A DNA stretch of 61,531 bases from Acidimicrobiia bacterium (GTDB lineage: Bacteria > Actinomycetota > Acidimicrobiia > Acidimicrobiales > Acidimicrobilacustridaceae), in contig JAFIEP010000031.1 in assembly GCA_020832495.1 (NCBI GenBank), forward strand, positions 1 to 61,531, in the 5' to 3' direction. A model generated the notes under the pieces. The model worked only from the letters and a program-made list of their open reading frames with translations. It made no database searches and was not told the DNA's origin. Both the position numbers and the translations under genes were made by a program. Of the stretch, positions 1 through 61,531 are shown piece after piece (position 1 is the first letter of the stretch; each line of letters opens with the position of its first letter).

Positions 1-140
1 CCATGGTGTGGGGCGCAGCGGAGGTGCACAGCTGGTACCGCAACGAGCACGGCCGCGTGGCGCAGAACTGGCCGTTCTCACTGCTCGAGTACTGGGAACT
101 CACCCGTGCTCCCGATCCCGAGGACTTCGTGGTGCGCTGA
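1..140 (+). CDS. C-terminal end of a flavin-containing monooxygenase (5' truncated by the window edge)
   Basis: Only the last 45 codons are present, read from base 3 to the TGA at 138-140. The tail reads SWYRNEHGRVAQNWPF followed by SLLEYWELTRAPDPEDF. This resembles the C-terminus of FAD/NADPH-dependent monooxygenases of the 4-hydroxyacetophenone/Baeyer-Villiger type, in which a Trp/Tyr-rich SWY...NWP segment closes the protein. The nucleotide-binding domains lie outside the window, so substrate and exact subfamily cannot be read. Codon bias matches the neighbouring genes. Family assignment rests on recall of these short motifs and is moderate. Confidence 0.55.
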   Translation, partial: MVWGAAEVHSWYRNEHGRVAQNWPFSLLEYWELTRAPDPEDFVVR

Positions 141-169
141 GCTCATCGCCGTGATCGGCGAGGTCCGCG

Positions 170-766
170 TCAGCCGGTGTCAGTCCCCACACCGCGGTGT
201 CCGGCATCGATGAACCTGGCCAGTGCAACCACGAACTCGTCCACCTGCGCGCTCCGCCGAGGCAGGGGCCCGTCGACCACTGGCAGCCACACTGTCTCGC
301 CGTCGATGAGGATGCCCACCCACCTCGACGTCCACCGCCAGACCTTCTCTTCCACGACGACCGAGTCGTCGATGTCCGAACTCGCATAGCTGTCCTCGCC
401 GAGTCCGAGAACCTGCAAGTGGCCGTCGTCGGTGAGCGCAACGGCCGGTCGCGCACCGTAGAGCGCAACCACCAGCACCACACCGACAACAAGACCGACG
501 GCACCCAGCGTCGACGTCGCTGCAAGCGTGGCCGACACCGCGAGGGCGGGTAGCGCAGCGAAGAACCAGGACAGCTCCAGCCGATGCAGTGCGCTGGGAA
601 CATCACGTCGACGCCCCACCCGCGGGAGTCCCGCCAGCACGGAGATCAGGACGATCATCGCCGCGTTGACATCCCAAGCGACGAGCGCCCCGACGATGGC
701 GAGGGCCAGGAGCTTGTCCCACTTCTGTGGTGCCGGCGTTCGGTGCAGGTAGGTGGCCGAGGCCAT
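170..766 (-). CDS. small membrane protein of unknown function
   Basis: This is a 198-residue protein with two hydrophobic stretches near the N-terminus (about residues 20-45) and a longer paired one (about 70-105). A soluble C-terminal half of about 90 residues, rich in beta-forming residues, follows; it resembles a PH-like domain on a membrane anchor, but I cannot name the family. The ATG at 766 is preferred because GGGGAA lies 5-10 bases upstream; an in-frame GTG at 778 would add four residues. The gene is divergent from rpiA, and the spacer between them holds a hairpin and a dyad. No catalytic motif is visible. Confidence 0.6.
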   Translation of the reverse strand: MASATYLHRTPAPQKWDKLLALAIVGALVAWDVNAAMIVLISVLAGLPRVGRRRDVPSALHRLELSWFFAALPALAVSATLAATSTLGAVGLVVGVVLVVALYGARPAVALTDDGHLQVLGLGEDSYASSDIDDSVVVEEKVWRWTSRWVGILIDGETVWLPVVDGPLPRRSAQVDEFVVALARFIDAGHRGVGTDTG

Positions 767-783
767 GTCGTTCCCCACAGATC

Positions 784-798
784 CGCCTCAGCGAGGCG
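784..798. promoter_or_regulatory. perfect 6-bp stem-loop beside the membrane-protein start
   Basis: CGCCTC, loop AGC, GAGGCG. It lies 18 bases upstream of the ATG at 766 on the minus strand, so it could influence initiation of that gene. No T-run follows, so it is not a typical terminator. Confidence 0.3.
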
Positions 799-833
799 CC
801 GTGCGCCGCTGCCACCTCAGGTCTCGAGTGCGC

Positions 834-850
834 TGTGATCTGCTATCACA
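834..850. promoter_or_regulatory. 17-bp dyad (TGTGAT-N5-ATCACA), candidate operator
   Basis: The arms TGTGAT and ATCACA form a perfect inverted repeat around CTGCT in the divergent spacer upstream of rpiA. It looks like a CRP/FNR-type site but the inner spacing (TGTGA-N7-TCACA) is one base longer than the CRP consensus, so the regulator is unknown. Confidence 0.35.
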
Positions 851-896
851 CCGCCGAGGCGCATGCTGAGAGCGCTCACCGTGCGAAGCTGGAGCG

Positions 897-1568
897 ATGA
901 GCGCCTCCGACGACGTCACCGCAGCCAAGGAAGCCACCGGCCGTGCGGCCGCCGATCTGGTGGAGGACGGCATGCGGGTAGGGCTGGGTACCGGCTCCAC
1001 CGTGCACTTCACCATCGTGGCGCTCGGTGAACGCCAGCCCGACATCGTGTGCACGGCCACCTCGGTGCGCACCCACGACCTGGCCACATCACTCGGCCTG
1101 CAGGTGGTAGCCCCTGACGAGATCGGCGCCCTCGACATCGCCATCGACGGCGCCGACGAGGTCGACCCTCAGCTGAACCTCACCAAGGGCGGTGGGGGCG
1201 CGCACACCCGCGAGAAGGTGGTGGCCGAGATGTCGCCGCGGTTCGTGGTGGTGGTGGACGAATCGAAGCTGGTGGACCACCTCGGCCCGTTCGGCACACC
1301 GCTCGAGGTGCTCGAGTTCGCACCCGGGGTGGTCACCAGTCGCCTCGAGGCCCTCGGAGCCCGCCGGGTGACCACCCGTGACGAACGCTCCGACAACGGC
1401 AACCTGCTCATGGACGCCCACTTCGAGCGCGTCGCGCACCCTGACCGATTGGCCGCCTCGCTGGCGGCGGTCCCCGGCATCGTCGAGCACGGCATCTTCC
1501 TCGGCTCGACCGTGGAACGGGTCATCGTGGCCGGCGCCGACGGCTCGGTACGCGAGCTGCGCCACTGA
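897..1568 (+). CDS. rpiA: ribose-5-phosphate isomerase A
   Basis: A 223-residue protein, the usual length for RpiA, which interconverts ribose 5-phosphate and ribulose 5-phosphate in the cytosolic non-oxidative pentose phosphate pathway. The phosphate-binding GLGTGST motif lies near residues 29-35, DGADE near 83-87 and KGGGG followed by TREK near 96-106; the Asp, Lys and Glu of these motifs form the active site in the family. The ATG at 897 has GGAG close upstream (894 region), which is a short spacing; the reading frame and N-terminus agree with family length. It stands alone, divergent from a membrane-protein gene. Confidence 0.95.
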   Translation: MSASDDVTAAKEATGRAAADLVEDGMRVGLGTGSTVHFTIVALGERQPDIVCTATSVRTHDLATSLGLQVVAPDEIGALDIAIDGADEVDPQLNLTKGGGGAHTREKVVAEMSPRFVVVVDESKLVDHLGPFGTPLEVLEFAPGVVTSRLEALGARRVTTRDERSDNGNLLMDAHFERVAHPDRLAASLAAVPGIVEHGIFLGSTVERVIVAGADGSVRELRH

Positions 1569-1772
1569 CACAGCTGCCACTGCGCAGTCGGCCGTTCCCA
1601 CTTCGGTATGCCGCCATCGAGCTGTTGGCGCTCGAGTGGGCGAATCCTCGACAGAGCCGCTACGGTCGACCGCCAGACGGGAACCCATAGCCGCGCAAGC
1701 ACCTCGCCGCTGATGGCTCGCCCGCACCCCGGACGACGCACCCGTTCGTCCCACTTCCGACAGGAGTCACCG

Positions 1773-2534
1773 ATGGAGATCACTCAGCGCCTCGGCGCAG
1801 AAGCAGCCGGGACGTTCGTCCTGACCTTCGGCGGTTGCGGCAGCGCCGTGCTGGCCGCCAACTTCCTGGCCGGCGACCAGCAGCTCGGGATCGGGTTGCT
1901 GGGGGTCTCGCTGGCGTTCGGTCTGACCGTCGTCTGCATGGCGTATGCGGTCGGCCACATCTCCGGTGGGCACTTCAACCCTGCGGTCACCGTTGGCCTG
2001 ATTGTCGGAGGTCGCTTCAAGGCGAAGGACGCCGCCCCCTACATCGTCGCCCAGGTGATCGGTGCGGTGCTCGCCGCCGGCGCACTGTGGATCGTGGCCC
2101 TCGGGGCTCCCGACGTGACCGCCGACAGCCTTCGTGAGGGTGCGGGGGCGTTCGCCACCAACGGCTACGGCGACCTGTCGCCCGGCGGCTACAGCCTCGA
2201 GGCCGGGCTCATCATCGAGGTGCTGCTCACTGCGGTGTTCGTCGTCGTCATCATGGGCATCACCGACGGGCGAGCACCGAAGCACTTCGCACCCCTGGCC
2301 ATCGGTTTGGCGCTCACCCTCATCCACCTGATCAGCATCCCCGTCACCAACACCTCGGTGAACCCCGCCCGCTCCACGGGCCCGGCCCTCTTCGTCGGCG
2401 GTGAGGCCCTCACCCAGCTGTGGCTCTTCTGGCTGGCACCCTTGGTCGGAGGGGCGATCGGCGCACTCGCGTACCGTGCCATGGCCGGACCGAACACGGA
2501 ACCTGACATCGAGGGAGACCCAGCGCCCAGCTGA
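1773..2534 (+). CDS. aqpZ: aquaporin / MIP-family channel
   Basis: A 253-residue six-helix channel with both hallmark boxes: NPAVT after HFNP (about residue 70) and NPARS followed by TGP (about residue 195). The Arg right after the second NPA box and the overall length point to an AqpZ-type water channel rather than a glycerol facilitator, though some glycerol or small-solute transport cannot be excluded. The ATG at 1773 has CAGGAG 7 bases upstream. A hydrophilic tail of about 20 residues ([12 protein letters not shown] end) is longer than in E. coli AqpZ. Roughly 200 bases upstream have no gene and no clear promoter. Confidence 0.9.
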
Positions 2535-2621
2535 GCGGTCTCAACCCGTCCACCCGATGTTCCTGCGCACGTCGGCGGCGTCCCAGCACGCGAGACGAAC
2601 GCACGAATCCAGGCAGGGTCG

Positions 2622-4025
2622 TCAGCGGGCTCGGTACTGGGCGCGGGCGCCCACGGAGTCCTTGTTCAGCCGCTTCGACAGGTGGAGACCCTCGAGCACG
2701 AACTCGATGGCAGCCGCCTGCTGGGCGGCGTTGGCATCCGCACCGGCCAGACGCTCCACCGGACCGGCCAACGCCGGTACGTCCTCGAGCACCCGGGGAT
2801 ACTCGGCCGACGGCAGGTCCTCGCCGGCGTCGATGATCTTCCCGCTGTCGAAGCCCACCAGCACCTCGCCGAGTGTCTCGGCCGGCACGTGCTGGCGGAA
2901 GACCACCAGGATGGCCGAGCGCAGCAGGTGCTCGACGATCTGCTCGTCGCGCCCCTCCTCCATCGACTCGATCTCGATCTTGCCGGCAGTGGACGCCGCC
3001 AGCGCCTCGAGGTCGCTGATCCGGGGCACCACGTCGTCCTCGCGATGGATGAGCGATCGCCGCGTGGCGTTGGCCACCAGCGTCTCGAGGTTCGACACGG
3101 TGAGCCGCACCGAGACGCCCGACCGCTGGTTCACCTGCGGGCTCTCGCGAGCCAGGTGCGACAGGGTGGCCACCACCTCGGCCATGTAGTCGGGGATGTC
3201 GACGGTCAGATCCTCGGCTTCGAGCGGACGTGCCTCGGAGCGGGCGATGTCCACCTCGGTGGCCACCTCGAGCGGGTAGTGGGTGCGGATCTGAGCGCCG
3301 AAGCGGTCCTTCAGCGGTGTGATGATGCGTCCCCGGTTCGTGTAGTCCTCGGGGTTGGCCGAGGCCAACAGCAGGACGTCGAGCGGCAGGCGCACCTTGT
3401 AGCCACGGATCTGCACGTCGCGCTCCTCGAGCACGTTCAGCAGACCGACCTGGATGCGCTCGGCCAGGTCCGGCAGCTCGTTGATGGCGAAGACGCCCCG
3501 GTTGGTGCGCGGCACCAACCCGTAGTGCAGCGTGAGCTCGTCGGAGAGGTAGCGGCCTTCGGCCACCTTGATGGGGTCGACCTCGCCGATGAGGTCGGCG
3601 ATCGAGGTGTCGGGGGTGGCCAGCTTCTCGCCGAAGCGGTCGTCGCGGTGCACCCAGGCCACCGGGGTCTCGTCGCCCAGCTCGGCCACCAGGTCGATGG
3701 CGTGGCGGGACACCGGATGGTACGGATCGTCGTTGATCTCCGACCCGGCGACGACCGGCATCCATTCGTCGAGCAGGCCGAGGACCGAGCGGATCATGCG
3801 GGTCTTGGCCTGACCTCGCTCGCCCAGGAAGATCACGTCGTGACCGGCGAGCAGCGCATTCTCGAGCTGGGGCAGGACCGTTTCCTCGTACCCGAGCACC
3901 CCGGGGAAGAGCGGTTCACCAGCCTTGATCCTCTCGATGGCGTTCAGCCGGATCTCGTCCTTCACCGGACGGGATACCCAACCCGACGCTCTGAGCTCGG
4001 AAAGGGTGGTGGGTCGATCAGTCAT
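2622..4025 (-). CDS. MgChel/MoxR-like AAA+ ATPase (magnesium chelatase ChlI-type)
   Basis: A 467-residue AAA+ protein. Walker A is GERGQAKT (about residue 85), and the ELPDL-containing strand with VGLLNVLEERD resembles the sensor/lid part of magnesium chelatase subunit I. Proteins of this type often work with a VWA-domain partner to remodel or insert metal into targets; no VWA gene adjoins it here and there is no chlorophyll gene in the window, so a chelatase role is not supported. The ATG at 4025 (MTDRPTT) is chosen because GAGAGG sits just upstream; a longer reading frame to 4046 exists. It is convergent with the aquaporin gene. Confidence 0.75.
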   Translation of the reverse strand: MTDRPTTLSELRASGWVSRPVKDEIRLNAIERIKAGEPLFPGVLGYEETVLPQLENALLAGHDVIFLGERGQAKTRMIRSVLGLLDEWMPVVAGSEINDDPYHPVSRHAIDLVAELGDETPVAWVHRDDRFGEKLATPDTSIADLIGEVDPIKVAEGRYLSDELTLHYGLVPRTNRGVFAINELPDLAERIQVGLLNVLEERDVQIRGYKVRLPLDVLLLASANPEDYTNRGRIITPLKDRFGAQIRTHYPLEVATEVDIARSEARPLEAEDLTVDIPDYMAEVVATLSHLARESPQVNQRSGVSVRLTVSNLETLVANATRRSLIHREDDVVPRISDLEALAASTAGKIEIESMEEGRDEQIVEHLLRSAILVVFRQHVPAETLGEVLVGFDSGKIIDAGEDLPSAEYPRVLEDVPALAGPVERLAGADANAAQQAAAIEFVLEGLHLSKRLNKDSVGARAQYRAR

Positions 4026-4135
4026 CGGACACCTCTCAGCGGGCACCCGGTCGACACGGACGTGCCGCCGGCTGCGGGAGCCACACCGGTCCTGCGGTCC
4101 GCAGTTCCGACCCGGCTCACCGCGATGGTGCCACG

Positions 4136-7100
4136 CTACCGTCCGACATCGGGATCCGACGCCGTGGCCGCGGCCTCCGCATGATCGGAGATCTCAGCCG
4201 TGGCATCGGTCGACGTTCCCGCATGCGGTCGATCCCCGTCCGACGCCTGCTCGTCGGCCGCCACCAGATCCACCGTCACGGGCTCGCTGGTGCTCGACCG
4301 CGGTGTCTCCTGCAGGTACTGCTGGAAGCACCCCATGAGGTCGTCCGCCGCCATGGGCATGGCCAACCCGAAGCCTTGGGCGCGGTGACAACCGAGGCGC
4401 ACCAGCTCGTGCAGCTGCACGTCCAACTCGACACCCTCGGCCACCACCTCGAGACCGAGGGCGGACGACATCGACACGATGGCCTCCACGATGGCGGTGT
4501 CCTCGGTGTCGAACCCCAACCCGTCCACGAAGGACCGGTCGATCTTCAGCACGTCGACGGGGAACCGCTTCAGCTGCGCCAGCGACGAGTAGCCGGTGCC
4601 GAAGTCGTCGATGGCCAGCTGCACACCGAGGTCGTGCAGCTCGGCCAGCACCCGGCCGCCTGCCTCGGGGTCGTCCATGAGGGCGGTCTCGGTGATCTCC
4701 AGGCACAACAGCGACGGCTCGATGCCACCCTGGGCCACGGCCTGCACCACCATGTCTGCCAACTCGGGCTGGACGAGCTGTCGTGGTGAGAGGTTCACGC
4801 GCAGCACCAAGGGCTGGGCGGGCCACGCTCGCCGCCACCGACCGGCTTCTCGGCAGGCCGCCATGAGCACCCAGCGACCCAGCTCCAAGATGATGCCGGT
4901 CTCCTCGGCCAACTCGATGAAGCGGCCGGCCTCGAGGCGTCCCCGTGTGGGATGGTCCCAGCGGGCCAGGGCCTCGGCCCCCAGCACGGCCACGACACCG
5001 TCGGCCCCGATCTCGAACTCCGGCTGATAGTTGACGGTGAGTCCGCCGAGGTCCACCGACCGGCGCAGCTGGTGCTCGAGCTCGAGGCGGTCGGTGGCCT
5101 GACGTCGCAGGGCGTCGTCGCAGAACTCCGACCGGTTCCGTCCGCGTGCCTTGGCCAGGTACATGGCCGAGTCGGCGTCACGCAGGAGGGCCTCGGCCGA
5201 GTCGTGCGGCTCGCCGTAGAGGGCCAACCCGATGCTGACGGTGGGGGTGACCGCCGTGGTGCCGAGCTGCACGGGCACCGACAGCGACTCCCGCAGCATC
5301 TCGGCGATGCGCATGGGCTCACCGGGGTCGGCGAGACCGGACAGGACGACGACGAATTCGTCACCGCCCACCCGGCCGATGGTGGCCGACGCCGGCACCG
5401 AGGCCTGCAGCCTGGCTGCCACCACGGTGATGAGGTGGTCACCGGCGTGGTGACCCAGCGAGTCGTTGACCACCTTGAAGCGGTCGAGGTCGACGAACAG
5501 CACGGCCACCGAGTGCGCCGGCGGTTCGTCGCGCAGCAGTCGGTTGACCGTCTCCTCGAGCAGTGTCCGGTTGGCCAGGCCCGTGAGCGGGTCGTGCAGT
5601 GCCCGGTGGGCCAATTCGGCCTCGGTGCGCTTGAGGGCGGTGATGTCGGTGGCCATCACCAGGACGTGCTCGACGGAGCCGTCCGGCGCGAACTCCGGCA
5701 CCGCCCGGGACTGGAACCAGCGGCGCTCACCACCGATCTCGACGGCCCACTCCCCGTCGTCGCGCTCCCCGGTGGCCATGACCCTCCGCAGCACGTTCTC
5801 CCAGCGGCCGACGTTGAACTCGGAGGTGAACAGTTCGGTGAGGATGGAGGCGTCGTTGGTCCGATCGAAGGCCGGGCTCATGTAGATCATGCGCTGGCGA
5901 CGGTCGAAGCGGGTGACGATCGCCGGCGAGTTCTCGATGAGGGTCCGGTAGCGCTCCTCGCTGGCCTCGAGTTCCTGCTGACGTGCGTACTGCTCGCTGA
6001 TGTCCTCGACGTGCAGGACGGCCTGGCGCAGCTCACCGTCGTCGCCCACGGCGGCGCAGTGGGCGCGCACCCGCCGCTCCAAGCCCTTCGAGCACACCAT
6101 GGTCACCTCGGCAACCATGCGATCCACCCGACCTTCGAGCAGGGCGCGGAACCGACTGATCATGTCGGTCCGGTCGCTGCGAGCCACCAGATCGGTGACC
6201 GACATCCCGGTGAGTTCCGCTGGGGTGCGGCCCACCAACTCGCAGTAGTGGGGGTTGACCTCGAGGTGGGTGCCCTGCGGATCCACCACTGCCATGCCCA
6301 GCGGTGCGCGGTGGAACGCTGCCGCCACCCGCTCCTCGGCCGTGCGCCGGCCGAGGGCCTGCGCCAGGATGCCGGCCGCCGACTCGAGGACGGTGAGGTG
6401 GTCGTCGGCCCACACCCGTTCAGTGCACGACTCGACCACGATCGCACCCAGCAGGTGCCGGTCGTCGAGCACCGGCGCGGCGAGCAGCGCCTCGGCCGGG
6501 CCACGCTCCATGTGGGCCCGCCCACCTTCCTCGTCGTCACGCAGTTGGTGCGTGGCGGTCACGTAGACCGGATCGCCCGCAGCCAGCCTGTCGATCCACG
6601 GGCCCAGCTCGCCGAGGCCGACCGTGTCCTGTCCGGTGCGCCTCTGGGTCACCCCCTCGGCGACCCACTCGTGCGCCAGGTTCAGCGTGGCGGTCTGGTC
6701 GTCGACCAACAACAGGTAGCTGCGGTCGACACGGGCGTGGCGTCCGATGACGGCCAGCGTCTCGACGATGCCCTCGTCGAGATCGTGCATGGGGCGGCGG
6801 ACCAGCGACGATGCGATGCCGGTCAGCAGGTCCTCCACCGCCAATCGCTGCCGCAGTGCGTCGATCTGTCCGACGGCGCCACCGGGCCGCTCGACGTGGA
6901 GGATCCACAGACCGTCCACCCCGGCGAGTTCGCGTTGGCCGGAGTGGACCGTCACCTCCTGGGACCGGCCGTCGGCCGTCACCGCCTGCACTCGGGTGCC
7001 GGTCCGCACGGCGCCGCTGCGGAAACCGACCAGGTCGAGGGTGGCCTCGGTGGTGTGGCTGTCGACGAACTCACGGACGTTGTGCCCGATGAGGCTCCGG

Positions 7101-7291
7101 GGCTCGTAACCGAGGATCTCCTCGATGGCCGGACTGGCGTACACGACCACCTCGGAGTCGTCGATGACGACCACGGCGGAGCGCAACGGCGCGAACAACC
7201 CGTCGAGCACGTCGAGGTCGACCAAGGAGGCCAACGCGTTCGTCCAACCGTCGTGCGGCGTCGTCCCCGGAACCCCAGAACCTCGGTCCAC
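4136..7291 (-). CDS. PAS-GAF-PAS-PAS-GGDEF-EAL cyclic-di-GMP turnover protein
   Basis: A multi-domain sensor of about 1050 residues. Reading from the start: PAS (about 30-135), a GAF-like region (150-315), PAS (320-440), PAS (445-570), GGDEF (575-735, motif GRVGGDEF) and EAL (750-1000, motifs GAEALARW, EITETALM, DDFGTGYSSL, KIDRSFV, VAEGVE). GGDEF makes and EAL degrades cyclic di-GMP; the key residues of both are present. No RxxD inhibitory site is visible five residues before GGDEF. No membrane segment is seen, so it is probably cytosolic. The frame stays open to 7411, but the GTG at 7291 has AAGGGGG upstream and a TACCAT box at 7313-7318, so I prefer it; no domain is lost. Confidence 0.88.
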   Translation of the reverse strand: MDRGSGVPGTTPHDGWTNALASLVDLDVLDGLFAPLRSAVVVIDDSEVVVYASPAIEEILGYEPRSLIGHNVREFVDSHTTEATLDLVGFRSGAVRTGTRVQAVTADGRSQEVTVHSGQRELAGVDGLWILHVERPGGAVGQIDALRQRLAVEDLLTGIASSLVRRPMHDLDEGIVETLAVIGRHARVDRSYLLLVDDQTATLNLAHEWVAEGVTQRRTGQDTVGLGELGPWIDRLAAGDPVYVTATHQLRDDEEGGRAHMERGPAEALLAAPVLDDRHLLGAIVVESCTERVWADDHLTVLESAAGILAQALGRRTAEERVAAAFHRAPLGMAVVDPQGTHLEVNPHYCELVGRTPAELTGMSVTDLVARSDRTDMISRFRALLEGRVDRMVAEVTMVCSKGLERRVRAHCAAVGDDGELRQAVLHVEDISEQYARQQELEASEERYRTLIENSPAIVTRFDRRQRMIYMSPAFDRTNDASILTELFTSEFNVGRWENVLRRVMATGERDDGEWAVEIGGERRWFQSRAVPEFAPDGSVEHVLVMATDITALKRTEAELAHRALHDPLTGLANRTLLEETVNRLLRDEPPAHSVAVLFVDLDRFKVVNDSLGHHAGDHLITVVAARLQASVPASATIGRVGGDEFVVVLSGLADPGEPMRIAEMLRESLSVPVQLGTTAVTPTVSIGLALYGEPHDSAEALLRDADSAMYLAKARGRNRSEFCDDALRRQATDRLELEHQLRRSVDLGGLTVNYQPEFEIGADGVVAVLGAEALARWDHPTRGRLEAGRFIELAEETGIILELGRWVLMAACREAGRWRRAWPAQPLVLRVNLSPRQLVQPELADMVVQAVAQGGIEPSLLCLEITETALMDDPEAGGRVLAELHDLGVQLAIDDFGTGYSSLAQLKRFPVDVLKIDRSFVDGLGFDTEDTAIVEAIVSMSSALGLEVVAEGVELDVQLHELVRLGCHRAQGFGLAMPMAADDLMGCFQQYLQETPRSSTSEPVTVDLVAADEQASDGDRPHAGTSTDATAEISDHAEAAATASDPDVGR

Positions 7292-7312
7292 GTTCACCCC
7301 CTTACGAGCTGC

Positions 7313-7318
7313 ATGGTA
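7313..7318 (-). promoter_or_regulatory. -10 box (TACCAT) for the GGDEF-EAL gene
   Basis: TACCAT on the minus strand about 21 bases before the GTG at 7291, with AAGGGGG between as ribosome site. This supports the shorter start. No clear -35 is seen. Confidence 0.4.
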
Positions 7319-7419
7319 GCCATCGGCCCGATCTGGGTCGGTCAAAAGCATCTTGTTCTCTGCCGAACTCGCCGGCCACGGCCGCAGGTGCACCCGCCCA
7401 CGGCCCGGCAACCGTTTCG

Positions 7420-7441
7420 CCGGCTGACAGATGTCAGCCGG
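7420..7441. promoter_or_regulatory. 22-bp dyad between divergent genes, candidate operator
   Basis: Two perfect 10-base arms, CCGGCTGACA and TGTCAGCCGG, separated by GA. It lies in the spacer between the GGDEF-EAL gene and the GH2 gene, 66-87 bases before the GH2 start, where a shared regulator could bind. Confidence 0.5.
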
Positions 7442-7506
7442 TCACCGCTCGCTGTCGAGCCGTCGAACGTGCTTCGCTTGACGGCATCACCACCCCGGAG
7501 AGCCCT

Positions 7507-9582
7507 GTGCCGCCACCATCCGACGCCGACGCCGACGTCGCCACCGAGCCGGCCCCGCCCGCGACCAGCGAAGCCCCCCTCCGGTGCGGCGAAGCGCTCG
7601 ATCTCGGTGGGCTGTGGCGGGTGGCGCCGGCGGACGACACCTTGCGGCGCGGGTACACCGACCACCATCACGACGACGAGGCGTGGGAGGACCTCACCGT
7701 CCCCGGTCACTGGAGCGACCTGCCCTCACTGTCGGAGCATCACGGATCGGTGCTGCACCGCCGGCACTTCGACTGGCAGGCGGTCGAGGCCGAGCCCCCG
7801 GGCACTCGTGTCTGGTTGGTGTTCGACGGTGTGTTCGCCACCAGCGACGTGTGGCTCGACGGCACCTACCTCGGCGATACCGAGGGCTACTTCGTCCCTC
7901 ACTCGTTCGAGGTCACCGATCTCCTCGCCACGTCGGCGGACAGCGTTGGCCACCATCTGCTGGCCCTCGAGGCGGCCTGCCCCGAGGTGGCCGATCCCCG
8001 GACGAAGCAGGTTCTGACCGGCGTGTACCAACACGGCCCGTTCCCCCTCGGTGACCGCAGTCCGGGAGGCATCTGGCGGCCGGTGCGCATCGAGCGCTCG
8101 GGGCCGGTGCGCATCGAGCGCCTGCGCGCCCTCTGCACCGCCGCTGACTCGTCGGCCGCCACCGTGTCACTGCGCGCCATCCTCGACGTGGCCGACCGCG
8201 TGGTCCCGCCGGCAACGGTGCGTCTGCGCACCGCCATCGGCGACCACGTCGACGACCGGGAGATCCCCGTCGCCGCCGGGGAGAACCGCATCGAGTGGCA
8301 GGTGACCGTGACCGACCCCCGTCTGTGGTGGCCACGGGCACTCGGCGAGCCGATACTGCACCCGCTCGAGGTGACGGTGCACACCCCCGACGGGGAGGTC
8401 AGTGATCGACGCCGACGTCGGATGGGGATGCGATCCATCCGCTGGCACGGCGGGCAGGTCTCGGTCAACGGCGAGCGGCTCTTCGTGAAGGGCCTCGAGA
8501 CGGGTCCGGCCGCCTCGCCACCGGCGCGAGCCACCGGTGATCTGTTGCACCGCCAGGTGGAGGCGGCGTGCGATGCCGGACTCGACCTGGTCCGCGTGCG
8601 CGGCCACGTCGCCGCCCCGGCCTTCTACGACGCAGCCGACGCCGCCGGCCTCTTGGTGTGGCAGGACCTGCCGCTGCACGGCGGCTACGCCCGCAGCATC
8701 GGCCCGCACGCCCGCCGAGCCGCACGAGAACTCGTCGACCTCCTCGGCCACCACCCGAGCATCGCCGTGTGGTGCGGCCACGACGAGCCAGTGCCGACGG
8801 CCTCCGCCGTGGGCGGCACCGCTGGGTCCCCCGCAGCAGCGTCGACGCCGCCCCGGCTGCGACAGGTGGTCGCGGCACAGCTCCGGCCGTCGTGGAGCAC
8901 CATGATGCTGGGCCGGTCCGTGGCGCGCACCCTGCGCCGCAGCGACCCCTCACGCCCTGTCGTGCCCGCATCGGGCGTGGTGCCGGGGACGTGGGCTCCC
9001 GCCGGCGCCACCCACCTGCGGTTCGGCAACGCCGAGGGCACCACCGTCGATCTCACAGCCCTGCTCCGGGCTTGGCCGCGCCTGGCCCGCTTGGTCGGCT
9101 GGGCCGACGTCGACGACGTCACCACGCTGCGCCGCCTGAAGTGGCGTCCGTGCAACGGGTTCGTGGCCACGCAGGCCACCGACGCCGCCGCAGTCAGGAG
9201 CGATGCGACGGCCGACCAGACGCCACCCGAGACGGCGCTGCGATCTGCCTGCGCGCCGGTGGTGGTCACCGTCGACCCGCTCCCTTCGTCAGTCGTCGCT
9301 GGCGAGGTGGTGAGGCTGGCGGTGCACGTGGTGAACGATCTCCGCAGCGAGCTGACCGATGCCGACGTCGAGCTGGTGGCCGAGCTGGCCGGCCACGCGG
9401 TGGCGCACCGCCGTTGGCGGGGTTCGGTGCCCGCTGACGACGTGGCCTACGTGACCACCGCAGAGCTCACCGTTCCCGACGGGGAGGGACCGCTGGTGGT
9501 CACCGTGCGGATGTCCCACCCCCGGGCCGCCACGCACGCGACCACCACAGCGCGCTGCACCGGTGCGCGCACCACCGGCTGA
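7507..9582 (+). CDS. glycoside hydrolase family 2-fold protein, apparently without catalytic nucleophile
   Basis: A 691-residue protein with GH2 layout: N-terminal jelly-roll sugar-binding domain (about 25-200, GGLWR and WLDGTYLG), immunoglobulin-like domain (200-310) and TIM barrel (315-545), then a short beta domain. Beta-mannosidase-type GH2 enzymes carry an Asn-Glu acid/base; here the matching segment is VWCGHDEP (E427 preceded by Asp, not Asn). The nucleophile normally lies in a (S/T)EFG motif; the corresponding stretch reads RLARLVGWADVD, with Trp at about 532 where Glu is expected. It may be a non-hydrolytic relative. GTG start with GGAGAG upstream. No signal peptide is seen. Confidence 0.75.
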   Translation: MPPPSDADADVATEPAPPATSEAPLRCGEALDLGGLWRVAPADDTLRRGYTDHHHDDEAWEDLTVPGHWSDLPSLSEHHGSVLHRRHFDWQAVEAEPPGTRVWLVFDGVFATSDVWLDGTYLGDTEGYFVPHSFEVTDLLATSADSVGHHLLALEAACPEVADPRTKQVLTGVYQHGPFPLGDRSPGGIWRPVRIERSGPVRIERLRALCTAADSSAATVSLRAILDVADRVVPPATVRLRTAIGDHVDDREIPVAAGENRIEWQVTVTDPRLWWPRALGEPILHPLEVTVHTPDGEVSDRRRRRMGMRSIRWHGGQVSVNGERLFVKGLETGPAASPPARATGDLLHRQVEAACDAGLDLVRVRGHVAAPAFYDAADAAGLLVWQDLPLHGGYARSIGPHARRAARELVDLLGHHPSIAVWCGHDEPVPTASAVGGTAGSPAAASTPPRLRQVVAAQLRPSWSTMMLGRSVARTLRRSDPSRPVVPASGVVPGTWAPAGATHLRFGNAEGTTVDLTALLRAWPRLARLVGWADVDDVTTLRRLKWRPCNGFVATQATDAAAVRSDATADQTPPETALRSACAPVVVTVDPLPSSVVAGEVVRLAVHVVNDLRSELTDADVELVAELAGHAVAHRRWRGSVPADDVAYVTTAELTVPDGEGPLVVTVRMSHPRAATHATTTARCTGARTTG

Positions 9583-9584
9583 GC

Positions 9585-9608
9585 CGCCACCCGAGGACCC
9601 CGGTGGCG
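9585..9608 (+). terminator. stem-loop after the GH2 gene
   Basis: CGCCACC and GGTGGCG form a perfect 7-bp stem with a 10-base loop three bases after the stop codon. No U-run follows, so termination is plausible but unproven. Confidence 0.35.
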
Positions 9609-9636
9609 ACTGCGCCACATCTCCGCACATCGCTCG

Positions 9637-9664
9637 TTGTGATGGACGGTCGACTTGGTATCGT
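9637..9664 (+). promoter_or_regulatory. candidate promoter of the sdh operon
   Basis: TTGTGA at 9637-9642 and TATCGT at 9659-9664 with 16 bases between. This would give an mRNA leader of about 140 bases before sdhC. Confidence 0.4.
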
Positions 9665-9729
9665 CCAAAGCGACATCTGGTGACGACCACCCCGAACCAT
9701 CCGATGGCTCGTCACCTGCAGTTGGGCCT

Positions 9730-9746
9730 CCCCTCGGCCAGAGGGG
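9730..9746 (+). promoter_or_regulatory. hairpin in the sdhC leader
   Basis: CCCCTC, loop GGCCA, GAGGGG: a perfect 6-bp stem about 60 bases before the sdhC start. Function unknown; it might modulate leader structure. Confidence 0.3.
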
Positions 9747-9808
9747 TACGGTCTGTGACCTATGTCGACGGCGCGCACCGGTGGTGCGACCGAACGGAGG
9801 CAGCCAGG

Positions 9809-10588
9809 TTGACCACCACCCAGCACCCACCCGGATCCCAGGGAGCCTCAGGCGCTCCCTCCCCGGTGAACCGACGAGCGAAGCGGACGACGTTCCCCCT
9901 CGTCGACCTCTACCAGACCGCGGTCGGTAAGAAGTGGGTGATGGCCGTCACCGGCATCGCCCTCATGGGGTTCGTGTTCGCCCACATGTTCGGCAACCTG
10001 AAGCTCTACCAGGGTCCAGAGGACCTCGATAAGTACGCTGCCGGCCTCAAGACACTCGGTGATCCGATCCTTCCGAACAGCATGGTGGTGTGGCTGCTGC
10101 GAGTGGGCCTGCTCGTGGTCTTCGCCCTGCACATCCACTCGGCCTACTCGCTCACCATGATGAACCGCCGCAGCAACGGGGCCGGTGGCGGGACTCGCCG
10201 GGACACCATCGCGGCGAATTTCGCCGCCCGCACCATGCGCTGGACCGGGATCATCGTGGCCGCCTTCTTGGTGTGGCACCTGGCCGACTTCACCTGGGGC
10301 TGGTCGTTCGTGAACCCCGACTACCAGTACGGCGCCGTGTACGACAACGTGGTGGCGAGTTTCTCCCGACCGGCGGTGGCCATTGCCTACGTGGTGGCCA
10401 ACCTGGCCCTCGGCGTACACCTGTACCACGGCTCGTGGAGCATCTTCCAGAGTCTTGGTTCGATGAGTCCCCGCTTCAACCCTCGCCGCAACCCCCTGCG
10501 TCGAGGCTTCGCCCTGGCCTTCACCGCTGCGGTGGTGCTGCCGAACATCTCGTTCCCGATCGCCGTGCAACTCGGCATCATCGGGTGA
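9809..10588 (+). CDS. sdhC: succinate dehydrogenase cytochrome b subunit
   Basis: A 259-residue membrane subunit with five predicted helices (starting at about residues 45, 95, 145, 195 and 235). It belongs to the single-subunit cytochrome b type of succinate:quinone reductase (Bacillus/Wolinella-like), which anchors SdhA and SdhB and passes electrons to quinone. Histidines in helices (HMFGN, HIHSAY, WHLAD, HLYHG) are suitable haem ligands. The TTG at 9809 is preferred because GGAGG lies 8 bases upstream; a GTG at 9866 (VNRRAKR) is an alternative. It is followed after 10 bases by sdhA. Confidence 0.9.
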
Positions 10589-10598
10589 GGAGCCGACC

Positions 10599-12524
<1,926 letters not shown>

Positions 12525-12537
12525 GGAGCCCCACGTC

Positions 12538-13302
12538 GTGAAGCTCACCCTGAAGATCTGGCGGCAGGAGGGGCCCCGTGCCGAGGGCCGCTTCGAGTCC
12601 TACGAGGTGCCGAACGTCAACGAGGAGATGTCGTTCCTCGAGATGCTCGACGGCCTCAACGAGCGTCTGGTGGAGGACGGCCAGGAGCCGATCACCTTCG
12701 ACAGCGACTGCCGCGAGGGCATCTGTGGCACCTGCGGCATCACCATCGACGGCAAGCCGCACGGCCCCTGGCCGGGTGCCGCCACCTGCCAGCTCCACAT
12801 GCGGGCCTTCTCCGACGGCGACGTCATCACCCTCGAGCCTTGGCGGGCCGCCGGATTCCCGGTGATGAAAGACCTCATGGTCGACCGCACCGCCTTCGAC
12901 ACCATCGTGGAAGCCGGCGGCTACATCTCTGTCGACACCGGTGCCGCCCCCGACGCCAACGAGATCCCGGTTCCCAAGCCGGTGGCCGACGCCGCCATGG
13001 ACGCTGCGGCCTGTATCGGCTGCGGCGCCTGTGTGGCTGCGTGTCCGAACTCCGCAGCACAGCTGTTCACCTCGGCCAAGTTGGCGCACCTGAACCTGCT
13101 ACCCCAGGGCCAGGCGGAGCGCTTCCGCCGCACCGAGGACATGGTGGAGACCATGGAGACCTTCTTCGGGTCGTGCACCAACTACGGGTTCTGCCAAGAG
13201 GCGTGCCCCAAGGAGATCCCCATCGACTTCATCGCCCTGATGAACCGGGACTACCTCAAGGCCAAGCTGAAGAACCGCAAGCTCGCCGGCCGCCAGGGCT
13301 GA
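12538..13302 (+). CDS. sdhB: succinate dehydrogenase iron-sulfur subunit
   Basis: A 254-residue electron-transfer subunit. Cysteines for the 2Fe-2S centre are in DSDCREGICGTCG plus a later TCQ, the 4Fe-4S centre in CIGCGACVAACP and the 3Fe-4S centre in GSCTNYGFCQEACP. The start is GTG at 12538 with GAGGAG upstream, 13 bases after sdhA. It completes a three-subunit succinate:quinone oxidoreductase linking the citric acid cycle to respiration. Confidence 0.95.
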   Translation: MKLTLKIWRQEGPRAEGRFESYEVPNVNEEMSFLEMLDGLNERLVEDGQEPITFDSDCREGICGTCGITIDGKPHGPWPGAATCQLHMRAFSDGDVITLEPWRAAGFPVMKDLMVDRTAFDTIVEAGGYISVDTGAAPDANEIPVPKPVADAAMDAAACIGCGACVAACPNSAAQLFTSAKLAHLNLLPQGQAERFRRTEDMVETMETFFGSCTNYGFCQEACPKEIPIDFIALMNRDYLKAKLKNRKLAGRQG

Positions 13303-13311
13303 CGCGGCGCG

Positions 13312-14763
<1,452 letters not shown>

Positions 14764-14851
14764 CACCGACCCGGCCCGGCGCGCCCCCGGCCACACCGGA
14801 TCGAGGCCACTCGGCACGTACCGATGCACGGGGAACCCGAGCGGAACCGAC

Positions 14852-14857
14852 TAGGGT
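14852..14857 (+). promoter_or_regulatory. leaderless -10 box TAGGGT
   Basis: TAGGGT ends eight bases before the GTG at 14866, placing the transcript start at or next to the start codon of the DUF368 gene. Confidence 0.45.
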
Positions 14858-14865
14858 CGCTCGCC

Positions 14866-15798
14866 GTGGCCATCAGTGTCGTCCTCCAGGTGGTGCGCGG
14901 CTTCCTCATGGGATGCGCTGATCTCGTGCCCGGGGTGTCCGGCGGCACGGTGGCGCTGGTGCTCGGCATCTACCAGCGGCTGGTGACCAACATCCGCGAC
15001 GGCGCCGGAGCGCTCGGCACGCTGTTGCGCGCCGATGTGCGCGGCTTCCTGCGACGGCTCGGTGAGATCGAGTGGTCGTTCCTGGTGCCCCTCCTCGGTG
15101 GCATCGGCCTGGCCATCGTGACCCTGGCCAGCGCGCTCCGCCACCTGCTCGAGGAGGAGCCGGTGGCCATGGCCGGGCTGTTCTTCGGGTTGGTCGTCGG
15201 CTCGGTGGTGGTGGCTGCCCGCATGGTCGAGCGGTGGGACCTGTCCCTCGTGGCCATCACACTCGTCACCGGCGCCGCCCTGTTCGCCGTGCTGGGCCTC
15301 GGCGGTGGCACGGTGGCGGACCCGCCTCTGTGGCTCTACTTCGCCGCCGGGGCCGTGGCCATCTGCGCCATGATCCTGCCCGGGGTGTCGGGCTCGTTCC
15401 TGCTGTTGATGCTGGGCATGTACACGAACGTCCTGGACGCGGTCAGCGACCGCGACCTGGCCGTGCTGGCCGTGCTGGCCCTCGGGTGCGTGGTGGGCCT
15501 GGCCCTGTTCTCCCACGCCCTCCACTGGGCGCTCGCCACCTACGAGCGGACGGTGATGGCCGTCCTCGTCGGCCTGCTGCTCGGCTCGCTGCGCATCCTG
15601 TGGCCCTGGCCCACCGGGGTCGGGTCCAAGGAAGGCACCGACGGCACCCTGCTCGGGTGGCCCACTGCCGGTGAGGTGGCTGCACCCGTCCTGTTGGCCG
15701 TGGTGGGGTTCGTCGGCGTGCTGGTCGTCACCGCCGTGGCGCAGCGCATCGAGGGCCGCACCGACGAGGACCTCATCGAGGAACTCGAGAACTCCTGA
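14866..15798 (+). CDS. DUF368 membrane protein (PopT-type polyprenyl-phosphate transporter)
   Basis: A 310-residue polytopic protein with eight or more hydrophobic segments. The two diagnostic repeats are LVPGVSGGT (about residue 20) and ILPGVSGSF (about residue 170). DUF368 proteins of Firmicutes (PopT) return undecaprenyl phosphate across the membrane for reuse in wall synthesis; that role is inferred here by family. The GTG at 14866 is preferred because a TAGGGT box sits 8 bases upstream (leaderless); an ATG at 14824 would add 14 unconserved-looking residues. The last residues (TDEDLIEELENS) are acidic and cytosolic or external. Confidence 0.85.
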   Translation: MAISVVLQVVRGFLMGCADLVPGVSGGTVALVLGIYQRLVTNIRDGAGALGTLLRADVRGFLRRLGEIEWSFLVPLLGGIGLAIVTLASALRHLLEEEPVAMAGLFFGLVVGSVVVAARMVERWDLSLVAITLVTGAALFAVLGLGGGTVADPPLWLYFAAGAVAICAMILPGVSGSFLLLMLGMYTNVLDAVSDRDLAVLAVLALGCVVGLALFSHALHWALATYERTVMAVLVGLLLGSLRILWPWPTGVGSKEGTDGTLLGWPTAGEVAAPVLLAVVGFVGVLVVTAVAQRIEGRTDEDLIEELENS

Positions 15799-15846
15799 GC
15801 GGCGCCGGCCTCCAACGGGCCGACGTCGGAAACCCCGGCACTCGCG

Positions 15847-16779
15847 CTACTGGAGTTGGTTCAACTCCAGCCAGCCGACACCGATGTCACCGTCGTCCGC
15901 CTCGAACCGACACATGGCCCGTGGCAGGTGGGTGCGGCGACCGTCGGGTGCATCGAGGCGGACCGGCGCCCAGCCCACCGGGGTCGCCCGGGCCCGACGC
16001 TCGCCGATGCTGAGGTCCACCCATGCCGGCACCCCAGCAGCTCCGTCGACCGGCACGGCCTCGAAGACCTGCACCTCCGACAGCAGACCGGGAGCGCCGC
16101 CGCCGCCCGGCAGTTGGTCGTAGCCGGCGGTGAAGAGGCTCACCGGCAGGGTGGTCACGGCATGCAGGCGCGCCCCGTCGGCCCGACGCCAGGCAGCCCA
16201 GCACCACTCGATGGCCCACCAGTCGCGCACGCCCCAGGAGTGGTCCCGTTGGCCGACGGCCTCGACGGCGATCTGTTCGTCACCGACGAGCACCTCGCCG
16301 TGCACCCGGCAGGGGATCTCGTAGCGGTCCAAGCCCGTCGGGTACCGGTACGGCTCACCATCGGTCTCCCATTCCAGGTCGAACCCGAGCGGCACCCGCT
16401 CGCCGCGGGGCTCGCCGTAGACCTCGGTGGGGTCGTCGAGGGCCACACCGAACGCCTCGAGGCCGAGGCTCCAGTGTTCGAGCGGCGTCTCGAGGTTGTG
16501 CGCCGCCCACAGACCGTTCGTGCGGAGATCGAGCGACGTGCCCTTGGGGAGCGGCGCCTCGTGGTCGAGGACCGTCACCAGCGGTCGGTCCTCTCCCACC
16601 AGGCAGGCCCAGTACCAGCTCACACCGAGATGCGGGTACAGACCCAGGCGCACGTAGCCGCCGAGCGAGCCGTCGGTGGTGACGAAGTCGAAGTACCACG
16701 ATTCGTTCCACAACTGCTCGCCCGACGGTGGATGCGGCCGCTCGTCCGATGGGTCGACAGCGAACGACCGGGTGGACAT
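15847..16779 (-). CDS. lipocalin-like CrtC/AttH-family (DUF7064/7065-type) protein
   Basis: A 310-residue protein rich in Trp and beta strands. The segment GQRDHSWGVRDWW (about 185) is typical of the calycin-like CrtC/AttH family, which includes hydroxyneurosporene hydratase and tocopherol-cyclase-like proteins; members from actinomycetes are mostly uncharacterised and often sit with lipid or steroid genes. No carotenoid genes are nearby, so hydratase activity is not claimed. Its ATG directly abuts the stop of the upstream marR gene, so the two form one transcript. No signal peptide is seen. Confidence 0.65.
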   Translation of the reverse strand: MSTRSFAVDPSDERPHPPSGEQLWNESWYFDFVTTDGSLGGYVRLGLYPHLGVSWYWACLVGEDRPLVTVLDHEAPLPKGTSLDLRTNGLWAAHNLETPLEHWSLGLEAFGVALDDPTEVYGEPRGERVPLGFDLEWETDGEPYRYPTGLDRYEIPCRVHGEVLVGDEQIAVEAVGQRDHSWGVRDWWAIEWCWAAWRRADGARLHAVTTLPVSLFTAGYDQLPGGGGAPGLLSEVQVFEAVPVDGAAGVPAWVDLSIGERRARATPVGWAPVRLDAPDGRRTHLPRAMCRFEADDGDIGVGWLELNQLQ

Positions 16780-17208
16780 TCAGTCCTCCAAGTTCTCGGT
16801 CACCTGCTCGAGCAGCTTGCGGAGCGTGGACCGCTGACGGTCCGACAGGCCGGCCAGAGCCCGCTGGTCCAGCCGGTCCTGCGCCTTCTGCACCTTGCGT
16901 CGGTTGCGCTGTGCAGTCGGCGTCAGGAACACCTGCGTGGCGCGTCGGTCGGTGGGGTGCGGCTTGCGCTTCACGTAGCCGGCCACTTCGAGCCGCCCGA
17001 TCATCTTGGTGACCGTGGGTGGTTCCACGCCGAGTTCCCGGGCCAGATCGGACTGGGTCTGGCCGTCGCGGTCGTACAGGGCGAGGAGCAGTTGCTCCTG
17101 CCCGGGGTAGAGACCGAGCTCGCCGAGGAGTTCGGCGGCGGTCGAGCGATGGACTCGTGCCGCTCGGGTGAGAGCGACCGAGAGGTCTGGTTGCGCTGTG
17201 GTTGTCAT
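16780..17208 (-). CDS. MarR-family transcriptional regulator
   Basis: A 142-residue winged-helix protein. LLLALYDRDGQTQSDLARE and GVEPPTVTKMIGRLEVAGY (about residues 45-85) form the helix-turn-helix, followed by the wing KRKPHPTDRRATQVFLT, the strongest MarR signature. MarR dimers usually repress a neighbouring operon and release DNA when bound by a phenolic or lipophilic ligand. Its stop abuts the start of the lipocalin-like gene, so that gene is the likely target along with its own promoter. GGTGGAG precedes the ATG closely; a TACTTGAT stretch about 35 bases upstream may hold the promoter. Confidence 0.88.
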   Translation of the reverse strand: MTTTAQPDLSVALTRAARVHRSTAAELLGELGLYPGQEQLLLALYDRDGQTQSDLARELGVEPPTVTKMIGRLEVAGYVKRKPHPTDRRATQVFLTPTAQRNRRKVQKAQDRLDQRALAGLSDRQRSTLRKLLEQVTENLED

Positions 17209-17294
17209 GGCTCCACCACACCACGCCGGCGCGCTCGGATCAAGTACGCCGGCTCAACGGGCCCTCAGTTCCGTGATCTGTGCTGGTCAGCCGG

Positions 17295-18422
17295 CTATGA
17301 CGTCGGCAACGGATCGTAGAACTCGGCCACCGGATCGAGCTGGATGTTCTGTCGACCGACGGCCACCAGGAGCTCGTACAGCGGGGGCTCCACGGCGAGC
17401 GGCACCGTCCAGTCGAGGGCGTCGACCACCCCGGCCACCTCGGCGAACGGCCGGAGGAACCCGAAGTAGACCGACGCCCCGCAGCGGATGCGTTCGTCCT
17501 CGCTCATGGCCACGATGTTGCGGTAGTGCGCCGCTTGCACCTTGCGCAGGGTTGCCACGAGCGCCTGGCGGTCGTCCGCGCCGACCGGCCGGAGTCGCCG
17601 GTCAGGGCCGACCACTTCGAACAGCCCGAATCGCCGTACGTGGGCGAGGTAGTCCTCCGGTCGAGTGAACGTCGAGCCCCAGTCGGTGACCTGCACCGAC
17701 ACCGTCGGGTCGAGCACGTAGGCGGCCACCAGGTTGTCGTAGGGCACGTCCGCAGCCACGTCGGACCACCAGAACTCGCTGCGACCCAGCTTGTGCAGGT
17801 CGCGCACCACCAGGGTGGAACCGTCGGGCAACGGGTACGGCCCGCTGTCGGCGGTGCCCACCCGGGTGTCGAACCACAGCAGGAACAAATACGACACGAC
17901 GGTGGCGGTGAAGGCCCGCACTGACGCCATCTCGTCGTCAGGGACGGGAACGCAGCCGGCGAGCACCTCGTCGAGCACCTCGGGACCGTAGGGTCGGACC
18001 ACCTCGCCCACGTCCACGGCCTGCAGGCTGCCGTCGTCGTGGCGATAGGAGCGAGCCAGGCGCTCCCAGAAGTCGAGCACCACTGCTGCCCCGTCGGGGT
18101 CGTCGAGTGTGGGATCCAGTCCGCACACCGCCTTGCGCCCGATCAGCCAGAAGTTGGCCAGCGACCACAGGTGCACCGGATTCACCCGGCTGCCCGGGCG
18201 GTGACCGTGGCGGGCGATCTCGGCGGGGTCCATGGCCGCGGTGATCTGGCGCACCATGTCCGGCCACCGACGGTAGCTCTCGGCGCAGGCCACCAGGATG
18301 TAGGCGCTGACCGGGATCAGTTGGCTGTCGTAGGACGTACGCCGCACCGTCATGTCGCGACTGATGCGGCTGTGGTAGGCGATGAGGTCGTTGAGGTGCT
18401 TCACCTGCGCGTCACTCAGCAC
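17295..18422 (-). CDS. unknown protein paired with a phosphohistidine-domain gene
   Basis: A 375-residue soluble protein I do not recognise. It is mostly helical with conserved-looking aromatic patches (FWLIGRKAVCGLDP, YLFLLWFDTRVG, SEFWWSDVA). No ATP-grasp, Walker or signal motif is visible. The start is GTG 18422 with GGGAGG about 10 bases upstream. It follows the PEP-utilising mobile-domain gene by 60 bases on the same strand and is probably co-transcribed, which suggests a partner function. Its C-terminus faces the MarR promoter. Confidence 0.6.
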   Translation of the reverse strand: MLSDAQVKHLNDLIAYHSRISRDMTVRRTSYDSQLIPVSAYILVACAESYRRWPDMVRQITAAMDPAEIARHGHRPGSRVNPVHLWSLANFWLIGRKAVCGLDPTLDDPDGAAVVLDFWERLARSYRHDDGSLQAVDVGEVVRPYGPEVLDEVLAGCVPVPDDEMASVRAFTATVVSYLFLLWFDTRVGTADSGPYPLPDGSTLVVRDLHKLGRSEFWWSDVAADVPYDNLVAAYVLDPTVSVQVTDWGSTFTRPEDYLAHVRRFGLFEVVGPDRRLRPVGADDRQALVATLRKVQAAHYRNIVAMSEDERIRCGASVYFGFLRPFAEVAGVVDALDWTVPLAVEPPLYELLVAVGRQNIQLDPVAEFYDPLPTS

Positions 18423-18482
18423 GAGCCGTCGCCTCCCGGGGCGGCCGCCACGTGACTGCGTCCGCTCGGGTCGTGTGAGCGC

Positions 18483-18845
18483 TCACCCATCGACGACGCG
18501 CACCTCGGCCGGGGAGACCGCGCAGTCGAGCTCCACGGTGGCGCCCTCGGCCGGCTCGCCGTGAGGGAACGCACAGCTCATGACGCACGGGATGGCGTAC
18601 TCCCGACTGACGATGCCGATGTGACTCTCGGGCGTGCCGTTGGTGCAGATCACCCCGGCCAGTTCGTGGAAGATCGGCGCCAGGAAGGTGGCGCCGGCGT
18701 CGCGAACCAGCGCGATGACGCCGTCGGCACCGCTGTCCATGAGGCCCACCACATCCTCGGGGGTGGCCAGCACACGCAGGGTGCCCCGAACTGGCGAGGC
18801 GTCGAGCACACGGGTTCCCGTGCCGAGCAGGTGGTCGTCCCCCAC
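18483..18845 (-). CDS. stand-alone PEP-utilising enzyme mobile (phosphohistidine) domain
   Basis: A 120-residue protein consisting only of the swivelling domain of PEP synthase, PPDK and enzyme I. The phosphorylatable His is in GTPESHIGIVSREYAIP (about residue 80), matching G-x-x-SH-x-x-I-x-RE-x-x-IP. In the family the domain carries phosphate between an ATP-grasp domain and a PEP/TIM-barrel domain; neither is encoded nearby. The GTG start lies 7 bases after a TAGGGT box (leaderless). The gene is divergent from the SCP2 gene by 64 bases and is followed by the unknown 375-residue gene. Confidence 0.75.
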   Translation of the reverse strand: MGDDHLLGTGTRVLDASPVRGTLRVLATPEDVVGLMDSGADGVIALVRDAGATFLAPIFHELAGVICTNGTPESHIGIVSREYAIPCVMSCAFPHGEPAEGATVELDCAVSPAEVRVVDG

Positions 18846-18852
18846 GACGGCG

Positions 18853-18858
18853 ACCCTA
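18853..18858 (-). promoter_or_regulatory. leaderless -10 box TAGGGT
   Basis: On the minus strand TAGGGT ends seven bases before the GTG at 18845 of the phosphohistidine-domain gene. Confidence 0.5.
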
Positions 18859-18897
18859 CCGCGCGCAGCCGACGGGCGATGCCGTGCCCCTCGCCCC

Positions 18898-18903
18898 TAC
18901 CCT
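18898..18903 (+). promoter_or_regulatory. leaderless -10 box TACCCT
   Basis: TACCCT ends six bases before the GTG at 18910 of the SCP2 gene. With the divergent TAGGGT at 18853-18858 it forms a compact back-to-back promoter pair. Confidence 0.5.
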
Positions 18904-18909
18904 GAGACC

Positions 18910-19458
18910 GTGCCCGACTTCCTCTCCCCCGCCTGGTTCAGCGCTGCCGACCATGCCGTCCGACAGGCGGCCATCCCCGTCGACGGCACGCTGCTCCCCT
19001 TGGTGCTCGAACACGTGGTGGTCGACGACGGGGAGGCGTCGGTGCGGTGGCAGGTGGTGGTCGACGTCGGCGGCGGCGCACACGTGGACGGTCCGTTGCC
19101 ACTCGGGCCGACGACCTCAGTAACCGTCCCAGAACCTCGTGACCCCGCGCCGTCCACCGGCAGCGGATCAGCGAGCAACGAACCGACGAGTCCCCCCATA
19201 GATCGTGAGGCCACGGTCCGCCTCCTGTGTGACCGTGAGGTGGCGCATGGCCTGGCGGCGGGGACGCTGAGCGCGCGGGACGCATTCATCGCCGGCCGAC
19301 TGCAGCTCGGCGGGGACACCACGGCGCTCCTCGCCGCTCGGCCGATCCTCAAGGCGCTGGGCAGTGCCATGGCTGCGGTGACCACCAGCGATGGCGCACC
19401 AGCGGCGGGTGGTTCAGCGGGCGACACGGCAGTTCGTTCGACTGACCCGCACCCTTAG
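18910..19458 (+). CDS. SCP2-like sterol/lipid-carrier domain protein
   Basis: A 182-residue protein. The last third (about residues 98-150) has the SCP2 pattern: TVRLLCDREVAHGLAAG, then DAFIAGRLQLGGDTTALL and a final helix. SCP2 domains bind sterols or acyl-CoA in a hydrophobic tunnel. The N-terminal half is beta-rich (EHVVVDDGEASVRWQVVVD) with a Pro/Ser-rich linker at about 75-95. GTG start with TACCCT six bases upstream. It is convergent with mdh, with a bidirectional stem-loop between. Confidence 0.75.
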   Translation: MPDFLSPAWFSAADHAVRQAAIPVDGTLLPLVLEHVVVDDGEASVRWQVVVDVGGGAHVDGPLPLGPTTSVTVPEPRDPAPSTGSGSASNEPTSPPIDREATVRLLCDREVAHGLAAGTLSARDAFIAGRLQLGGDTTALLAARPILKALGSAMAAVTTSDGAPAAGGSAGDTAVRSTDPHP

Positions 19459-19464
19459 GCACGG

Positions 19465-19495
19465 ACGCCACCTCCACCGGCCACCGGGGTGGCGT
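19465..19495. terminator. bidirectional stem-loop between SCP2 and mdh genes
   Basis: ACGCCACC and GGTGGCGT make a perfect 8-bp stem with a 15-base loop, seven bases after the SCP2 stop and before the convergent mdh stop. No T-run, but position and symmetry suit a shared terminator. Confidence 0.5.
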
Positions 19496-19517
19496 GCGCG
19501 TCAGAGGCCCTGCGCCG

Positions 19518-20510
19518 TCAGAGCAGCCCGAGGTCGGCCACTGCCTGACGCTCCTCGACCAACTCGGCCGCCGAGGCGTCGATGCGACCGCGGGAGAAGT
19601 CGTCGATGTCGAGCCCCTGCACGATCTCGTAGCGGCCGTCGGCGCAGGTCACCGGGAACGACGAGATGATGCCTTCGGGGACACCGTAGGAGCCGTCGGA
19701 GGGGATACCCATCGACACCCAGTCACCCTGGGGTGTCCCGGCGATCCAGTCGTGCATGTGATCGATGGCGGCGTTGGCCGCCGAGGCCGCCGAGGACAAC
19801 CCGCGGGCCTCGATGATGGCCGCCCCCCGCTGCTGCACGGTGGGGATGAACGTCTCCTCCAGCCACTGCTGGTCGGAAATGACCTCAGCTGCGCTCTTGC
19901 CGTTCACCTTGGTGTGGAACAGGTCGGGGTACTGGGTGGCGGAATGGTTGCCCCAGATGGTCATGGTGGTCACGTCCGCCACCGTCACACCAGCCTTGGC
20001 CGCCACCTGGGCGATGGCCCGGTTGTGGTCCAGGCGGGTCATGGCAGTGAAGCGCTCGTCGGGCACGTTGGGGGCGTTGTTCATGGCGATGAGGGCATTG
20101 GTGTTCGCCGGGTTGCCCACCACCAGTACCCGGACGTCGTCGGCCGCACCGTCCGACAGTGCCTTGCCCTGGGCCGTGAAGATGGCGCCGTTGGCCTCGA
20201 GGAGATCCTTGCGTTCCATGCCCTTCGAGCGGGGGCGGGAGCCGACGAGCAGCGCGATGTTGGTGCCCTCGAACGCCTCGTTGGCGTCGTCGGTCTGCAC
20301 CACGCTGTCGAGCAGCGGAAAGGCGCAGTCCTCGAGTTCCATGCAGACGCCGCGCAGGGCGTCGAGGGCCGGCGTGATCTCGAGCAGTTGCAAGCGGACC
20401 GGCGTGTCGGGTCCCAGGATGGCCCCACTGGCCACACGGAACAGCAGGCTGTAGCCGATCTGGCCGGCGGCACCGGTCACGGTGATGCGGACAGGCTCGT
20501 TGGTGCTCAC
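19518..20510 (-). CDS. mdh: malate dehydrogenase (NAD)
   Basis: A 330-residue cytosolic malate dehydrogenase, interconverting malate and oxaloacetate. The NAD fold begins with [12 protein letters not shown] (about residue 9); substrate Arg residues lie in [13 protein letters not shown] (about 95); the catalytic His is in [13 protein letters not shown] (about 185). Length and motifs match the actinobacterial/cytosolic MDH class. The GTG start at 20510 has GAGGAG upstream. It is convergent with the SCP2 gene; 159 bases separate it from the ABC exporter gene downstream-facing on the same strand. Confidence 0.95.
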
Positions 20511-20669
20511 TCGTACTCCTCGAATCGGACACCGGGTCGCGGTGCCGCAGGTGGCCTGGCGGGGGGTTGCAGCGCCTGTGGACTCGTGACCGCTGTGGCC
20601 GTCGTCCGGGAGGCACCGAGGCGCGGTCGGCAGCTGGAGGACCGGTCCGCCCGCGCTCCGCCGGGGACG

Positions 20670-22625
20670 CTAGCGGTCCCGCGTGCTCCCGAGCCAGCTG
20701 CGGTAGAGCTCCGCATACCGCCCGTCGGCCGCCACCAGCTCGTGGTGCGCCCCGCGTTCCACGATGCGACCGCCGTCGAACACCAGGATCAGCTCGGCCC
20801 GCTCCGCGGTGGACAAGCGGTGCGCCACCGACAGGGTGGTCCGCCCCTCGGCCAGGCGGACCAAGGCCGAGGTCAAGGCCTGTTCCGTCTCCGGATCGAC
20901 TGCGCTGGTGGCCTCGTCGAGGATGAGCAGCCCCGGGTCGGCGAGCTGTGCCCGAGCCAGGGCCACCAGCTGACGTTCACCCACCGACAGCTGTTCACCC
21001 CGTTCCCCGGCGGGCGTGTCGAGTCCGGCGGGGAGCCGGTCCACCCACCACTGCAGATCCAGTGCGTCGAAGGCCGCCAGCACGTCGGAGTCGGAGGCGC
21101 CCGGCCGACCCAGCCGGACGTTCTCGCCCACGGTCAGGTCGAACAGGAAGCCGTCCTGGGGCACCATGCGGATCCGTGCACGACGCGAGTCGGCGGCCAC
21201 GTCACCGAGTGGCGCGCCGCCGATGCGCAGCTCGCCGGTGGTGGGATCGGCCAGCCGCACCAGCAGCTTGGCGAACGTGGTCTTGCCCGATCCGGTCTCA
21301 CCCACCACCGCCACGGACGTCCCCGACGCAATGTGCAGGCCGATGTCCACCAGCACCGGCGGCCCGCCCCGGTAGGCGAAGCCGACGCCCACGGCCTCCA
21401 CGCTGAGAGCGCCTCTGGCGAGTTCGACACCGGGCTCGGGGTCCACCACCTCTGGCGGCGTATCGAGCACGTCGAGCACCTTGCGCCAGCCGGCCACCGC
21501 AGTCTGCGTCTGGTCCAGTACCTCGTTGAGTTCTGTGATGGGACCGATGATGAGGGTGACGAGGAAGATGGACGCCACCACCGAGCCGGCGTCGAGTCCC
21601 CACGACGCGCCCCAGGTGACCCCGGCGAAGACCACGGCACCCACCACCAGACCGCCGAAGAGGTCGCTCATGGAGAAGATGCCGGTGACGAAGCGCAGGG
21701 CCCGGGTCTCGGCCCGATACTGCCGGTCGATGGCCGCTCCCAGGCGGCCCTCGGTGCGCTGGGCCAGTCCGTAGGCCCGCACGACCGGGGCCCCCATGAC
21801 CGCCTCGGAGACCGCGGTGAGCGTCTCGCCCACCTGGGTCCGCACCCGGTCGTAGGCCGCCAACTGGCGTCGCTGGAGGTAGCGCAGCGCCGGCAGCATG
21901 GGCACCAGCACCGCCACCACGACCACGGTCAGTTGCCAGGCGTAGAGCGCCAACACGCCGAGTACCACCACGATCACCACCGGGTTGACGATCCACGCCA
22001 CCGCCCCCCACTGGGCGAACCGGGCAATGGTCTCGATGTCGCTCGTCACCCGGGAGGTGAGCACGCCCCGTCGCGTCTCGTCGAGATCCGCGATCGAGAG
22101 GCGGTGGATGTGAGCGAAGGTCCGTTCCCGCAGGTCGGCCAGCGTCGACTCGGCAATGGCGACCAGGCGGACGTAGGTGGCACGCGAGGCAACCATCACG
22201 CCCAACACCACCACGGCGGCGATGCCCACGGCGCTCCACACGAAGCCCGGACGGAACCCGTCCGGACCCAGCAGGCCGCGGTCGAGCACCTGTTGGATCA
22301 GCACCGGCACCGCCACCTTGCCGCCGGCACTGAGCAGGGCCAGGCCGACGGTGGTGCGGATGCCGCGCACGAGCTGCGGGCTGGCGCCCAACGCCCGGCG
22401 CAGCACCGAGATCGCACCACCCGGCTCATCGGGCGTCTCCCCCAGCACCTCGGCGAGAGGGTCGGCATCGCCGGTGTCGTGCGGTTGGCCGGTTCCGCTC
22501 TGTCCAGCGGGTCCGGCGGGCCCGGGATCGATGGTGGCCACGTCGTCGTCACGACGCCCGGGCCGGCTCACCGCCGCCATGTCGCCGTGGGAGAGATCGT
22601 CGGGGGTCGGGTCGGTCGGGGTCAC
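20670..22625 (-). CDS. ABC exporter half-transporter with catalytic Walker B and altered signature motif
   Basis: A 651-residue fused membrane/ATPase protein: six helices (about 75-355) then the nucleotide-binding domain. Walker A is GETGSGKTT, Walker B LLILDEATSAVDP with the catalytic Glu, but the signature is LSVGERQ instead of LSGGQ. An N-terminal extension of about 60 residues (Asp/Gly/Pro-rich) is cytosolic. It overlaps the preceding ABC gene by 4 bases (GTGA), so the two are translationally coupled and most likely form a heterodimer. Substrate unknown; such exporters move drugs, lipids or peptides. Confidence 0.9.
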   Translation of the reverse strand: MTPTDPTPDDLSHGDMAAVSRPGRRDDDVATIDPGPAGPAGQSGTGQPHDTGDADPLAEVLGETPDEPGGAISVLRRALGASPQLVRGIRTTVGLALLSAGGKVAVPVLIQQVLDRGLLGPDGFRPGFVWSAVGIAAVVVLGVMVASRATYVRLVAIAESTLADLRERTFAHIHRLSIADLDETRRGVLTSRVTSDIETIARFAQWGAVAWIVNPVVIVVVLGVLALYAWQLTVVVVAVLVPMLPALRYLQRRQLAAYDRVRTQVGETLTAVSEAVMGAPVVRAYGLAQRTEGRLGAAIDRQYRAETRALRFVTGIFSMSDLFGGLVVGAVVFAGVTWGASWGLDAGSVVASIFLVTLIIGPITELNEVLDQTQTAVAGWRKVLDVLDTPPEVVDPEPGVELARGALSVEAVGVGFAYRGGPPVLVDIGLHIASGTSVAVVGETGSGKTTFAKLLVRLADPTTGELRIGGAPLGDVAADSRRARIRMVPQDGFLFDLTVGENVRLGRPGASDSDVLAAFDALDLQWWVDRLPAGLDTPAGERGEQLSVGERQLVALARAQLADPGLLILDEATSAVDPETEQALTSALVRLAEGRTTLSVAHRLSTAERAELILVFDGGRIVERGAHHELVAADGRYAELYRSWLGSTRDR

Positions 22626-24388
22626 GGCCTCGCCTCCCCCGATGGCAGGCCGTCGCGTTCGTAGGCGGCCACGATGCGCTCGTAGGCGGGCAGTGCCAGC
22701 AACTCTTCGTGCCGGCCCGAGGCGGCGATGCGCCCGCCGTCGAGGAACAGCACCCGATCGGCCAGGCGGATGGTGGACAGCCGGTGGGCCACCACCAGCG
22801 TGGTGGCGGCCAGTTCACGGCGCAGATCAGCCAGGATGGCCGCCTCCACCACCGGGTCGACCGCGCTGGTGGCGTCGTCGAGCAGCAGCAGACGGGGTTG
22901 GCGCACGAGGGCGCGGGCCAGGGCCACCCGCTGGCGCTGCCCGCCCGACAGGGTGAGCCCGCGCTCGCCGACCAGGGCGTCGTAGCCGTCGGTCACCGCC
23001 TCGATGAACCCTGCGGCGTGCGCGGTGCGCGCTGCCGCCTGCACTGCCTGGAGGTCCACGGTGTCGTTGAGGTCGATGTTGGTGCGCAGCGGGTCGGCGA
23101 ACAGGAACGTTTCCTGGAACACCAAGGCCACCGCCTCGCGCAATGCGGCCGGGTCGAGGTCGGCCACATCGACCCCGGCGATCGAGACCGTGCCCCGGTC
23201 GGGATCGAGCAGGCGCACCACCAACTCACACAGGGTGGTCTTGCCCGCCCCGGTGGCACCCACCAACGCCACGATCTCCCCTGGCGCCACCTCGAAGGTG
23301 GCGCCCGCGAGCACTGCGGTGCCGTCGGGCCAGGAGAAGGCGACGTCATCGAAGCGCAGGCCCACCGGACCGTCGGGCAGCCCGACCCCGACGCCTTCAG
23401 GGGGCCCTGGGGGTACGGCGAACACCCGGTCGAGGCGCTCGGTGGCCACCACCGACCGGGGCAGCTCCTGGAGGAAGAAGCCCACGATGCGCACCGGGAA
23501 GGCCAGGAGCCCGAACAGCGCCATGGCCTGCACCAGTTGGCCGATCTCGATTGCGCCCGAGTCGATACGCCACGCACCCACCAACGCCAGGACGATGATG
23601 CCCAGGTTCGGGAGCGCGTCGATGGCCGGCTCGAAGGTTCCCCGGATCCGCCCGACGCGCACCCGGGCCTCGCGCAACGAGTCGGCGGCGGTGGCCATGC
23701 GATCACGCTCGTGGTCAGCCAGGCCCAGGGTCTTCACCACCAGCGCACCGTCGAAGCTCTCGTGGGCGATGCGACTGACCCGGCCGATGCGCTCCTGCAC
23801 CTCGGCGACGGGGCCGTGCACCCGGTCGGTGTAGATGCGGTTGAGCACGGCCAACGCCGGGAACAACACCAGCGCCACCGCCGTGAGGACCGGGTCCACA
23901 GCGAGCAGGCTGGCCAGCGAGAAGCCGATGAGCAGCACCACCCCGATGCTGAACGGCACGGGGTCGAGCACTTCGGTGGAGGCCTGCACGTCGGCATCGG
24001 CGTGGGCCAGCAACTGACCGGCGGGGGTGTCACGGTGGTACTCGAGCGGGGCGTGGACCAGCGTGTGGCCCACCTGGCGACGCAGCCGGGCCCGCACCCG
24101 GAACGAGGTCACCCCCGCCGAGTAGCGACGCAACAAGATCGACGAGGCCCGCAGCACCCCCAGCCCGACCAACAGCAACGCCCCACCGAGGGCGGCGCGG
24201 GCTGTGGCCGGCTCGGTGGTGAAGGCCGGCAGGATCAACTCGTCGGTGACCCGGCCGATTGCCCAGGCGGTGGCCACCACGCCGGCGGCATGGATGGAAG
24301 CGCCGATCAGTGCCAGGGTGAAGGTCACCGGCTCGTCACGGACGTGACGCCAGACCGTCCGCAGCCCCCGGGTGAACACGGCCTCCAT
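22622..24388 (-). CDS. ABC exporter half-transporter with degenerate catalytic site
   Basis: A 588-residue half-transporter: six helices (about 20-300) and a nucleotide-binding domain with Walker A GATGAGKTT, signature LSGGQRQR and H-loop VAHRLST. Walker B ends LLLLDDATSAVDP, with Asp in place of the catalytic Glu. With the partner's LSVGE this gives one degenerate and one canonical ATP site, as known for TM287/288 and BmrCD. The ATG at 24388 is the first in-frame start before the transmembrane domain; AAGGGGG lies 14 bases upstream, rather far. It is divergent from the malyl-CoA lyase gene. Confidence 0.88.
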   Translation of the reverse strand: MEAVFTRGLRTVWRHVRDEPVTFTLALIGASIHAAGVVATAWAIGRVTDELILPAFTTEPATARAALGGALLLVGLGVLRASSILLRRYSAGVTSFRVRARLRRQVGHTLVHAPLEYHRDTPAGQLLAHADADVQASTEVLDPVPFSIGVVLLIGFSLASLLAVDPVLTAVALVLFPALAVLNRIYTDRVHGPVAEVQERIGRVSRIAHESFDGALVVKTLGLADHERDRMATAADSLREARVRVGRIRGTFEPAIDALPNLGIIVLALVGAWRIDSGAIEIGQLVQAMALFGLLAFPVRIVGFFLQELPRSVVATERLDRVFAVPPGPPEGVGVGLPDGPVGLRFDDVAFSWPDGTAVLAGATFEVAPGEIVALVGATGAGKTTLCELVVRLLDPDRGTVSIAGVDVADLDPAALREAVALVFQETFLFADPLRTNIDLNDTVDLQAVQAAARTAHAAGFIEAVTDGYDALVGERGLTLSGGQRQRVALARALVRQPRLLLLDDATSAVDPVVEAAILADLRRELAATTLVVAHRLSTIRLADRVLFLDGGRIAASGRHEELLALPAYERIVAAYERDGLPSGEARP

Positions 24389-24473
24389 AGGTTCGTCATG
24401 GTCCCCCTTCGGCCCCAGGGCGGGCGAATCGATTCTCCTGATCTCACGGTCGACGTGACCTGCGTGCCCACGT

Positions 24474-24498
24474 TGGGAGTCGAGTCGCTCGGCTCCCA
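24474..24498. promoter_or_regulatory. strong dyad over the malyl-CoA lyase promoter
   Basis: TGGGAGTCGAG, spacer TCG, CTCGGCTCCCA: 11-base arms with one mismatch. It covers the expected -35 zone upstream of the TAGCCT box at 24509. As the transcript looks leaderless, this is more likely a DNA operator than an RNA hairpin. Confidence 0.45.
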
Positions 24499-24508
24499 GG
24501 CCGATCGG

Positions 24509-24514
24509 TAGCCT
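24509..24514 (+). promoter_or_regulatory. leaderless -10 box TAGCCT
   Basis: TAGCCT ends seven bases before the ATG at 24522 of the malyl-CoA lyase gene; no Shine-Dalgarno sequence is present. Confidence 0.45.
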
Positions 24515-24521
24515 GCGAGCC

Positions 24522-25571
24522 ATGCGCAGCCCCAAGGACTTCTTCCAGCCTCTGGCCCTCGGCGCCCCGGACCCGGTCCGTGAGATCCCGTTCCGGCCGT
24601 CGCGGATGATCCACTTCTTCGACCCGTCGAACCCGAAGATGGTGGCCAAGGTGCCCGACATGGCCACCAAGGCCGACGTGCTGCTCGGCAACCTCGAGGA
24701 CGCCATCAAGGCCGACAACAAAGAAGCCGCCCGAGCCGGGCTGGTGGAGGTGGGCCGCAACGTCGACCTGGGCGACGCCCAGCTGTGGACCCGCATCAAC
24801 AGCCTCGACTCGCCATGGTGCCTCGACGACCTCATCACCCTGGTCACCGAGATCGGTGATCGCCTCGACGTCATCATGGTCCCCAAGGTGGAAGGCGCCG
24901 AGGACATCCACTACGTGGATCGCCTGGTGGCCCAACTCGAGGCCCGCGCCGGCCTGCAGCGACCCATCCTGTTGCACGCCATCTTGGAGACCGCTCGTGG
25001 CGTGGCCAACGTGGAGGAGATCTGCCTGGCCAGCCCCCGCATGCAGGGACTGTCGCTGGGGCCGGCCGACCTGGCGGCCTCTCGCCGCATGAAGACCACC
25101 CGCGTGGGTGGCGGTCACCCCGACTACCTGGTGCGCGCCGACCCCGTCGACGGCGACATCGAGGGCGCCCGGGCCACGGCCCAGCAGGACCTGTGGCACT
25201 ACACGCTGGCCCGCATGGTCGATGCCTGCGGGACCGCGGGGATCCTCCCCTACTACGGCCCCTTCGGCGACATCGCCGACGTGGTGGCCTGCGAGGACCA
25301 GTTCCGCAACGCCTACCTGCTGGGTTGCGTCGGCACCTGGACCCTCCACCCCAAGCAGATCGAGATCGCCAAGCGGGTGTTCTCCCCCGAACCCTCGGAG
25401 GTCCTGTGGGCCAAGCGGGTCATCGACGAGATGGGCGACGGCACCGGCGCGGTCATGATCGACGGCAAGATGCAGGACGACGCCACGGTCAAACAGTGCC
25501 GCGTGGTGGTCGAACTGGCCACCCAGTTGGCGGCCAACGATGCCGAACTGGCCGAGGCCTACGGCCTCTGA
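24522..25571 (+). CDS. mcl: malyl-CoA / beta-methylmalyl-CoA lyase (Chloroflexus MCL type)
   Basis: A 349-residue HpcH/CitE-superfamily lyase. From memory it matches Chloroflexus malyl-CoA lyase along its length: [60 protein letters not shown] and the C-terminal [11 protein letters not shown]. The enzyme reversibly condenses acetyl-CoA (or propionyl-CoA) with glyoxylate; Glu/Asp in ETA and LED bind Mg. It is followed 178 bases later by a second CoA-ester lyase. Transcription looks leaderless with a dyad in the promoter. Direction in vivo (glyoxylate assimilation or release) is inferred from context only. Confidence 0.85.
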
Positions 25572-25683
25572 CCGCCGCCGTCCCGCGGGAGCGACACCCG
25601 TCCCGTCACCACCCGGGTTTCTGGCGTACGAATCGCGGGTCATAGCCTGCGGCACGTACGCAAGAAATCAGCGGTTGGTCCAG

Positions 25684-25703
25684 CCGGTCGGTCGGCAGAC
25701 CGG
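25684..25703 (+). promoter_or_regulatory. stem-loop in the spacer before the second lyase gene
   Basis: CCGGTC and GACCGG with an 8-base loop, about 45 bases before the start at 25750. It lies in an otherwise featureless 178-base spacer that also contains TAGCCT at 25643-25648, a possible -10. Role unknown. Confidence 0.25.
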
Positions 25704-25749
25704 CCCGCCCCCGCCCGCCCGTCAGCCAACGCCCGACCGAGGAGACCCG

Positions 25750-26646
25750 ATGTCCGCAGCCGACGCCGCTTCCGCCGCCACCTCCGAGTTGCGACCGCGC
25801 CGGTCCGTCCTCTACATGCCCGGCGCCAACGAACGGGCACTCGAGAAGGCCAAGTCGCTGCCTGCCGACGCCATCATCTTCGACCTCGAGGACGCGGTGG
25901 CCCCCGATGCCAAGCCCGACGCCCGCCAACGGGTCTGCGCGGCGGTGGGCTCGGGCGAGTACGGACGACGTGAGCTGACCATCCGGGTCAACTCCATCGA
26001 CACCGAGTGGCACGAAGCGGACCTCCGAGCTGCCGCCGAGGCCGGCCCTGACGCCGTCGTCGTCCCGAAGATCAACCGCCCCGCCGACGTGCACGCCGTG
26101 GAGCGACTGCTCGAGTCGGCCGGTGCGCCCGACACGACCACCATCTGGGCCATGGTGGAGACGCCGATCGCCATGCTGGCGGCCACGGACATCGCCTCGG
26201 CCTCGGAACGGCTCAACGTCCTCGTCATGGGCACCAACGATCTGGCCAAGGAGCTCCACGCTGCACACGTGCCCGGCCGCCAACCGCTGCTCACCGGGCT
26301 GGGTCTGGCGCTGTTGGCCGCCCGAGCCACCGGCAAGGTGATCCTCGACGGCGTGTACAACGACGTGAAGAACCCCGAAGGGTTCGCCACCGAGTGTCGC
26401 CAAGGCGCCGACATGGGCTTCGACGGCAAGACCCTCATCCATCCCTCACAGGTCGAACCCTGTAACGAGGCGTTCGCGCCGTCGGCCGACGAGGTCGAGC
26501 GGGCCCGGGCGCTGATCGCCACCTTCGAGGAGGCCGAGGCCGCCGGCGTGGGCGTCGTCACCTTCGAGGGTCGCATGGTGGAGAACCTCCACGTGGAACA
26601 GGCCCGACAGGCAGTGGCCATCTCCGAGGCCATCGCTGCGTTGTGA
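25750..26646 (+). CDS. CitE-like CoA-ester lyase or malyl-CoA thioesterase
   Basis: A 298-residue HpcH/HpaI/CitE protein: RRSVLYMPGANERALEK, IIFDLEDAVAPDAK (Mg and substrate), VVVPKIN, WAMVETPIAML and GFDGKTLIHPSQ, in family order. Relatives include citramalyl-CoA lyase, the CitE-like proteins of mycobacteria and the Rhodobacter Mcl2 malyl-CoA thioesterase. Next to a malyl-CoA lyase a thioesterase role would yield free malate, which Mdh could oxidise. The sequence alone does not separate these options. The ATG has GAGGAG 6-11 bases upstream. Confidence 0.8.
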   Translation: MSAADAASAATSELRPRRSVLYMPGANERALEKAKSLPADAIIFDLEDAVAPDAKPDARQRVCAAVGSGEYGRRELTIRVNSIDTEWHEADLRAAAEAGPDAVVVPKINRPADVHAVERLLESAGAPDTTTIWAMVETPIAMLAATDIASASERLNVLVMGTNDLAKELHAAHVPGRQPLLTGLGLALLAARATGKVILDGVYNDVKNPEGFATECRQGADMGFDGKTLIHPSQVEPCNEAFAPSADEVERARALIATFEEAEAAGVGVVTFEGRMVENLHVEQARQAVAISEAIAAL

Positions 26647-26780
26647 GGGGATTTGCCCTGCGCCGTTCGGGTGCGGGCCATGCTGCCCTTCAGCGAAGAA
26701 CTCGGCAGTCGGCTGGCACATTGCACGAACACGGTTCTAGATTGTTGTTCCGACCCTTGTGACCTCGGAACGGGAGCAAC

Positions 26781-27482
26781 ATGGACAACGACGTTCCGGA
26801 CGGGACGACAAGGCGGCAACTCCTCGGCAGAGGAGCAGCGCTGGCGGGCGCTGCATGGGTGGCACCCCAGATCGTCTCTGCCCCAGCGGCCGCCGCGCAG
26901 ACCTGTGTGCCGGGTGTGTTGAGCTGGGACGACTTCGCCGTCGGCTCCACGTTCACGAATGCCACCGTGAACGGCGTCAACGTGTCGATGACCACCGTCC
27001 CGTTGCCCGGCACGACGGTGCTGCCCGTGAACAACACCATCCGAGTTCCACCGAACGGCAGCTTCAACTCACAGGCTCTGCAGTGGCAGCAGGTCCCCAA
27101 CGCCTCGGGGGTCGGCCAGGACATCACCTTCACCTTCGATGTCCCGGTGTCGAACCTGAGCTTCACCTTGGCCGATCTCGATGACGTCAGCGGCGCCTGG
27201 AGCGACGACGTCATCATGCTCACCCCCGGTTACACGTTCTCCATCCCCACCGTCTTCGTGCCGGCCACTCCGGCGGGCAACGTCGTTGGCCTCGGCACGT
27301 TTACCAGTCCGTTCTTCAACAGCAACCCGAACTTCAACTTCCTGAACACCTCGAACCGCGGCAACGTCACCATCAACTACGCCGGGCCCATCTCGACGTT
27401 CTCCTTCCGCTACCGCAACGGCCCGCTTTTCGGCGGCGGCAATCAGCTCATCTACATGCTCGACATGTCGTGGGACTGCTGA
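26781..27482 (+). CDS. Tat-exported secreted protein of unknown function
   Basis: A 233-residue protein with a twin-arginine leader: TRRQLLGRGAALAGAAWVA, then an Ala-rich c-region ending near APAAAAQ (cleavage about residue 40). The mature part is about 190 residues, rich in Asn, Thr, Phe and Val, with beta-strand periodicity (TFTFDVPVSNLSFTLADLDD) like a carbohydrate-binding or PEP-type beta sandwich. Two Cys remain (start of the mature part and the last residue) and might bridge. GGGAG precedes the ATG. The upstream 134 bases include an AT-richer patch around 26736-26752, probably the promoter. Confidence 0.65.
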   Translation: MDNDVPDGTTRRQLLGRGAALAGAAWVAPQIVSAPAAAAQTCVPGVLSWDDFAVGSTFTNATVNGVNVSMTTVPLPGTTVLPVNNTIRVPPNGSFNSQALQWQQVPNASGVGQDITFTFDVPVSNLSFTLADLDDVSGAWSDDVIMLTPGYTFSIPTVFVPATPAGNVVGLGTFTSPFFNSNPNFNFLNTSNRGNVTINYAGPISTFSFRYRNGPLFGGGNQLIYMLDMSWDC

Positions 27483-27522
27483 GCATGCCCGCCCTCATGT
27501 CCCGAGCCGACGGAGGCCACCG

Positions 27523-27948
27523 ATGATCGTGACCGCATCCCACTCGTTCGGCACCGCAGAGGCCAGCGCGTTCGCAGACCAGCTCGGGGCCTCCCGTGCG
27601 ACGGCCGCGGTCGTCACCGCACTCGAGCGGTGTGCCGAGGACCCACAGCCCAACGTTGCCGTCGGGGCGGAGGCTCTGGTGGCCGCAGAGGTGGTGGCCG
27701 CATCGCTGGGCCAGCCCTCGGCGTGGCTCCCTGCTCCCGTCGTCGAGTGGCTCTCCGACGACCCTCCGCTGTTCGACGGATCCACCATCAACCTGGCGCT
27801 GCGGGCCGTCGGAAGCGTCTTCTCAGACGACAGCGAGCTCTGCGGCTTCGGCTACCGCGACGTGGGCGCCGCCTGGGGCGAGTCGGTCACCGACCTGCGA
27901 CGCCGCCTCGGTGGACTGACCGACCAGGGTCGATCCGCAACTCGAACC

Positions 27949-27960
<12 letters not shown>
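27523..27960 (+). CDS. DUF4259-like protein
   Basis: A 145-residue soluble protein. [14 protein letters not shown], the central [10 protein letters not shown] helix and the C-terminal [11 protein letters not shown]...[13 protein letters not shown] follow the DUF4259 pattern (small acidic proteins, often SEL...W...DL.RL). Function of the family is unknown. CGGAGG lies 6 bases before the ATG. The gene's last 12 bases overlap the end of the convergent aldehyde dehydrogenase gene. Confidence 0.55.
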
Positions 27961-29388
<1,428 letters not shown>

Positions 29389-29479
29389 GGTGCCCCCTTG
29401 GTCGACCTTCCCAGACCCTACCGGCTTCGATCGGCTCACGACCCGGTCGTGGCAGACGGCACACCCCCCACCCAGCTGC

Positions 29480-30865
29480 TCAGCGTTCGATGCCGATGAG
29501 GCCTTCGACCAGCTCGAGGGCGCCGTGCAGTCCGTCGGTGCCCACCTCGTAGACCGGCACGGTGGTGCACAGCGCGGATAACAGCTCCAGACCGTCCTGC
29601 CCGCGTGCGGGCAGGTTGAAGACCTGCCCGGCCAGCCGCAGGGCGGCGGGCACCGGGTCCAACGGCTCCAGGCCCTCCGCCGGGCGCGATCGGTCGGGCA
29701 GCACCACCCCCACCACCGGCGCGGGCTCCACCCCGACGCCACCACCGAGGTGCGCCGGGTCGAGATGGCCGCCCACCAGCACCACACCCTCCGGCCACGG
29801 TCCGACGACCGCCGCCTGCAGGTCCATCGACGCCTGCGCCAACGACAGCGGCTTGGGGTAGGGCACCACCTCGATGCCGGGCGCCTCGGAGGCGTCGGGC
29901 CCGCCCAGCGCACCGGCCCGCCGACGGACCCGCGCCGCCTCGTCGGTGAGATAGCGCGCCCCGCGACGACCCAGCGCCGCCGTGAGCGTCGATTTGCCGG
30001 CGTCCGGATCACCGACGATCAGAACTGCACCCGCGGGCCCGGCCACCACCCCGGCATGCACCACCATGTCGGTGTCGCTCGCCTCGATGGCTGCCGCGTT
30101 CGACCGGACCAGCAGGCTGCGGATCGCCTGGTCGTCGACGGCGGTGCGCCCCGAGGTGACCCCGTTGCGCGTCAGCATCCAATGGGCCGCCGCCACCACC
30201 GTGTGCTCGGCGGCAGGGTCGTCGGGCGGGCGCTCGGGCGGCGGTTCCCGCCGGAGCGTCCACACCTCGGCGGTGCCGGTGTCGGGGCCGGCCGCCAGGG
30301 CAGCGAGTGGCGTCAGCATCGACTCGAGCACCTCGTCGAGAGGGGGGTCGACCACGAGTAGCTGTTCGAGGCCGAGCCACCGCAGGCGCCGCCCGCCGGG
30401 CGGCACGATGGCGGGCGCCTGCTCACCCCGACCGTGGTCGGCCCGGCCCCCGACGGCCCCGGCCTCGTTGTCGCTCTCGGCCTCGCCGTCGTCATCGCCC
30501 TCCGCCGCCACCCCTCCCGACTCGGCCACCTCCGTAGCCGACGGCGCGCCCACGACCAACCCTGCGCGGCGAAACCCCTCGATGGTGGCGCACACATCAT
30601 CCGCCACCATCTCTGGCGCCACCGCGAACGAAGCCGCCACGGCGTCGATGACCTCGCTCACACCCCGGGGTGACCCCTCTACGGTCGCCACTTGCCACAC
30701 CGCCGCCGCCGTCGGGTTCAACACGTGCAACTGACGCTCGGCCGGGTCGTGAACCAAGAGGTGGTCCCCCAGCGGAGCCACGTGGACATCGATACCGGGA
30801 CCAACCCACCATCGCCGGTCCATCGGCATCAGCGGCTCGCCGTTCCCGGGCGGGTGCTCAGCCAC
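29480..30865 (-). CDS. PqqD-domain / HPr-kinase-like fusion protein
   Basis: A 461-residue protein with an unusual layout. Residues 25-105 are PqqD-like ([22 protein letters not shown], then a C-terminal helix with FRRAGLV), the peptide-binding chaperone fold of RiPP maturation. An acidic linker (107-150) follows. Residues 160-461 resemble the HPr kinase-like group: H270 in VVHAGVVAG, Walker [10 protein letters not shown] at 285-293, YLTDE at 305-309 and VPYPKPLSL at 334-342. Such kinases phosphorylate lasso peptides and other RiPPs. No precursor or B-type protein is seen nearby. It overlaps metF by 8 bases, so translation is probably coupled. Confidence 0.7.
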
Positions 30866-31715
30866 CCAGCCCGAGGTTCTCGTAGATCTGGCGCGTGGCC
30901 GGCGACCGGTTCAGCGTGTAGAAGTGCAGGCCAGGCGCCCCGGCGGCCAGCAGCTCCGCGCACAGCTCTGTGGCCAGCTCGATGCCGAGCGCACGCACGG
31001 CGTCGGGATCATCGGCCAGCGCCTCGAAGCGCTCGGCCAGGTGGGGAGGGAATTCGGCGCCGGACATGGCCGCCATCCGTCCCACCGACTTGAGATTGGT
31101 CACCGGCATGATGCCGGGCACCACCGGCTTCGCCACCCCCAGCGCGGCCAGTTCGTCCACCATCCGGAGGTAGTGGTGCGCTTCGAAGAAGAACTGGGTG
31201 ATGGCGAAATCCGCGACGAGAAGCTTGGCGGCGAGCATCCGGCGATCGCTGGTTCGATCGGGCGAACGCGGGTGGAGTTCGGGATGAGCGGCCACCCCGA
31301 TGGAGAAGTCACCGACCTCCTGCACGAGCGCCACCAACTCCGAGGCATACGCCAGGTCGCTGGGGGCATCCTCCATACCGTCGGGCACGTCGCCACCGAG
31401 CGCCAGGATGTTCTCGATGCCGGCCTCGCGGTACTCCTCGAGCAACGAGACCAGCTGTTCCCTGCTGTGCGCCACGCAGGTGAGGTGCGCCATGGCGGTG
31501 ATGCCGGTGTCGCGTTCGATGTGGATGACCACGTCCCTCGTGCGCTCCCGGGTGGACCCGCCGGCCCCGTAGGTCACCGACACGAACGACGGGTCGAGCG
31601 GCTGCAGCTCCCCCACGGTCTTCTCGAGCGCCCGGGCGGCCTCGTCGGTCTTCGGAGGGAAGAACTCGAACGACCACGTCGGTCCGGCCGCCAGGAGCTC
31701 GCTGATCTTGGCCAT
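30858..31715 (-). CDS. metF: methylenetetrahydrofolate reductase
   Basis: A 285-residue TIM-barrel flavoprotein reducing 5,10-methylene-THF to 5-methyl-THF for methionine synthesis. The N-terminal SFEFFPPKT holds the catalytic Glu; VSVTYGAGGS, MAHLTC and ALGGD are family segments; the FAD-binding and C-terminal FYTLNRSPAT close the barrel. The ATG lies six bases after a TAGTAT box with no ribosome site, so it is leaderless. Its end overlaps the PqqD-HprK fusion gene by 8 bases. folD lies upstream in the same direction. Confidence 0.93.
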   Translation of the reverse strand: MAKISELLAAGPTWSFEFFPPKTDEAARALEKTVGELQPLDPSFVSVTYGAGGSTRERTRDVVIHIERDTGITAMAHLTCVAHSREQLVSLLEEYREAGIENILALGGDVPDGMEDAPSDLAYASELVALVQEVGDFSIGVAAHPELHPRSPDRTSDRRMLAAKLLVADFAITQFFFEAHHYLRMVDELAALGVAKPVVPGIMPVTNLKSVGRMAAMSGAEFPPHLAERFEALADDPDAVRALGIELATELCAELLAAGAPGLHFYTLNRSPATRQIYENLGLGG

Positions 31716-31721
31716 GGCGGC

Positions 31722-31727
31722 ATACTA
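31722..31727 (-). promoter_or_regulatory. leaderless -10 box TAGTAT for metF
   Basis: On the minus strand TAGTAT is followed by six bases and then the ATG at 31715. Confidence 0.6.
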
Positions 31728-31844
31728 CGGTGCCGGCTCGCACCGGCCGCAGGCGACACCATGTCCTGCGCCCGGTTCGACCCGACGAAGTCGGCCAGGC
31801 GAGCGGGCAGCCTCAGGCCCGGCGAGGGTGCTGCTCAGGCCGGC

Positions 31845-32705
31845 TCAGGTGGCCCGATGCCGCTCGGCGGCAGCCACGGTGTTGGCCAACAACATGGCCC
31901 GGGTCATCGGTCCCACGCCGCCGACACGTGGCGACAACCAGCCGGCCACCTCGGCCACTTCGTCGGCCACGTCGGACAGAAGCCGACCGTCACGGAACGA
32001 CACGCCCGCCGCCACCACCACGGCGCCGGCCTTGACCATGTCGGCGGTGATGAGCCCCGGTGATCCGGCGGCAGCGATCACCACGTCGGCCACCCGCGTG
32101 TGGGCACCCACATCAGCCACCCCGGTGTGCACCACGGTCACCGCGGCGTTGGCGCCGGGCCGCTTGAGCGTCAGCAGGTTGGCCAGCGGTCGACCGATGG
32201 TGAGGCCCCGGCCCACGATGACCACGTGCTGGCCGGCCACGTCCAGCCCGTGATGCTCGAGCAGCGCCACGATGCCCGCAGGTGTGCAGGCCAACGGCGC
32301 GTCGACCCCGAGCACCAACCGCCCGAGGTTCACCGGGTGCAGCCCGTCGGCATCCTTGGCCGGGTCGACCTGTTCGAGCAGCGCCTCGTAGTCGAGGTGA
32401 GCCGGAAAGGGGTACTGCAGCAGATAGGCGTCGACCTCGGAGGACTCGTTGAAGCGGGCCACCACCTCGGCCACGTCCTCCGCACTGGCGTCGGCGGGGA
32501 GGTGGACATGGTGGGAGGCGATGCCCATGGCCTCGCAGTCCCGGTGCTTCATAGCCACGTAGTTGGCCGACGGCCCGTCGTCGCCCACCAACACCGTCCC
32601 CAGGCCCGGACGGTGGCCGCCGGCGGTGAGGGCGTCGATGCGCTCGGCGAGCGATGCCTTCACCGCCGCTGCTGCTGCCTCACCGTCGAGCACCTGTGCC
32701 GTCAT
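31845..32705 (-). CDS. folD: methylenetetrahydrofolate dehydrogenase / cyclohydrolase
   Basis: A 286-residue bifunctional enzyme converting 5,10-methylene-THF to 10-formyl-THF, which feeds PurN and PurH in this window. Key motifs are YVAMKHRD (catalytic Lys, about residue 52), LLQYPFPAHL (about 95), CTPAGI, the NADP loop VGRGLTIGRPLA and the C-terminal GVGPMTRAML. The ATG at 32705 is supported by TACGAT eight bases upstream; a longer frame to 32801 has no support. The spacer to metF is 129 bases. Confidence 0.93.
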   Translation of the reverse strand: MTAQVLDGEAAAAAVKASLAERIDALTAGGHRPGLGTVLVGDDGPSANYVAMKHRDCEAMGIASHHVHLPADASAEDVAEVVARFNESSEVDAYLLQYPFPAHLDYEALLEQVDPAKDADGLHPVNLGRLVLGVDAPLACTPAGIVALLEHHGLDVAGQHVVIVGRGLTIGRPLANLLTLKRPGANAAVTVVHTGVADVGAHTRVADVVIAAAGSPGLITADMVKAGAVVVAAGVSFRDGRLLSDVADEVAEVAGWLSPRVGGVGPMTRAMLLANTVAAAERHRAT

Positions 32706-32713
32706 GGTCGGGC

Positions 32714-32719
32714 ATCGTA
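32714..32719 (-). promoter_or_regulatory. leaderless -10 box TACGAT for folD
   Basis: On the minus strand TACGAT ends eight bases before the ATG at 32705; no ribosome-binding site is present. Confidence 0.5.
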
Positions 32720-32884
32720 GGCGTGACAATGACCCAGGGCGACACCACCCAGACGCCGCTTCGCTATTTGTCCGGCTGTCGATTTCTCCGGGTGTGTTCA
32801 AGAAACCCGTGCGCCGCGCCGAGGTTTTCTATGGCCCGTCTGCCAGACTTGCCACTGTTCAGCGGGATCGAGCGGAGTTCCCAG

Positions 32885-34507
32885 ATGGCCATGACCACTC
32901 CAGATGTTCCGGCCAAACAGCGGCGCCGGCTTGTCACCACGCTGCTGGCTGCCGTCGCGCTGCTGGCCGTCGGCGTCGGGGTGCCGTCCGGGCCCATCGC
33001 TGGCGCCGACGAACCCGGCATCAGCGGTCCGATCGACGACGGGGACTGGCTGGCGTGGGTGAACCTCTACCGGGCGCAGACCGGCCTGGCACCCGTCGTC
33101 GAGGATCCAGCGCTGAGTGCGGGCGCCGGGCTGCATGCCCAGTGGATGCTGGCCAACCAGTTCGCGTCGCACCCGCAGTGCAAGGAGGCGGCGCCCACCC
33201 CGACCACGTGCACACCGGTCGACAACCCCTTCACCGGGCTTCCGACGCTGGGGTCGACCTACGAAGGTCACCGCGCCGGCACCGAGAGCAACATCCAGTT
33301 GTGGGGCCCGACCATCCCTGCGCCGCGCACCGTGCTCGAGCGGTGGATGGCCGGACCGTTCCACGCCGTGGGTGTCATCGATCCCAGACTGCAGACCACG
33401 GGGTACGGACAGTCGATCAACCTCTCCCTCCCCCTCACGCACGCAGCCGGCCTCAACATCCTGACCGGACGCGCTGGCGCCCCACCGCCAGCAACGGTTT
33501 TCCCGCTCGTGTGGCCCGGCGACGGCTCGGCCTCGGCGGTGCGTGTGATGCCCACCGAGTACCCGAACCCCATGACGCACTGCGGGTGGGACTTCCCCGC
33601 CGGGGCCCCGGTCATCGTGCAGTACGAGACACCCACCCCCTTGGCCTCGGCCACCATCTGGCAGGTCAACGGCGACGGCAGCGAGGAAGAAATCGAAGCC
33701 TGCGGTTTCGACGGCACCGAGGGTGCCAATGGCTACTCGAGCCCCGACAGCGACGAGCAGTCGTTGGGACGCCTGGTGCTACGGGTACGCAACGCAGTCG
33801 TGCTCCAGCCACGCCACCCGCTCGAGGTGGGTGCCACCTTCCGCTACGAGATCAAGGGTGTGGGCGAGCCGCTGATCGAGGGCACCTTCTCGGTGGTCGA
33901 CCCTGAGAACGTCTACGGCCCTCCGCATCCCACGACCACCACGACCACCACCTCCACCACACAGCCCGCCGGTGGAGGTCCGTTCACCGACGTCGGCGCC
34001 AACCACCCGTTCGTGGACGCCATCACGTGGATGGTGGACGAGGAGATCGCCTCGGGGTTCGCCGACGACACGTTCCGCCCCACCAACCCTGTCAGCCGCC
34101 AAGCCATGGCGTCGTTCCTGTGGAAGCTCCAGGGCTCGCCCCAGGCCTCCTGCAACGGTTCGTTCACCGACGTGCCCCCCACCCATCCCTTCTTCGACGC
34201 CATCTGTTGGATGGTGGCCGCAGACCTGGCGGGTGGCTATGCCGACGGCAGTTTCCGTCCCACGAACCCCGTCAGCCGCCAGGCCGTCGCTGCGTTCCTC
34301 CACCGACTCGCAGGGGAACCGGCACCATCCGCTGGTACCGACGCTTTCAGCGATGTCCCGCCCGGCCACCCGTTCCGCACGGCCATTGGCTGGTTGGTGC
34401 AAGAAGGCATCGCCAAAGGGTTCAACGACGACACGTTCCGTCCCACCAACCCTGTCAGCCGCCAAGCCGCTGCGTCGTTCCTCTACGGCACGACCGGCAC
34501 GGCCTGA
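32885..34507 (+). CDS. secreted CAP-domain protein with three SLH repeats
   Basis: A 540-residue surface protein. An N-terminal signal peptide (RRRLVTTLLAAVALLAVG, cleavage near IAGA-DEP) precedes a CAP/SCP-like domain (about 50-185: WLAWVNLYRAQTGLAPV, ALSAGAGLHAQWM). A beta-rich middle region follows (190-340), then a Thr-rich linker (345-357) and three S-layer homology repeats (about 360-540), each with PFxxAIxWxVxxxIAxGFxDxTFRPTNPVSRQ. SLH domains bind wall polymers, so this is probably wall-attached. Repeats 1 and 3 are nearly identical at DNA level. ATG 32885 has GGAG upstream. Confidence 0.85.
   Translation: MAMTTPDVPAKQRRRLVTTLLAAVALLAVGVGVPSGPIAGADEPGISGPIDDGDWLAWVNLYRAQTGLAPVVEDPALSAGAGLHAQWMLANQFASHPQCKEAAPTPTTCTPVDNPFTGLPTLGSTYEGHRAGTESNIQLWGPTIPAPRTVLERWMAGPFHAVGVIDPRLQTTGYGQSINLSLPLTHAAGLNILTGRAGAPPPATVFPLVWPGDGSASAVRVMPTEYPNPMTHCGWDFPAGAPVIVQYETPTPLASATIWQVNGDGSEEEIEACGFDGTEGANGYSSPDSDEQSLGRLVLRVRNAVVLQPRHPLEVGATFRYEIKGVGEPLIEGTFSVVDPENVYGPPHPTTTTTTTSTTQPAGGGPFTDVGANHPFVDAITWMVDEEIASGFADDTFRPTNPVSRQAMASFLWKLQGSPQASCNGSFTDVPPTHPFFDAICWMVAADLAGGYADGSFRPTNPVSRQAVAAFLHRLAGEPAPSAGTDAFSDVPPGHPFRTAIGWLVQEGIAKGFNDDTFRPTNPVSRQAAASFLYGTTGTA
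34064..34468 (+). repeat. near-identical 42-base blocks in SLH repeats 1 and 3
   Basis: Bases 34064-34105 and 34427-34468 are the same at 41 of 42 positions (encoding DDTFRPTNPVSRQA). The middle SLH copy (about 34246-34287) is more diverged. This points to recent duplication or gene conversion. Confidence 0.75.
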
Positions 34508-34525
34508 CGCTCCCGGGTCACTGGC

Positions 34526-34882
34526 CTACTGCCGTTCATCTCGCTGGCCTCGCCGTTCGGCCAGCCACTGCGATGCCACGAAGTCGGCTTCGGCGACGTC
34601 CGCTTTGCGTTCGTTGCAGGCGCGGCAGGCGAACACCATGTTGGCGAGCACGTCCCGCCCACCGCGGCTGCGGGGCACGCGATGGTCGATGGTGCGTTGC
34701 ACCCCGGCGTCCTCACCGAACAGGACGTCGCAGTAGAAGCAGTGCGTGCCGGCGTTGCGGTTGGCGCGGGCCGCACCGTCTGCTCGTCGGTGGGCTGCGA
34801 CCTGCGCCAGCCAACGACGCGGGCTGCGGAGTACGCGGGGTCCGGCCACGACCACCACCCTTGCACGACGCCACACGTTCAC
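34526..34882 (-). CDS. HNH endonuclease domain protein
   Basis: A 118-residue basic protein. CFYCDVLFG, then TIDHRVPRSRGG and CRACNERKAD form the HNH/zinc motif of small nucleases: two CxxC pairs and catalytic DH. The N-terminal half is Arg-rich. Relatives occur as stand-alone nucleases in many actinomycetes, with roles from DNA repair to packaging; no phage genes are nearby. GTG start at 34882 without a clear ribosome site; the true start may be later. It is convergent with the CAP-SLH gene, 18 bases apart. Confidence 0.75.
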   Translation of the reverse strand: MNVWRRARVVVVAGPRVLRSPRRWLAQVAAHRRADGAARANRNAGTHCFYCDVLFGEDAGVQRTIDHRVPRSRGGRDVLANMVFACRACNERKADVAEADFVASQWLAERRGQRDERQ

Positions 34883-35042
34883 GTCGCCGCATCAGGGCCG
34901 GCGCCGACATGCGGGTGGAGCATCGGCCGGGCGGCCTCCCTCATCGCCCGGTATCGTCAGTTCGGGGTCGCCTCGGTGAACGATGCGCACACCTGCTCAC
35001 CGCGCGGCGTCATCGTCGATCGAGCGGACCTCCGGGGGAACC

Positions 35043-36053
35043 ATGCGCACCACCCGCCAACGGCCCGCCGCCACCGCCATCGGGCTCGCACTGTTCGCTG
35101 CAGCATCCTGTGGGACCGGAGGCTCGGAGGAGCCTGGCGCGTCCGACACCACCTCCACCACCCGACTCGTGGAGATGACGACCACCGATCCTCCCATCAC
35201 GACAGCCACCACCACGACAACCACGACCTCGTCGGAGGCAGACCGGGCGGCAGCCCGACCGTCGCGGCTGGTGGTCGTGGACGCCGACGACCTCGTGGCG
35301 ATCGACCTCGATGAAGGCACCCGGGTCGTGCTGGCCGAGGGGACTCGCATGGCGGACTCCCTGGGGCTCACCGAGGGGGTCATCGTCGGTGTGGACCTCT
35401 CGCCCGATGGCACGAAGGTGGCGTTCACCTACGGTGCACGCCCGAGTTTCCAGAGCACCTTCGGCCTGTACGAGGTGGCAACCGACGGGTCGTCTCCACC
35501 CGTGCGACTCCCCCTCGGAGTGGACGCGGAGCATCTGCGATCGCTCGGCGAAACCAAGTACTCGCCCGACGGGACATTGCTGGCGGTGGCGAGCGACAGC
35601 GGGCTGGTCGTGCTGGGCGATGGCGGCCACGGCGAGGCACACCCGATGGCGACGAATCCGGGACTTTCCCGGCACGTGCTGTGGTCGCCATCCGGTGATC
35701 AACTTGCTTGGGTCGTCCAGCGCTCCCGCTACCCGTGTTGCCAAATCGAGTCTGCCGACATCGACCCAGCGACCGGTCAGGTGCTCGGCGAGATCACCCA
35801 CATCGAGTCCGACAGCCTTCCCTGGTTCGACGCCGAAGGATCGTTGCAGACCTACCCTTCCGACCAACCATGGCGCAGCCGGTTCGATACGGATGCCTCC
35901 AACCGGTTCATCCTGACCGAGCACCTCGACGAAGGTGTGTCACACCTCGTGTGGTGGGACACCGAAATCGTCATCCCCGCACCGCAGCGGTTGGAGTTGG
36001 ACATCGACCTGACCTCGAACCGCGGTGCACGGACGAGGGTCTTCGCCTGGTAG
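35043..36053 (+). CDS. lipoprotein with beta-propeller-like (TolB/WD40-type) repeats
   Basis: A 336-residue protein. The leader ATAIGLALFAAASC has a lipobox ending in Cys 23 or so, followed by a Thr-rich linker (TTTTTTT, about 45-60). The body has repeated strands of the VDLSPDGTKVAFTY and KYSPDGTLLAVASD type with VLWSPSGDQLAWV, typical of TolB/PD40 propellers. Likely anchored to the outer face of the membrane. Function unknown. GGGGGAA precedes the ATG. It is convergent with purH. Confidence 0.7.
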   Translation: MRTTRQRPAATAIGLALFAAASCGTGGSEEPGASDTTSTTRLVEMTTTDPPITTATTTTTTTSSEADRAAARPSRLVVVDADDLVAIDLDEGTRVVLAEGTRMADSLGLTEGVIVGVDLSPDGTKVAFTYGARPSFQSTFGLYEVATDGSSPPVRLPLGVDAEHLRSLGETKYSPDGTLLAVASDSGLVVLGDGGHGEAHPMATNPGLSRHVLWSPSGDQLAWVVQRSRYPCCQIESADIDPATGQVLGEITHIESDSLPWFDAEGSLQTYPSDQPWRSRFDTDASNRFILTEHLDEGVSHLVWWDTEIVIPAPQRLELDIDLTSNRGARTRVFAW

Positions 36054-36161
36054 TCGACCAACTGCGGTGGGCCCGCGTAGGAAACCAGCGGTTGACGAAG
36101 CGGTTCTCCCCCTCGGGTGGACACCGACGTACCTGCCTTGGCGCGGCCGCGCTGGAGTGTG

Positions 36162-37685
36162 TCAGTGGCGGAAGTGGCGTTCCCCGGTGAACACCATGGC
36201 CAACCCCTCGGCCTCGGCCCGGGCGATGACCTCCTCGTCGCGCACCGAGCCGCCGGGCTGTACCACCACCGCGGCCCCGGCCTCCACCGCGCCGTCGAGT
36301 CCGTCGGCGAAGGGGAAGAATGCATCGGAGGCATACACGCCGCCGGTGGCCCGTCCGTCGGCCTTCTCGCAGGCGATGCGTCCGGCGTCGCGGCGGTTCT
36401 GCTGGCCGGCGCCGATGCCGACGGCTGCGCCGCCGGCCACCAGCACGATGGCGTTGGAGGTGACCCGGGCCACCACCCGCCAGGCCAACTCCACGTCGCG
36501 CCACTGGGCCTCGGTGGGCTGTACCTCGGTCACCACCTGCCACGCCGTCCGGTCCACGGTGACCGGGTCGGGGGTCTGCACCAGGTAGCCGCCGTCGACG
36601 GCCCGCAGGCCCAGCCCCGGCGCTGAGGGTGCCGAGGCTTCGAGCACCCGCAGGTTGCGCTTCTCGAGCAACTTGAGCAGGGCGTCGTCGTCGAAACCCG
36701 GCGCGATGAGCACCTCGGTGAACACCTCGAAGAGCGCTGCGGCCATGTCGGAGGTGACCGGCCGGTTGACGGCCACGATGCCTCCGAAGGCACTCACCGG
36801 GTCGCAGGCGTGGGCCCGCTGGTACGCCTCGTCGATGGTGGCTCCCACGGCCACGCCGCAGGGGTTGGCGTGCTTGATGACCACCGCAGCGGGGTCGTCG
36901 CCCAGGCAGTGCACCAGGCGCCAGGCGGCATCGGCGTCGTAGACGTTGAGATACGACATCTCCTTGCCGCCGTGCTGCACCGCGCTGTCCCACCATCCCG
37001 AGGCACCCTCGGTGGCGTAGCGAGCACCCACCTGATGGGGGTTCTCGCCGTAGCGCAGCACCGCCTCGCGCCGCAGCGTCATGGTGATCTGCTCGGGCAG
37101 CGCTGCGTCACGCTCGTCGTCACCGGCGGCCGGCCCGTCCTCGCCGGCCAGCCAGTCGGCCACCTGGCGGTCGTAGGCCGCCGTCACCTCGAACGCCGTG
37201 CGGGCCAGCCGACGGCGGGTGGGCTCGGACAGCGAGCCACCGGCGGTGATCTCGGCCGCAACCGTGTCGTAGTCGGCCGGGTCGACGACCACCCCCACGT
37301 GGGCGTGGTTCTTGGCCGCGGCACGCACCATGGCCGGACCACCGATGTCGATCAGTTCGATCGAGGGGTCCGAGGAGAAGGGGTAGAGGTTGACCACCAC
37401 CAGGTCAATGCCCTCGATGCCGTACTGGTCCATCTCGGCTCGGTGCTCGGCGTCGCTTCGGTCGGCCAGGATTCCGCCGTGCACCTTGGGGTGGAGCGTC
37501 ACCACCCGGTGTCCGAGGATGGCCGGGAACCCGGTCACGTCGGCCACGTCGGTGACCTCGAGGCCCGCCTCGGCGATGGCCTTGGCCGTCCCACCGGAGG
37601 AGAGCAGGTCCCAGCCGGCGTCGGCCAGCACTCGGGCCAGCTCCACCACACCGGTCTTGTCGTACACCGACAGCAACGCCCTCAT
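36162..37685 (-). CDS. purH: bifunctional AICAR transformylase / IMP cyclohydrolase
   Basis: A 507-residue enzyme for the last two steps of IMP synthesis. The N-terminal MGS-like cyclohydrolase domain (about 1-190) starts ALLSVYDKTGVVELA, with SSGGTAKA. The transformylase domain has RYGENPHQ and the catalytic Lys-His in VIKHANPCG. It takes 10-formyl-THF, which FolD makes. The start overlaps the purN stop by 4 bases, so the pair is one coupled unit. Confidence 0.95.
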   Translation of the reverse strand: MRALLSVYDKTGVVELARVLADAGWDLLSSGGTAKAIAEAGLEVTDVADVTGFPAILGHRVVTLHPKVHGGILADRSDAEHRAEMDQYGIEGIDLVVVNLYPFSSDPSIELIDIGGPAMVRAAAKNHAHVGVVVDPADYDTVAAEITAGGSLSEPTRRRLARTAFEVTAAYDRQVADWLAGEDGPAAGDDERDAALPEQITMTLRREAVLRYGENPHQVGARYATEGASGWWDSAVQHGGKEMSYLNVYDADAAWRLVHCLGDDPAAVVIKHANPCGVAVGATIDEAYQRAHACDPVSAFGGIVAVNRPVTSDMAAALFEVFTEVLIAPGFDDDALLKLLEKRNLRVLEASAPSAPGLGLRAVDGGYLVQTPDPVTVDRTAWQVVTEVQPTEAQWRDVELAWRVVARVTSNAIVLVAGGAAVGIGAGQQNRRDAGRIACEKADGRATGGVYASDAFFPFADGLDGAVEAGAAVVVQPGGSVRDEEVIARAEAEGLAMVFTGERHFRH

Positions 37686-38245
37686 GTGACCGAACCTCTC
37701 TCCAGGATGGACTTGATCGTTGCTACGTACAGCCGCCGCTCGACGACCTTGATGCGCTCGTGCAGCGACTCGGCGGTGTCGTCACAGAGGACCTCGACGG
37801 CTTCCTGGGCCAGGATCGGCCCGTCGTCGACCGCCTCGGTGGCCACGTGCACGGTGCAGCCCGTGACCTTCACCCCGTAGTCGATAGCGGCCTGCACGGC
37901 ATGCCACCCCTTGAACGACGGCAACAGCGCAGGGTGGGTGTTGAGGATGCGCCCCTCGTAGGCAGCGAACACCGGGCCCGACAAGATGGTGCCGAAGCCG
38001 GCCATCACCACCAGCTCGGTGTCTGCGGCCTGCAGCACCTCGACCATGCGTTCGGAGTAGGCATCACGGTCGAACCCCGCACCGAAGTCGGTGCGCTCCA
38101 CCACCTCGCAGGCCAGCCCGTGGTCGGCGGCCACCTCGGTGGCTCGACACGGCCGGTCGACCACCACCAGTTCCACCGGCACCCCGGCACGGACCATGGC
38201 GTCGAGGATCGTCCCGGAGCCCGAAGCCAGCACAGCGATGCGCAC
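37682..38245 (-). CDS. purN: phosphoribosylglycinamide formyltransferase
   Basis: A 187-residue GAR transformylase using 10-formyl-THF. N-x-H and surrounding residues are in LNTHPALLPSFKG (about 105-117) and the catalytic Asp in TVHVATEAVDDGPIL (about 140). The N-terminal VLASGSGT binds phosphoribosyl. GTG start with TAGCGT six bases upstream and no ribosome site, hence leaderless. It leads the purN-purH unit. Confidence 0.93.
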   Translation of the reverse strand: MRIAVLASGSGTILDAMVRAGVPVELVVVDRPCRATEVAADHGLACEVVERTDFGAGFDRDAYSERMVEVLQAADTELVVMAGFGTILSGPVFAAYEGRILNTHPALLPSFKGWHAVQAAIDYGVKVTGCTVHVATEAVDDGPILAQEAVEVLCDDTAESLHERIKVVERRLYVATIKSILERGSVT

Positions 38246-38251
38246 CGGGGC

Positions 38252-38257
38252 ACGCTA
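38252..38257 (-). promoter_or_regulatory. leaderless -10 box TAGCGT for purN
   Basis: On the minus strand TAGCGT is followed by six bases and the GTG at 38245. Confidence 0.5.
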
Positions 38258-38361
38258 CCAGCCACCCGAGGCGGCCATCGACACGCGAACGACCGCCCGC
38301 GTGGTCCACCCGGCAGGCCGGCGACCGGTCACGGGCGGACCTTCGGACCGGACCGCCTGGG

Positions 38362-38763
38362 TCAGGTGGTGGTGGCCAGCGGACCGACGGGCCCGCGGTA
38401 CTGCGAGCTGCCGAAACCCAGCATCGGCCAGAAGACGAACGGCAGGAGCCACAGCCCGATCCCGTAGGCGGCGTCCTTGCCGAACGACTTGGCCATGTCG
38501 ACCGACAACACGACCATGGCCACGAAGTTCACACACGGGATGATCAACAGGATGATCCACCACGGTTCGCGCCCGACGATCTTCGTCCATATGTAGATGT
38601 TGTAGATGGGCACGATGGCGGCCCATCCCGGCTGGCCGGCCTTGGCGAAGGCGGTCCACATGCCGGCGATCCACACCGCGATGACGGCGAAGTAGACGAC
38701 CCAAAAGATGGCCGGTGGGCCGGCGTCGAGTTCGGTCGTGGTCTGAGCGATGACGTCGAGCAT
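38362..38763 (-). CDS. DUF5684-type small membrane protein
   Basis: A 133-residue protein with three to four transmembrane helices (about 18-40, 75-95, 100-120) and the sequence KAGQPGWAAIVPIYNIYIW, the hallmark of DUF5684 proteins. These are short membrane proteins of unknown role, sometimes with signal peptidase genes. GGGAGG lies 7 bases before the ATG, in contrast with the leaderless neighbours. It sits between sucD and purN on the same strand. Confidence 0.7.
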   Translation of the reverse strand: MLDVIAQTTTELDAGPPAIFWVVYFAVIAVWIAGMWTAFAKAGQPGWAAIVPIYNIYIWTKIVGREPWWIILLIIPCVNFVAMVVLSVDMAKSFGKDAAYGIGLWLLPFVFWPMLGFGSSQYRGPVGPLATTT

Positions 38764-38834
38764 GCGAGGCCTCCCTGGTCAGGTAGGCGTCATCTTTGCA
38801 GGCTCGGGTCGGCTCGGGAAGGATGACCCCGCGT

Positions 38835-39728
38835 TCAGGCCCAGCCGTGGGTGCGAACGACCTCGACCATGAGCTCGCCGGCTTCGGTGGGGTTGTTCCC
38901 CACCTTGACGCCAGCACCCTCGAGCGCCTCCATCTTGGCCTGGGCCGTGCCCTTGCCACCGGAGACGATGGCCCCGGCGTGGCCCATCTTCTTGCCGGCC
39001 GGGGCGGTCACCCCAGCCACGTACGACACGACCGGCTTGGTCATCTTGGCGGCGATGAACTCGGCGGCCTCTTCCTCGGCCGATCCGCCGATCTCACCGA
39101 TCATCATCACGGCCTTGGTCTCGGGGTCGGCCTCGAAGGCCTCGAGGCAGTCGATGAACGACGTGCCGGGCACCGGGTCGCCACCGATGCCGACGCAGGT
39201 GGTCACGCCGATGTCCTGCAGCTTGAGTTCGTACAGCGCCTGGTAGGTGAGCGTCCCCGAACGGCTGACGATGCCGACCGGACCACCCTCCTTGGCGATG
39301 TGCCCGGCGGTGATGCCGATGTTGGCCTTCCCTGGCGAGATGATGCCCGGGCAGTTCGGACCCAACAGGCGCACCGAGGGGAAGTCACGACGGAGCTTGT
39401 TGTAGAACCACGCTTCGTCGTGCGCCGGCACACCTTCGGTGATGCAGACGATGAACTCGACACCACCTTCGGCGGCCTCGATCACGGCGTCGCGTACGCC
39501 GGGCGCGGGGATGAAGATGCACGAGGCGTTGGCCCCGGTCTCGGCCACGGCGTCGGCCACCGAGGCGAAGATGGGGATGCCATCAACGTCGGTGCCGGCC
39601 TTGCGGGGGTTGGTACCCGCCACCACGTTCGTGCCGTAGTCGCGGTTGAGCAGGCCGTAGTAGCGGCCCTGCGAGCCGGTGAGGCCCTGGTAGACGACCT
39701 TGGTGGTCTCGTCGACGAAGATGGCCAT
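38835..39728 (-). CDS. sucD: succinyl-CoA synthetase alpha subunit
   Basis: A 297-residue subunit of the citric acid cycle ligase that makes ATP or GTP from succinyl-CoA. CoA-binding fold at the N-terminus (VYQGLTGSQG), and the phosphorylated His is in KKMGHAGAIVSGG (about 250). GGGAGC precedes the ATG, 11 bases after sucC. Confidence 0.95.
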   Translation of the reverse strand: MAIFVDETTKVVYQGLTGSQGRYYGLLNRDYGTNVVAGTNPRKAGTDVDGIPIFASVADAVAETGANASCIFIPAPGVRDAVIEAAEGGVEFIVCITEGVPAHDEAWFYNKLRRDFPSVRLLGPNCPGIISPGKANIGITAGHIAKEGGPVGIVSRSGTLTYQALYELKLQDIGVTTCVGIGGDPVPGTSFIDCLEAFEADPETKAVMMIGEIGGSAEEEAAEFIAAKMTKPVVSYVAGVTAPAGKKMGHAGAIVSGGKGTAQAKMEALEGAGVKVGNNPTEAGELMVEVVRTHGWA

Positions 39729-39739
39729 CGTTGCTCCCG

Positions 39740-40885
39740 TCAGGCCCGCGCAGCGGCCAGCTCGGCCGCCCGGCGGGCGGCGTCCAACATGGTGGGCTCC
39801 ATCTGCAGCGAGTCGCTGAGGTGCGGCTCGAGCAGGGCTCGGCCTTCCTCGGCGTTGGTGCCGTCGAGCCGGATGACGATCGGTGCGTCGATGGACACCC
39901 GGTCGAGGGCCTCGAGGATGCCCTTGGCCACCTCTTCGCCGCGGGTGATGCCCCCGAAGATGTTGATGAGGATCGACCGCACTCGTTCGTCGTTGTTGAT
40001 GATCTCGAGTGCACCGGCCATGACGTCGGCGTTCGCACCGCCGCCGATGTCGAGGAAGTTTGCCGGCGACCCGCCCACCTGGTTGACCACGTCGAGCGTG
40101 CTCATGGCCAGCCCGGCGCCGTTGGCGATGATGCCCACCGACCCGTCGAGGCCCACGTACTGCAGGCCCTTGGCGTAGGCGGCTTCCTCACGGTCGTCGC
40201 GCACCTGGGTGGCCTCGTAGTCGCCCCATTCGTGGCGGAACTCAGCGTTGCCGTCGACGGTGACCTTGGCGTCGAGCGCATGCACCCGACCGTCGTCGGT
40301 GAGGATGAGCGGGTTGATCTCCACGAGGTCGGCATCGCCCTCGGTGTACGCCGTGTACAGCTTGGAGAGGATCTCGACGGCACCGTCGGTGGCCGCGGGG
40401 TTCAGCTTCGCATCGGCAACCCAGGCCCGGCAGGCCTCAGGCGTCAAGCCGTCGACCGGATCGACCCAGATCTTGGCGATGGCGTCGGGGTCACGCTCGG
40501 CCACCGCCTCGATCTCGACGCCGCCCTGGGCGGAGAGCATGCCGAGGTGCAGCTTGCGGGAGCGGTCGAGCGTGAAGCTGGCGTAGTACTCCTCGGCGAT
40601 GTCGGACGCTTTCTCGATCCACAGGATCCGCACGACGTGGCCCTTGATGTCGAGGCCCAAGATGTTGGTGGCGTGGTGCCGCACCTCGTCGGCATCGCTG
40701 GCCAACTTCACACCGCCGGCCTTGCCGCGGCCGCCGGCGTGCACCTGCGCCTTGACCACCACCGGGTAGCCGATGGTCTCGGCGGCATCCACCGCCTGCT
40801 CCACCGTGTCGACCGCCCGACCGTCACTGACGGGAATGTCGAATCGTGCGAAGAACTGCTTGCCCTGGTATTCGAGAAGGTCCAC
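39740..40885 (-). CDS. sucC: succinyl-CoA synthetase beta subunit (ADP-forming type)
   Basis: A 381-residue ATP-grasp subunit: DLLEYQGKQFFARF start, VVKAQVHAGGRGKAGGVKL nucleotide loop, EINPLILT metal site and NIFGGITRG CoA/phosphate loop. It partners SucD. GTG start with TAGGGT six bases upstream, so the sucCD transcript is leaderless. A malate-CoA ligase role cannot be excluded by eye given the malyl-CoA lyase in the window, but SucC is the simplest reading. Confidence 0.94.
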   Translation of the reverse strand: MDLLEYQGKQFFARFDIPVSDGRAVDTVEQAVDAAETIGYPVVVKAQVHAGGRGKAGGVKLASDADEVRHHATNILGLDIKGHVVRILWIEKASDIAEEYYASFTLDRSRKLHLGMLSAQGGVEIEAVAERDPDAIAKIWVDPVDGLTPEACRAWVADAKLNPAATDGAVEILSKLYTAYTEGDADLVEINPLILTDDGRVHALDAKVTVDGNAEFRHEWGDYEATQVRDDREEAAYAKGLQYVGLDGSVGIIANGAGLAMSTLDVVNQVGGSPANFLDIGGGANADVMAGALEIINNDERVRSILINIFGGITRGEEVAKGILEALDRVSIDAPIVIRLDGTNAEEGRALLEPHLSDSLQMEPTMLDAARRAAELAAARA

Positions 40886-40891
40886 GAGCGC

Positions 40892-40897
40892 ACCCTA
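40892..40897 (-). promoter_or_regulatory. leaderless -10 box TAGGGT for sucCD
   Basis: On the minus strand TAGGGT is followed by six bases and the GTG at 40885. Confidence 0.55.
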
Positions 40898-40974
40898 CAC
40901 AGCAGCGCGAAGGGCATCCCAAACCGACGCCGACACCCCGACGGGCACGCTTGCACGCCGCCCGGCGCTCTTCC

Positions 40975-41394
40975 TCACCCAGTGTCAGCAGCCTGCTCGC
41001 GCTCGTCGAGTGCCCGTTCCAGCCACGTGGAGATGTCGTCCAGCGCGGCGCCGGGGGTGAACACCTCGGCCACCCCGGCCGCCTTCAGTTCGTCGATGTC
41101 GCCGTCGGGCACGATGCCCCCGCCGAAGACGACCACGTCGTCGAGCCCACGCGCAGCGAGCTCGGTCACCACCCGGGGGAACAGCGTCAGATGTGCCCCG
41201 GAGAGGACCGACAGCCCGACGGCGTCGGCGTCCTCCTGCACGGCGGCCTCGGCCACCTGCTCAGGGGTCTGGAACAGCCCGGTGTAGATGACCTCGAACC
41301 CGGCGTCACGCAGCGCCCGGGCGATGACCTTGACCCCGCGATCGTGTCCGTCGAGTCCTGGCTTGGCCACCACCACCCGATACGTGCGCCGCAT
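40975..41394 (-). CDS. cobalamin-binding small subunit of an acyl-CoA mutase
   Basis: A 139-residue stand-alone B12 domain of the methylmalonyl-CoA mutase C-terminal type. The base-off B12 motif DGHDRG (DxHxxG) is in [13 protein letters not shown] near residue 15, with LSVLSGAH and FGGGI downstream. In the family it pairs with a separate catalytic subunit of methylmalonyl-, isobutyryl- or 2-hydroxyisobutyryl-CoA mutase; no large subunit is in the window. Leaderless start: TACGCT seven bases before the ATG. The gene lies 89 bases upstream-facing from sucC on the same strand. Confidence 0.88.
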
Positions 41395-41401
41395 GCCTGC
41401 C

Positions 41402-41407
41402 AGCGTA
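41402..41407 (-). promoter_or_regulatory. leaderless -10 box TACGCT
   Basis: On the minus strand TACGCT ends seven bases before the ATG at 41394 of the B12-binding subunit. Confidence 0.45.
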
Positions 41408-41454
41408 GACCGACGGGCGATGCGATCCCGCCGGGGCGGGACGGGTCGCAGACC

Positions 41455-42357
41455 TCAGCGACGACCGACGGGGTGGACGGTGCGGTGGGCCACGAACTCC
41501 GGTCGGGGCGGGGTCCCGGCAAAGGGAGTCCCGAGTGGGTTGTCGACGGAGTTGTAAACGATGAACAGGTTGCTGCGGGCGAACGGGGTGATGTTGGAGT
41601 TCGACCCGTGCATGCAGTTGCTGTCGAACACCAGCGCGGAGCCCACCCCGCCAGTGATCTGGCAGATCCCGTGCTCACCCACCAGCCGAGCCAGGTTGTC
41701 GTCGTCGGGGACACCGACCTGCTGTGAACGCAGCGACTGCCGGTAGTGCCGCTCGGGCGTGGCCCCCACGCACCCGACGAACACCCGGTGCGACCCCGGG
41801 ATGATCATCACGCTGCCGTTCACCTCGGTGTTCTCCGTCAAGGCCACCGAGATGGACACGGCGCGCATGGCGGGCATCCCGTCCTCGCCGTGCCAGGTCT
41901 CGAAGTCGGAGTGCCAGTAGAACTCACGCCCCCGATAGCCGGGTTTGAAGTTGACCCGGCTCTGGTGGACGTAGACCTCCGACCCCAGGATCTGTCGAGC
42001 GCGCCCCGCCAACCGCTCGTCGGCCACCAGATCGGCAAAGACGTCGCTGACCCGGTGGATGTCGAACACCGAGCGAACCTGATCCGAGTCGGGCTCGCGC
42101 ACCACCAGCTCGGTCGTCGCCAGTTCCGGATCGGCAGCCAGTCGGAACGCCTCGTCCTGCAGCACGGCCACCTCGCCGGTGTCGACGAGTTGGTCGACGG
42201 TCAGAAAGCCTCGCCGGTCGTAGTCGACCAGGTCGTCCGGTGCGATCGGTCCGTCGAGGTCACCCCAGACGACCGGCTCACGCCGGGGCACGACCAGCGG
42301 TTCGGAGTCCAACCGAGAGCGGTAGGCGGTGGCACGACGGGCGGTGGCCAAACTCAC
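41455..42357 (-). CDS. ectD: ectoine 5-hydroxylase
   Basis: A 300-residue Fe(II)/2-oxoglutarate dioxygenase converting ectoine to 5-hydroxyectoine. The signature region FYWHSDFETWHGEDGMP holds the His and Asp iron ligands and GSHRV the second His; the nearby NFKPGYRG and SISVALTEN are family sequence. Its start overlaps ectC's stop by 4 bases. Presence of EctD shows that hydroxyectoine, a stress and heat protectant, is made as well as ectoine. Confidence 0.95.
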   Translation of the reverse strand: MSLATARRATAYRSRLDSEPLVVPRREPVVWGDLDGPIAPDDLVDYDRRGFLTVDQLVDTGEVAVLQDEAFRLAADPELATTELVVREPDSDQVRSVFDIHRVSDVFADLVADERLAGRARQILGSEVYVHQSRVNFKPGYRGREFYWHSDFETWHGEDGMPAMRAVSISVALTENTEVNGSVMIIPGSHRVFVGCVGATPERHYRQSLRSQQVGVPDDDNLARLVGEHGICQITGGVGSALVFDSNCMHGSNSNITPFARSNLFIVYNSVDNPLGTPFAGTPPRPEFVAHRTVHPVGRR

Positions 42358-42812
42358 GACGCAACCTCCGGGGAGTGCTCCTGTTCTTCACGTGCTTCGC
42401 TGGGCGGGGCGACTGTCGAGTCACCGGCGGGTTCGGCCGCCGGATAAGAACCGTCGGGCAGGTGCACCTCGTTGCCGGTGACCGGCGGGGTGAACACGCA
42501 CACCATGCGCAGGTCGGTGTGGGCGATGACGGTGTGCCGGTCGTGGGCGTCGAGCACGTACAGCGTGCCCGGGCGGATCTCGTGTTCCTCGTCGCGGTCA
42601 CGGTCGACGAGTACCCCTTCGCCCTCGATGCAGTACACCGACTCGAGGTGGTTGCGGTACCACATCTCGGTGCTGGTGCCGGCCCGCAGGACCGTGTCGT
42701 GCAACGAGTACGACAAGCCGTCAGCGGCCAACAGCAGACGCCGGCTGTACCAGTTACCACCCTCGACATCCCGCTCGGTGCCGACGATGTTCTCGAGACG
42801 ACGGACGATCAT
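42354..42812 (-). CDS. ectC: L-ectoine synthase
   Basis: A 152-residue cupin enzyme cyclising N-gamma-acetyl-diaminobutyrate to ectoine. [16 protein letters not shown] start, [26 protein letters not shown] (metal Glu) and [11 protein letters not shown] (Tyr, His) are the family core. It is about 20 residues longer than usual, with an acidic Glu/Pro/Ser tail. It overlaps ectB and ectD by 4 bases each, so BCD translation is coupled. Confidence 0.94.
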
Positions 42813-44092
42813 CCGCGTTCTCCGACGCCGGCGGCCACGTCGTCGCCGATGACGCTGTCCACCAACTCACCCAGCAGATCGAGGCCCTCGATGAGATCAT
42901 CAGGGGTGACGTTCACCGGTGGCATCAGCTTGACCACCTCGCTCTCGGCGCCCGAGGTCTCCACCAGCATGCCGGCGTCGAAGGCGGCGGCAGCCACGGC
43001 ACTGGCCACGGCGGGATCGGTGAAGCCGATGCCGCGTGCCAGTCCCTTGCCCTTCACGACGGCACCACTCTGGCGGTGCCGATCGGCGATGCCTCCCAGG
43101 GCGGCGCCCATGGTGTCGGCCCGCTCGGCGATCTGCGTGGAGAGCTTGTCGTCGGTCCAGAAGCTGAGCGCGGCGGTGGCAGTCACGAACGCCGGGTTGT
43201 TGCCCCGGAACGTGCCGTTGTGCTCGCCCGGACCCCAGATGTCGAGTTCGGGCCGCAGCAGGGTGAGTGCCATGGGGAGGCCGAACCCGGAAATGGACTT
43301 CGACAGGCACACGATGTCGGGCGTGATGCCCGACGGCTCGAACGAGAAGAACGGACCGGTACGTCCGATGGCCATCTGCACGTCGTCAACGATGAGCAGC
43401 ACGTCGTGCTCGGCGCAGATGGACTTGAGCCGTTGCAGCCAGGTGTCGGAGGCCACGTTGAGCCCGCCCTCGCCCTGCACCGTCTCCACGATCACCGCGG
43501 CGGGCAGGTCGAGGCCGCTGCCCGAGTCGGCCAAGAACATCTCGAGCACGTCGAGGCTGGGCCCCTCGTCGAGGTAGTCGCAGTAGGGCATGCGGGCCGA
43601 GTGGACCAGCGGCACACCGGCGCCACCGCGCTTCATGGCGTTGCCGGTGACCGAGAGCGAGCCCAACGTCATGCCGTGGAAGGCGTTGGTGAAACTCACC
43701 ACTGTCTCGCGGCCGGTGACCTTGCGGGCCAACTTCAGCGCCGACTCGACGGCGTTGGTGCCGGTCGGTCCCGGGAACTGCACCTTGTAGTCGAGGCCGC
43801 GGGGTTCGAGGATCACCTCGGCGAAACGCTCGAGGAACGTCCGCTTGGCCACGGTCATCATGTCGAGTCCGTGGACGATGTTGTCCTCGGCGAGGTACTC
43901 GAGCAGCGCCGCCTTGAGTTCTGGCGGGTTGTGCCCGTAGTTGAGCGCTCCGGCGCCGCTGAAGAAGTCGAGGTAGCAGCGGCCGTTCTCGTCCCACAGC
44001 CGCGTGCCCTTGGCCGTGGTGAAGACGGCAGGCCACGAGCGGCAGTAGCTACGGACCTCTGATTCGTGATCATCGAACGGTTGGACGTTCAC
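42809..44092 (-). CDS. ectB: L-2,4-diaminobutyrate transaminase
   Basis: A 427-residue class III aminotransferase making diaminobutyrate from aspartate semialdehyde with glutamate. The PLP region is [26 protein letters not shown] and the Lys in [12 protein letters not shown]. The GTG at 44092 has GGAGG seven bases upstream; a longer frame to 44254 is unsupported. It is separated from ectA by 336 bases, which look like a promoter and leader, and is coupled to ectC. Confidence 0.94.
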
Positions 44093-44428
44093 TGGGAATC
44101 CTCCGGTGCCCGATGTTCCGCCGCTCGCCGACCGGTGTCGACGAACAGTGCACACGGCACCGGTGCCACAGGAGCACCCTCGGATCAGCCCGGTCCCGGT
44201 CAGTGGCGAGGCATCGCACGACGCCGCAACGAACCGCCGCAGCACCGGAGCCACCCGCCCGAGACACCGTCAGCCGCAATGTGCGGGCAACTTCCGGCAG
44301 CCTCGACGAGACCCGACGAACCCTCCCAACCGTCCGCACGAGACGCAAGCATCTCGGGCTGTAGGTGTTCGAGTTGTCACCACGAACCTAGCGAGCCATG
44401 TCCCCGAGGGCAACCTCTGAGCCGAGCG
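44093..44428 (-). promoter_or_regulatory. 336-base ectA-ectB spacer with its own promoter and leader
   Basis: No gene is seen here. On the minus strand TTGCCC (44408-44413), 17 bases, then TAGGTT (44385-44390) make a plausible promoter just after ectA. The leader to ectB would be about 285 bases. It contains the 12-base palindrome GGCACCGGTGCC (44156-44167), and GGCACCGG recurs directly before the ectB ribosome site (44103-44110), so alternative pairing around the site is possible. Confidence 0.4.
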
Positions 44429-44920
44429 TCACTCGAGCGGACCGATGCGGACGAGCACCTCTGCTTCGTGGGCTTCTGCGCCGCAGTCGGGGAAATCAGA
44501 CGCTGCGAACAGCTCCGACTCGAGCAGTTCGGCCCCGTGTCGCCGGGCGAACCCACTGAACAGCGCAGCGGACGGCGCATTGGACGGAGTGACCGTGGCC
44601 TCGACCCAGTGCGCTCCTTCGGAGTGATCCGTCAGCCACTCCAGCATGGCCATGGCCAACCCCCGACGACGTGCACCGGGGTGCACGGCCACCTGCCAGA
44701 CGAACAGCGTGTCCGGCGCAGCAGGGCGCCGATAGCCCGTGATGAACCCCACGACGGCGCCGTCGCTCTCCGCCACCACCGTGCTGGCGGCGAAGTCCCG
44801 ACACCACAGCAGGTAGGCATAGGGAGTGTTGCGATCGAGGCCCCCGGCGGCGCCGGCGAGCGTCCACAGCACCCCACCCTCGGCGGGCGTCGGATGTCGG
44901 AGGAGATGGTCGGTGGCCAT
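44429..44920 (-). CDS. ectA: L-2,4-diaminobutyrate acetyltransferase
   Basis: A 163-residue GNAT enzyme acetylating diaminobutyrate, the second step of ectoine synthesis. DRNTPYAYLLWCRDFA and VVAESDGAVVGFITGY are EctA hallmarks; VHPGARRRGLAMAML is the acetyl-CoA loop. ATG 44920 is preferred over TTG 44929: TAGGTT sits seven bases before it, giving a leaderless transcript. Order is ectA, then the spacer, then ectBCD. No ectR regulator or ask_ect aspartokinase adjoins. Confidence 0.92.
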   Translation of the reverse strand: MATDHLLRHPTPAEGGVLWTLAGAAGGLDRNTPYAYLLWCRDFAASTVVAESDGAVVGFITGYRRPAAPDTLFVWQVAVHPGARRRGLAMAMLEWLTDHSEGAHWVEATVTPSNAPSAALFSGFARRHGAELLESELFAASDFPDCGAEAHEAEVLVRIGPLE

Positions 44921-44927
44921 GGGGCCC

Positions 44928-44933
44928 AACCTA
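44928..44933 (-). promoter_or_regulatory. leaderless -10 box TAGGTT for ectA
   Basis: On the minus strand TAGGTT ends seven bases before the ATG at 44920. The same hexamer occurs in the candidate ectB promoter. Confidence 0.45.
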
Positions 44934-44964
44934 TGCTGTCGGGCAGGAGCGTCTGCCCGTCACC

Positions 44965-45552
44965 ATGCCCGTTCGTCCCACCCGCACCCGTAGTCCCCGA
45001 TCCCTCGTCCTCGGCGTGGCCGCCCTGGTCGCCGGCATCGCGGCCGTGCTCACGCTGTTCGTGCTGGCCATCCCGCGCCTGACCGAGGACGGCCGCATCG
45101 AGGCCCGCCTCGGCGAGCCGGTGTTCAGCGTCGGCTCGGCAGAGGGTCGAGCAGAGGCCATTGCCGCCGATGGTCCGATCCTGTTTCCCGATCCCGCCGG
45201 TGGGCAGCGGGAGATCTTCGTCCAGCACCTCGGATCCACGCCCGACGACGGGTGGCACGTCTTCGATGCCCGCCGCCCCGGCCAGGGACGCGAGTGCACC
45301 CTCGTCTGGGACGACGACGCCGCACAGTTCGACGACCCGTGTGACGACGCCACCGTCCCCGCCGACGGCGAGGGCCTGCGCCAGTACGGGGTGTACGTCG
45401 AGGAGGGCGAGGTGATCGTCGACCTGCGCGACGGCGCAACCGCAGGCCCGGCGAATGGGGACCCCGACACCGATGGACCCGACACGGGTGACCCCGACAC
45501 CGACGACCCCGCGGCGCCACCGATCGAGAGGACCGGCGAAGGGGCGCGGTAG
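44965..45552 (+). CDS. membrane-anchored protein with Rieske-like C-terminal region lacking its ligands
   Basis: A 195-residue protein: basic N-terminus, one helix (about 13-38: LVLGVAALVAGIAAVLTLFVLAI) and an extracytoplasmic domain. Residues 95-155 (ECTLVWDDDAAQFDDPCDD, then YGVYVEEGEVIVDL) follow the spacing of a Rieske domain, but both cluster His residues are missing, so no 2Fe-2S centre is expected. An Asp/Pro/Gly-rich tail with repeated DTD units ends the protein. The ATG is 45 bases from divergent ectA. The stop codon lies inside the bioA -10 box. Confidence 0.5.
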   Translation: MPVRPTRTRSPRSLVLGVAALVAGIAAVLTLFVLAIPRLTEDGRIEARLGEPVFSVGSAEGRAEAIAADGPILFPDPAGGQREIFVQHLGSTPDDGWHVFDARRPGQGRECTLVWDDDAAQFDDPCDDATVPADGEGLRQYGVYVEEGEVIVDLRDGATAGPANGDPDTDGPDTGDPDTDDPAAPPIERTGEGAR

Positions 45553-45555
45553 GGT
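45550..45555 (+). promoter_or_regulatory. leaderless -10 box TAGGGT for bioA
   Basis: TAGGGT is followed by six bases and the GTG at 45562. Its TAG is also the stop codon of the preceding gene. Confidence 0.55.
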
Positions 45556-45561
45556 CACGCC

Positions 45562-46863
45562 GTGCCCACCAGCGACCACGCCGACTGGATCCGCCGCGAC
45601 GCCGCCGTGGTGTGGCACGGGTTCACCCAGATGTCGTGCTACGCCGACAACACGCCGCTGATCATCGACCGCGCCGAGGGTCGCGAGCTGGTCGACACCG
45701 ACGGCAACCGCTACCTCGATGCCATCTCCTCGCTGTGGGTGACGACGCTCGGCCACCGCGTCCCCGAACTCGACGACGCCGTGCGCGCGCAGCTCGACCG
45801 CGTGGCGCACACCACCCTTCTCGGCAACGGCAACACCGCCACCATCCGCTTCACCGAGGCGCTGGTACCCAGGCTCCCCACACCCGGCTGCCACGTGCTC
45901 TACGCCTCCGATGGCGCCGCTGCCGTTGAGCAGGCGCTGCGCATCGCCTTCCAGTGGTGGACGAACCAGGGAGAGCACTCCCGACAGCACTACCTGGCGC
46001 TGGGCGACGCCTATCACGGCGACACCATCGGCGCACTCTCACTCGGCGCCGGTGGGTTCGGCACCGATGTCTACGATCCACTGCGCTTCCCTGTGCTGCG
46101 GACGCCTGGGTACCACGACCCCCACTGGGACGACGCCGCGGTGGCGGCCCTCGACGAGCACGGCGACGAACTGGCCGCGTTGGTGATCGAACCGCTGGTA
46201 CAGGGGGCGGCGGGCATGGCCGTGACCACGCCACAGCAGGTCCGCCGCGTGGTGGACCACGCCCAGGCGCTCGGGATCCTCGTCATCGCCGACGAGGTCG
46301 CCGTCGGCTTCGGACGCACCGGCACGCTGTTCGCCTCTGAGCAGTGCGGCATCGAGCCGGACCTGGTGGCGATGGGCAAGGGCATCACCGGCGGCTACCT
46401 ACCCCTGTCAGCTACGGCAGCGTCGCCCAAGGTGTACGACGGCTTTCTGGGCGAGGACCTCAGCGAGACCACCCTCTACCACGGCCACAGTTACAGCGGG
46501 AACGCCTTGGCCTGCGCCGTGGCACTCCGCCACCTCGAGCTGCTCGACGACTGGGACGTGCTGACCAACGTCGTGGCCCGCGCCGACGAGTTGGGCACCC
46601 TGTTGGCCGAGCAGGTCACCGACGCACCCGGCGTCGGGGACGTTCGCCGGCGAGGCCTGATGACCGGTGTCGAGCTCGCACCGCCCGCCGATGGGCTCCG
46701 CTGGGGTCGTCGTGTCTGCGCCGCCGCCGTGCGCCGAGGTGTCCTCTTGCGTCCCCTGGGCGACGTCGTCGTGCTCATGCCGCCGCTCACGGTCACCGCC
46801 GAAGAGATCAACCGCATCGTCGAGACGTTGGCCGCTGCGCTGGACGAGGTCTGCGGCGATTGA
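45562..46863 (+). CDS. bioA: adenosylmethionine-8-amino-7-oxononanoate aminotransferase
   Basis: A 433-residue class III aminotransferase using SAM as amino donor to make 7,8-diaminononanoate. WIRRDAAVVWHGFTQM start, ISSLWVTTLGHR, YASDGAAAVEQALRIAFQWW, ADEVAVGFGRTG and the PLP Lys in MGKGITGGYLPLS match BioA. GTG start six bases after TAGGGT. It heads a bioA-bioF-bioD cluster; bioB is not in the window. Confidence 0.95.
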   Translation: MPTSDHADWIRRDAAVVWHGFTQMSCYADNTPLIIDRAEGRELVDTDGNRYLDAISSLWVTTLGHRVPELDDAVRAQLDRVAHTTLLGNGNTATIRFTEALVPRLPTPGCHVLYASDGAAAVEQALRIAFQWWTNQGEHSRQHYLALGDAYHGDTIGALSLGAGGFGTDVYDPLRFPVLRTPGYHDPHWDDAAVAALDEHGDELAALVIEPLVQGAAGMAVTTPQQVRRVVDHAQALGILVIADEVAVGFGRTGTLFASEQCGIEPDLVAMGKGITGGYLPLSATAASPKVYDGFLGEDLSETTLYHGHSYSGNALACAVALRHLELLDDWDVLTNVVARADELGTLLAEQVTDAPGVGDVRRRGLMTGVELAPPADGLRWGRRVCAAAVRRGVLLRPLGDVVVLMPPLTVTAEEINRIVETLAAALDEVCGD

Positions 46864-48026
46864 CTCCACCCGCCGACCGCGCCACGTCGTCGTGGGGTCC
46901 GCGTGTGGATGCGGACCTCGACGCCATCCGGGCAGCCGACCGGTGGCGCACCCCACGGACGTTCGACGCCCACGGCCCGACCGGCACCGTGGCGGCGTCC
47001 TCGACCCAGCCAGCTCGACCGATGGTGTCGTTCGCCTCGAACGATTACCTGGGTCTCAGCAGCCACCCGACGCTGGCCCGCGCCGCTACTGACGCCATCG
47101 AACGCTGGGGCACCGGCGCAACGGCATCCCGTTTGGTGGTCGGCACCCGACCGGTGCACGCGGACCTCGAGGATGCGCTCGCCGCATGGAAGGGCACCGA
47201 TGCTGCGGTGGTGTTCTCGAGCGGCTACGCCGCCAACCTCGGTACCATCACCGCCCTGGCCCAGCGGGGGGTGCTCGTCTGTTCCGACGAGCGCAACCAC
47301 GCCTCGATCATCGATGGTTGCCGCCTGGCCCGGGCCAACGGCGCCGACCTCGAGATCTACCGCCACGGCGATGTCGACCATCTCGATCGCCTCCTCAGCA
47401 CCGCAGGTACCCGACCGACGATGGTGGTCACCGACACCGTCTTCTCCATGGACGGCGACGTGGCTCCCGTCGCCGAGCTGGTGGCCTGCTGCGAGCGCCA
47501 CGACACCCTCGTCGTCCTCGACGATGCCCACGACGTGTTCGATGATGGCCACATCGCCGACACCCCCCTTCCGGTGGTACGGATCGGCACCCTGTCGAAG
47601 ATGCTCGGCAGCCTGGGCGGCTTCGTGGCCTGTCCCCGGCCGATCGCGGAGCTCATCGTGAACCGCGCCCGGCCCTACATCTTCACCACGGCGCTGAGCC
47701 CGGCGGACGCCGCCGCCGCCCTGGCGGCCGTCGAGCTGGTGCAGGGTCCCGAGGGCGACCGACGACGCCACCAGCTGCGCGAGCTGATCGACTGCGTACG
47801 GCCAGGTCACCCCACTCCCATCGTGGCGGTCATCGTGGGTGACGAGGCCCGGACGGTGGCCCTGTCCGAACGCCTCGGGACCGAGGGTTTCCTGGTCCCG
47901 GCCATACGACCACCGACCGTGCCCCACGGCACGTCCCGGCTGCGGATCGCGCTCGCAGCCGATCACGACCCCGCCGATGCCCGCCGTCTGGCCTCGGCCA
48001 TCGGAGCCACCCTGGAGGCCACATGA
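46860..48026 (+). CDS. bioF: 8-amino-7-oxononanoate synthase
   Basis: A PLP enzyme of about 388 residues condensing pimeloyl-thioester with alanine. VSFASNDYLGLSSHP, GTGATASRLVVGT, FSSGYAANLG, DDAHDVFDDG and the Lys in TLSKMLGSLGG are BioF/KBL-type motifs. The start is uncertain: TTG at 46860 overlaps the bioA stop (TTGA), GTG at 46905 is the other choice and would shorten the protein by 15 residues. It overlaps bioD by 4 bases. Confidence 0.9.
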   Translation: MTPPADRATSSWGPRVDADLDAIRAADRWRTPRTFDAHGPTGTVAASSTQPARPMVSFASNDYLGLSSHPTLARAATDAIERWGTGATASRLVVGTRPVHADLEDALAAWKGTDAAVVFSSGYAANLGTITALAQRGVLVCSDERNHASIIDGCRLARANGADLEIYRHGDVDHLDRLLSTAGTRPTMVVTDTVFSMDGDVAPVAELVACCERHDTLVVLDDAHDVFDDGHIADTPLPVVRIGTLSKMLGSLGGFVACPRPIAELIVNRARPYIFTTALSPADAAAALAAVELVQGPEGDRRRHQLRELIDCVRPGHPTPIVAVIVGDEARTVALSERLGTEGFLVPAIRPPTVPHGTSRLRIALAADHDPADARRLASAIGATLEAT

Positions 48027-48676
48027 CCGACGTTCGACCCCCGTTCCTCATGGTGGTGGCCGGTACCGGCACCGAGGTGGGCAAGACCTGGGTGGGCGCG
48101 GCGCTGGCCCGCGTCCTGCGGGACGCCGGGGTGCGCATCGCGGCACGCAAGCCGGCCCAGTCCTATGACGACCTGACGGCGCCCACCGACGCCGACATCC
48201 TGGCCTCCGCCACCGGCGAGGCACCCGACGCCGTGTGCCCTCGTCACCGCTGCTACCCCCTGGCGATGGCGCCGCCCATGGCAGCCGAGGCACTCGGCAT
48301 GTCACCGCCTCGTCTGGAAGACCTCGTCGACGAGCTGCGCTGGGATCCGTCGGTGCAGGTCGGTCTCGTCGAGTCGGCCGGCGGGGTGGCGTCGCCGTTG
48401 GCATCCGACGGCGACACGGCCTCGCTGGTCGCCGCGCTCGCACCCCAGATCGTCTTGTTGGTGGCCGACGCCGGCCTCGGGACGATCGACTCGGTCCGCC
48501 TGGCCCACGACGCGCTGGTCCGGCGCGGTGGCGCCGAGGTCGTGATCCTCCTCAACCGGTTCGACACGTCAGACCTGCTCCACAACGCCAACGCCGCCTG
48601 GTTGGCCGATCGCGACCACCTGACAGTGTTCACCGACGTCGGAGCGGTCGCCGAGCGCATACGATTGACCCTGTAG
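48023..48676 (+). CDS. bioD: dethiobiotin synthetase
   Basis: A 217-residue P-loop enzyme closing the ureido ring with CO2 and ATP. Walker A is GTGTEVGKT (about residues 13-21); AARKPAQSYDD holds the catalytic Lys; the VESAGGVASPL segment matches the family VEGAGG loop. ATGA overlap with bioF shows coupling. The cluster order A-F-D gives the middle steps of biotin synthesis. Confidence 0.93.
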   Translation: MTDVRPPFLMVVAGTGTEVGKTWVGAALARVLRDAGVRIAARKPAQSYDDLTAPTDADILASATGEAPDAVCPRHRCYPLAMAPPMAAEALGMSPPRLEDLVDELRWDPSVQVGLVESAGGVASPLASDGDTASLVAALAPQIVLLVADAGLGTIDSVRLAHDALVRRGGAEVVILLNRFDTSDLLHNANAAWLADRDHLTVFTDVGAVAERIRLTL

Positions 48677-48861
48677 CAACCGATACCGACCACGTTCGGC
48701 GATCTTCCGCTCAACTGAACGGGTGACCCGGCCGATTGACAACAAGCGGCGCCATCCGTCAGGCGAGTCGTTCGGTGGTGTCATGCCGCAGGGCGATGGG
48801 GGTTGAAACAACGTGTGTGAGACACATCCGACCGGAGAACGAGCAGCACGGACACACCGCC

Positions 48862-50346
48862 ATGTCTGACGCGCCCGGCGGATCCAACTGGTGGCAGGCC
48901 TCCGACGGCAAGTGGTACCCCCCGGCCGACCAGGCCCCCGAACCTGGCTGGTGGCTGGCCTCCGACGGCAAGTGGTACCCCCCGGCCGACCAGGCCCCCG
49001 AACCTGGCTGGTGGCTGGCTTCCGACGGCACCTGGTACCCCCCGCGCCAGGGCACCGCCGTCAAGGGGCGGGTGACCGCCACGGCCCCGCCGCCCACCGA
49101 CGGCACCAGCATCGACGCCGCCGCCTTCCCGCCCCCGCGTGACCCTCCGGTCGCCACCGGGTCGGCGGCGACCGGACCGAAGGTCGACGCAGCAGCGGCA
49201 CCGAAGGCACCAGCGGCCATGGCTGCTCCTGCCACGCCCGCATCGAGCGATCCAACCCCCGCCTCGGCGGCGGTGCCCCCGTCGCCACCCAAGAAGAAGG
49301 CGGTGAAGAAGGTCACCAAGAAGGTCACCAAGAAGGTGGCCAAGAAGGTGGCCCAACCGCGACCGGCTGCCAGTCCGACCACCAGCCCAACTGCTCCTGG
49401 GGACACCGCGCCCGAGGCGCCCGGCGCGTCGAGCGGTGGGTCACCGGTCGCTGCGACCACCACGGCACCGCGCCCAGCGGCATCGACCCCGACCGAGACG
49501 AAAGCTCCGCCTACGGCAGCGACCGATCGAGGAACGGCTGCGGACCGTCGGAGCACGGACGAGGAGCCGATCACCCGGGCATTCGCCGGCACGAGTCCCG
49601 AGCACCAGATCGCCACTCGCAACCAGGCCTCCCGGGCCGATGCGCAGGTGCTCCAAGCTGCTCGCTCCGCAGCAGCCGCCTCGGCGCTGGCCAAGCTGAA
49701 GCTGGAGGCGAGCACCGAGCCCGAGATCACATCGGCGGCCGGGGACCAACGCGGGCCGGCCACCCCGCCGGCGGCGGAGACGACGAAGCCGGCCGAACCC
49801 GACAGCGGTCGGGGGGCCACGACCACCGCCGACCGTGAGCCGGCCGCGCGACGTGAGGAACCGCTGCTCGAGGCCCGTCCCGTGGCCTATGCCACCGACG
49901 TGGACCACATCGGCGACCGGCTGGCTGTCTACTCGGACCGGGTCGAGCTCCTCGACCGCAACAACAATGTCCGTTCCGTCATGCCTGGGAGCGAGATCGC
50001 TGACGTCGTGGTGTCCAGGAAGCTGAAGACGGCCGTGTTGACCGTCGAGGCAGGCGACGGCGCCACCCTGCAGATCAAGGGACTCCGCGTCGACGAGGCC
50101 GACGAAGCCCGCGAACTCATCATCCGCCAGACACGCCGCGTCGGTCCGGCCCCACCACGTCCGGATCGGCCGGCCGCCAAGGCCCCCGGCCCCTCATCGG
50201 GGAAGAAACCGACCAAGGAGCAGCTCCTGCGGATGCTCGACATCCTCCATCGTTCCGGAGTGCTCAGCGATGCCGAGCTGGCCGAGAAGCGGGCCACGGT
50301 GGAGCAACTCCACGACAAGACCCTGGCAGCTCCGGCCGGCCGCTGA
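48862..50346 (+). CDS. PGWWxxSDGKWYPP-repeat protein with Lys/Ala/Pro-rich middle and SHOCT-like end
   Basis: A 494-residue soluble protein. Three copies of a Trp/Tyr motif (WWQASDGKWYPP-type) open it, the first two encoded by an exact tandem repeat. Residues 140-155 and on are Lys-rich KKxxKK repeats (about 142-165) in an Ala/Pro/Thr-rich low-complexity region that runs to about 345. A beta-rich globular part (about 350-430) resembles a PH/SHOCT-associated domain, and the end (about 450-485: KEQLLRMLDILHRSGVLSDAELAEKR) is a SHOCT domain. Function unknown. The ATG at 48862 is the first before the repeats; no clear ribosome site is close. TTGACA occurs at 48736 but without a -10. Confidence 0.6.
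   Translation: MSDAPGGSNWWQASDGKWYPPADQAPEPGWWLASDGKWYPPADQAPEPGWWLASDGTWYPPRQGTAVKGRVTATAPPPTDGTSIDAAAFPPPRDPPVATGSAATGPKVDAAAAPKAPAAMAAPATPASSDPTPASAAVPPSPPKKKAVKKVTKKVTKKVAKKVAQPRPAASPTTSPTAPGDTAPEAPGASSGGSPVAATTTAPRPAASTPTETKAPPTAATDRGTAADRRSTDEEPITRAFAGTSPEHQIATRNQASRADAQVLQAARSAAAASALAKLKLEASTEPEITSAAGDQRGPATPPAAETTKPAEPDSGRGATTTADREPAARREEPLLEARPVAYATDVDHIGDRLAVYSDRVELLDRNNNVRSVMPGSEIADVVVSRKLKTAVLTVEAGDGATLQIKGLRVDEADEARELIIRQTRRVGPAPPRPDRPAAKAPGPSSGKKPTKEQLLRMLDILHRSGVLSDAELAEKRATVEQLHDKTLAAPAGR
48901..49020 (+). repeat. two 60-base tandem repeats in the WYPP-repeat gene
   Basis: Bases 48901-48960 and 48961-49020 are identical except for the last base. Each encodes 20 residues ending in the WWLA unit. 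Partial copies flank them on both sides (48889 onward and 49021-49040). Confidence 0.9.
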
Positions 50347-50388
50347 CCTCGCGCTGCCGGCGCAGCGAACCGCTCGAACAACCAATCG

Positions 50389-51318
50389 TCAGGTCGGCTC
50401 CAACGACAGCAGCATCACCAGGAGCACGGCCAACGTCGCCAACAGGCTGGCGATCAGCCACACCCAGCGTCGACCCTCGGCCGTCTCGAGGGGGTCGACC
50501 TCGCGGATCGAGATACGGGTGCGCTCCAGCTGATCGCGCAGCTGCGATGCCTCGCTCTGCAGCCCGGCGATGGCCATCTCCGCCGACGCCAATTGCTTGA
50601 GCACCTGAGGACTCACCGAGTCGCCCCCCGGCCGCTCGTCGCGCTCCTGCTCGAGCTGCGCCTGCAGCGCCTGATAGGAGGACCGCAGGTTGGCCACCGC
50701 GGCATAGCGCGTCTGGAGCTCGGCCAGTTGGCGGGAGGCGAGATGTGCCTGGCCGAGTGCTGACGCTGCGGCGGAGCGTTCCTGCTCGAGCTGGCGATGG
50801 AGCTCGTCATGACGCCGATGCAGTTCGTCGAGCTGCGCCACCAGTGCAGCCGACTCCGAGACCCCTTCCCGCGCAGCTCTCTCACGAACCCCGGCGTGGC
50901 GGAGCTCCCGGAGGAGTTCGGTCATCTGGTCGGCTTCCGACGAACCCACCGCCACCAGGAGTTCCTCGGCTCGTTCGTGCACCTTGGTGGCGTACTCCAG
51001 GTCGAAGGGGTGATCCTCGTCCGGGTGCGCCCAGTGGTTCCGTGCGGCGCGGAGCTCCATCACCGCCTGGCGCGCCTCGTCGGTCAGCACCGGGGCGAAC
51101 GCCGGACCCCACCAACGGTTGAGTACCTCCAACTGGAAGTGAGGGTCTCGCAAGGAGACAAGCACATCGGGCCGTTTGCCCAACTTGTCGGCCGCCGTGA
51201 GGATCCAGTCGTCACCTGGATAGCAGGCGCTCATACGCTCGTCGACGAACGGCGCGAGCCCTTCGGCGAGCACCTCGAACGCCGTGGTGACGTGACCTCG
51301 GTAGCTTCGCGACGCCAT
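50389..51318 (-). CDS. membrane-anchored Swt1-like HEPN protein with coiled coil
   Basis: A 309-residue protein. The first 125 residues resemble the Swt1-type HEPN domain (SYRGHVTTAFEVLAEGLAPF, then VMELRAARNHWAHP), and RNHWAH fits the RNase motif R-x4-H. A long coiled coil (about 145-265) follows, then a hydrophobic helix near the C-terminus (about 280-302: WVWLIASLLATLAVLLVML) suitable as a tail anchor. HEPN RNases occur in toxin-antitoxin, restriction and phage-defence systems; no partner such as an MNT or DUF499 ATPase is next to it. ATG 51318 is used; ATG 51342 is an alternative. Confidence 0.65.
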   Translation of the reverse strand: MASRSYRGHVTTAFEVLAEGLAPFVDERMSACYPGDDWILTAADKLGKRPDVLVSLRDPHFQLEVLNRWWGPAFAPVLTDEARQAVMELRAARNHWAHPDEDHPFDLEYATKVHERAEELLVAVGSSEADQMTELLRELRHAGVRERAAREGVSESAALVAQLDELHRRHDELHRQLEQERSAAASALGQAHLASRQLAELQTRYAAVANLRSSYQALQAQLEQERDERPGGDSVSPQVLKQLASAEMAIAGLQSEASQLRDQLERTRISIREVDPLETAEGRRWVWLIASLLATLAVLLVMLLSLEPT

Positions 51319-51472
51319 CGTGGCCCTTTCTAGCCGTTCCACGGTCTCCCGACACAGCGCGCACGGACCAGTCCACGATTCGGGTTGGCCGAGAAACGCC
51401 CAGGTGGGGACCCACCACCTGCGGGTCGGGCCGGGGACTCGCTCTCAAGTCGTTCCGGCATCGGCCGACGTT

Positions 51473-52399
51473 ATGGCTGTGGGTTACCTGATGGTCGGCC
51501 GTCGCGCGAAGGAGATGGAAGCCGTTGCCCGGCGCCATCGCTTCGCGTACGTCGAACAGGAGCGTCCACCGGCTCGGTGCGCCGACCTCCCCCTCACCAT
51601 CCTCTGCCAAGGCGATGGTCGGCCGGCAGACAACGTGATCACGGCCCGCTTCGGTCCTCAGGTAGTCCGTGGTTTCGACTACTCCTACCTGGCGGATCCC
51701 GATCGGGGCGGCACGGAGGTACTCGGTACCGACGTGCCGACCATCGCCTACGAATCGGGCACGCAGTACCTGTGTTCGGTGGTGGTCGCCGAGGATCGCA
51801 ACTTCCCCCATGTCCACATCGCGGCTCGCGGACGGCGACGCACCATCCCCGCACCTGCGGAGATCACCGACGTCCCCGGCGGCAAGGCCTTCAGGAAGAT
51901 GTTCCAGCTCTGGGCAGCGGATCCGTCGGTGCTCGACACACTGCTCGACGACGAGATGGTGGAGTTCCTGCTCTCCACCCGTGGCACCTTCTCGTTCGAG
52001 ACCAACCGCCAGGCCGCCATGGTCATCTCGACCACCTCACTCAAGGGCGAGGACGTGGCGGCGTTCATGAGCCTCAACGTCGCCTTCCTTCAGCGCATCC
52101 CTCAGTCGTTCGCCGCGGCAGACACCGCACCGGAGCCGGTGGCGCCCAGCGCACCACCGCCACCGAGCCGCGACCCCATGCCGGCGCCATCCAGCGCAGC
52201 ACCGCCGCCACCACCACCGCCGCCGCCGAGCCCCGACCCCGCACCGTCCGCACCGGCGTCGCCCAGCGCCACCGAGCCTGCGGTTACGACCGGGCAGCCT
52301 TCCCCCACATCGGCGCCACCTGCACCCCCGCCTCCGCCACCACCTCCACCTCCACCGCCGCCACCACCACCACCGCCTCCGGTCAGCGCCACAGCGTGA
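51473..52399 (+). CDS. DUF3137-like protein with proline-rich C-terminal tail
   Basis: A 308-residue protein. Residues 1-205 include GGKAFRKMFQLWAADPSVLDTLLDDEMVEFL and LSTRGTFSFETNRQAAMVIST, which resemble the DUF3137 core. The last 95 residues are Pro/Ala/Ser/Thr-rich with polyproline runs of up to 16 residues. Such tails bind SH3-, WW- or GYF-like partners or serve as flexible spacers. The ATG at 51473 lacks a clear ribosome site; ATG at 51491 (MVGRRAKEM) is possible. It is convergent with cobO. No membrane segment is seen. Confidence 0.55.
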   Translation: MAVGYLMVGRRAKEMEAVARRHRFAYVEQERPPARCADLPLTILCQGDGRPADNVITARFGPQVVRGFDYSYLADPDRGGTEVLGTDVPTIAYESGTQYLCSVVVAEDRNFPHVHIAARGRRRTIPAPAEITDVPGGKAFRKMFQLWAADPSVLDTLLDDEMVEFLLSTRGTFSFETNRQAAMVISTTSLKGEDVAAFMSLNVAFLQRIPQSFAAADTAPEPVAPSAPPPPSRDPMPAPSSAAPPPPPPPPPSPDPAPSAPASPSATEPAVTTGQPSPTSAPPAPPPPPPPPPPPPPPPPPPPVSATA

Positions 52400-52421
52400 C
52401 GGTGCGACGGCGTGAGCGCCT

Positions 52422-53048
52422 TCAGTACTCGATGCCACGCCGGGCGGTGACGCCCCGATCGAACGCGTGGCGCACCTTGCGCATGTCGGTCACCGTGTCC
52501 GCCACAGCAACAAGGGCATCGGGCGCGTCTCGACCGGTGACCACCACGTTGGTGTGTGGCGCCCGATCGGCGACGCCAGCGGCGATCTCTTCGGCGTCCA
52601 CCCACCCGAACGTGACGGTGTAGGTGAGTTCGTCGAGGATGATCAGGTCGTAGTCCCCGGACGCCAACATTGCCCGAGCCGACTGCCACGCGGCCCGGCC
52701 CAGCTCAGCGGTGCGCTCCATGTCGGTCGAGTCCCAGGTGAAGCCGTCGCCCATGGCGTGCCACTCGATGCCCAGGTGCTCTGCTGCCTTGTGCTCGCCG
52801 GTCTGCCAGTCACCGCTCTTGATGCACTGCACCACCGCGATCCGCCATCCGCGCGCCCAGCCGCGCAGCATCACCCCGAACGCCGAGCTGGACTTTCCCT
52901 TGCCGTCACCGGTGTTCACGACGACGACCGACGGAGCTCTCCCCCCGGTCCGTCCCGCACCACCGGGTTGCTCCTCGTCCCCGACGTCGAGCGGGTCGTC
53001 GCCGACGAGCCCCCGTCGCGTTGTCGAGTCGTCGTGCGGGTCGGTCAC
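52422..53048 (-). CDS. cobO: cob(I)yrinic acid a,c-diamide adenosyltransferase
   Basis: A 208-residue ATP:corrinoid adenosyltransferase. Walker A TGDGKGKSS (about 42-50), VVQCIKSGDWQTGE and ILDELTY match the CobA/CobO family, which attaches the 5'-deoxyadenosyl ligand. The GTG at 53048 is used; a longer frame to 53138 overlaps the divergent cbiZ start region. It faces away from cbiZ across a 56-base spacer with the palindrome CCACGCGTGG. Confidence 0.93.
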   Translation of the reverse strand: MTDPHDDSTTRRGLVGDDPLDVGDEEQPGGAGRTGGRAPSVVVVNTGDGKGKSSSAFGVMLRGWARGWRIAVVQCIKSGDWQTGEHKAAEHLGIEWHAMGDGFTWDSTDMERTAELGRAAWQSARAMLASGDYDLIILDELTYTVTFGWVDAEEIAAGVADRAPHTNVVVTGRDAPDALVAVADTVTDMRKVRHAFDRGVTARRGIEY

Positions 53049-53053
53049 AGGTG

Positions 53054-53063
53054 CCACGCGTGG
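53054..53063. promoter_or_regulatory. palindrome CCACGCGTGG between cobO and cbiZ
   Basis: A perfect 10-base palindrome in the short divergent spacer, a possible operator for both cobalamin units. No cobalamin riboswitch fits in this space. Confidence 0.25.
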
Positions 53064-53104
53064 GACAGTATCTGCGGATCCCCAGCACCCTCGGATCGGA
53101 CGCC

Positions 53105-53836
53105 ATGCACCTGCTCGAGCAGATCGACGCCCTGCCACGACTCGTGTGGCGCTTCACCGAGCCGTGGCGGATGCTCAGCTCGGCGGCGGTCGGGGGCGGC
53201 TGGGGCGAACGGTGCTGGGTGCTCAACATCGAGGTGCCCGCAGAGTTCCACCACACGGACCTCGACGCCCTGGTCCACGGGGTTGCACGCGGCGAGCACC
53301 TCGATGGGGACGGCATCGGTCTGCTCACCGCCGCCGACGTCCGCAACGCGCAGCACGCCGTCGACGGCGCGGTCCGAGCGACGGCCACCGTCGGGCTGCG
53401 TCTGCCGACGTGGGCCGCGGCCCCACCGGTGGCCGAAGGATCCACCGATCCCCCGTGGTCCCCGGGCACGGTGAACGTGGTGGCTCGCGTGGCGACACCA
53501 CTCTCGGAGGCCGCCATGGTCAACGCCGTCATGGTCGCCACCGAGGCCAAGACCCAGGCCCTGTTCGAAGCAGGTGTCCCCGGCACCGGCACGGCCACCG
53601 ATGCCGTGGTCGTCGCCTGCCCGGCGCACGTCGAGGGCGGACCACCGCTCGTCGAGTTCTGCGGCCCTCGCTCACCGTGGGGCGCACCGCTGGCGCGGGC
53701 CGTGTACCGGGCGGTCGCTGCGGGGATCCCGACCAGCGTTGCCCGACTCCGGGGCGAGCCGCCTGCGCCGGCCGGACCGGTTCCCCACGTGGCCCGTGTC
53801 GAGGTCGACCGCCTCGGCGGGGAGCACTGGTCGTGA
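53105..53836 (+). CDS. cbiZ: adenosylcobinamide amidohydrolase
   Basis: A 243-residue CbiZ-family enzyme cleaving the aminopropanol arm of adenosylcobinamide to give adenosylcobyric acid for salvage. MLSSAAVGGGWG with WVLNIEVP is the family start; AKTQALFEAGVPGTGTATDAVVV is the Gly-rich core. ATG 53105 is used; GTG 53060 would add 15 residues. Its stop overlaps the cobU start by 4 bases (GTGA). Confidence 0.87.
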   Translation: MHLLEQIDALPRLVWRFTEPWRMLSSAAVGGGWGERCWVLNIEVPAEFHHTDLDALVHGVARGEHLDGDGIGLLTAADVRNAQHAVDGAVRATATVGLRLPTWAAAPPVAEGSTDPPWSPGTVNVVARVATPLSEAAMVNAVMVATEAKTQALFEAGVPGTGTATDAVVVACPAHVEGGPPLVEFCGPRSPWGAPLARAVYRAVAAGIPTSVARLRGEPPAPAGPVPHVARVEVDRLGGEHWS

Positions 53837-54333
53837 TCACCCTCGTGCTCGGGGGAACGCGCTCGGGGAAGTCGCGCGTGGCCGAAGACCTGCTCGAAGC
53901 GCACGCCGGTCCGTTGTGCTACCTGGCCACGGGATCAGCCACCGATGCTGAACTGGCAGCGCGCATCGCGGCACACCGAGCGCGGCGTCCGGCACGGGTT
54001 CGTACCGTCGAGGTCGGCTCCGAGCTCCCGGCTGCGCTGCGCGACGCCGGGCCGGCCCCCACTCTGGTGGACTCGCTGGGCTCCTGGGTGGCGCAGCACG
54101 CGGATCTGACCCCCGACGTGGACGCCGTGCTGGCCGCCCTGTACTGGCGCCGGGAACAGCAGGCACCCACGGTCCTCGTGTCCGACGAGGTCGGACTCTC
54201 GGTGCACCCGCCGACCGAGGTGGGCCGGCGTTTCGTCGATGCGCTCGGGGACGTGAACGCAGCGGTGAGCGGCATGGCCGACGACTGCTGGCTGGTGGTG
54301 GCCGGACGTGTCCTGCGGCTGGAGCTTCCCTAG
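53833..54333 (+). CDS. cobU: adenosylcobinamide kinase / GMP transferase
   Basis: A 166-residue P-loop enzyme phosphorylating and then GMP-activating adenosylcobinamide. Walker A GGTRSGKS (about 7-14); RIAAHRARRP holds the His that forms the GMP adduct in the family; VSDEVGLSVHP is a late motif. GTG start overlaps cbiZ, and the stop shares a base with the cobS GTG. Confidence 0.92.
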   Translation: MITLVLGGTRSGKSRVAEDLLEAHAGPLCYLATGSATDAELAARIAAHRARRPARVRTVEVGSELPAALRDAGPAPTLVDSLGSWVAQHADLTPDVDAVLAALYWRREQQAPTVLVSDEVGLSVHPPTEVGRRFVDALGDVNAAVSGMADDCWLVVAGRVLRLELP

Positions 54334-55040
54334 TGGGCGCCGCCTTCGGCTTCCTGACCGTGTTCGGCCGGCACGGTCGACGACCCGACCCGTCCGCACT
54401 CGTGTGGTTCCCCGTCGTCGGTGTGGTCGTCGGCGGTGCCGTTGGCATGGTGTGGTGGGCCGGACAACGGTGGACGAACGTGTTGCTGGCCGCCGCCCTG
54501 GTGGTACTGGCCGACGCCGTGCTCACCGGTGGGCTGCACCTCGACGGCTTGGCCGACAGCGCCGACGGCCTGCTGGCCCCCCTCGAGACCGAGCGTCGCC
54601 TGGCGGCGATGGCCGACCCGGCGGTGGGCGCGTTCGGGGTGATGGCGCTGGTGACCGTGCTCGGGGTCCGCTGGGCCGCCCTGGCCTCGGTGGTGGCACA
54701 GCCGGCGCTACTGGCCGGGCTCTGGTGTCTCTCTCGGACGCTCATGGCGCTGGTGGTGAGCAAGGTGCCCTACGCCCGCCCCGGGGGCCTGGCCGAGGCC
54801 TTCGCCGGTGGGTCGCCGCTGGTGGCCGGTGCACTGGGCGGCGCGCTGGCCGGAGGACTCTGCGTCGGCGCAGGTGCCGCCGCCGGGGCCGTCGCCGTCG
54901 TGACGGCCGCGGTCGCCGGCCTGTGCGTGGTGGCCGTGGCCGCTCGACGCATCGGCGGCTTCACCGGCGACGTCCTCGGCGCCGCCGGCGTGGTGGCCGA
55001 GACCGCTGGCCTGGTGGCTTACGTGGTGGTCGCCACATGA
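54333..55040 (+). CDS. cobS: adenosylcobinamide-GDP ribazoletransferase (cobalamin synthase)
   Basis: A 235-residue integral membrane enzyme that joins adenosylcobinamide-GDP with alpha-ribazole. Hydrophobic throughout with the signature GGLHLDGLADSADGL (about 70-84), whose Asp residues bind the metal. The GTG start at 54333 uses the last G of the cobU stop; the ATGA at its end starts cbiB. Confidence 0.92.
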   Translation: MGAAFGFLTVFGRHGRRPDPSALVWFPVVGVVVGGAVGMVWWAGQRWTNVLLAAALVVLADAVLTGGLHLDGLADSADGLLAPLETERRLAAMADPAVGAFGVMALVTVLGVRWAALASVVAQPALLAGLWCLSRTLMALVVSKVPYARPGGLAEAFAGGSPLVAGALGGALAGGLCVGAGAAAGAVAVVTAAVAGLCVVAVAARRIGGFTGDVLGAAGVVAETAGLVAYVVVAT

Positions 55041-56005
55041 GCGGCCCCCCACGCCCCGGCTCCTCCACGGCGAGCGCGCTGGCGAGCCGAGCCGGCGGTG
55101 TCGCCGCCGGACTCGTACTCGATCAGACCATCGGTGAGCGAGGTCTCGACCCGCACCCGGTCGCAGTGTTCGGGTCGGTGATGGCGGCGGCCGAGCGGCG
55201 TTGGTGGGACGACGACCGGGCGGCGGGGGTGCGGCACGCGTTGGTCGGTACCGCCCTCGGCATCGCAGCCGGTGCGATGCTCGGGAACGGTCCGGTCGCT
55301 GCGGCGGCTGCGGTGTGGGTCACCTCTGGCGGGCGCATGCTGGGCGACGAAGCCACGCGGGTGGCGCACCATCTGGCGGCTGGCGACCTTCCCACTGCTC
55401 GAGCGGCGCTGTCAGCGCTCGTCGGTCGCGACCCGTCGGACCTCGACGAGGCAGAGATCGCCCGGGCCGTGGTCGAGTCGGTGGCGGAGAACACGAGCGA
55501 CGCCGCCATCGGACCGGCGTGGTGGGCACTGTGTGCGAGCGCCGCTGGCGCGTGTGGGTATCGCGCCGTCAACACGCTCGATGCCATGGTCGGCCACCGG
55601 AGTCCACGCCACGAGCGGTTCGGCTGGGCCAGCGCCCGACTCGACGACGCCGCCAATTGGATCCCGGCCCGAGCGACGGCCGCGCTCGTGGCCGCCGTCC
55701 GGCCGCACCGAGCGGTCGAGGTGGTGCGCATCGTGCGCCGCGACGCCGCCGCGCATCCGTCACCCAACGCCGGCGTGGTCGAAAGTGCCTTCGCCGCAGC
55801 ACTCGGGGTTCGACTCGGTGGCAGCAATCGCTACGGCGACCGCACCGAACATCGGGCGGCACTGGGCGACGGCCGGCCACCGACAGCAGCCGACATCGCC
55901 CGAGCGGTTCGCCTCTCCCGCCACGTCACCCTGGCATTCGCCGGTTTCGCCACCCTGCCCGGGGTCGTCGTTGTGGTGCGCCGACTCCGTAGGCTTGCAG
56001 GGTGA
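55037..56005 (+). CDS. cbiB: adenosylcobinamide-phosphate synthase
   Basis: A 322-residue membrane protein attaching the aminopropanol (phosphate) arm to cobyric acid. AENTSDAAIGPAWWAL, RAVNTLDAMVGH and DDAANWIPARATA are the CbiB/CobD signatures. Naming differs between pathways (CobD in aerobic strains). ATG overlaps cobS by 4 bases. It completes cbiZ-cobU-cobS-cbiB, the late and salvage half of B12 synthesis. Confidence 0.92.
   Translation: MSGPPRPGSSTASALASRAGGVAAGLVLDQTIGERGLDPHPVAVFGSVMAAAERRWWDDDRAAGVRHALVGTALGIAAGAMLGNGPVAAAAAVWVTSGGRMLGDEATRVAHHLAAGDLPTARAALSALVGRDPSDLDEAEIARAVVESVAENTSDAAIGPAWWALCASAAGACGYRAVNTLDAMVGHRSPRHERFGWASARLDDAANWIPARATAALVAAVRPHRAVEVVRIVRRDAAAHPSPNAGVVESAFAAALGVRLGGSNRYGDRTEHRAALGDGRPPTAADIARAVRLSRHVTLAFAGFATLPGVVVVVRRLRRLAG
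55990..55995 (+). promoter_or_regulatory. possible leaderless -10 box TAGGCT inside the end of cbiB
   Basis: TAGGCT is followed by six bases and the GTG at 56002. It may allow separate expression of the MpaB-like gene, though the overlap with cbiB also allows coupling. Confidence 0.35.
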
Positions 56006-56958
56006 TCACCTCGTTGACGTCCTCGGCCGCGTCACTGGCCACGACCTCGGCAGCCGCGGCGATCGACACCGTCCGTGGTCGGCTGGCCTTGGGCGTCCGA
56101 CAGTTGGTGGTCGGCGACAACCCACCGGTTCGAGATCTCGATGGCCCGCTGGAGGGCGACCTGGGGATCTTCGGTCCCGACAGCATCACCTGGCAGATCC
56201 ACGCCGACGCCGCTGTGTTCGTCGGTGGCCTGCGGGCGTTGTTCCTCCAGACGATGCATCCCGCCGCCATGGCCGGTGTCGCCGAACACTCTGCGTATCG
56301 CTCCGATCCGCTCGGCCGCCTGGCCCGCACGGCGAACTATGTGGGGGTCACCACCTACGGCACCGTCCCCGAGGCAACCCGCATGGTCGGCGCGGTGCGC
56401 ACCGTGCACGAACGAGTGGTGGGCCGGACCCCCGATGGCGAGCCCTACGCCGCCAACGATCCACACCTGCTCACGTTCGTGCACCACACGCTGGTCGACT
56501 CGCTGTTGCGTGCCCACCAGCGGTACGGAGCAACCGCCCTCACCCAGCGCGAGGCTGACACCTACGTGGCCGAGATGGCAGTGCTCGCCGACTTGTTCGA
56601 GGCCGAACCGGCAGCGACGTCGGTGGCTGAACTGCGCGCCTGGTTCTCCGACGAGCAACCTGTGCTCCGCGGCACGTCACAGGCTCGGTCGGCCGCCCGT
56701 TTTCTCTTGACACCGCCGCTGCCGATCGCCGCCCGACCCAGCTACGGCGTCATCGCCGCTGCCGCCGTCGGCCTACTCCCCGCAAGCGTCCGTCGGTCCT
56801 TGTGGCTCCCGACCGTCCCCTTTGCCGATCCGCTGGTCGTGCGGCCCGCCACCGGCGTGCTACTGCACGCGCTGCGTTGGGTGATGGCCGGACTCCCCGA
56901 GGCCGCAACTGACCACGAGGGCGGCGACGCCACCGAGGTGGACGCCGAGGCTGCGTGA
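56002..56958 (+). CDS. MpaB/Lcp-family (DUF2236) oxygenase-like protein
   Basis: A 318-residue protein of the family of fungal MpaB and bacterial rubber oxygenase Lcp, which use a b-type haem in some members. Visible are FGPDSITWQIHADAAVFVGG, LRALFLQTMHPAAMAGVAEHS (conserved His), DPLGRLARTANYVGVTTYG and FVHHTLVDSLL. Actinomycete copies are mostly uncharacterised. GTG start overlaps the cbiB stop by 4 bases; no link to B12 is known. A possible bidirectional stem-loop follows the stop. Confidence 0.8.
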   Translation: MITSLTSSAASLATTSAAAAIDTVRGRLALGVRQLVVGDNPPVRDLDGPLEGDLGIFGPDSITWQIHADAAVFVGGLRALFLQTMHPAAMAGVAEHSAYRSDPLGRLARTANYVGVTTYGTVPEATRMVGAVRTVHERVVGRTPDGEPYAANDPHLLTFVHHTLVDSLLRAHQRYGATALTQREADTYVAEMAVLADLFEAEPAATSVAELRAWFSDEQPVLRGTSQARSAARFLLTPPLPIAARPSYGVIAAAAVGLLPASVRRSLWLPTVPFADPLVVRPATGVLLHALRWVMAGLPEAATDHEGGDATEVDAEAA

Positions 56959-56966
56959 GCCGCGTC

Positions 56967-56990
56967 CCCGAGCCGGCCATCGGACTCGGG
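56967..56990. terminator. bidirectional stem-loop between convergent genes
   Basis: CCCGAG and CTCGGG with a 12-base loop, nine bases after the MpaB-like stop and before the convergent 74-residue gene. No T-run. Confidence 0.4.
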
Positions 56991-57015
56991 ATCGGGTGGC
57001 GCTCACCGTGAGCGG

Positions 57016-57240
57016 CTACCGGTCGACCTCGTCCTCGCCGTCGGCCGGGATCTCGGCAGAGGAGGCGAAGAGCGCCTCGGGGCTCCACTCGTCGGAGAGC
57101 CCGCGAGAGGAGGACTCCTCCTCACCGTCGAGTTCACGCGCTTCTTCGCGCGCCGTGTGCGTCTGCCGTCGAAGCCGCTGTGCCCACTCGCTGTACTGGG
57201 CTTGGCGTTCAGCCACGGTCGGGCGATCTCCGAACGACAT
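57016..57240 (-). CDS. small acidic protein of unknown function
   Basis: A 74-residue hydrophilic protein (MSFGDRPTVAERQAQYSEW start), helical and Glu/Asp-rich, without membrane segment or known motif. AGGAGGTGT, the best ribosome site in the window, lies directly before the ATG at 57240, which makes the gene convincing despite its size. A longer frame to 57357 exists but has no support. It is divergent from murT. Confidence 0.65.
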   Translation of the reverse strand: MSFGDRPTVAERQAQYSEWAQRLRRQTHTAREEARELDGEEESSSRGLSDEWSPEALFASSAEIPADGEDEVDR

Positions 57241-57347
57241 GGACACCTCCTGGGGCGTTCCAGAACATAGGCCGAATGGCCTAGACGGTTCCTTGTTGAG
57301 CATACCCGGGTCCTCGGCTGTCGGCTCGGCGGATGCTTCACGGCCGG

Positions 57348-57353
57348 TACCAT
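57348..57353 (+). promoter_or_regulatory. -10 box TACCAT for murT
   Basis: TACCAT ends nine bases before the ATG at 57363; no ribosome site is present, so the transcript may be leaderless or nearly so. Confidence 0.4.
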
Positions 57354-57362
57354 GCACCCTTC

Positions 57363-58754
57363 ATGGTCGTGACCTCCGCGCCAGCGCTCCCCTTCCGCAG
57401 CCGTGCCGCCGTCGGCTTGGGTCGGACGGTGCGTGCGGCCTCACGGCGCAGCGGCCTCGGCGAGGGTTCGGTCATCGGCGGTCGGGCTGCCCTGGTGGCC
57501 GACCCGGCCCTCTTGGCCCGGCTCGGCTGGTGGCGTCGCACCACGTTGGTGTCCGGCACGAACGGCAAGACCACGACGAACCACCTGCTCGCCGCCGCGC
57601 TCGCCGCCGCGGAGCCCGGTAGCTCCGTTGCGGCCAACCTCGAGGGAGCGAACATGGCCCCGGGTGTCGTGGCGGCCCTCGCCGCCGATCCCACCGCCCC
57701 GCTCGCCGCTCTCGAAGTGGACGAACGCTGGTTGGGTCACGTCCTCGAACGACTCGGGCCGTGCGCCGTCGTGTTGTTGAACCTGAGTCGCGATCAACTC
57801 GACCGGACCCAGGAGGTCCGGCGAGTGGCAGACGGCTGGCGAAGCGCTCTCGCAACGTTGCCCACCCGCCACGTGGTTGCCTCTGCCGACGACCCGTTGG
57901 TGGTGTGGGCCGCGCAACGGGCTGCCAACCCGGTGTGGGTCGGCACGGGCGCCTGGTGGACCCAGGACGCCGTCGGCTGCCCGGCCTGCGCCGGCCGCAT
58001 CCGCTTCGCCGAGGGTGACAGCGACGGCGGATGGCGCTGCGACGACTGTGGTTTCGCCAGACCAGCGCGTGCCGTGTGGATCGACGGCGACGACGTCGTC
58101 TGGGCCGACGGCCGACGCGTTCGCCTCGAGCTCACGCTCCCGGGGCGAGCCAATGCCGCCAACGCCGCCATGGTCCTGGCCACGGTCACCGCCGATGGCG
58201 CCCCGCCGCAGCAGGTGGCCGCCGCGTTGGCCTCGGTGCAGGAAGTCGCCGGTCGCTACCGAACCACCACCGTGGCGGGCCATCGGGTGCGGATGCTGCT
58301 GGCCAAGAACCCCGCCGGCTGGCAAGAAGCGCTCCAGATGCTGGCTCCCGCCGTGCCGGTGGTGACCTCGATCAACGCTCGAATCGCCGACGGGCGGGAC
58401 CCGTCGTGGCTGTGGGACGTCCCTTTCGAACAGCTCCGTGGTCGATTCGTGGTGGCCACCGGCGAACGGCGACACGACCTCGCCGTGCGGCTGGCCTACG
58501 CCGGTGTGCAGCACACCACGGCCCAGTCACTCCGCGAAGCGGTGCAGATCGCCACGACGCCCGGCTCGCACGGCCCGGGCGAACGACCGACTGGCCAGGT
58601 CGCTGCCGATGTGATCGAGCACGATCCACCGGTGCGCACCACGACGTCCCTGACCGTTCGAGTTCCCGACGTCGAACTCATCGCCAACTACACGGCGTTC
58701 CAGGACTACCTCGACGACGTCGGTCGCCACGGTTCCGCAGAGGTCCCTCGATGA
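57363..58754 (+). CDS. murT: lipid II isoglutaminyl synthase, MurT subunit
   Basis: A 463-residue Mur-ligase-like enzyme that, with GatD, amidates D-Glu of lipid II. The ATP loop is SGTNGKTTT (about 62-70), ANLEGANMAPG follows, and a four-Cys zinc ribbon (CPAC and CDDC, about 205-230) typical of MurT interrupts the central domain. The C-terminal DUF1727 region ends ELIANYTAFQDYL. ATG 57363; overlaps gatD by 4 bases (ATGA). Amidated wall precursors are typical of many Gram-positives. Confidence 0.94.
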   Translation: MVVTSAPALPFRSRAAVGLGRTVRAASRRSGLGEGSVIGGRAALVADPALLARLGWWRRTTLVSGTNGKTTTNHLLAAALAAAEPGSSVAANLEGANMAPGVVAALAADPTAPLAALEVDERWLGHVLERLGPCAVVLLNLSRDQLDRTQEVRRVADGWRSALATLPTRHVVASADDPLVVWAAQRAANPVWVGTGAWWTQDAVGCPACAGRIRFAEGDSDGGWRCDDCGFARPARAVWIDGDDVVWADGRRVRLELTLPGRANAANAAMVLATVTADGAPPQQVAAALASVQEVAGRYRTTTVAGHRVRMLLAKNPAGWQEALQMLAPAVPVVTSINARIADGRDPSWLWDVPFEQLRGRFVVATGERRHDLAVRLAYAGVQHTTAQSLREAVQIATTPGSHGPGERPTGQVAADVIEHDPPVRTTTSLTVRVPDVELIANYTAFQDYLDDVGRHGSAEVPR

Positions 58755-59554
58755 CTGCTCCTCACGGGGACAGCCGACCCGCCATCGTCCTGCTGTTCCC
58801 CGAACTGCTCGGCACCTACGGCGACGGCGGCAATGCCGTGATCCTGGCCCAACGACTCCGGTGGCGAGGCATCGGCTGCGACGTGCTGACCGTCGGCGCC
58901 GGCGACGCCGTGCCCGAGGGCGGCACCATCTACCTCCTCGGCGGCGGTGAGGACGGTCCCCAGGTCCAGGCCACTCGCCAACTCGCCCGCTCAGGTGCGG
59001 TGCACCGCGCCGTGGAGGGTGGGGCCGTGCTGTTCGCCGTCTGCGCCGGCATGCAGATCGCCGGCGTCACCTTCCCCGGCACCGACGGCCGTCCGGTGGA
59101 CGGTCTGGGCCTCCTCGACTGCACGACCGAACGCACCGACGAGCCGCGCGCCGTCGGCGAACTGTGGGCCGAACCGGTCGGAGCGCAGACATCGCTCGGG
59201 TCACTCACCGGTTTCGAGAACCACGGTGGACGAACCACGCCAGGGCCCACCGCCGAGATCCTCGGAACCGTCCGGGCGGGCGTCGGCAACGGCAACGGCA
59301 CCGAAGGTGTGTGCGCCACCGTCGGCTCGGGTCGAGCGGTGGGCACCTACCTCCACGGGCCGGCGCTGGCCCGCAACCCGTCGCTCGCCGACCGACTCCT
59401 CGCTGATGCCCTCGGGACAACGTTGGAACCGCTGCCCGAGGTCGACGCCGAGGCCGACGCGCTGCGCAACGAACGACTGGCCGCGGTGCAGGCCGGCCAT
59501 CTCGACGGCGTCGCCCACCGCACCTGGCGTGACCGGCTCCTGCGGAGGAACTGA
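58751..59554 (+). CDS. gatD: lipid II isoglutaminyl synthase, GatD glutaminase subunit
   Basis: A 267-residue class I-like glutamine amidotransferase supplying ammonia to MurT. LFPELLGTYGDGGNAVIL start, LLGGGEDGPQ, the nucleophile Cys in FAVCAGMQ (about 98) and the His in GTYLHGPALARNP (about 200) are as in GatD. The ATG overlaps murT. Its stop shares one base with the phosphatase start. Confidence 0.94.
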   Translation: MTAPHGDSRPAIVLLFPELLGTYGDGGNAVILAQRLRWRGIGCDVLTVGAGDAVPEGGTIYLLGGGEDGPQVQATRQLARSGAVHRAVEGGAVLFAVCAGMQIAGVTFPGTDGRPVDGLGLLDCTTERTDEPRAVGELWAEPVGAQTSLGSLTGFENHGGRTTPGPTAEILGTVRAGVGNGNGTEGVCATVGSGRAVGTYLHGPALARNPSLADRLLADALGTTLEPLPEVDAEADALRNERLAAVQAGHLDGVAHRTWRDRLLRRN

Positions 59555-60093
59555 TGAGTTCGATCGACCGTCCCCCCGCAGCGTCGCCCGGCGACCCGGT
59601 GCGGGTGTGCTTCGTGTGTCTGGGCAACATCTGCCGTTCGCCGACGGCTGAGGGGATCTTCCGACATCTCGTGGCCGAACGCCGGCTCCAGGACCGCATT
59701 GAAGTGGACTCCGCTGGCACCGGCGGATGGCACGCCGGCCAACCACCGGACGAACGGGCGCAGCAGGAGGCGGCCCGTCGGGGCGTCGACCTGTCGGGGC
59801 TGCGTGCCCGCCAGGTCAACGCAGGCGACGTCGCATGGTTCGACCTCCTGGTGGGAATGGACCGCCAGAACATGGCCGACCTGGCCGACCTGGCCCCCGA
59901 TGCCGCAGCCCGCCAGCGGATGGTGATGCTCGGGGAGTTCCATCCCGAGGCAGGATCGATCCCTCCGGAGGTCGGCGACCCCTACTACGGCGACGGCGAC
60001 GGGTTCGCCCAGGTGTTCGACCTGATCACCGAGTCCTGCGCGGGGCTGCTCGACCACCTCCAACGCAGTGGGCGCCTGCCCGCCTCGGGCTGA
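59554..60093 (+). CDS. low-molecular-weight protein-tyrosine phosphatase
   Basis: A 179-residue phosphatase. The P-loop is VCLGNICRSP (C-x5-R, about 20-29) and the general acid Asp is in GDPYYGDGDGF (about 140). An N-terminal extension of about 15 residues precedes the fold. In actinomycetes such enzymes (PtpA type) regulate surface polymer export or host interaction. ATGA-type one-base overlap with gatD places it in the murT-gatD transcript. Confidence 0.92.
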   Translation: MSSIDRPPAASPGDPVRVCFVCLGNICRSPTAEGIFRHLVAERRLQDRIEVDSAGTGGWHAGQPPDERAQQEAARRGVDLSGLRARQVNAGDVAWFDLLVGMDRQNMADLADLAPDAAARQRMVMLGEFHPEAGSIPPEVGDPYYGDGDGFAQVFDLITESCAGLLDHLQRSGRLPASG

Positions 60094-60094
60094 C

Positions 60095-61021
60095 ATGAGC
60101 ACCCGGGCCGGTCCAGCTGGATCGAGTGGTCCACCGGACTGGCTGGTCGACGCCGTCTCGACGGTCCTCGGGGTGCAGACACGTGTCGCCACCCCGGTGC
60201 ACGGCGGCGACATCGCCGCTGCCTTCCGGGTGGACACCTCCGACGGTCCGCTGTTCGCCAAGGCGACCACTGTCAGCACCGACGACGTCCACGGGCCCAG
60301 GCCCGACCGCGCCGCCGTCGAAGCAGCCGACCTCCGTTGGTTGACCGAGGCCGGCGCCCTTCGAATCCCCGCCGTGCTCGGCCACGGACGCTTCGGGGAC
60401 CGCAGCGTGCTCCTCCTCGAATGGATCGACCAGGGCACTCCTGGTGCGGACCACGACGCGCGCCTGGGCACCGGCCTGGCCGCCTTGCACGCCGCTGGCG
60501 CCGAGTCGTTCGGCTCGACCCGACCTGGTGGCTTCGGCAGCCTGGCATTGTCGAACGAACCATGCGGCACCTGGGCAGAGTTCTTCGCCGCCCGTCGCCT
60601 GCTCCCGTTGGTGCGCACCGCCGAGGAGCGCGGCCTCTTGAGCAGGAGCGACCTGGCCGCCGCCGAAGCGATCGCCGAGGGACTGGCAGATCCGGCCATC
60701 GGTGGGCCCTCAGCGGCGCCGGCGCGGGTGCACGGCGACCTGTGGGCCGGGAACGCCCTGGTGGACGACCGCGGGCGTCCGGTGCTCATCGACCCTGCTG
60801 CACATGGGGCGCACCGCGAGGTCGACCTGGCCATGATGCAGCTGTTCGGCGGCTTCAGTAGCCGGGTATTCGCCGCCTACGACGAGGCCTCTCCTCTGGC
60901 CGACGGATGGCAACGACGCTGCCGCCTCTGGCAGATCGCACCGCTGTGCGTGCACGCTCTGCTGTTCGGCGGCAGCTATGTCGAGGCCACTGCCGCTCGC
61001 CTGGCGGAGTGCCGGCCGTAG
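60095..61021 (+). CDS. fructosamine-kinase-family protein
   Basis: A 308-residue kinase-like protein of the FN3K/APH fold. The catalytic Asp lies in RVHGDLWAGNALVD (about 215) and the metal Asp in LIDPAAHGAHREVDLAM (about 235); GTGLAALHAAG is the hinge-helix region. Family members phosphorylate ketosamines to repair glycated proteins or amines; bacterial substrates are little known. ATG 60095 (MSTRAG), two bases after the phosphatase stop, is supported by the operon layout; the frame opens at 60068. Confidence 0.85.
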   Translation: MSTRAGPAGSSGPPDWLVDAVSTVLGVQTRVATPVHGGDIAAAFRVDTSDGPLFAKATTVSTDDVHGPRPDRAAVEAADLRWLTEAGALRIPAVLGHGRFGDRSVLLLEWIDQGTPGADHDARLGTGLAALHAAGAESFGSTRPGGFGSLALSNEPCGTWAEFFAARRLLPLVRTAEERGLLSRSDLAAAEAIAEGLADPAIGGPSAAPARVHGDLWAGNALVDDRGRPVLIDPAAHGAHREVDLAMMQLFGGFSSRVFAAYDEASPLADGWQRRCRLWQIAPLCVHALLFGGSYVEATAARLAECRP

Positions 61022-61154
61022 ACCCCACGCAGGTCGTTACCGATCCGCGAACCGAGGTCACCGACCGACGCGGCGCGCAGTCTCCCATCCTTGTCGGCTC
61101 GGTCACTCGCTGTGGTGGTGGGGCTGCGGTGGGTGGTGGGCGTTGTGGAGCGGA

Positions 61155-61171
61155 TCGAACGTGTGTACCCT
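61155..61171 (+). promoter_or_regulatory. LexA-like half site overlapping a leaderless TACCCT box
   Basis: TCGAAC (61155-61160), four bases, then GTACCC; the actinobacterial LexA consensus is TCGAAC-N4-GTTCGA, so the left half is perfect and the right half poor. TACCCT (61166-61171) ends six bases before the GTG at 61178. DUF222/13E12 genes are LexA-controlled in mycobacteria, which makes the coincidence worth testing. Confidence 0.3.
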
Positions 61172-61177
61172 TTCGGT

Positions 61178-61531
61178 GTGGCTTCGTTCGCTGACTCCAA
61201 CAGCTTCCACAGCGCCGACGGTCCTGCTGGCGATGCTGGCGCTGGTGCTGCTGGCGCTGCGGGCGCTGCTGGTGCTGGCGATGCTGGTGCTGGCGTTGGT
61301 TCGGGTGGGTTGGCGGGTGTGGTGTCGGGGTTGGTCGGGTCGGTCGATGCGCTGGTGGGTGCGTGTGACACCACCGAGTTGGCCGCCACACCCGACTCGG
61401 TGGTGGGCGACGCCGCAGTGGCGGTGGGTTCTGAACTGTCACGGCTGCGGTGGGCGCATCAGGCGCTGATCGGCGCGTGGGAACTCTCCGGCGAGTGGTG
61501 CACTGGCGGGGCGCGCAGCGTCGCCGACGAG
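61178..61531 (+). CDS. DUF222/13E12-type HNH endonuclease, N-terminal part (runs off the window)
   Basis: 118 codons, open at the edge. A low-complexity Gly/Ala/Asp stretch (about 14-40) is followed by a helical region ending LSRLRWAHQALIGAWELSG with WCTGGARSVADE, which matches the N-terminal DUF222 domain of 13E12 HNH proteins. The HNH motif would be about 250 residues further on and is outside the window. GTG start six bases after TACCCT. Repeat-like GAG/GAA codons in the low-complexity part make this stretch prone to slippage. Confidence 0.65.
   Translation, partial: MASFADSNSFHSADGPAGDAGAGAAGAAGAAGAGDAGAGVGSGGLAGVVSGLVGSVDALVGACDTTELAATPDSVVGDAAVAVGSELSRLRWAHQALIGAWELSGEWCTGGARSVADE

Follow-up and report, generated by a model that had tools for sequence, protein, structure and literature searches.

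A PqqD-HprK fusion protein in an Acidimicrobiia genome and its candidate partners, Tat-signal proteins with a lasso-type docking motif

RRE-guided modification is known mainly for the short precursors of natural products. The nearest described systems to the one reported here are LPP, the paeninodin-type lasso peptides and Sec-signal RiPPs such as the bufferins. The LPP system of Bacillota, as described in the available text of PMC13381572, comprises a SpI peptidase, a discrete RRE, an HprK-like kinase, an NTP transferase and an MsbA-like transporter; its precursors are 35-200 aa long and its clusters lie within capsule loci. According to the same text, [Y/W]xxPx[L/V/I/A/F/Y] is the motif by which lasso leaders dock on PqqD-type RREs, with similar motifs in PQQ and LPP leaders, exchange of Tyr and Trp is known in lasso and LPP leaders, and N33 and D70 of the RRE protein LppB contact the Pro and Tyr of the leader. 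In bufferins and other MNIO-modified RiPPs with Sec signals, the export signal doubles as leader and may be masked by a partner that contains an RRE; the available text of PMC12452194 calls Sec leaders in RiPPs 'highly unusual'. A 2025 RRE survey (PMC12710340, available text) describes JmjC-RRE fusions and DUF2063 RREs with Sec-signal precursors, and found no specific leader motif for the DUF2063-type RREs; its main text, as available, does not mention 'kinase'. Neither 'tat' nor 'signal peptide' occurs in the available main text of PMC13381572, neither 'tat' nor 'twin-arginine' in that of PMC12452194, and the available parts of RRE-Finder (PMC7470986) and PMC5067487 describe no Tat-leader kinase system. 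A search for Tat signals as RRE leaders gave no such paper among its best-ranked full-text matches, most subscription literature lying outside it.

The window analysed here is a stretch of 61,531 nucleotides on contig C84 of a draft Acidimicrobiia genome (4.46 Mb, 147 contigs). Its minus strand carries, at 29480-30865, a 461-codon open frame with a GTG start, recognised from its codon score, its Pfam and NCBIfam domains and an AlphaFold2 (AF2) model as the gene of a PqqD-HprK fusion protein of 461 aa. The same strand holds metF (30858-31715), which shares 8 bases with the fusion gene, and an aldehyde dehydrogenase gene (27949-29388), 91 bases downstream of it. A folD-like gene lies upstream of metF; these three names were given by eye. 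The initial annotation had placed both domains in one protein, overlapped with metF and followed by the dehydrogenase, and both statements were confirmed, the first by Pfam, NCBIfam and the predicted structure. The common strand and overlap with metF, together with the folD-like gene, would be explained by a housekeeping tie to one-carbon metabolism, but the genes beside fusions and kinases at other loci are different ones, metF not having been noticed among them in the cluster listing; we judge the metF link incidental and such a tie extremely improbable. The window also contains an ABC exporter gene (22622-24667) and a gene at 32831-34507 whose product looks secreted and carries three FTDV..HPF..AI.W-type repeats in its C-terminal part, S-layer-homology-like by eye.

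The locus has an RRE, an HprK-like kinase and a [Y/W]xxPx[V/L] leader in common with LPP, as well as an NTP transferase at some related loci and, as we propose, removal of the leader by a signal-type peptidase. It differs from LPP in that RRE and kinase form one protein, the leaders are Tat signals, the hosts are Actinomycetota and the passengers are mostly larger; no SpI gene was noticed beside the fusion. The lasso B1 proteins and the HprK-like kinase of paeninodin-type clusters share with it the PqqD fold (5v1v, 5v1u, 6jx3) and the leader motif, but inspection by eye of the genes beside the fusion showed no lasso cyclase, no B2 protease and no precursor of the short or lasso type. Compared with the bufferins, it has Tat instead of Sec signals and an HprK kinase instead of an MNIO oxidase. 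We file the fusion system as new within RRE-guided modification and outside the lasso, LPP and HPr-rel-A families.

The PqqD/RRE domain occupies residues 20-105 (30551-30808, minus strand). Pfam PF05402 matched residues 41-104 (E 1.3e-7; 32.2 bits, above the cut-off of 23.4). In the AF2 model, VIA-align superposed residues 18-109 on the TbiB1-leader complex 5v1v (Z 12.9, rmsd 1.8, 88 residues) and residues 19-106 on TfuB1 6jx3 (Z 11.8). The modelled elements, E28-32, E35-40, E45-49, H51-64, H69-79 and H84-100, are three strands followed by three helices, forming a winged helix. PqqD was absent among the 50 Foldseek matches listed for the fusion model, and the VIA listing does include it. In our reading of a profile alignment to LppB (9x8z), N50 and D90 of the fusion align with N33 and D70, L49 and L103 align with the second pocket, and the cleft-dividing F74 is replaced by T94. 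The domain is predicted to bind the motif found in the Tat signals described below.

The HprK-like kinase domain spans residues 264-456 (29498-30076, minus strand). HprK_rel_A (TIGR04352, NCBIfam) matched residues 264-455 with E 3e-15 and 56.1 bits, far below its equivalog cut-off of 200. Pfam Hpr_kinase_C likewise fell below its cut-off (15.8 against 33.3 bits), there was no N-terminal HprK family among the Pfam matches at E<=1, and the full fusion sequence found a single weak HprK match among PDB sequences (E 0.82). In the AF2 model, residues 265-459 matched the HprK/P of L. casei, 1kkl (VIA-align; Z 12.4, rmsd 2.6, 131 residues), and the two have the fold and the P-loop in common at about 20% identity in the structural alignment. 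The P-loop GDPDAGKS (residues 285-292; 29990-30013, minus strand) lies in conserved columns of two alignments of relatives (A1, A4). All 11 fusion proteins compared, the window's included, share H270, G290, S292, T293 and L294, and K291, D308 and E309 are kept in at least 90% of them. From their catalytic roles in HprK, we take the P-loop with H270 and D308-E309 to be the putative active site. The model was built from 26 sequences and has a mean pLDDT of 73.6; ten-residue means are mostly above 80 in both domains and below 50 at 118-175 and 196-242. The initial annotation had named a lack of structural similarity to PqqD, or absence of the ATP site in homologues, as findings that would speak against it. 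The PqqD fold is clear, the HprK assignment was recovered both by profile, at a sub-threshold score, and by structure, and the P-loop residues G290, K291 and S292 are invariant or at least 90% conserved in the 11 fusions.

PEP carboxykinase also matched the fusion model, both in Foldseek and in VIA (Z 13.7, rmsd 4.7, 244 residues), and the fold therefore does not reveal the substrate. This match, and the separate PqqD and HprK genes present at many loci, would suit a PqqD domain acting as a Tat-signal chaperone for WxxPx[LIV], with the HprK-like domain driving release by energy or phosphorylating a small molecule or a protein-bound sugar. The conservation of H270, the P-loop and D308 argues against such a role, as does the characterised LPP case, in which an RRE-partnered HprK-like kinase phosphorylates the precursor (PMC13381572, available text), and we regard it as quite unlikely. 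We prefer to see the fusion as a protein kinase guided by its own RRE.

The fusion was not unique to this genome: further genomes of the order encode full-length PqqD+HprK proteins. Of 61 family and order genomes searched, 15 had matches, counting the source genome. Kinase profile A1, made from the 11 fusion proteins, matched 144 of the 297 genomes of the order at E<=0.001 and 45 at E<=1e-20, among the matches listed. In the source genome it had three matches at E<=0.001, the fusion being among the matches listed, and the genome has one HprK_rel_A and two PqqD matches. The loci fall into two overlapping groups, one of polysaccharide type and one in which an HprK gene adjoins the gene of a Tat-signal protein. 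NTP_transf_5 genes occur at some loci of the first group (a two-seed profile matched 20 of 932 genes). At some of the Tat loci there are genes for JmjC_2 proteins (Pfam E 4e-15 to 2e-19, five tested), 2OG-Fe(II) oxygenases (1e-13 and 9e-15, two tested) and sulfotransferases (5e-7, and another at 6e-4, under the cut-off), as expected of a protein-modification cluster. Two loci, L101 and L140, show a run of Tat protein, JmjC_2, 2OG-Fe oxygenase, two families that gave no Pfam match (members of 175 and 385 aa tested) and HprK, which looks like a multi-step protein-modification cluster. A Clostridium record (L083) packs four HprK-like frames and two PqqD-like ones into about 5.5 kb.

HPr-rel-A proteins belong to an exopolysaccharide setting, and the best NCBIfam matches of both fusion domains are to that group, TIGR04352 for the kinase and TIGR04353 (PqqD_rel_X; residues 33-104, E 1.7e-4) for PqqD. 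The fusion might thus serve in polysaccharide assembly, its link to Tat proteins being indirect. BY-kinase/Wzz-like gene clusters, named by eye, are present in 18 of the 61 loci, and the second PqqD gene of the source genome, on contig C5, adjoins Wzz/BY-kinase-like and NTP_transf_5 genes. However, both scores are below the curated equivalog cut-offs (22.5 bits against 35 for TIGR04353), the two domains are fused here, and no polysaccharide gene was recognised by eye next to the fusion. Genes of that kind would also leave the RRE motif in Tat signals unexplained, and motif-bearing Tat leaders are enriched beside HprK genes (p 4e-10, below). We consider this explanation unlikely as an alternative; the polysaccharide and Tat roles may coexist, since LPP clusters are also found in capsule loci (PMC13381572, available text). 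The C5 locus (L042, 14000-33900; PqqD call of 91 aa) might supply a set of partners to the kinase of the window.

The window encodes a candidate substrate of the fusion, a Tat-signal protein of 233 aa (26781-27482, plus strand) identified from a leader profile, its relatives and a structural model. It starts MDNDVPDGTTRRQLLGRGAALAGAAWVAPQIVSAPAAAAQTC, and it has a twin arginine, a hydrophobic stretch and an AxA-type end, the features of a Tat substrate: TTRRQLLGRGAALAGAAWVAPQIVSAPAAAAQ. The twin arginine (residues 11-12, in TRRQLL; 26811-26816, plus strand) is invariant in alignments A2 and A3. WVAPQI, at residues 26-31 (26856-26873, plus strand), fits the docking motif, and its W26, P29 and I31 are invariant in A2, a wholly circular profile that was used for homology only. 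The complete signal is encoded when translation starts at the ATG at 26781; the gene caller had started at a GTG at 26859. The protein did not match NCBIfam TIGR01409 at E<=0.1 and failed the strict hydrophobicity filter of the Tat-like gene count used below. It is the best match of the leader profile in the source genome (E 1.4e-12); the 22 rows from which the profile was built include its own leader. Its relatives directly adjoin HprK genes in three other genomes, at loci L121 (40% identity), L029 (27%) and L103 (26%).

The Tat gene and the fusion gene are 2.0 kb apart on opposite strands, separated by a DUF4259 gene and the dehydrogenase gene, so that they do not share an operon. Pfam and NCBIfam assigned its product to no family. 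The mature part was modelled with modest confidence as a beta-sandwich (pLDDT 63.4, from two sequences); Foldseek returned nothing for the model at E<=0.001. The VIA listing began with jelly-roll-like domains, among them carbohydrate-binding modules and adhesins (Z 9.4 and below), which we take to mean no more than a predicted beta-sandwich. The protein ends in WDC. A Cys occurred within the last four residues of 27 of 53 motif-bearing Tat calls, a set that contains a small number of false calls and a control gene; among the 1660 other calls, 51 had one. This Cys perhaps closes the sandwich by a disulfide or serves as an attachment point.

The source genome has a TatC gene and encodes eight or more Tat proteins with the motif, the nearest to the fusion being the one in the window. 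The other seven are on contigs C101 (two), C116 (two), C17, C122 and C75, and no PqqD or HprK gene was found beside them in the stretches read. Given an estimated gene number of about 4,300, the chance that one of eight Tat genes falls within three genes of the sole strong kinase is about 1 in 100. At another locus of this genome (L175), two Tat relatives of the window protein (9122-9823 and 10642-11505) flank a small gene.

These findings bear on the initial annotation, which saw no precursor, protease or cyclase genes and suggested an orphan kinase with its substrate elsewhere. Its statement on the missing short precursor, B2 protease and cyclase stands by eye, and no short precursors were evident near the fusion. 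The view that there is no precursor nearby is probably wrong, a precursor-like candidate with an RRE-type leader motif, though not of lasso type, lying 2 kb away. A substrate encoded elsewhere fits the candidates on other contigs and not the position of the best-scoring one, only 2 kb from the fusion. In place of the short precursors with a conserved C-terminal Ser/Thr that it had in mind, the candidates are Tat proteins. Of the 53 calls, which contain a small number of false matches and whose start codons we assigned ourselves, 44 have 150-290 residues (median 207). An orphan peptide kinase acting on a short RiPP precursor encoded elsewhere would agree with the short substrates of PqqD and HprK-like enzymes in lasso and LPP systems (PMC13381572, available text). 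The motif-bearing partners that co-occur with the kinase are Tat proteins, however, and the genome shows no sign of a lasso cyclase cluster, which makes such a kinase very unlikely. Matches to Asn_synthase (PF00733, E<=0.001) were on C60, C3, C108, C142 and C14, with none on C84; one was full (C60, a 604-codon frame) and four were partial, all on contigs other than those with PqqD.

The Tat signals encoded beside the kinases follow a rough consensus, RR..L.(K/R).A..G...W.AP.I. A search expression requiring RR, W, one or two residues and P had 27 matches in 932 genes. The 25 in loci with an HprK gene entered a local table, including three judged false (L024, L033 and L041, none adjacent to HprK). 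Removal of these three from the 27 left 24 leaders, and all 24 have W-x-x-P-x-[ILV]. Tyr replaces Trp in two leaders of L109 that the expression had missed (YIAPQL and YVAPQI) and in one of L197 (YAAPTI). A wider W/Y/F expression gave the 53 matches mentioned above, which are an upper count because they include L157_6, a control gene whose product is apparently a membrane protein, along with a few other likely false matches. After RR, the spacing W/Y-x2-P was seen 38 times in the loci read and each other spacing 2-5 times. The motif was carried by 18 of 23 Tat-like genes adjoining PqqD or HprK genes against 2 of 21 farther or control ones (p 4e-6); those two or three genes away, a class outside this comparison, had it in 5 of 16 cases. 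The motif occurred within the called first 60 residues of three window genes, one being the fusion gene, and of 15 of the 386 control genes, so the motif alone is weak evidence. The Tat gene is not among these three since its called N terminus was cut to the GTG at 26859. The WVGPGI near the N terminus of the fusion (residues 20-25; 30791-30808, minus strand) fits the motif and, given its frequency in control genes, may be chance; alternatively it may be a self-docking element.

Motif-bearing Tat genes are linked to kinase genes, and the two co-occur across genomes. Leaders with a Tat signal and W(x)1-2P were found in 15 of 126 genes adjoining HprK and in none of 386 control genes from 20 regions (Fisher, 4e-10), and the same 15 of 126 compare with 4 of 443 genes four or more positions away (1e-7). 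Several loci are kin or overlap (L126-L128 are close kin, as are L025 and L118, and L102 and L103 overlap); without L118, the twin of L025 from the same genus, the count was 13 of 121 (p 5e-9). Among the 66 HprK-domain genes, two of which, in L025 and L118, are weak matches of 514 and 625 aa, 15 had an adjacent Tat match and 23 had one within three genes; 51 had none adjacent and 43 none within three genes.

At the level of genomes, a leader profile of 22 rows (A3, with L125 and L140_0 left out) was present in 44 of the 297 genomes of the order. Among the matches listed, it occurred in 36 of the 45 genomes with an A1 match at E<=1e-20 and in 8 of the 252 others (p 4e-30), so that nine strong-kinase genomes had no leader and eight leader genomes no strong kinase match. 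Because A3 was built mostly from HprK-adjacent leaders and is to that extent circular, the comparison was repeated without the 18 sampled genomes that had supplied leaders, and was extended beyond the order. The reduced test, in which G005 and G048, sources of A1, were retained, gave 18 of 27 against 8 of 252 (p 6e-16, among the matches listed). Stratified by family, in a table of 86 genomes from 13 families consisting of the genomes with a kinase match plus G234, G067 and G010, the common odds ratio was 32 (p 9e-8).

Outside the order (354 genomes, an assumed figure), where the profiles contained no sequence from the genomes searched and four partial leaders were set aside, we found 25 full-length leaders, of which 13 were within 2.5 kb of a listed PqqD or HprK match and 12 were not. 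Leaders were present in 8 of 15 strong-kinase genomes, and nine genomes had a leader but no strong kinase match. Eighteen of these loci were read, and 10 of them show 12 Tat neighbours. The neighbours that fit carry WAAPLI, WSAPAI, WAAPAV, WATPAV, WTTPAV, WAAPSV, WAAPSI, WGAPAV, WAAPGI and YAAPTI; as exceptions, L186 (VATPLV) lacks the aromatic residue and L194 (FAAPLI) has Phe. At the other eight loci none of our gene calls was a Tat neighbour, seven of these loci being kinase-chosen or unresolved by the caller. The caller had been trained on high-GC loci; it called no PqqD or HprK in L195 and missed HprK genes in L191, where the genome search places them. In a further set of 58 named loci, mostly from Pseudomonadota and confirmed out of at least 596 stretches matched, a Tat neighbour was credible by eye in five, namely the re-found L059 and L063, L069 from Frankiaceae, L070 from Acidimicrobiaceae and L076 from a Chloroflexi MAG.

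We suggest, as a reading that is somewhat favoured over its negation, that the fusion is a self-contained RRE-guided kinase whose PqqD domain grips the Tat signal while its kinase domain phosphorylates the passenger before export. The PqqD domain would grip the aromatic-x-x-Pro-x-aliphatic motif, WVAPQI in the window protein, within the hydrophobic part of the signal. The low-confidence regions 118-175 and 196-242 would form a flexible linker, giving the HprK-like domain access to the passenger, which it would phosphorylate in the cytoplasm. As long as it occupies the signal, the PqqD domain may also keep it away from Tat. The folded product would then be exported by Tat and the leader removed by signal peptidase. 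Tat carries folded proteins and therefore suits such a mechanism. In the source genome, a single kinase would act in trans on eight or more Tat proteins with the motif. The undescribed RiPP-like system raised in the initial annotation is supported in its logic of RRE domain, kinase and leader motif; the part that does not hold is the short precursor, the candidates being Tat proteins.

More broadly, and tentatively, since we put it at somewhat less than an even chance, Tat signals with a lasso-type docking motif may be a general code in Actinomycetota by which RRE-bearing enzymes modify folded proteins before Tat export, one kinase acting in trans. The enzymes would be PqqD-HprK and, at some loci, JmjC, 2OG-Fe and sulfotransferase proteins, and there is a similar record from Chloroflexota. 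If true, this would extend the logic of RiPPs from short precursors to whole folded proteins, with the Tat signal as leader. It would also suggest a reason for the use of Tat, as modification and folding would happen inside the cell, and orphan PqqD and HprK genes would gain a testable set of substrates through a single motif search.
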